The notes under the pieces are model-generated. The model worked only from the letters and a program-made list of their open reading frames with translations. It was not told the DNA's origin and did not search any database. This document shows, piece by piece, positions 1 through 14,946 of a stretch of DNA of 14,946 nucleotides (positions within the stretch are counted from its first letter, which is position 1; every line of letters starts with the position of its first letter). Position numbers and translations under genes: made by a program. Source of the stretch: Candidatus Fermentibacterota bacterium (GTDB lineage Bacteria; JAFGKV01); assembly GCA_030620115.1 (NCBI GenBank), contig JAUXFG010000094.1, forward strand, positions 1 to 14,946, read 5' to 3'.

Positions 1-12
1 ACAAGTCTGGGT

Positions 13-60
13 ATCCGGCCTCCTCCCCCTTTTGCAAAGGGGGATTGAGGGGGATTTTCC
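13..60 (+). repeat. Dispersed repeat A, copy 1 (C5T4GCA3G5 core)
   Basis: One of three copies of a roughly 48-bp repeat in this window; the others are at 4192 and 12088. Each copy reads ATCCG, a C/T-rich box, a near-palindromic core of C5-T3/4-GC/GA-A3-G5, then GATTRAGGGGGATTT. Here the core is 25-43. The copy is also bracketed by an imperfect inverted repeat, ACAAGTCTGG at 1-10 against CCAGACACCTTGT at 59-71. The segment 72-90, ending ATTGAGATGTTAC, resembles the right end of the IS66 element found later in the window, so this may be the right part of a MITE whose left end lies before base 1. Confidence 0.75.
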
Positions 61-192
61 AGACACCTTGTGCACTCATTGAGATGTTACCGATTGATAG
101 CCAAATTAAGTCGTCAAAGAAAGATTCTTTGCCAGCTTGTTTCTGACAATCACTATCCTCCGCCGTAGTGCTCTTATCATGGCAAATTGTCT

Positions 193-199
193 GGAAGGA
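193..199 (+). promoter_or_regulatory. Ribosome binding site for the PilM/GspL-like gene
   Basis: GGAAGGA lies 9 nt upstream of the GTG at 209 and decides this start over later in-frame codons. No convincing sigma-70 promoter pair was found in 91-192, although TATCAT at 175-180 is a possible -10 hexamer without a properly spaced -35. Confidence 0.6.
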
Positions 200-208
200 T
201 AAGCGAGA

Positions 209-1444
209 GTGCTGAGACTTGGTTGTTGTTCCCTTGGGATTGATACTACAGTAGATCCCCCGCATTTCGCCCTCGTTCGAAGGAGAATGCGGAAGATCGA
301 GGTGGTACGTGTGGGCATATGGTCCCCCGATCTGCAACCGGACGACCAATGTGCGGCTGTGCTCCCGCTATGGTCACCTCATATTCAGATTCGGATTGGC
401 GAGCAGGATCTGTCTGTGGAGGATTCCAATGCAGTAGTTGCGTCTTCACGTGGTGAAGGGATCACTGTGCTCGGAGAACCGGAGGGTGGAGAGAATGCGG
501 TGGCAGCCATCCCTGGGTTGAGGGCGGAGATGTGCGTCCATGATGTCTGCGGGCTCGCACTGCGGCATTTGGTCGCAACGCATCCAGTAGTGCTGAGAGG
601 CGATCCGGTGGTGGTGCTTGACTGGGCGCCTGAGCGTCTGTTTGTGCTTGGATTGAAGAATGGGCGTGCGGTATTCTGTAGTTGCCGAGCAACGCCGCGA
701 AGCCCGGCCAATCTTGCTCGAGAGCTGGTGCGATGGTGCGGAGAGCCACCCCTGGTTCTCCTTTGCGGTGCGGGGCTTCAAGATCCTTCTCCTGTTCTCT
801 CGGGGCTGAGTGCCGGACACATCGAGGCAGAGCTTCTCAATCCTGGTGAACTTGCGGGGATGACGTTGGAGATCGAAGAGCCATGGCGATATTCATTGAG
901 TATTGCCATGGCGTTGGGGTGGGTTCTGGCGGGGGAGAGAGACCCCTTCATCGTCCTTCGGAAAGGAAGTGGACAGGGGCGTACATCGTTGCTTCGTGGG
1001 TGGGCAATCCCGGTAGGGCTGGTAATCCTCGGGGCAGCAGGTTTCGTGGTTGGTGATAGAGCCAGGAACACGGAATTGCTTCCCGGCAAAGACGTTCCTT
1101 CAATACATAAGATCCATCATATGGCAGCTAAAGGGGAAAGATCGAGCAGACGCGGAGAATCAATCAATTGGCCGCAACTCCTCTGGCAGCTACCGTCGAG
1201 AAAACCTGATGGTGTGAGGCTCCTCTCCGTTCAGGCAAAGAGAGCTCCGGGAGCCCTTATCGTTGACGTGACTGCCAGGAGCAACAACGAAGATGGCGCG
1301 TCGAGCTATGTGGACTCGTTCCTGCATGCCGGTCTCTTTCAGAATGGTATTGTCAAGAAGATCCGAGCCCATCGAAAGCGAGGCTCGGATATAACAGAGT
1401 ATGATTGCGATATTCATCTCGAAGCGATGGGACAGCATGAATAA
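209..1444 (+). CDS. PilM-PilN fusion / GspL-like inner-membrane assembly protein
   Basis: 411 aa, first gene of the operon. The N-terminal half looks like a degenerate actin-like PilM/GspL cytoplasmic domain: GIDTTVDPPHFALVRR (residues 10-25) sits where PilM has its first phosphate-binding strand-turn, and VVVLDWAPERLFVLGLKNGR (134-153) resembles the second. A single membrane segment follows at about 264-282 (WAIPVGLVILGAAGFVVGD). The C-terminal 95 residues look like the periplasmic ferredoxin-like PilN/GspL domain. In T2SS and T4P this protein links the assembly ATPase to the PilO/GspM partner. The start is GTG with a good ribosome binding site. The gene overlaps the next one by 8 nt, as expected for co-translated partners. 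The family call rests on topology, context and weak motif resemblance; sequence conservation is low. Confidence 0.65.
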   Translation: MLRLGCCSLGIDTTVDPPHFALVRRRMRKIEVVRVGIWSPDLQPDDQCAAVLPLWSPHIQIRIGEQDLSVEDSNAVVASSRGEGITVLGEPEGGENAVAAIPGLRAEMCVHDVCGLALRHLVATHPVVLRGDPVVVLDWAPERLFVLGLKNGRAVFCSCRATPRSPANLARELVRWCGEPPLVLLCGAGLQDPSPVLSGLSAGHIEAELLNPGELAGMTLEIEEPWRYSLSIAMALGWVLAGERDPFIVLRKGSGQGRTSLLRGWAIPVGLVILGAAGFVVGDRARNTELLPGKDVPSIHKIHHMAAKGERSSRRGESINWPQLLWQLPSRKPDGVRLLSVQAKRAPGALIVDVTARSNNEDGASSYVDSFLHAGLFQNGIVKKIRAHRKRGSDITEYDCDIHLEAMGQHE

Positions 1445-1874
1445 GCGCAGCAGTTCAAGACAGCCGGGGATCGTGGTTTATCTTGTGGCCTTGCTCAGTG
1501 CCGCCGCCGGATGCTATTGGGGCTGGTCTGGCCTGTCTTCCTCCGACACTGCTTTGACGCGGAGTGTCGACGAGAGGGTGCCCCACGCCATGAGAAAGAA
1601 TGAACCGCGCGAGTCGGCTACCATCTGGACAGCGGGCGAGATGGGAAAGCTCATCACTGGATGTGGACTTGCGGTGGAGTCATTGCATCTGCCGGCTGAT
1701 GGGGCCGAGATGGTGGTGAGAACAACTGGCAGATATCGGGATCTCTATCGCCTCATGAGGAATCTGGAGTCTGTCAAATCGTATGAGGTTCATACTCTTT
1801 CATTGCGACGAGCACATGCGAGGGGTCTCATTGAAGGAACGATCTCACTTCGCCAGAAGGGTTCCGCGCGATAA
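1437..1874 (+). CDS. PilO/GspM-like inner-membrane protein
   Basis: 145 aa from the ATG at 1437, chosen over the earlier in-frame ATG at 1401 because it gives a basic N-terminus (MNKRSSSR) directly before the membrane segment and only an 8-nt overlap with the upstream gene. One membrane span lies at residues 11-30 (GIVVYLVALLSAAAGCYWGW). A compact C-terminal domain follows, with the beta-alpha-beta look of PilO/GspM: VVRTTGRYRDLYRLMRNLES, then YEVHTLSLRR, then a last strand. It is short for PilO because the usual coiled-coil linker is almost missing. It would dimerise with the GspL/PilN-like protein in the periplasm. The stop overlaps the next start by 1 nt (TAATG). The call is inferred from size, topology and gene order. 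Confidence 0.6.
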   Translation: MNKRSSSRQPGIVVYLVALLSAAAGCYWGWSGLSSSDTALTRSVDERVPHAMRKNEPRESATIWTAGEMGKLITGCGLAVESLHLPADGAEMVVRTTGRYRDLYRLMRNLESVKSYEVHTLSLRRAHARGLIEGTISLRQKGSAR

Positions 1875-2377
1875 TGAACTCGCGATTCGCTAGGATAGGC
1901 GGAGCCAAAGGCATCTTTGGTGTGGCTGCCTGTGTCTTGGCGCTCGTGGCAATCTGGGGCCATATCATCTCCCAGCTTGCGGGCTCAGGCGGCACCCCTG
2001 GAGAGGACCCTCTCACCGTAATGCCCGAAGGCATCATGGAAGAAGTCAGCGAGACCAGTATGGTCAGATCGGCGCTGTTCTTGCCTGCTGAGATGCCTGA
2101 TTCGTTCTCTCAAATCGATCCATTCTGGGGAACTCTGACGAATTCTGTGCCTCAACCTACTCATGAAACCGGATGTGAGCTGTTTCGTGAATACACGTTC
2201 CTGGGCACGCTTCATCGCGAGGGCAAACGTGCGGCATTGATCGTGGATGCCGAAGGTCTCTCCCAGTTGGTGAGTTTAGGGGATTCCCTGATCACAGGCC
2301 GGATAGTGGCGGTGACTGAGAGTGGCATTGAGATCATGACCAAAGATGTGCTGTGCTGGATAGAACGCAGCTCATGA
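1874..2377 (+). CDS. PilP/GspC-like periplasmic connector
   Basis: 167 aa. There is one N-terminal membrane segment (residues 12-34, KGIFGVAACVLALVAIWGHIISQ), a flexible middle, and a small beta-barrel-like domain at 107-165. That domain has the pattern of the homology region of GspC/PilP: EYTFLGTLHREGKRAALIVD, then LVSLGDSLITGRIVAVTESG, then a final strand. In these families the domain contacts the periplasmic N0 domain of the secretin, linking the inner-membrane platform to the outer-membrane pore. The gene begins in the stop of the PilO-like gene and ends in an ATGA overlap with the next gene, so translation is probably coupled. No secretin is present in this window. The HR-domain call rests on pattern, size and order. 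Confidence 0.6.
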   Translation: MNSRFARIGGAKGIFGVAACVLALVAIWGHIISQLAGSGGTPGEDPLTVMPEGIMEEVSETSMVRSALFLPAEMPDSFSQIDPFWGTLTNSVPQPTHETGCELFREYTFLGTLHREGKRAALIVDAEGLSQLVSLGDSLITGRIVAVTESGIEIMTKDVLCWIERSS

Positions 2378-3714
2378 AGGCCAATCGAGCACGAGGGGCG
2401 GCGGTCCTTCTGCTTATTGTTATCATCGGTGCGTTTATGGCCATGGTGACAATTGCCTTTGTCCTTGGTCTGGGTACGAGTTCCATACAGACCGGCTCCC
2501 TGATGAATGATCTTGCCATGGAGAATGCAGTCCTGTCGGGCCTGTCAATGGGTGAAGCGGCAGTGGCTTCCGGAGCGTGGCAGGAGTCTAACGGAGAAGC
2601 GCTCTTCAACGAAGTATTGCCGTGGGATGAGGAGAGCAGAGTCACGGTGAGTCTCCGGCGACATGGCTTCTGGTATGGCGTGCACGCCTACGCCAGGCGT
2701 GGCCGTGGTACACTTAGGCGTGGGCGGCTTCTTGGATCGCTGAGTGCCGAACCGCTGGATGCCGCCCTGACAGTCTCAGAAGGTGATGTGATAATCGGCG
2801 CCGGTGGCCAGGTGATTGGCGCGGTACGTTCGAAAGAGCAACCTGTCCTGCAGGGCGGGGTTTTCACGGGAGAATGGATTCCTATGCCCGAAGGTGCCCC
2901 ACATCGAGCGATCAATCGAGTGGAGGAGGTATTTGGAGAGCTAAGGGGGATCCTTGAGCAGCCGCCGGATAGCATCCGAGAAGTGTTCGGCATGATCCGG
3001 GTGGAAGCCGAGATGGACGATACATTGCTCGGAGCCGGCGCCGTCATCGCCTACGGCCCCGTTGTCTTGGGTTCTCGGGTTGGCGACGGGAGCTGGTCAT
3101 GCTCATTGCCCCGGCTCCTCATCTGTTATGATGACGTGCAGATCGGCGGGCAAACCCGGATCGAGAATCCGTGTATAGTCGTGGCATCCGGCATGGTAAG
3201 CATTGTTGACCGGGCGCGGGTTGGGCAGTGCATTCTCTATGGCGATGATGGATGTGTGTTGACTGATCAGGCTCGCCTATCCGGGCAATTGATCTCCGGA
3301 AGAGATTGTCTGGTGGACGGGCTGGCAATGGCAGGGCCCGGAGCCGTGCTTGCCGCGGCTGGAGATATGGATATAGCCGGAACCGCATGGATTCGAGGAT
3401 CGGTGATCACGCTTACAGGGGAATGCCATATCGATGCTGATGCCCAGGTGGATGGCGCTGTGTGGAGCGGAAACTCCGTCTCATTGGAGGGATTGGTACG
3501 CGGCGCCGTCGTTGCGCAGCGGCTCAGCAATACAATTCAAGGTAAAATCCATCATCGAGCTCAGGATGTCTGTATTTCTCCGCTCCTTGTCACTGGATTG
3601 TCGGAGCCTTGCATAGTGGGCGATATCTCAGGCTTTGATGATATGGGATTGGGCCATTCGGACCGGTTTCTCGCAGAGGCGGGAGCCACTGGTACGTGGG
3701 GCTCTGCCAGATAA
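2374..3714 (+). CDS. GspK/PilX-like minor pilin with beta-helix-like passenger domain
   Basis: 446 aa from the ATG at 2374, which overlaps the previous stop as ATGA; a further 7 codons upstream are open but less likely. The N-terminus, MKANRARG followed by AAVLLLIVIIGAFMAMVTIAFVLG, matches GspK/PilX: a short basic leader, a Gly at the expected cleavage position, a long hydrophobic helix, and no Glu at +5, which is the hallmark of GspK. From about residue 122 onward the protein is unusual. Short hydrophobic strands alternate with Gly/Asp turns (VIIGAGGQVIGAV, VLGSRVGDG, VQIGGQTRI, GSVITLTGECHIDADAQVDG, AVWSGNSVSLEGLVRGAVVA), as in bactofilins and other parallel beta-helices. The architecture suggests a tip or minor pilin carrying a beta-helical head. 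The fold is inferred by eye only. Confidence 0.55.
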   Translation: MKANRARGAAVLLLIVIIGAFMAMVTIAFVLGLGTSSIQTGSLMNDLAMENAVLSGLSMGEAAVASGAWQESNGEALFNEVLPWDEESRVTVSLRRHGFWYGVHAYARRGRGTLRRGRLLGSLSAEPLDAALTVSEGDVIIGAGGQVIGAVRSKEQPVLQGGVFTGEWIPMPEGAPHRAINRVEEVFGELRGILEQPPDSIREVFGMIRVEAEMDDTLLGAGAVIAYGPVVLGSRVGDGSWSCSLPRLLICYDDVQIGGQTRIENPCIVVASGMVSIVDRARVGQCILYGDDGCVLTDQARLSGQLISGRDCLVDGLAMAGPGAVLAAAGDMDIAGTAWIRGSVITLTGECHIDADAQVDGAVWSGNSVSLEGLVRGAVVAQRLSNTIQGKIHHRAQDVCISPLLVTGLSEPCIVGDISGFDDMGLGHSDRFLAEAGATGTWGSAR

Positions 3715-3755
3715 ATCATGTGTTCCATATCGTCTGGTCCATTTCTTGGCAGAAG

Positions 3756-4175
3756 ATGAACTATCGAGGAATGACTCTCATCGAAGTATCGGTGGCCACG
3801 GTAATCGGCACATTGCTCCTTCTCCCTGTCGCCCTCACCACGACTCGATGGGCTCGCGAGGCGGAGCAACAGAAGCTCAGGCTCGAAGGCACTGTTCTCT
3901 TGAGCATGGCTCTTGATGCGCTGGAGCATCTCGATCTACATGATGGCCAGGGGAGAAGCGAGATACAATTTGGAGATCACCCATGGTCGTTGAGCTGGAG
4001 CATGGAGAGCCCGATGCTGCCTTCCGAACTCACTATCGAGGATCGAATGGATCTGGCGTTATTGGTGGTGGTATTACGATTCGAACAACATGATCTCTCG
4101 GTCCAGGGCTCCAGACTCATCCGTGAGAATCTGAACCAACCGGGTAAATTGGTTCTCCGAGTGTCCACACAGTGA
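3756..4175 (+). CDS. Type IV prepilin-like minor pseudopilin (GspH/I/J type)
   Basis: 139 aa from the ATG at 3756. Sequence upstream is open back to 3696 but would put 20 residues before a perfect short leader. The leader is MNYRG, cleaved before MTLIEVSVATVIGTLLLLPVAL, giving Gly -1, Met +1 and Glu +5 as prepilin peptidase requires. The rest (AREAEQQKLRLEGTVLLSMALDALEHLDL, later WSLSWSMES) resembles minor pseudopilins of the GspI/GspJ or PilV type. It lies 41 nt after the GspK/PilX-like gene and before another prepilin, a usual minor-pilin block. Minor pilins prime fibre assembly. Which minor pilin it equals cannot be decided here. Confidence 0.75.
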   Translation: MNYRGMTLIEVSVATVIGTLLLLPVALTTTRWAREAEQQKLRLEGTVLLSMALDALEHLDLHDGQGRSEIQFGDHPWSLSWSMESPMLPSELTIEDRMDLALLVVVLRFEQHDLSVQGSRLIRENLNQPGKLVLRVSTQ

Positions 4176-4191
4176 GCATCGTTGACCGGGC

Positions 4192-4239
4192 ATCCGACCT
4201 CCTCCCCCTTTGCAAAGGGGGATTAAGGGGGATTTCTCC
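4192..4239 (+). repeat. Dispersed repeat A, copy 2
   Basis: Second copy of repeat A (see 13-60). The core at 4204-4221 is a perfect 18-bp palindrome, C5-T3-GC-A3-G5, followed by GATTAAGGGGGATTT. It sits between the two prepilin genes and interrupts an otherwise compact operon. Unlike the copy at 12088 it has no clear IS66-like ends nearby. Confidence 0.8.
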
Positions 4240-4267
4240 GATATCCATTACCCCATTACCCCAATTG

Positions 4268-4287
4268 CGCCTGCCTGTCGGCAGGCG
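4268..4287. repeat. Short perfect hairpin between prepilin genes
   Basis: CGCCTGCC and GGCAGGCG form an 8-bp stem around the tetraloop TGTC, 38 nt before the start of the second prepilin gene. No T-run follows, so a Rho-independent terminator is unlikely. It is more likely a small dispersed palindromic repeat, but an RNA hairpin in the operon transcript is also possible. Confidence 0.5.
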
Positions 4288-4324
4288 GATAGCGAAGCGG
4301 ATCCAAGTTGGGAACTCTGAACCC

Positions 4325-4837
4325 ATGAACGCCTACACATCGCGCTTCCTCGGCAGTGATCACCGCCGGTTGAATCGCAGAGGCTATACGCTTCTTGAGA
4401 TCGCCATGGTCTTGCCCGTGGCTGGTATGCTGATCGTTGGCGGGGTTTTGGGTCTTCACAGCTTTGTCCGGTTCGTGAAGCCCGAGACCATGCAGATACC
4501 GTGCCAAGTTCTGTCGCTGATCAAGATTCGGCGGGATCTGACCCAGTGTTTCGCCGTATCCGAGGAATCAGGGTCTGCTTCCCGGATTCTTGATTTTTGG
4601 GGCCAAGAAGTCGATCCTTGCGCACGAATGCCTGCCGGCTGTGACGCCTCCATTGCTGTGGTGAGCGATGTGGACAGAGTACTTGATCTCGCCTTGCCGG
4701 AGGCTATCGGGAGATCGGTGGTCTTCTTCGGGGTGGCCGTTTCCGGAAGGGAGTCTAATCTGGGGTTCCCGGTTGCTATCGTTTCTCTTGATGAGATGAT
4801 CTTTTTGGAAAGATATGGTCAAGAAACTCTCTATTGA
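4325..4837 (+). CDS. Type IV prepilin-like minor pseudopilin
   Basis: 170 aa from the ATG at 4325. The frame is open back to a GTG at 4172, but that stretch is repeat A plus a hairpin and is unlikely to be translated as part of the protein. A 20-residue basic leader ends in NRRG, followed by YTLLEIAMVLPVAGMLIVGGVLGLHSF, with Gly -1 and Glu +5 intact. The remaining sequence contains two cysteines close together (DPCARMPAGCD) that could form a disulfide loop. It is probably a minor pilin of the same fibre as its neighbours. The 3' end overlaps the GspE gene by 23 nt. Confidence 0.75.
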   Translation: MNAYTSRFLGSDHRRLNRRGYTLLEIAMVLPVAGMLIVGGVLGLHSFVRFVKPETMQIPCQVLSLIKIRRDLTQCFAVSEESGSASRILDFWGQEVDPCARMPAGCDASIAVVSDVDRVLDLALPEAIGRSVVFFGVAVSGRESNLGFPVAIVSLDEMIFLERYGQETLY

Positions 4838-6284
4838 AGATCGGCGAGCCCTCGTTCCTGAGGATGTAGCTGCTCGACTTCGATGCATTCCCCTGGCATA
4901 TGTGGATGACGCCGTGTATCTCGCTACCGACCATCCAGATACGTGGAATGCCCTCCAGGACGCACAGCGGTACATAGGCAAGCCGGTGGTGGCAATCCCT
5001 GTTTCCCCGGAAAGGCTTGGATGGCACGCGGCAAGAACATACGCAGAAGGGGTGCTGACATCCCCTGCGTGGCAGCGCCATGCGGTGGTGGGGCCAGCCA
5101 TCAGTGATGAGACGGACGAAACGGAGCGGGCCGCACGAGATAAGCCGGTTGTCCGAATGGTGGATGAGATGTTCGCGGAAGCGATCGGCCTCAGAGCAAG
5201 CGACATCCATCTGGAGCCGTGTCTCTCCGGGTTGCGTGTTCGTTTTCGTTTGGATGGCCTTCTTGTGACGCGTGCAACTCTACCGCAGGGGTTGGCCGGT
5301 CCCGTGGTGGGCCGAATCAAGATACTGGCCCGTCTTAACCTGGCTGAACGCCGGCTTCCTCAGGATGGACGGCTGACGGTATCACTGCCGAATCGGGCAA
5401 TTGACCTCCGTGTCTCGACGTTTCCCACACTCCATGGCGAGAAGGTGGTCTTGCGCTTGCTGGATCGTGATCCAGTGCTTCTTGACCCGGCGAGTTTGGG
5501 CATGCCCGATGAGGTGCTTGGGAGATTCCTCCACGCCTCACGGTTGCCCCGAGGCATGGTGTTGGTCACAGGCCCCACAGGAAGTGGGAAAACCACGACT
5601 CTATACTCCGCGCTTGCGACGCGGAACAGCCCAGATCTCAATATCATGACCATTGAAGATCCAATTGAGTATGCGATAGACGGGATCAATCAAACGCAGG
5701 TGCAGGAAGAGATCGGGTTCAAGTTTGGTACGGCATTGCGGCACGCGCTGCGTCAGGATCCAGATATCATCATGGTGGGGGAGATAAGAGACAAGGAAAC
5801 CGCCGAAATAGCATTGCGCGCCGCTCTCACGGGGCATCTTGTGTTCAGCACTCTCCATACCAATGACAGCGCCAGCGCCCTGGCGCGTCTCGTGGACATC
5901 GGCGTTGAAGCATATCTGCTGGCCTCATGTCTTGATCTCGTATTGGGACAGCGACTGGTCAGGAAATTGTGTCCTCACTGTCGTCTCGAGCATTGGCGTC
6001 AGCCCAACGACGCTCACATCCCATCGATAGTGGGTGACACATGGCATGAAGCCGCGGGATGTGATCAGTGCGCCAGCACGGGATATCGAGGAAGGCGCGG
6101 AGTATTTGAGTGCTTGGTGGTTGATGATTCATTGCGGGAAATCCTTGTCTCCAAACCCACGGCCTCGGAGATACGAACATGGATGACGACGAACGGATTC
6201 AGCGTGTTGGAGGAGGCGGGATGGGACCTTGTTTCCACAGGCATCACTTCGCCTCAGGAATATCTTAGGATAATGGGCAGCTAA
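4815..6284 (+). CDS. gspE: GspE/PilB-type assembly ATPase
   Basis: 489 aa cytoplasmic secretion ATPase that powers pilus or pseudopilus assembly. Motifs are complete: Walker A GPTGSGKTT (253-261), Asp box TIEDPIEY (279-286), Walker B region DPDIIMVGEIRD (315-326), and His box TGHLVFSTLHTND (339-351). The zinc-binding tetracysteine of GspE/PilB is also present (CPHC at 386-389 and CDQC at 416-419). An N1E-like region (LVPEDVAARLRCIPLAYVDDAVYLATDHP, 13-41) precedes the N2E and RecA-like domains. The length is near the usual T2SS GspE size and shorter than most PilB because the N-terminal domain is reduced. The tetracysteine argues for an assembly rather than a PilT-type retraction ATPase. The start at 4815 has GGAAAG just upstream and lies inside the end of the prepilin gene. 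Confidence 0.95.
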   Translation: MVKKLSIEDRRALVPEDVAARLRCIPLAYVDDAVYLATDHPDTWNALQDAQRYIGKPVVAIPVSPERLGWHAARTYAEGVLTSPAWQRHAVVGPAISDETDETERAARDKPVVRMVDEMFAEAIGLRASDIHLEPCLSGLRVRFRLDGLLVTRATLPQGLAGPVVGRIKILARLNLAERRLPQDGRLTVSLPNRAIDLRVSTFPTLHGEKVVLRLLDRDPVLLDPASLGMPDEVLGRFLHASRLPRGMVLVTGPTGSGKTTTLYSALATRNSPDLNIMTIEDPIEYAIDGINQTQVQEEIGFKFGTALRHALRQDPDIIMVGEIRDKETAEIALRAALTGHLVFSTLHTNDSASALARLVDIGVEAYLLASCLDLVLGQRLVRKLCPHCRLEHWRQPNDAHIPSIVGDTWHEAAGCDQCASTGYRGRRGVFECLVVDDSLREILVSKPTASEIRTWMTTNGFSVLEEAGWDLVSTGITSPQEYLRIMGS

Positions 6285-6295
6285 CCCGGATATGT

Positions 6296-6386
6296 CACCA
6301 CGCGTCTCGCACGGTTGTCACATCATACGCCTGATAGCGCAATTCGGTGGCGCAGGTCAGTGGCGCAGGCGTCCCTGCCTGCGATC
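6296..6386 (+). repeat. Dispersed repeat B, copy 1
   Basis: Shares with 10174-10253 a CACCACGCGYCTCG start and a GTGGCGCAGGTCAGTGGCGC block, followed by GCAGGCGTCCCTGCCTGYGAT. It shares with 14875-14918 the word GCCTGATAGCGCA. GCAGGC and GCCTGC (6365-6382) form a 6-bp stem around GTCCCT. AGTGGCGCAGG is itself repeated in tandem within the element. Confidence 0.75.
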
Positions 6387-6423
6387 TCGAGAACCATCCG
6401 CTCATCACCTTCCCCCCCAAAAA

Positions 6424-6512
6424 CTTCGCTTGCCACGCCGACTGGTCACGGCGCATCCGCCAGGAGAAGACGGAAGTCATCCGACGAAGGCGGGTCCCGA
6501 ACTTCCCCCATC
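6424..6512 (+). repeat. Dispersed repeat C, copy 1 (with internal insert)
   Basis: CTTCGCTTGCCACGCCGA at 6424-6441 and a 40-bp block beginning GAAGTCATCCGACGAAGG at 6473-6512 are contiguous in the second copy at 8127-8184. Here they are separated by about 31 bp, so one copy carries an insertion or the other a deletion. Confidence 0.75.
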
Positions 6513-6523
6513 TTCTTCCCAAA

Positions 6524-6574
6524 AACATCATCGGGAGTCCCGCCGACGGCGGGATCGGGAGCTTTGTCGAATCC
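6524..6574 (+). repeat. Repeat D tract (12-nt period, degenerate)
   Basis: AACATCATCGGG, AG, a GC-rich hairpin, then ATCGGG, AGCTTTGTCG, AATCC. It matches the 12-nt units seen more regularly at 10084 and 11054 but is interrupted by the hairpin at 6539-6553. Confidence 0.55.
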
Positions 6575-6670
6575 GACATTCTCCCCTCACCAGCTCATCT
6601 CCCCACGATCCCTGTCATTCTGAGCGACCGTATGGAGCGAAGAATCTCTCCTGCATCCTTCCTCTATCAT

Positions 6671-6714
6671 CTGCACGCTGCATGCTGAATACTGCCCGCT
6701 TCCCCAATCCCATC
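6671..6714 (+). repeat. Dispersed repeat F, copy 1
   Basis: A block with CTGCATGCTG, an ACTGCCCGCTTCCCCAATCC core and a CATC end. The same order, with small differences, recurs at 10296-10334. It lies in non-coding spacer in both places. Confidence 0.65.
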
Positions 6715-6836
6715 CCCTCTCTCCTAAGTCATTGCGAGGAGCAGTGCGACGCGGCAATCTCGTTCATCCTCTCTGCTTTGCGTCCTTTGCGCCTTTGCGT
6801 GAGGGGAATCCCCATCCCCCAATTCGAGCTCTAACA

Positions 6837-8051
6837 ATGGGCATCTATATCTACACCGCCAGGAAGATCGGGGGGGCGGTTTCCCGGGGGGTTGTCAGAG
6901 CAGCCACAAAGGAACACGCAAGGAATGGACTGCAGGGGCGGGGATTGGCGGTTACTTCACTGGCATACATTGCCCTTTCCCCCGCCAGGTGGTTCTCACT
7001 CAAGAGGCGATTTTCTGCTCGCGAGCTATCCCTCGCTGTGCGGCAGCTCGCCTCCTTGCTCTCTGCGGACATATCAGTGGTCGCCGCCCTTCGAGTCCTC
7101 CACCGCCAGCAACGTTCGGGGAGCTTCCGTTCGGGGCTAAGAAACGTCAGCGAGGAAGTGGCGGCGGGCATGGATCTCTCCGAGGCATTCCGCAACCGAA
7201 CGGCGGAATTCGGGCCGCTTTTGCCTGCCGTCACCAAGGCAGGTGAGACAGCCGGGATGTTGCCCGATCTGCTCCGCTTGGCCGCAGCGAATATGATGGC
7301 TGAGGATCGACTGAGAAGGCGAGTCAGGGGCGCGCTCATCTATCCGATGTTTGTGTTTTTAGCAGTGGCTGTTGCGGTGGTGTTGTTCAGTGTCTACGTA
7401 GTACCAACCTTTGCCGAGGTATTCGAGGAGGCGGAGCAATCCTTGCCGGCCATCACCCGACTTGTCATGCAGTTCGGCGTATTCGTCAGCTCATTCTGGC
7501 CCGTACTCCTTCTTCTCCCACTCCTGGTCTTCCTGATTGCGAGAATATGGAAACATGGGCGAGAGCGTTGGAACCAGATCCGTAGTCAACTTGTGCTTCG
7601 GCTTCCCGTTTGGGGCAGAGTAGAACAGAATGTTGCCATGGCGGAATTCACGAGGTCATTGGGCACACTTGTCTCATGCAATGTCCAATTGCTGCATGCG
7701 CTCGAGCTTTCTGCGGGGATCATCCATAACCCAGAGATACGCGGGCAGATCTTGAGTATCAGGGTCTCCCTTGCCAGTGGCGGAAGCATGTCGGAACTGC
7801 TGTCCGGCCTTTCCCATATTGATCCGTTTGTTGTGGAGACCGTGGAAACAGGGGAGAGAACTGGGAGTCTCGGCACCTTGCTGCTGCAAGCCGCTGAGTT
7901 CTACGAGAGTGAAGTGGAGATCGGCATGCAAGCATTGACTTCGTTGCTGGAGCCGGTCATAATCTCGGTAGTTGCAGTCCTAGTAACAATCGTGGCCTTC
8001 GCCATGTATCTTCCATTGTTCGACCTTGTCCGAACCGCAAGAGTCGGCTAG
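6837..8051 (+). CDS. gspF: GspF/PilC-type inner-membrane platform protein
   Basis: 404 aa from the ATG at 6837. The frame runs back to 6732, but that part is repeat sequence and the family begins with a short strand exactly like MGIYIYTARKIGG. Two T2SS F domains are seen at about 62-184 and 267-389, each with the helical pattern of the family: FSARELSLAVRQLASLLSADISVVAAL and MAEFTRSLGTLVSCNVQLLHALE. The ETAG/ETGERTGSL signatures are at 137-140 and 337-345. Three membrane segments lie near 171-191, 220-236 and 374-392. This is the usual GspF size. It is the membrane platform on which GspE acts, and in most clusters it directly follows the ATPase gene. Here about 550 bp of repeats separates the two. 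No clear Shine-Dalgarno is visible. Confidence 0.93.
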   Translation: MGIYIYTARKIGGAVSRGVVRAATKEHARNGLQGRGLAVTSLAYIALSPARWFSLKRRFSARELSLAVRQLASLLSADISVVAALRVLHRQQRSGSFRSGLRNVSEEVAAGMDLSEAFRNRTAEFGPLLPAVTKAGETAGMLPDLLRLAAANMMAEDRLRRRVRGALIYPMFVFLAVAVAVVLFSVYVVPTFAEVFEEAEQSLPAITRLVMQFGVFVSSFWPVLLLLPLLVFLIARIWKHGRERWNQIRSQLVLRLPVWGRVEQNVAMAEFTRSLGTLVSCNVQLLHALELSAGIIHNPEIRGQILSIRVSLASGGSMSELLSGLSHIDPFVVETVETGERTGSLGTLLLQAAEFYESEVEIGMQALTSLLEPVIISVVAVLVTIVAFAMYLPLFDLVRTARVG

Positions 8052-8113
8052 TGGCGTACCATCCCAGGGATCTTGCAAGGGAGTTCCCCCATGCCTTTTC
8101 CCAAGCTTCCCCC

Positions 8114-8184
8114 AACTTCATCTCGAACTTCGCTTGCCACGCCGAAGTCATCCGACGAAGGCGGGTCCCGAACTTCCCCCATCA
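8114..8184 (+). repeat. Repeat D unit plus repeat C, copy 2
   Basis: AACTTCATCTCG (8114-8125) is a repeat D unit. It runs directly into repeat C (8127-8184), whose two halves are contiguous here, unlike the copy at 6424. The rest of the 217-bp spacer 8052-8268 is similar pyrimidine-rich non-coding sequence, ending in the ribosome binding region of the next gene (ACGAGGA, about 8257-8263). Confidence 0.65.
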
Positions 8185-8268
8185 GCTCCCCCCAAAGCTT
8201 CGTTGGCCTCTCTCAAATGCGCACCAGAGCTCACATGACTATCTGATGTCGACGAAACGAGGATCGAG

Positions 8269-10050
8269 ATGAAATTCCCCTACGGCATCTGTGATTTCTA
8301 TCATATCATCACGGAGGGCTATTTCTACGTCGACCGCACGGACCGGATTCGCCTGATCGAAGAAGCAGGGAAGCATCTGCTTCTCGTGCGGCCTCGCCGT
8401 TTCGGCAAAAGCCTCTTGCTCTCGATGTTAGAGAACTACTACGATGTCGCGAAAGCTGACGGGTTCAACACCCTGTTTGGGCATCTATCCATTGGCCGGA
8501 ACCCCACGAGTCGGCACAATCAGTATTTCGTGCTCAAGCTCGATTTCTCTGCGGTCAGTTCACTTGGGGATGCCCACGAGATCCAACAGGCGCTGAACGA
8601 TCACATCAACGGCTGCATTGAGCAGTTCATCGCTCACTATCACAACCTCCTGGAATACGACATCGAAATCAACGAAACGAATGCCTTGCGGTCATTTCAA
8701 TCTGTCTTGGCTGCTATCCAGCAAACCCCCTACCAGCTCTACCTGTTGATCGATGAGTACGACAACTTTGGCAATGAAGTCATGATGGGGAGTGGATCGG
8801 TGAGCAGACAGCGTTATGAGACCTTGCTGTATGGGGAAGGAGTCCTCAAAGCCCTGTTCAAGGCGATAAAGTCGGCCAGTGCAGGGCTCGGATTGGACCG
8901 GGTATTCATTACCGGAGTCTCGCCAGTGGTGCTGAGTGACGTCACCAGTGGGTACAATATAGCCAAGAATATCTACCTGGATCCCGAATTCAATGATATC
9001 TGTGGTTTCTGGGAATCGGAGATAGAAGAAACTCTGAACCAGATCGTCGGAGCGTGTGATATGCCTCTGGAAAAGGCAACCGAGGCATTGGCCATGATGC
9101 GGATCTTCTACAATGGCTATTGTTTTGGATACGACGCAGCCGGTTATGTGTACAATCCGACGTTGGTCCTTTATTTCCTGGAGCATCTTCAAAGGCGCTG
9201 TCAATATCCTCGCAATTTGCTGGACAGCAATTTGGCAATGGATCGCGATAAGATCACGTACATCTCCAGGCTGCCTGGCGGAGAACGGATCATTCTCGAT
9301 GCGATAGATGAGGAGACCTCTTTGCGCATTGCGCAATTGGCAGATCGATTTGGGGTTGAGGATATGCTGGATGCCTCCAAGGACGACACGTTTATGATCT
9401 CATTACTCTACTACTTCGGAGTGTTGACCTTTGGCGGCGATACGGAATTGGGGAAGCTGATCTTGAAGATACCCAATCTTGTGGTGCGCAAGCTGTATGT
9501 TGAGCGCATTCAAGAGATGTTGCTGCCTGACCTTGGGGACAAGAATGAGGCTTTGCGAGTGGGCGAGGCCTTGTTCAGCACGGGTGATATGCAGCCTCTG
9601 TGCGATTTCATAGAGGAACGCTACTTCAAGGTGTTTGACAATCGGGACTACCGGTGGACAAATGAGCTGACGGTGAAGACTGCCTTTTTGACCCTGCTCT
9701 TCAATGACACCTTCTACATCATGGATTCTGAGACCGAGTTGGAGCGCGGGTATGCCGATTTGACAATGATATTGCGGCCTGACATGCGACGATATCCTTT
9801 GCTGGACATACTGATGGAATTCAAATACATCGGGCTGAAGGATTTGGGGCTAAGTGGGGCAGAGGTGAAGCAGATGGGTCGAGAGGAGCTGAAAGCCTTG
9901 GCCCCCATCCAGAAGAAGTTGGCGGAGTCGAAGGCCAATCTTCGCGGCTATCGGCAAGCCCTGGAGGTCAAATACGGAAATGAGCTGCGCTTGCATAGCT
10001 ACATCGTGGTCGCATTAGGTTTTGACCGTTTGGTCTGGGAAGCAGTATAG
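8269..10050 (+). CDS. AAA-ATPase / PD-(D/E)XK nuclease family protein (PF09820-DUF1703 type)
   Basis: 593 aa. The N-terminus (FPYGICDFYHIITEGYFYVDRTDRI) and the Walker A RPRRFGKS (41-48) are the signature of the AAA-ATPase-like family that is fused to a C-terminal PD-(D/E)XK nuclease. The Walker B is LLIDEYD (159-165), then FITGVSPV (213-220) and YNPTLVLYFL (295-304). The nuclease core is visible as GYADL with Asp497 and MEFKY with Glu517 and Lys519, followed by the helix of the fold, so both catalytic parts look intact. Length is typical. The family is common, often multicopy, in anaerobes and uncultured bacteria; its biological role is not settled. It sits between gspF and a major pilin gene, with repeats on both sides, and has no pilus-related feature, so it is probably a cargo insertion. 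An ACGAGGA ribosome site supports the start. Confidence 0.93.
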   Translation: MKFPYGICDFYHIITEGYFYVDRTDRIRLIEEAGKHLLLVRPRRFGKSLLLSMLENYYDVAKADGFNTLFGHLSIGRNPTSRHNQYFVLKLDFSAVSSLGDAHEIQQALNDHINGCIEQFIAHYHNLLEYDIEINETNALRSFQSVLAAIQQTPYQLYLLIDEYDNFGNEVMMGSGSVSRQRYETLLYGEGVLKALFKAIKSASAGLGLDRVFITGVSPVVLSDVTSGYNIAKNIYLDPEFNDICGFWESEIEETLNQIVGACDMPLEKATEALAMMRIFYNGYCFGYDAAGYVYNPTLVLYFLEHLQRRCQYPRNLLDSNLAMDRDKITYISRLPGGERIILDAIDEETSLRIAQLADRFGVEDMLDASKDDTFMISLLYYFGVLTFGGDTELGKLILKIPNLVVRKLYVERIQEMLLPDLGDKNEALRVGEALFSTGDMQPLCDFIEERYFKVFDNRDYRWTNELTVKTAFLTLLFNDTFYIMDSETELERGYADLTMILRPDMRRYPLLDILMEFKYIGLKDLGLSGAEVKQMGREELKALAPIQKKLAESKANLRGYRQALEVKYGNELRLHSYIVVALGFDRLVWEAV

Positions 10051-10083
10051 GGGTTCCCCAATGCGCACCTCTCATCCCCCCCA

Positions 10084-10166
10084 AACTTCGTCTCGAACCT
10101 TGTCTCGAACTTCCCCCATCTCTTCCCTCCCCAAACTTCATCTCGAACTTCGTCCCGAACTTCCCA
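10084..10166 (+). repeat. Repeat D tract with strict 12-nt period, two blocks
   Basis: Block 1: AACTTCGTCTCG (10084-10095), AACCTTGTCTCG (10096-10107), then AACTTCCCCC. Block 2: AACTTCATCTCG (10134-10145), AACTTCGTCCCG (10146-10157), then AACTTCCC. The units are exactly 12 nt each. The same unit, mostly with GGG instead of TCG at its end, recurs at 6524, 8114, 10340, 10460 and 11054. No reading frame here looks like a real protein. Confidence 0.75.
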
Positions 10167-10173
10167 GATATTC

Positions 10174-10253
10174 CACCACGCGCCTCTCGTGGTCACGGCA
10201 TCAGTGGCGCAGGTCAGTGGCGCAGGCGTCCCTGCCTGTGATTCTCCCCTGCC
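10174..10253 (+). repeat. Dispersed repeat B, copy 2
   Basis: Shares CACCACGCGYCTCG and the tandem GTGGCGCAGG block with 6296-6386, but lacks the GATAGCGCA word that the first and third copies have. Confidence 0.75.
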
Positions 10254-10295
10254 TGCGATTTTCCCTCCGTGCCATCCCGAGGAGGCCCCTCCATC

Positions 10296-10334
10296 CTCTG
10301 CATGCTGTACGCTGCCCGCTTCCCCAATCCCATC
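10296..10334 (+). repeat. Dispersed repeat F, copy 2
   Basis: Matches 6671-6714: a CTGCATGCTG word followed by GCTGCCCGCTTCCCCAATCC and CATC. Confidence 0.65.
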
Positions 10335-10339
10335 TCCCA

Positions 10340-10370
10340 AACTTCGTCGGGAGCCTTGTCGAATCCCCCA
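10340..10370 (+). repeat. Repeat D units
   Basis: AACTTCGTCGGG (10340-10351), a shortened unit AGCCTTGTCG (10352-10361), then AATCCCCCA. Confidence 0.55.
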
Positions 10371-10411
10371 AATCCTTCCCCCCCTCCAACAGCTCCCCAT
10401 TTCCCCAATTC

Positions 10412-10436
10412 GATGTTGAATGTTCGATGTTCGACG
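10412..10436. repeat. GATGTTGAA/GATGTTCGA short repeat
   Basis: Near-tandem GATGTTGAA, TGTTCGATGTTCGACG. This word (reverse complement CGTCGAACATCGAACATTCAAC) resembles short interspersed repeats that I know from several repeat-rich bacterial genomes. It is non-coding here. Confidence 0.45.
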
Positions 10437-10459
10437 TTTCCCCCTCCTCATCCACCCAA

Positions 10460-10483
10460 AACTTCATCAGGAGTTTTGTCGCG
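10460..10483 (+). repeat. Repeat D units
   Basis: AACTTCATCAGG (10460-10471) followed by AGTTTTGTCGCG (10472-10483), two consecutive 12-nt units. The last bases merge into the inverted repeat at 10480. Confidence 0.55.
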
Positions 10484-10500
10484 ATTTCCGTCAAATCGCG
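10480..10500. promoter_or_regulatory. Perfect 8-bp inverted repeat upstream of the pilin gene
   Basis: CGCGATTT and AAATCGCG are separated by CCGTC, about 100 bp before the pilin start. It could be an operator half-site pair, an RNA hairpin in the pilin leader, or a by-product of repeat D. No T-run follows, so it is not a typical terminator. Confidence 0.35.
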
Positions 10501-10590
10501 GTACGTTGCTCGCTTCCCTCTCGCCCTTTCAGCATTCCAAAGGGGAGATGGAAGCGTGAGTCGGTATCGAAGGCATTGTCTGCCCATGGC

Positions 10591-10596
10591 AGGAGG
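10591..10596 (+). promoter_or_regulatory. Strong Shine-Dalgarno of the major pilin gene
   Basis: AGGAGG, 6 nt before the ATG at 10603. It is the best ribosome site in the window, fitting a highly expressed pilin, and it rules out the in-frame starts further upstream. Confidence 0.8.
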
Positions 10597-10602
10597 AAAA
10601 TC

Positions 10603-10959
10603 ATGACCCGAAACAAGGGTTTCACACTCCTCGAGATGATGTTCGTGATCGTAGTCCTCAGTCTCCTCGTGGCCGTCGCTATCCCTCGTTTCCGTGGCGT
10701 GCGGGACGATGCGGAAGTCCAGTCATGTAGGATGAGACTGGCAAATATCGCCACCGCTGAGGAGATGCACTATGCAAAGCATGGGCGCTATACTGAGAAC
10801 AGGAACAGCGATCTCACGCCGTACTTGAAGAACATCGATCGTCTGATGTGTCCCAAGTCAAAGGAACCATACATCATTGCGGCGACTGACTCAACCTACA
10901 AAGTGAGTTGCCCCTCAGGCCATGGCCACATCGATGAAGGCGCCGCATCCTGGGAGTAA
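10603..10959 (+). CDS. gspG: GspG/PilA-like major prepilin
   Basis: 118 aa. Leader MTRNKG, cleaved before FTLLEMMFVIVVLSLLVAVAIPRF, with Gly -1, Phe +1 and Glu +5, which is the canonical type IV pilin start. The short mature part has the GspG/PilE-like helix SCRMRLANIATAEEMHYAKHGRYT, common in major pseudopilins and T4aP-like pilins of diverse phyla. A C-terminal pair of cysteines (LMCPKS and VSCPSG) could form the D-region disulfide. It would be the main subunit of the fibre built by the GspE/GspF machinery upstream. It has its own strong ribosome binding site and a long leader region, so independent, higher expression is likely. GspG versus PilA cannot be separated by eye. Confidence 0.9.
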   Translation: MTRNKGFTLLEMMFVIVVLSLLVAVAIPRFRGVRDDAEVQSCRMRLANIATAEEMHYAKHGRYTENRNSDLTPYLKNIDRLMCPKSKEPYIIAATDSTYKVSCPSGHGHIDEGAASWE

Positions 10960-11012
10960 GCATGAGCCCCGCATCTCTCGATCCACAGTTCCTGACCCAT
11001 ACGAGGTCGTAG

Positions 11013-11032
11013 GGGCACGGCATGCCGTGCCC
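11013..11032. repeat. Perfect 20-bp palindrome GGGCACGGCA/TGCCGTGCCC
   Basis: A perfect palindrome inside the word GTAGGGGCACGGCATGCC, which I recognise as part of a widely dispersed bacterial repeat. The ATG at 11022 lies exactly in its centre, which makes that start codon of the following frame doubtful. Confidence 0.65.
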
Positions 11033-12068
11033 TCCTCCTTCCCGCCTCCCAAGAACTTCGTCGGGAGCCTCATCGGGAGCTTCGTCGCGAATCCGCTGTT
11101 CGGCGTGCCGCACCCGCATCCCTCTCATCGTGTTGACTGGCTTCTTGCTCTTCTCGTCGGGAGAAACCTCCCCTGCCGAGACCACGAATCAATCCCCACA
11201 AGCTGCCATTGTCTCTGCTGATACGCTTGCCACAAATGAACGGATCTGTCTGTTTGGTGCAGTGGGATCCGATGGCCTGGCACTAATCGGAATAGACCGC
11301 ACATTGTACCTCTTGGGCCCCGACCAAGGCTTCTGGCTCCCGGACGGGCGATTTGGTCGGTTGTTTCGCACACCAGCCGGGTCCTTGATGGTGATTGCCG
11401 GGCGCGATAGCATATGCGTCTCCACATGCGAGGGTAGCGCCCAGGGATGGTCGTGGGCATCCCCGTTCCAGAATCCACAGCAGGGGCATGCACCAACTCC
11501 AGACCTATCGAGGCAGATAAAGCGAGAGAGCCAGAAGGAACGTGCTGTGGTCGAGAGTGGCCGTGAGCAGGCCTTCGAAAGGCAAACGGAATCACCTCGC
11601 CCTTCAGAGGAAGAAGATGCGGCGCCTCCTGGGCAAACCAAGGTTGCGCCGCCAAGTACGAGCATGAGGATTGTTCCGCGTCCGCCGGTTATTCAGATCT
11701 TGGGGATCAAACATACCGCCATGGCCACGCTGTGGTACGAGGGAGATCAGCATATACAGGGTGTTCATCTCCTGCTTGAGCCAACATCCTCTGCGGCTGC
11801 GCTCCTTTCAGTAGAAACCGATCCCTCGGTTCCGGAACCTGTTTCACTCACCTACGCACACTCTCCTCACGGTGGATTACAGATTCGTCTGGTTTCAGAT
11901 GGACCTCTCACGGAATCGCCACAGTTGGGAGCGTTGTTCAATCTGCTTCTGGAAAGCCGAGAGCCGGGGAGCGTCCTGATCCGTATGAAAAAGATCACGG
12001 TAAGTACCGGCCAGGATCTGTGGAGCCTTCCTGATGACAGTCTCACGGTCTACATAGAAAACGAGTAA
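11022..12068 (+). CDS. Exported protein with a cohesin-like C-terminal domain
   Basis: Up to 348 aa. A hydrophobic export signal (RTRIPLIVLTGFLLFSSGETSPAE, about 31-53) is followed by a small beta-rich domain at 75-136 (LFGAVGSDGLALIGIDRTLYLLG...), which could be GspC/PilP-like. A charged linker (160-215) follows, then a C-terminal domain (about 230-346) with the strand order of cohesin domains: HIQGVHLLLEPTSSAAALLSVE, then GLQIRLVSDGPL, then GALFNLLLESREPGSVLIRMKKITV. Such domains occur in proteins tied to T2SS/T4P secretins, but no secretin part is present. The start is uncertain: the ATG at 11022 is in a palindrome, and residues 11-22 (RTSSGASSGASS) are encoded by repeat D. The next in-frame starts are GTG 11130 and TTG 11133, which would lose the basic n-region. 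The stop TAA comes from a MITE end. Confidence 0.6.
   Translation: MPCPPPSRLPRTSSGASSGASSRIRCSACRTRIPLIVLTGFLLFSSGETSPAETTNQSPQAAIVSADTLATNERICLFGAVGSDGLALIGIDRTLYLLGPDQGFWLPDGRFGRLFRTPAGSLMVIAGRDSICVSTCEGSAQGWSWASPFQNPQQGHAPTPDLSRQIKRESQKERAVVESGREQAFERQTESPRPSEEEDAAPPGQTKVAPPSTSMRIVPRPPVIQILGIKHTAMATLWYEGDQHIQGVHLLLEPTSSAAALLSVETDPSVPEPVSLTYAHSPHGGLQIRLVSDGPLTESPQLGALFNLLLESREPGSVLIRMKKITVSTGQDLWSLPDDSLTVYIENE
11054..11101 (+). repeat. Repeat D tract, four consecutive 12-nt units, inside an open frame
   Basis: AACTTCGTCGGG (11054-11065), AGCCTCATCGGG (11066-11077), AGCTTCGTCGCG (11078-11089), AATCCGCTGTTC (11090-11101). This is the most regular tract after 10084. It overlaps the first codons of the cohesin-like gene if the 11022 start is used. 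Confidence 0.7.
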
Positions 12069-12164
12069 TTTCTCAATAGGTCCGTGCATCCGACCTTCTC
12101 CCCCTTTGAAAAGGGGGATCAAGGGGGATTTTTCCCATGCTGCGCGGAGTTATTCAGAGCCTAC
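12065..12164. mobile_element. MITE-like element with IS66-like ends, carrying repeat A
   Basis: The left end GTAATTTCTCAATAGG (12065-12080, continuing to 12088) matches the IS66 left end at 12173 at 19 of 24 positions. The right end (12142-12164, ending TTCAGAGCCTAC) matches the IS66 right end at 18 of 23. The two ends are inverted repeats of each other at 18 of 26 positions by hand count. The flanks GAAAACGA (12057-12064) and GAAAATGT (12165-12172) agree at 6 of 8 bases, as expected of an aged 8-bp target duplication. The element is 100 bp with no coding capacity; its interior is repeat A copy 3. Its first bases form the stop codon of the upstream gene. Confidence 0.6.
12088..12136 (+). repeat. 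Dispersed repeat A, copy 3
   Basis: Third copy of repeat A. The core at 12100-12117 is C5-T3-GA-A3-G5, followed by GATCAAGGGGGATTT. It forms the interior of the MITE-like element 12065-12164. Confidence 0.8.
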
Positions 12165-12172
12165 GAAAATGT
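12165..12172 (+). repeat. Left target-site duplication of the IS66 element (GAAAATGT)
   Basis: GAAAATGT directly precedes the IS left end and is identical to 14820-14827. Eight base pairs is the duplication length known for the IS66 family. Confidence 0.85.
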
Positions 12173-12196
12173 GTAACTTCTCAATAACCCCGTGCG
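12173..12196 (+). repeat. IS66 left terminal inverted repeat
   Basis: 24 bp, pairs with 14796-14819 with a single mismatch (position 17, C against T). It is followed by CCCCGTGCGGGG, a small palindrome at 12189-12200 inside the element. Confidence 0.88.
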
Positions 12197-12249
12197 GGGA
12201 CTGATTTTTAGACTGGACTCGGGCACATCCCTGTGTTATTTTCCCGTTC

Positions 12250-13131
12250 ATGGAACGAGAAATGATAATCCAGGGACGTCTGATCACTGACCGAGACGTC
12301 AACCATATCCGGGATCTCATAGCGTCAAATCCTGATTGGCGTAGGACACGGCTTTCGCAAGAGTTGTGTAGGAATTGGGGTTGGTTGGCGAATAATGGTC
12401 GAATCAAGGACATGGCTGCGCGGGCACTGTTGCGCAAGCTGGACGCGAGAGGTCTGATCGCACTTCCTCCACCTATTTGTTCTGCTAATAACACTCTTCG
12501 TCACCGCTCTCCTGTCTCCATCTCGGTGGACGAAACACCGATTCGGGATCCTCTATGCGAGCTGCGTCCGATCCAGGTGGCGCCTGTGGAAGATAAGACA
12601 CAGGCCCGCCTTTTCCGAGGACTACTGCACGCACATCATTACCTGAGCTACCGGGGACCGGTGGGGGAGAACGTCAAGTATCTGGTCTTTGATTGCCATG
12701 CTCGTCCTTTGGGGTGTCTGCTGTTCGGAGCAGCGGCCTGGAGGGTGGCAAGCCGTGATATTTTCATTGGTTGGGATCCACAGGCACGTGAGCGTGAATT
12801 GCCTTTGATAGCGAATAACATGCGCTTCTTGCTGCTTCCTTGGGTCCGTGTTCCCCACCTCGCCAGCCATGTCCTGGGTCAGGTTGCGCGCCGCATCAGG
12901 AGAGACTGGGAGGTCGCATATGGACATCCCGTGGTACTCTTAGAAACCTTTGTTGAGAAGAGCCGGTTTGCGGGGACGTGCTACCAGGCAGCGAACTGGA
13001 TCTTGGTGGGTGAAACCACCGGTCGAACCCGCAATGGTCACAATCACGACGTAACTGTACCTATCAAATCGGTCTATCTCTATCCACTGACTCGGCATTT
13101 CCGGACCCTTCTGTCAGATGCAGAGAACTAG
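12250..13131 (+). CDS. DruA-like protein (DUF4338), IS66-borne
   Basis: 293 aa. Residues 115-280 are a clear DUF4338/DruA domain: LLHAHHYLSYRGPVGENVKYLVFD (125-148), GCLLFGAAAWRVASRDIFIGW (155-175), NNMRFLLLPWVRVPHLASHVLG (189-210), LLETFVEKSRFAGTCYQAANW (230-250) and PIKSVYLYPL (271-280). The first 75 residues form a small helical, probably DNA-binding domain (RRTRLSQELCRNWGWLANNGRIKDMAARALLRKL). DruA is named from the Druantia anti-phage system, but no DruB-E gene is present. Here the gene is inside an IS, 6 nt before the transposase start, so a transposon-related role is more likely. Starts at 12250 or 12262 (better spacing from GGAACGAGA). The biochemical activity is unknown to me. It ends with TAG. 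Confidence 0.92.
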   Translation: MEREMIIQGRLITDRDVNHIRDLIASNPDWRRTRLSQELCRNWGWLANNGRIKDMAARALLRKLDARGLIALPPPICSANNTLRHRSPVSISVDETPIRDPLCELRPIQVAPVEDKTQARLFRGLLHAHHYLSYRGPVGENVKYLVFDCHARPLGCLLFGAAAWRVASRDIFIGWDPQARERELPLIANNMRFLLLPWVRVPHLASHVLGQVARRIRRDWEVAYGHPVVLLETFVEKSRFAGTCYQAANWILVGETTGRTRNGHNHDVTVPIKSVYLYPLTRHFRTLLSDAEN

Positions 13132-13137
13132 TTCCCG

Positions 13138-14760
13138 ATGACGAACACAGAAAACGATCGTTCTACAAAACAGGCGCCTTCCTTTCCCTTCATAACCCCA
13201 GAGGAACAGTCGCCTACCGTTTAGGCTCTCCTGGTCATCATTGGACAGCTTAATGAACGTATCCGTGTCTTGGAAGAGGAACTAGCCCGCGTGAAGAAGC
13301 TCCCAAAGCGCCCCAAGATTAGGCCAAGCGTTCTGGAAAAGGGAAAACATAAGGATGACGATGCATCTGGGAGCACATCAGGGGGTTCGGATTCATCATC
13401 GAGCGGAAAACGCCCCGGATCGAAGAAGCGCAAGAAGCAGCTCACCATCCATGAGACCAAGGTCCTCAAGCCCGAAGATATACCTCCAGGCTCGAGGTTC
13501 CTGGGCTACCAGGATTACCTTGTCCAGGGCCTGAGGATCTCTCAGCACAACATCCGGTATCGTCGAGCACGCTACCTTACCACGGATGGCATTTATCTGA
13601 CAGCTGGCCTTCCCGAAGAGGTCCAGGGCACCCACTTTGATCCCACTCTGAGAACCTACATCCTTTACCAATACCACCACCAACGGGTGACCCAGCCCCT
13701 GATCCTACAGCAGCTTACAGAATGGGGTTTCGACATCTCCAAAGGCGAGTTGAGCCTGATCATCTCGGAAGAAAACAACAGCTTCCACGACGAAAAGAAC
13801 GCCCTGCTTCCGGCAGGTCTTGCCTCCGCGGGCTACCTGAACGTTGACGATACCGGCGCCCGCCACGCCGGCAAAAACGGCTACTGTACCCATGTGGGCA
13901 ACGAACGGTTCGCTTACTTCAAAAGCACCGATTCCAAAAGCCGCATCAACTTCCTGGAGATATTGCGCGGCCATCACACCGACTACGTGATCAACGACCA
14001 CGCACTTGAGTACATGAAGGTCCAAAAACTGCCCCAAAGCCCACGAGAGCTTTTGAGCCAGGGGGAGAAGATCTTAGCCGACTCCTCTCAGTGGCAGAAC
14101 CATCTCACTGCTTTGCGAGTGATCCAACAACGGCATATCCGTATCGCCACCGAAGGGGCATTGATTGGCAGTCTTGTCCACCACGGCTTCCCGCCGGAAC
14201 TGGTTATCGTGAGTGATGATGCGGGCCAATTCGATGTGTTCCTTCATGCGCTGTGCTGGATCCATGCCGAGCGCACCTTGCAGCGTATCCTCCCCCTTAC
14301 TGACGTTCACGCCAAAGCCGTGGATTGGGCACGCGAACAGATCTGGCAGCTCTACAAAGATCTAAAAGCATACAAGCAAGAACCTACGGAAGGCAGAAAA
14401 CACGAGATCAGCAAACGCTTCGATGAGATCTTCCTGACAAAGACCGAGTTCCAGACACTCAATCTGGCACTCAACAGGCTCCATAAGAACAAGGATGAAC
14501 TACTCCTGGTCCTGGAACGACCTGACATCCCCCTTCATAACAATCTCAGCGAACGCGATATCAGAGAATACGTCATCAAACGAAGAATCAGCGGCAGCAC
14601 TCGGAGCGATGAAGGACGACGATCCCGGGATACCTTCGCAAGCCTCAAAAAGACTGCCAAGAAACTGGGAATCGCCTTCTGGGACTACCTGCTCGATCGA
14701 GTCTCTTTGAAAAACCAGATCCCTCCCTTGCCTCAGCTCGTAGCCAAAGCCCCTCCATAA
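13138..14760 (+). CDS. IS66-family DDE transposase with in-frame amber at codon 29
   Basis: The natural frame starts at ATG 13138, 6 nt after the DruA-like stop. It reads MTNTENDRSTKQAPS... to TAG at 13222-13224, then continues ALLVIIGQLNERIRVLEEEL, which is the N-terminal leucine-zipper helix normal for IS66 transposases. The intact part is therefore preceded by its own 28 codons, so the TAG is an internal stop. Without readthrough, the next plausible start is TTG 13270 (496 aa). Numbered from 13138, the DDE core is VDDTGARH (Asp237/238), SDDAGQF (Asp360/361) with CWIHAER (373-379), and NNLSERDIR with Glu472. The C-terminal RSDEGRRSRDTFASLKKTAKKLG is also typical. The catalytic domain appears complete. 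A Ser/Asp/Gly-rich stretch lies at 74-92. It could be a recent pseudogene, a suppressed amber, or use internal initiation. Confidence 0.9.
13222..13224 (+). other. In-frame TAG interrupting the transposase
   Basis: It lies between GTT (13219) and GCT (13225) in the transposase frame. A single C-to-T change from CAG would produce it. TAG also ends gspF, the nuclease gene and the DruA-like gene in this window, so it is an ordinary stop in this genome. Confidence 0.85.
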
Positions 14761-14795
14761 CCCACTCCACTATACACCCTGCCTCACCTTGCCAT

Positions 14796-14819
14796 CGCAC
14801 GGAGTTATTGAGAAGTTAC
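14796..14819 (-). repeat. IS66 right terminal inverted repeat
   Basis: Reverse complement of the left end at 23 of 24 positions; its outer tip is GTTAC on the + strand. Confidence 0.88.
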
Positions 14820-14827
14820 GAAAATGT
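14820..14827 (+). repeat. Right target-site duplication of the IS66 element (GAAAATGT)
   Basis: Identical to 12165-12172. Confidence 0.85.
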
Positions 14828-14874
14828 TCAGTAACCCACATATTCCGAGTCGCCAGTTCGTTGTCGCGCCAAGA

Positions 14875-14918
14875 CGCCTGATAGCGCAGCTCAGTGGCGC
14901 AGGGAAGTGGCGCAGGGA
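14875..14918 (+). repeat. Dispersed repeat B, copy 3
   Basis: GCCTGATAGCGCA as in copy 1, then CAGTGGCGCAGG twice in near tandem. It resembles copies 1 and 2 but lacks their CGTCCCTGCCTG end. No gene is visible in 14828-14946. Confidence 0.65.
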
Positions 14919-14946
14919 AAAGTCGGAGGCCAAGCGGTCTTAGGAA

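Follow-up and report, generated by a model that had tools for sequence, protein, structure and literature searches.

DUF4338, a Mom-like GNAT protein, as a recurrent partner of DDE transposases, seen from a two-gene IS66-family element

The window analysed here, a stretch of 14,946 nucleotides of contig JAUXFG010000094.1 from a Candidatus Fermentibacterota bacterium (assembly GCA_030620115.1), carries an IS66-family element of 2,647 bp at 12173-14819, in which a DUF4338 gene precedes the transposase frame. The features of the element and of its left neighbour, in positions of the window, are the following.

12065-12164, plus strand: 100-bp MITE abutting the element, with ends GTAATTTCTCAATAGGTCCGTGC and GCGCGGAGTTATTCAGAGCCTAC (genome matches, end similarity)
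12165-12172, no strand: left target duplication GAAAATGT (8-bp sequence match)
12173-12196, plus strand: left terminal inverted repeat (23/24 against the right end)
12250-13131, plus strand: DUF4338 (Pfam DruA) gene, 293 aa, with a predicted GNAT fold like that of phage Mu Mom (Pfam, model, structure and profile comparison)
12289-12468, plus strand: N-terminal three-helix HTH-like domain, residues 14-73, putatively DNA-binding (model; HTH matches weak)
12568-13089, plus strand: predicted GNAT/Mom-like domain, residues 107-280 (model, structure and profile alignment)
12637-12642, plus strand: H130-Y131, aligned to Mom H48-Y49 (alignment)
12865-12867, plus strand: S206, invariant, aligned to the serine of the inactive Mom variant S124A, S114 in the present numbering (alignment)
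12982-12996, plus strand: Y245-x-A-A-N249, counterpart of Mom YxAxN (alignment)
13138-14760, plus strand: IS66 transposase frame broken by TAG at 13222-13224 and open from 13225 on, with TTG 13270 as first start (Pfam, translation)
14796-14819, minus strand: right terminal inverted repeat (match to the left end)
14820-14827, no strand: right target duplication GAAAATGT (8-bp sequence match)

A sequence-only reading of this DNA had described a fully bounded element, and its account of the layout holds. The terminal repeats at 12173-12196 and 14796-14819 start with GTAA and are identical at 23 of 24 positions, and the 8-bp duplication GAAAATGT on either side is perfect; a random exact 8-mer at two fixed places has a chance of about 1 in 65,000. 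The two genes lie on the same strand in the order DUF4338, IS66 transposase, with 6 nt between the DUF4338 stop and the transposase ATG at 13138. The ORF list of 12173-14819 contains neither tnpA nor tnpB, nor any gene other than these two. With its PF03050-type DDE transposase, GTAA-starting ends and 8-bp target duplication the element belongs to IS66, and not to the full three-gene type with tnpA, tnpB and tnpC. Single-transposase subgroups of IS66 exist, so the absent genes exclude the full type only. The window element shares its transposase family, ends and duplication length with those subgroups and differs from them in the DUF4338 gene directly 5' of the transposase and in a stop codon within the transposase frame.

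This stop codon had been overlooked. The transposase frame matches PF03050 (DDE_Tnp_IS66) above the cut-off (E 1.1e-18) and also NF033517 with E 5.8e-38, yet under that model's cut-off. Read from ATG 13138, it carries an in-frame TAG at 13222-13224, codon 29, within an N-terminal stretch that can be aligned to the nearest relative, L013 (SPTV*ALLVIIGQL versus TPTVKLLLAIIEQ). Past the TAG the frame stays open, from TTG 13270 to 14760. A genome search found this transposase as a single copy in its own genome, and with the TAG and no second copy the element may be dead, or the transposase may start later. From its sequence, the window copy is probably now inactive owing to the stop codon.

Also overlooked was the nature of the left flank, which is a MITE whose ends are like those of the element. 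It is flanked by GAAAACGA at 12057-12064 and by GAAAATGT at 12165-12172, and has 41 matches in the genome including the window copy (for example L238, L241 and L244). Eight of nine further copies inspected measure 99-101 bp, and three of the nine have perfect 8-bp duplications (CTGATCTG, GACACATG, AGATTCTT). Since many MITE copies exist, some of them with duplications, transposition of elements with such ends has been frequent in the genome. The very abundant family is built of GTAACTTCTCAATAAGTCCGTGC ends, a hairpin core CCCCCTTT...AAAGGGGG and 8-bp duplications. The stop codon of the ORF at 11022-12068 is a TAA that arises where the MITE begins on its left (GAAAACGA|GTAA), and to judge by this junction the gene may have been truncated, or had its end rewritten, by the insertion. 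A second, partial MITE copy is found at 4186-4242, within ORF 4172-4837 of a pilus/secretion-like gene cluster, and a 593-aa ORF of AAA-ATPase-like appearance lies between secretion genes at 8269-10050.

The window ORF matches PF14236 (DruA/DUF4338) with E 1.6e-33 and 116.6 bits against a cut-off of 27, and three further DUF4338 genes are present in the same genome. There, DUF4338 is fused to Tn5-like IS4 transposases at two loci (L010, L011) and at another (L012) it is linked in frame with a transposase of the IS701 type (DDE_5). In a relative of the same family, DUF4338 lies immediately 5' of IS66 transposases, at one locus (L009) in the order tnpB-DUF4338-tnpC, the tnpB-like gene being identified by eye. 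A search of GTDB genomes with three IS66-linked DUF4338 proteins yielded 565 relatives, of which the best 80, spanning many phyla of bacteria and including some archaeal bins, were analysed. Among these best 80 of 565, an identifiable transposase is next to or fused with DUF4338 in 76. The arrangement of the window, DUF4338 5' of IS66, recurs in 73 of the 80, where the transposase or what remains of it follows immediately, either on the strand of DUF4338 or in its frame, and the other identifiable partners are one Tn5-like, one DUF4277/IS1634-type and one other IS4-type transposase. Three more of the best 80 have a probable transposase-like gene with no Pfam match, putatively ISKra4-like, whose inclusion raises the association to 79/80, and in one the contig ends 22 nt past the DUF4338 gene. 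A cluster of partners (L030, L047, L075, L123, L132, L140) was likewise read as putatively ISKra4-like, the scanned member having no Pfam match. Where a long downstream ORF was called, the gap lies between -20 and +60 nt in 34 of 49 cases, 14 of which are 4-nt overlaps. Fusions of DUF4338 were found with IS66, Tn5-like, ISAs1-like and IS701-type transposases.

In even genome draws, centres included, PF14236 occurs in 13 of about 200 Pseudomonadota and 23 of 199 Bacillota genomes. The largest group again consists of copies linked or fused to transposases (IS66, Tn5-like, ISAs1-like and others), and the remaining copies are degenerate fragments, contig-end cases and a distinct Druantia-type set.

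The mobility of such elements can be followed where they occur in several copies. In Alicyclobacillus sp. ALC3, an intact 2,494-bp DUF4338-IS66 element with ends GTTACTACTCAGGTACCC, which spans 4925-7418 at L024, is present in eight near-identical copies, seven of them with perfect 8-bp duplications of five different sequences. Among the 23 matches in the Verrucomicrobiales bin G006 are five copies of a 3,475-bp IS66 element with tnpB, a 2,556-bp element flanked by 9-bp duplications, and one fusion each of the Tn5-like and ISAs1-like kind. Desulfoferrobacter suflitae carries a 1.93-kb ISAs1-like element with 10-bp duplications; both Verrucomicrobiales and Desulfoferrobacter have several multicopy element types. 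Multicopy elements with perfect duplications show that the DUF4338 module moves. Single bounded IS66 elements were found at L023, L042, L049 and L060 as well. Most insertion sites of the Alicyclobacillus element (L024, L026, L172-L175) are palindromes that resemble each other, roughly TAGYG-N10-CRCTA, and may reflect a target preference.

The comparison of the two proteins across elements adds an evolutionary view. Protein distances of DUF4338 and of the IS66 transposases are correlated (Mantel r 0.75, against a maximum of 0.17 in 2,000 permutations), and the two proteins thus co-diverge. Within this distance set, pairs of close DruA and far transposase proteins that involve L029 and L062 probably reflect a wrong reading frame, and those among L031, L033, L034 and L008 look real. 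In close pairs (L079/L080, L085/L092, L052/L057) the dN/dS of DUF4338 is 0.10 to 0.26, well below 1, and by this measure the gene is under purifying selection. The DUF4338 gene of L031 is close to those of L033 and L034, with very different IS66 transposases beside them. In the tree, a Tn5-linked DUF4338 copy groups with an IS66-linked one and an IS4-linked copy is nested in an IS66 clade, each with 99% support. In these comparisons DUF4338 behaves as an exchangeable cassette between transposase families.

Searches that start from the transposase complete this picture. With an Acidobacteriota transposase as query, DUF4338 accompanies 3/3 relatives at 59-61% identity and 1/3 at 41-50%, and most distant IS66 elements from this search are without it; the window transposase, used as query in Verrucomicrobiota, retrieved for the most part weak matches to distant IS66 elements. 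The module is optional, because many distant IS66 elements do without it. The sequence-only reading had proposed that homologous elements usually lacking the gene, or carrying others in its place, would mark it as a chance passenger. Starting from DUF4338 this is not what is observed; starting from the transposase it applies in part, since close relatives keep the gene and many distant IS66 elements lack it. This absence is what speaks for a gene caught by accident in one IS66 copy, an explanation that is scarcely credible in view of the 79/80 association (best 80 of 565, the three probable transposases counted), the in-operon position, the fusions, selection and congruence; the linkage counts already contradict it. 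Rather than a chance passenger, DUF4338 is an exchangeable partner under selection that recurs with several DDE transposase families and is often fused to them. The earlier idea that DUF4338 belongs with transposition is thus borne out by near-universal linkage or fusion, with IS66 as well as unrelated families, inside elements with proven ends.

More specific roles had been considered for DUF4338, among them end processing as a nuclease. An AlphaFold2 model of the window protein built from 63 sequences (mean pLDDT 90.6) does not support this role: it shows an HTH-like N-terminal region at residues 14-73, followed by a GNAT domain at about 107-280, with phage Mu Mom as the nearest structure. 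GNATs fill the top rows of the fold searches, and a nuclease identity was rejected. Foldseek gave Mom (8bv8) as the best PDB match with E 4e-6 and 18% identity, and VIA-align likewise ranked Mom first (Z 14.9, rmsd 3.6, 169 residues, 17% identity), other GNATs reaching Z 13.2 and below at mostly 7-13% identity, with the runner-up at Z 13.2 and 7%. A published analysis already termed DUF4338 a GNAT domain (PMC10853773), and Mom is known to acylate adenine N6 in DNA (PMC7824862).

Profile comparisons point in the same direction. The DUF4338 family profile aligned to 15 Mom sequences with a probability of 94-97% in hhalign (E 1.8e-7 as a one-against-one test). In a Pfam scan of 63 DUF4338 members, 16 match Mom (PF25680) at E <= 0.01, the best at 1.5e-4, and no member matches any other GNAT Pfam family. 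Two fused forms match PF25680 with E 2e-4 and 2.6e-5, and the window protein has no match at E 0.01; the single-protein matches inspected lie below the Pfam curated cut-off, which makes DUF4338 a relative of Mom and not a filed member. The HY pair, the serine replaced in Mom's inactive crystal form (Ser/Thr) and YxAxN, by which the Mom family is recognised, are common to Mom and DUF4338 and near-invariant in the alignments. Counted against the Mom reading, besides the Pfam scores under the cut-off, are the position of Mom D139, which is taken by either D or E in DruA, and R192, which pairs with Mom R101 under MAFFT and not under hhalign. A direct search of the DruA profile against PDB sequences gave nothing meaningful, so the link to Mom rests on structure, profile-profile comparison and Pfam. 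On these grounds of model and sequence, homology to phage Mu Mom is well supported. The N-terminal domain alone gave nothing significant against the PDB (Foldseek E >= 0.45; VIA best Z 5.7), with weak HTH-type rows only, and the ISAs1-like fused and IS701-linked forms keep the GNAT part without this domain.

What such a protein would do for a transposon can be approached by analogy. Because Mom is a DNA modifier that likewise resides on a transposing element, and because DUF4338 is repeatedly fused to transposases, we propose that it is a Mom-like acyltransferase that modifies nucleic acids in concert with DDE transposases, a reading to which we give even chances. As in Mom, acyl-CoA would be used to modify a base (adenine in the case of Mom), and the DNA modified would be the element's own, at its ends, or the target, with DUF4338 acting together with the transposase. 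The gain might lie in protection against host restriction, for intermediates of transposition or for copies that have just arrived, or the mark might time or steer transposition. The window copy would likely be silenced by its transposase stop, in a genome that retains many MITEs with matching ends. Against a role in modification, the same fold does not mean the same substrate, as GNATs also modify proteins and small molecules, and IS66 relatives without DUF4338 show that transposition does not need it.

The same domain architecture would also suit a non-catalytic DNA-binding partner, whose HTH-like domain and GNAT scaffold bind ends or targets and aid transposase choice or assembly. The repeated fusions and the similar palindromic targets of the Alicyclobacillus copies are compatible with such a partner; a pure scaffold, however, has no need of Mom-type motif residues that stay nearly invariant over deep divergence, and the forms that keep the GNAT part without the HTH-like domain also make this role unlikely. 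Alternatively, DUF4338 might acylate a protein, either a factor of the host or the transposase itself. Amines of proteins or small molecules are the substrates of most characterised GNATs, and fusion would place the enzyme beside the transposase. As the nearest structure and the sole Pfam GNAT family matched are those of the DNA-modifying Mom, and the unrelated partner transposases offer no obvious common protein substrate, we regard a protein target as quite unlikely.

The Pfam name raises a further alternative, namely that the gene is Druantia-like defence or counter-defence cargo kept for the benefit of the host against phages. Druantia DruA shares the Pfam family and a GNAT-like core with the window protein. 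However, with PADLOC DruA models the window protein reaches only E 2.9e-4, and Druantia-type proteins about 1e-90 or better. The latter lack most of the motif residues shared with Mom and form their own clade (support 100) beside the transposon type and not within it; the split between the two has a weak support of 40. Recruitment by Druantia from mobile elements, as suggested in the sequence-only reading, is one possible direction of descent. The element holds no other defence gene, and with this PADLOC match, the separate clade and no gene beyond the transposase it is not a Druantia system, which combines a Druantia-type DruA with a helicase and further Dru genes. Repeated fusion to transposases would be unexpected of a cargo gene, and in seven cases of Druantia DruA examined no transposase was found beside it. 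We therefore consider defence cargo quite unlikely, and the DruA label is misleading for the window protein as far as sequence comparison can tell. Many proteins owe the name Druantia DruA or DUF4338 to a Pfam label; those adjacent to transposases form a Mom-like group of their own, which does not belong in a count of defence genes. Long Druantia-type DruA proteins of 1,077 and about 1,297 aa were seen at L129 and L136, respectively, the former extending into an AAA/STAND-like NTPase that weakly resembles SspF/DndF, possibly a defence architecture.

In a broader and more tentative reading, somewhat short of an even chance, DUF4338 would be a widespread Mom-type enzyme of DNA hypermodification, encoded by transposons and shared across at least five DDE transposase families, DNA marking would be a general accessory strategy of insertion sequences and not one of phage Mu only, and Druantia DruA would have branched off from this stock and diverged. 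Some transposons may then chemically mark DNA as part of moving or surviving. If DUF4338 modifies DNA, insertion sequences gain a chemical tool so far known mainly from phages, and a single element of two genes offers a direct test of why genes other than transposases are found on transposons.

Compared with known systems, the putative enzyme resembles phage Mu Mom (PDB 8bv8, PF25680) in its GNAT fold, in HY, serine and YxAxN, and in riding a transposing genetic element; it differs in its low identity, its additional N-terminal domain and its position beside or within IS-type DDE transposases. The ISAs1-like, Tn5-like IS4 and IS701-type fusions of several genomes carry the same module on a DDE transposase, whereas their transposase families differ from that of the window element and their duplications are 9-10 bp where measured. 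In the literature searched we found nothing linking DUF4338 with transposons, and an earlier listing in ISfinder or InterPro is possible. The architecture exists in records, where public annotation names a DUF4338-containing protein ISAs1 transposase, and seems undescribed in the literature. On plasmids, relatives of the window protein were found in 2 of 72,556, both of Candidatus Thiodictyon syntrophicum, and one of these is already annotated as an ISAs1 family transposase.
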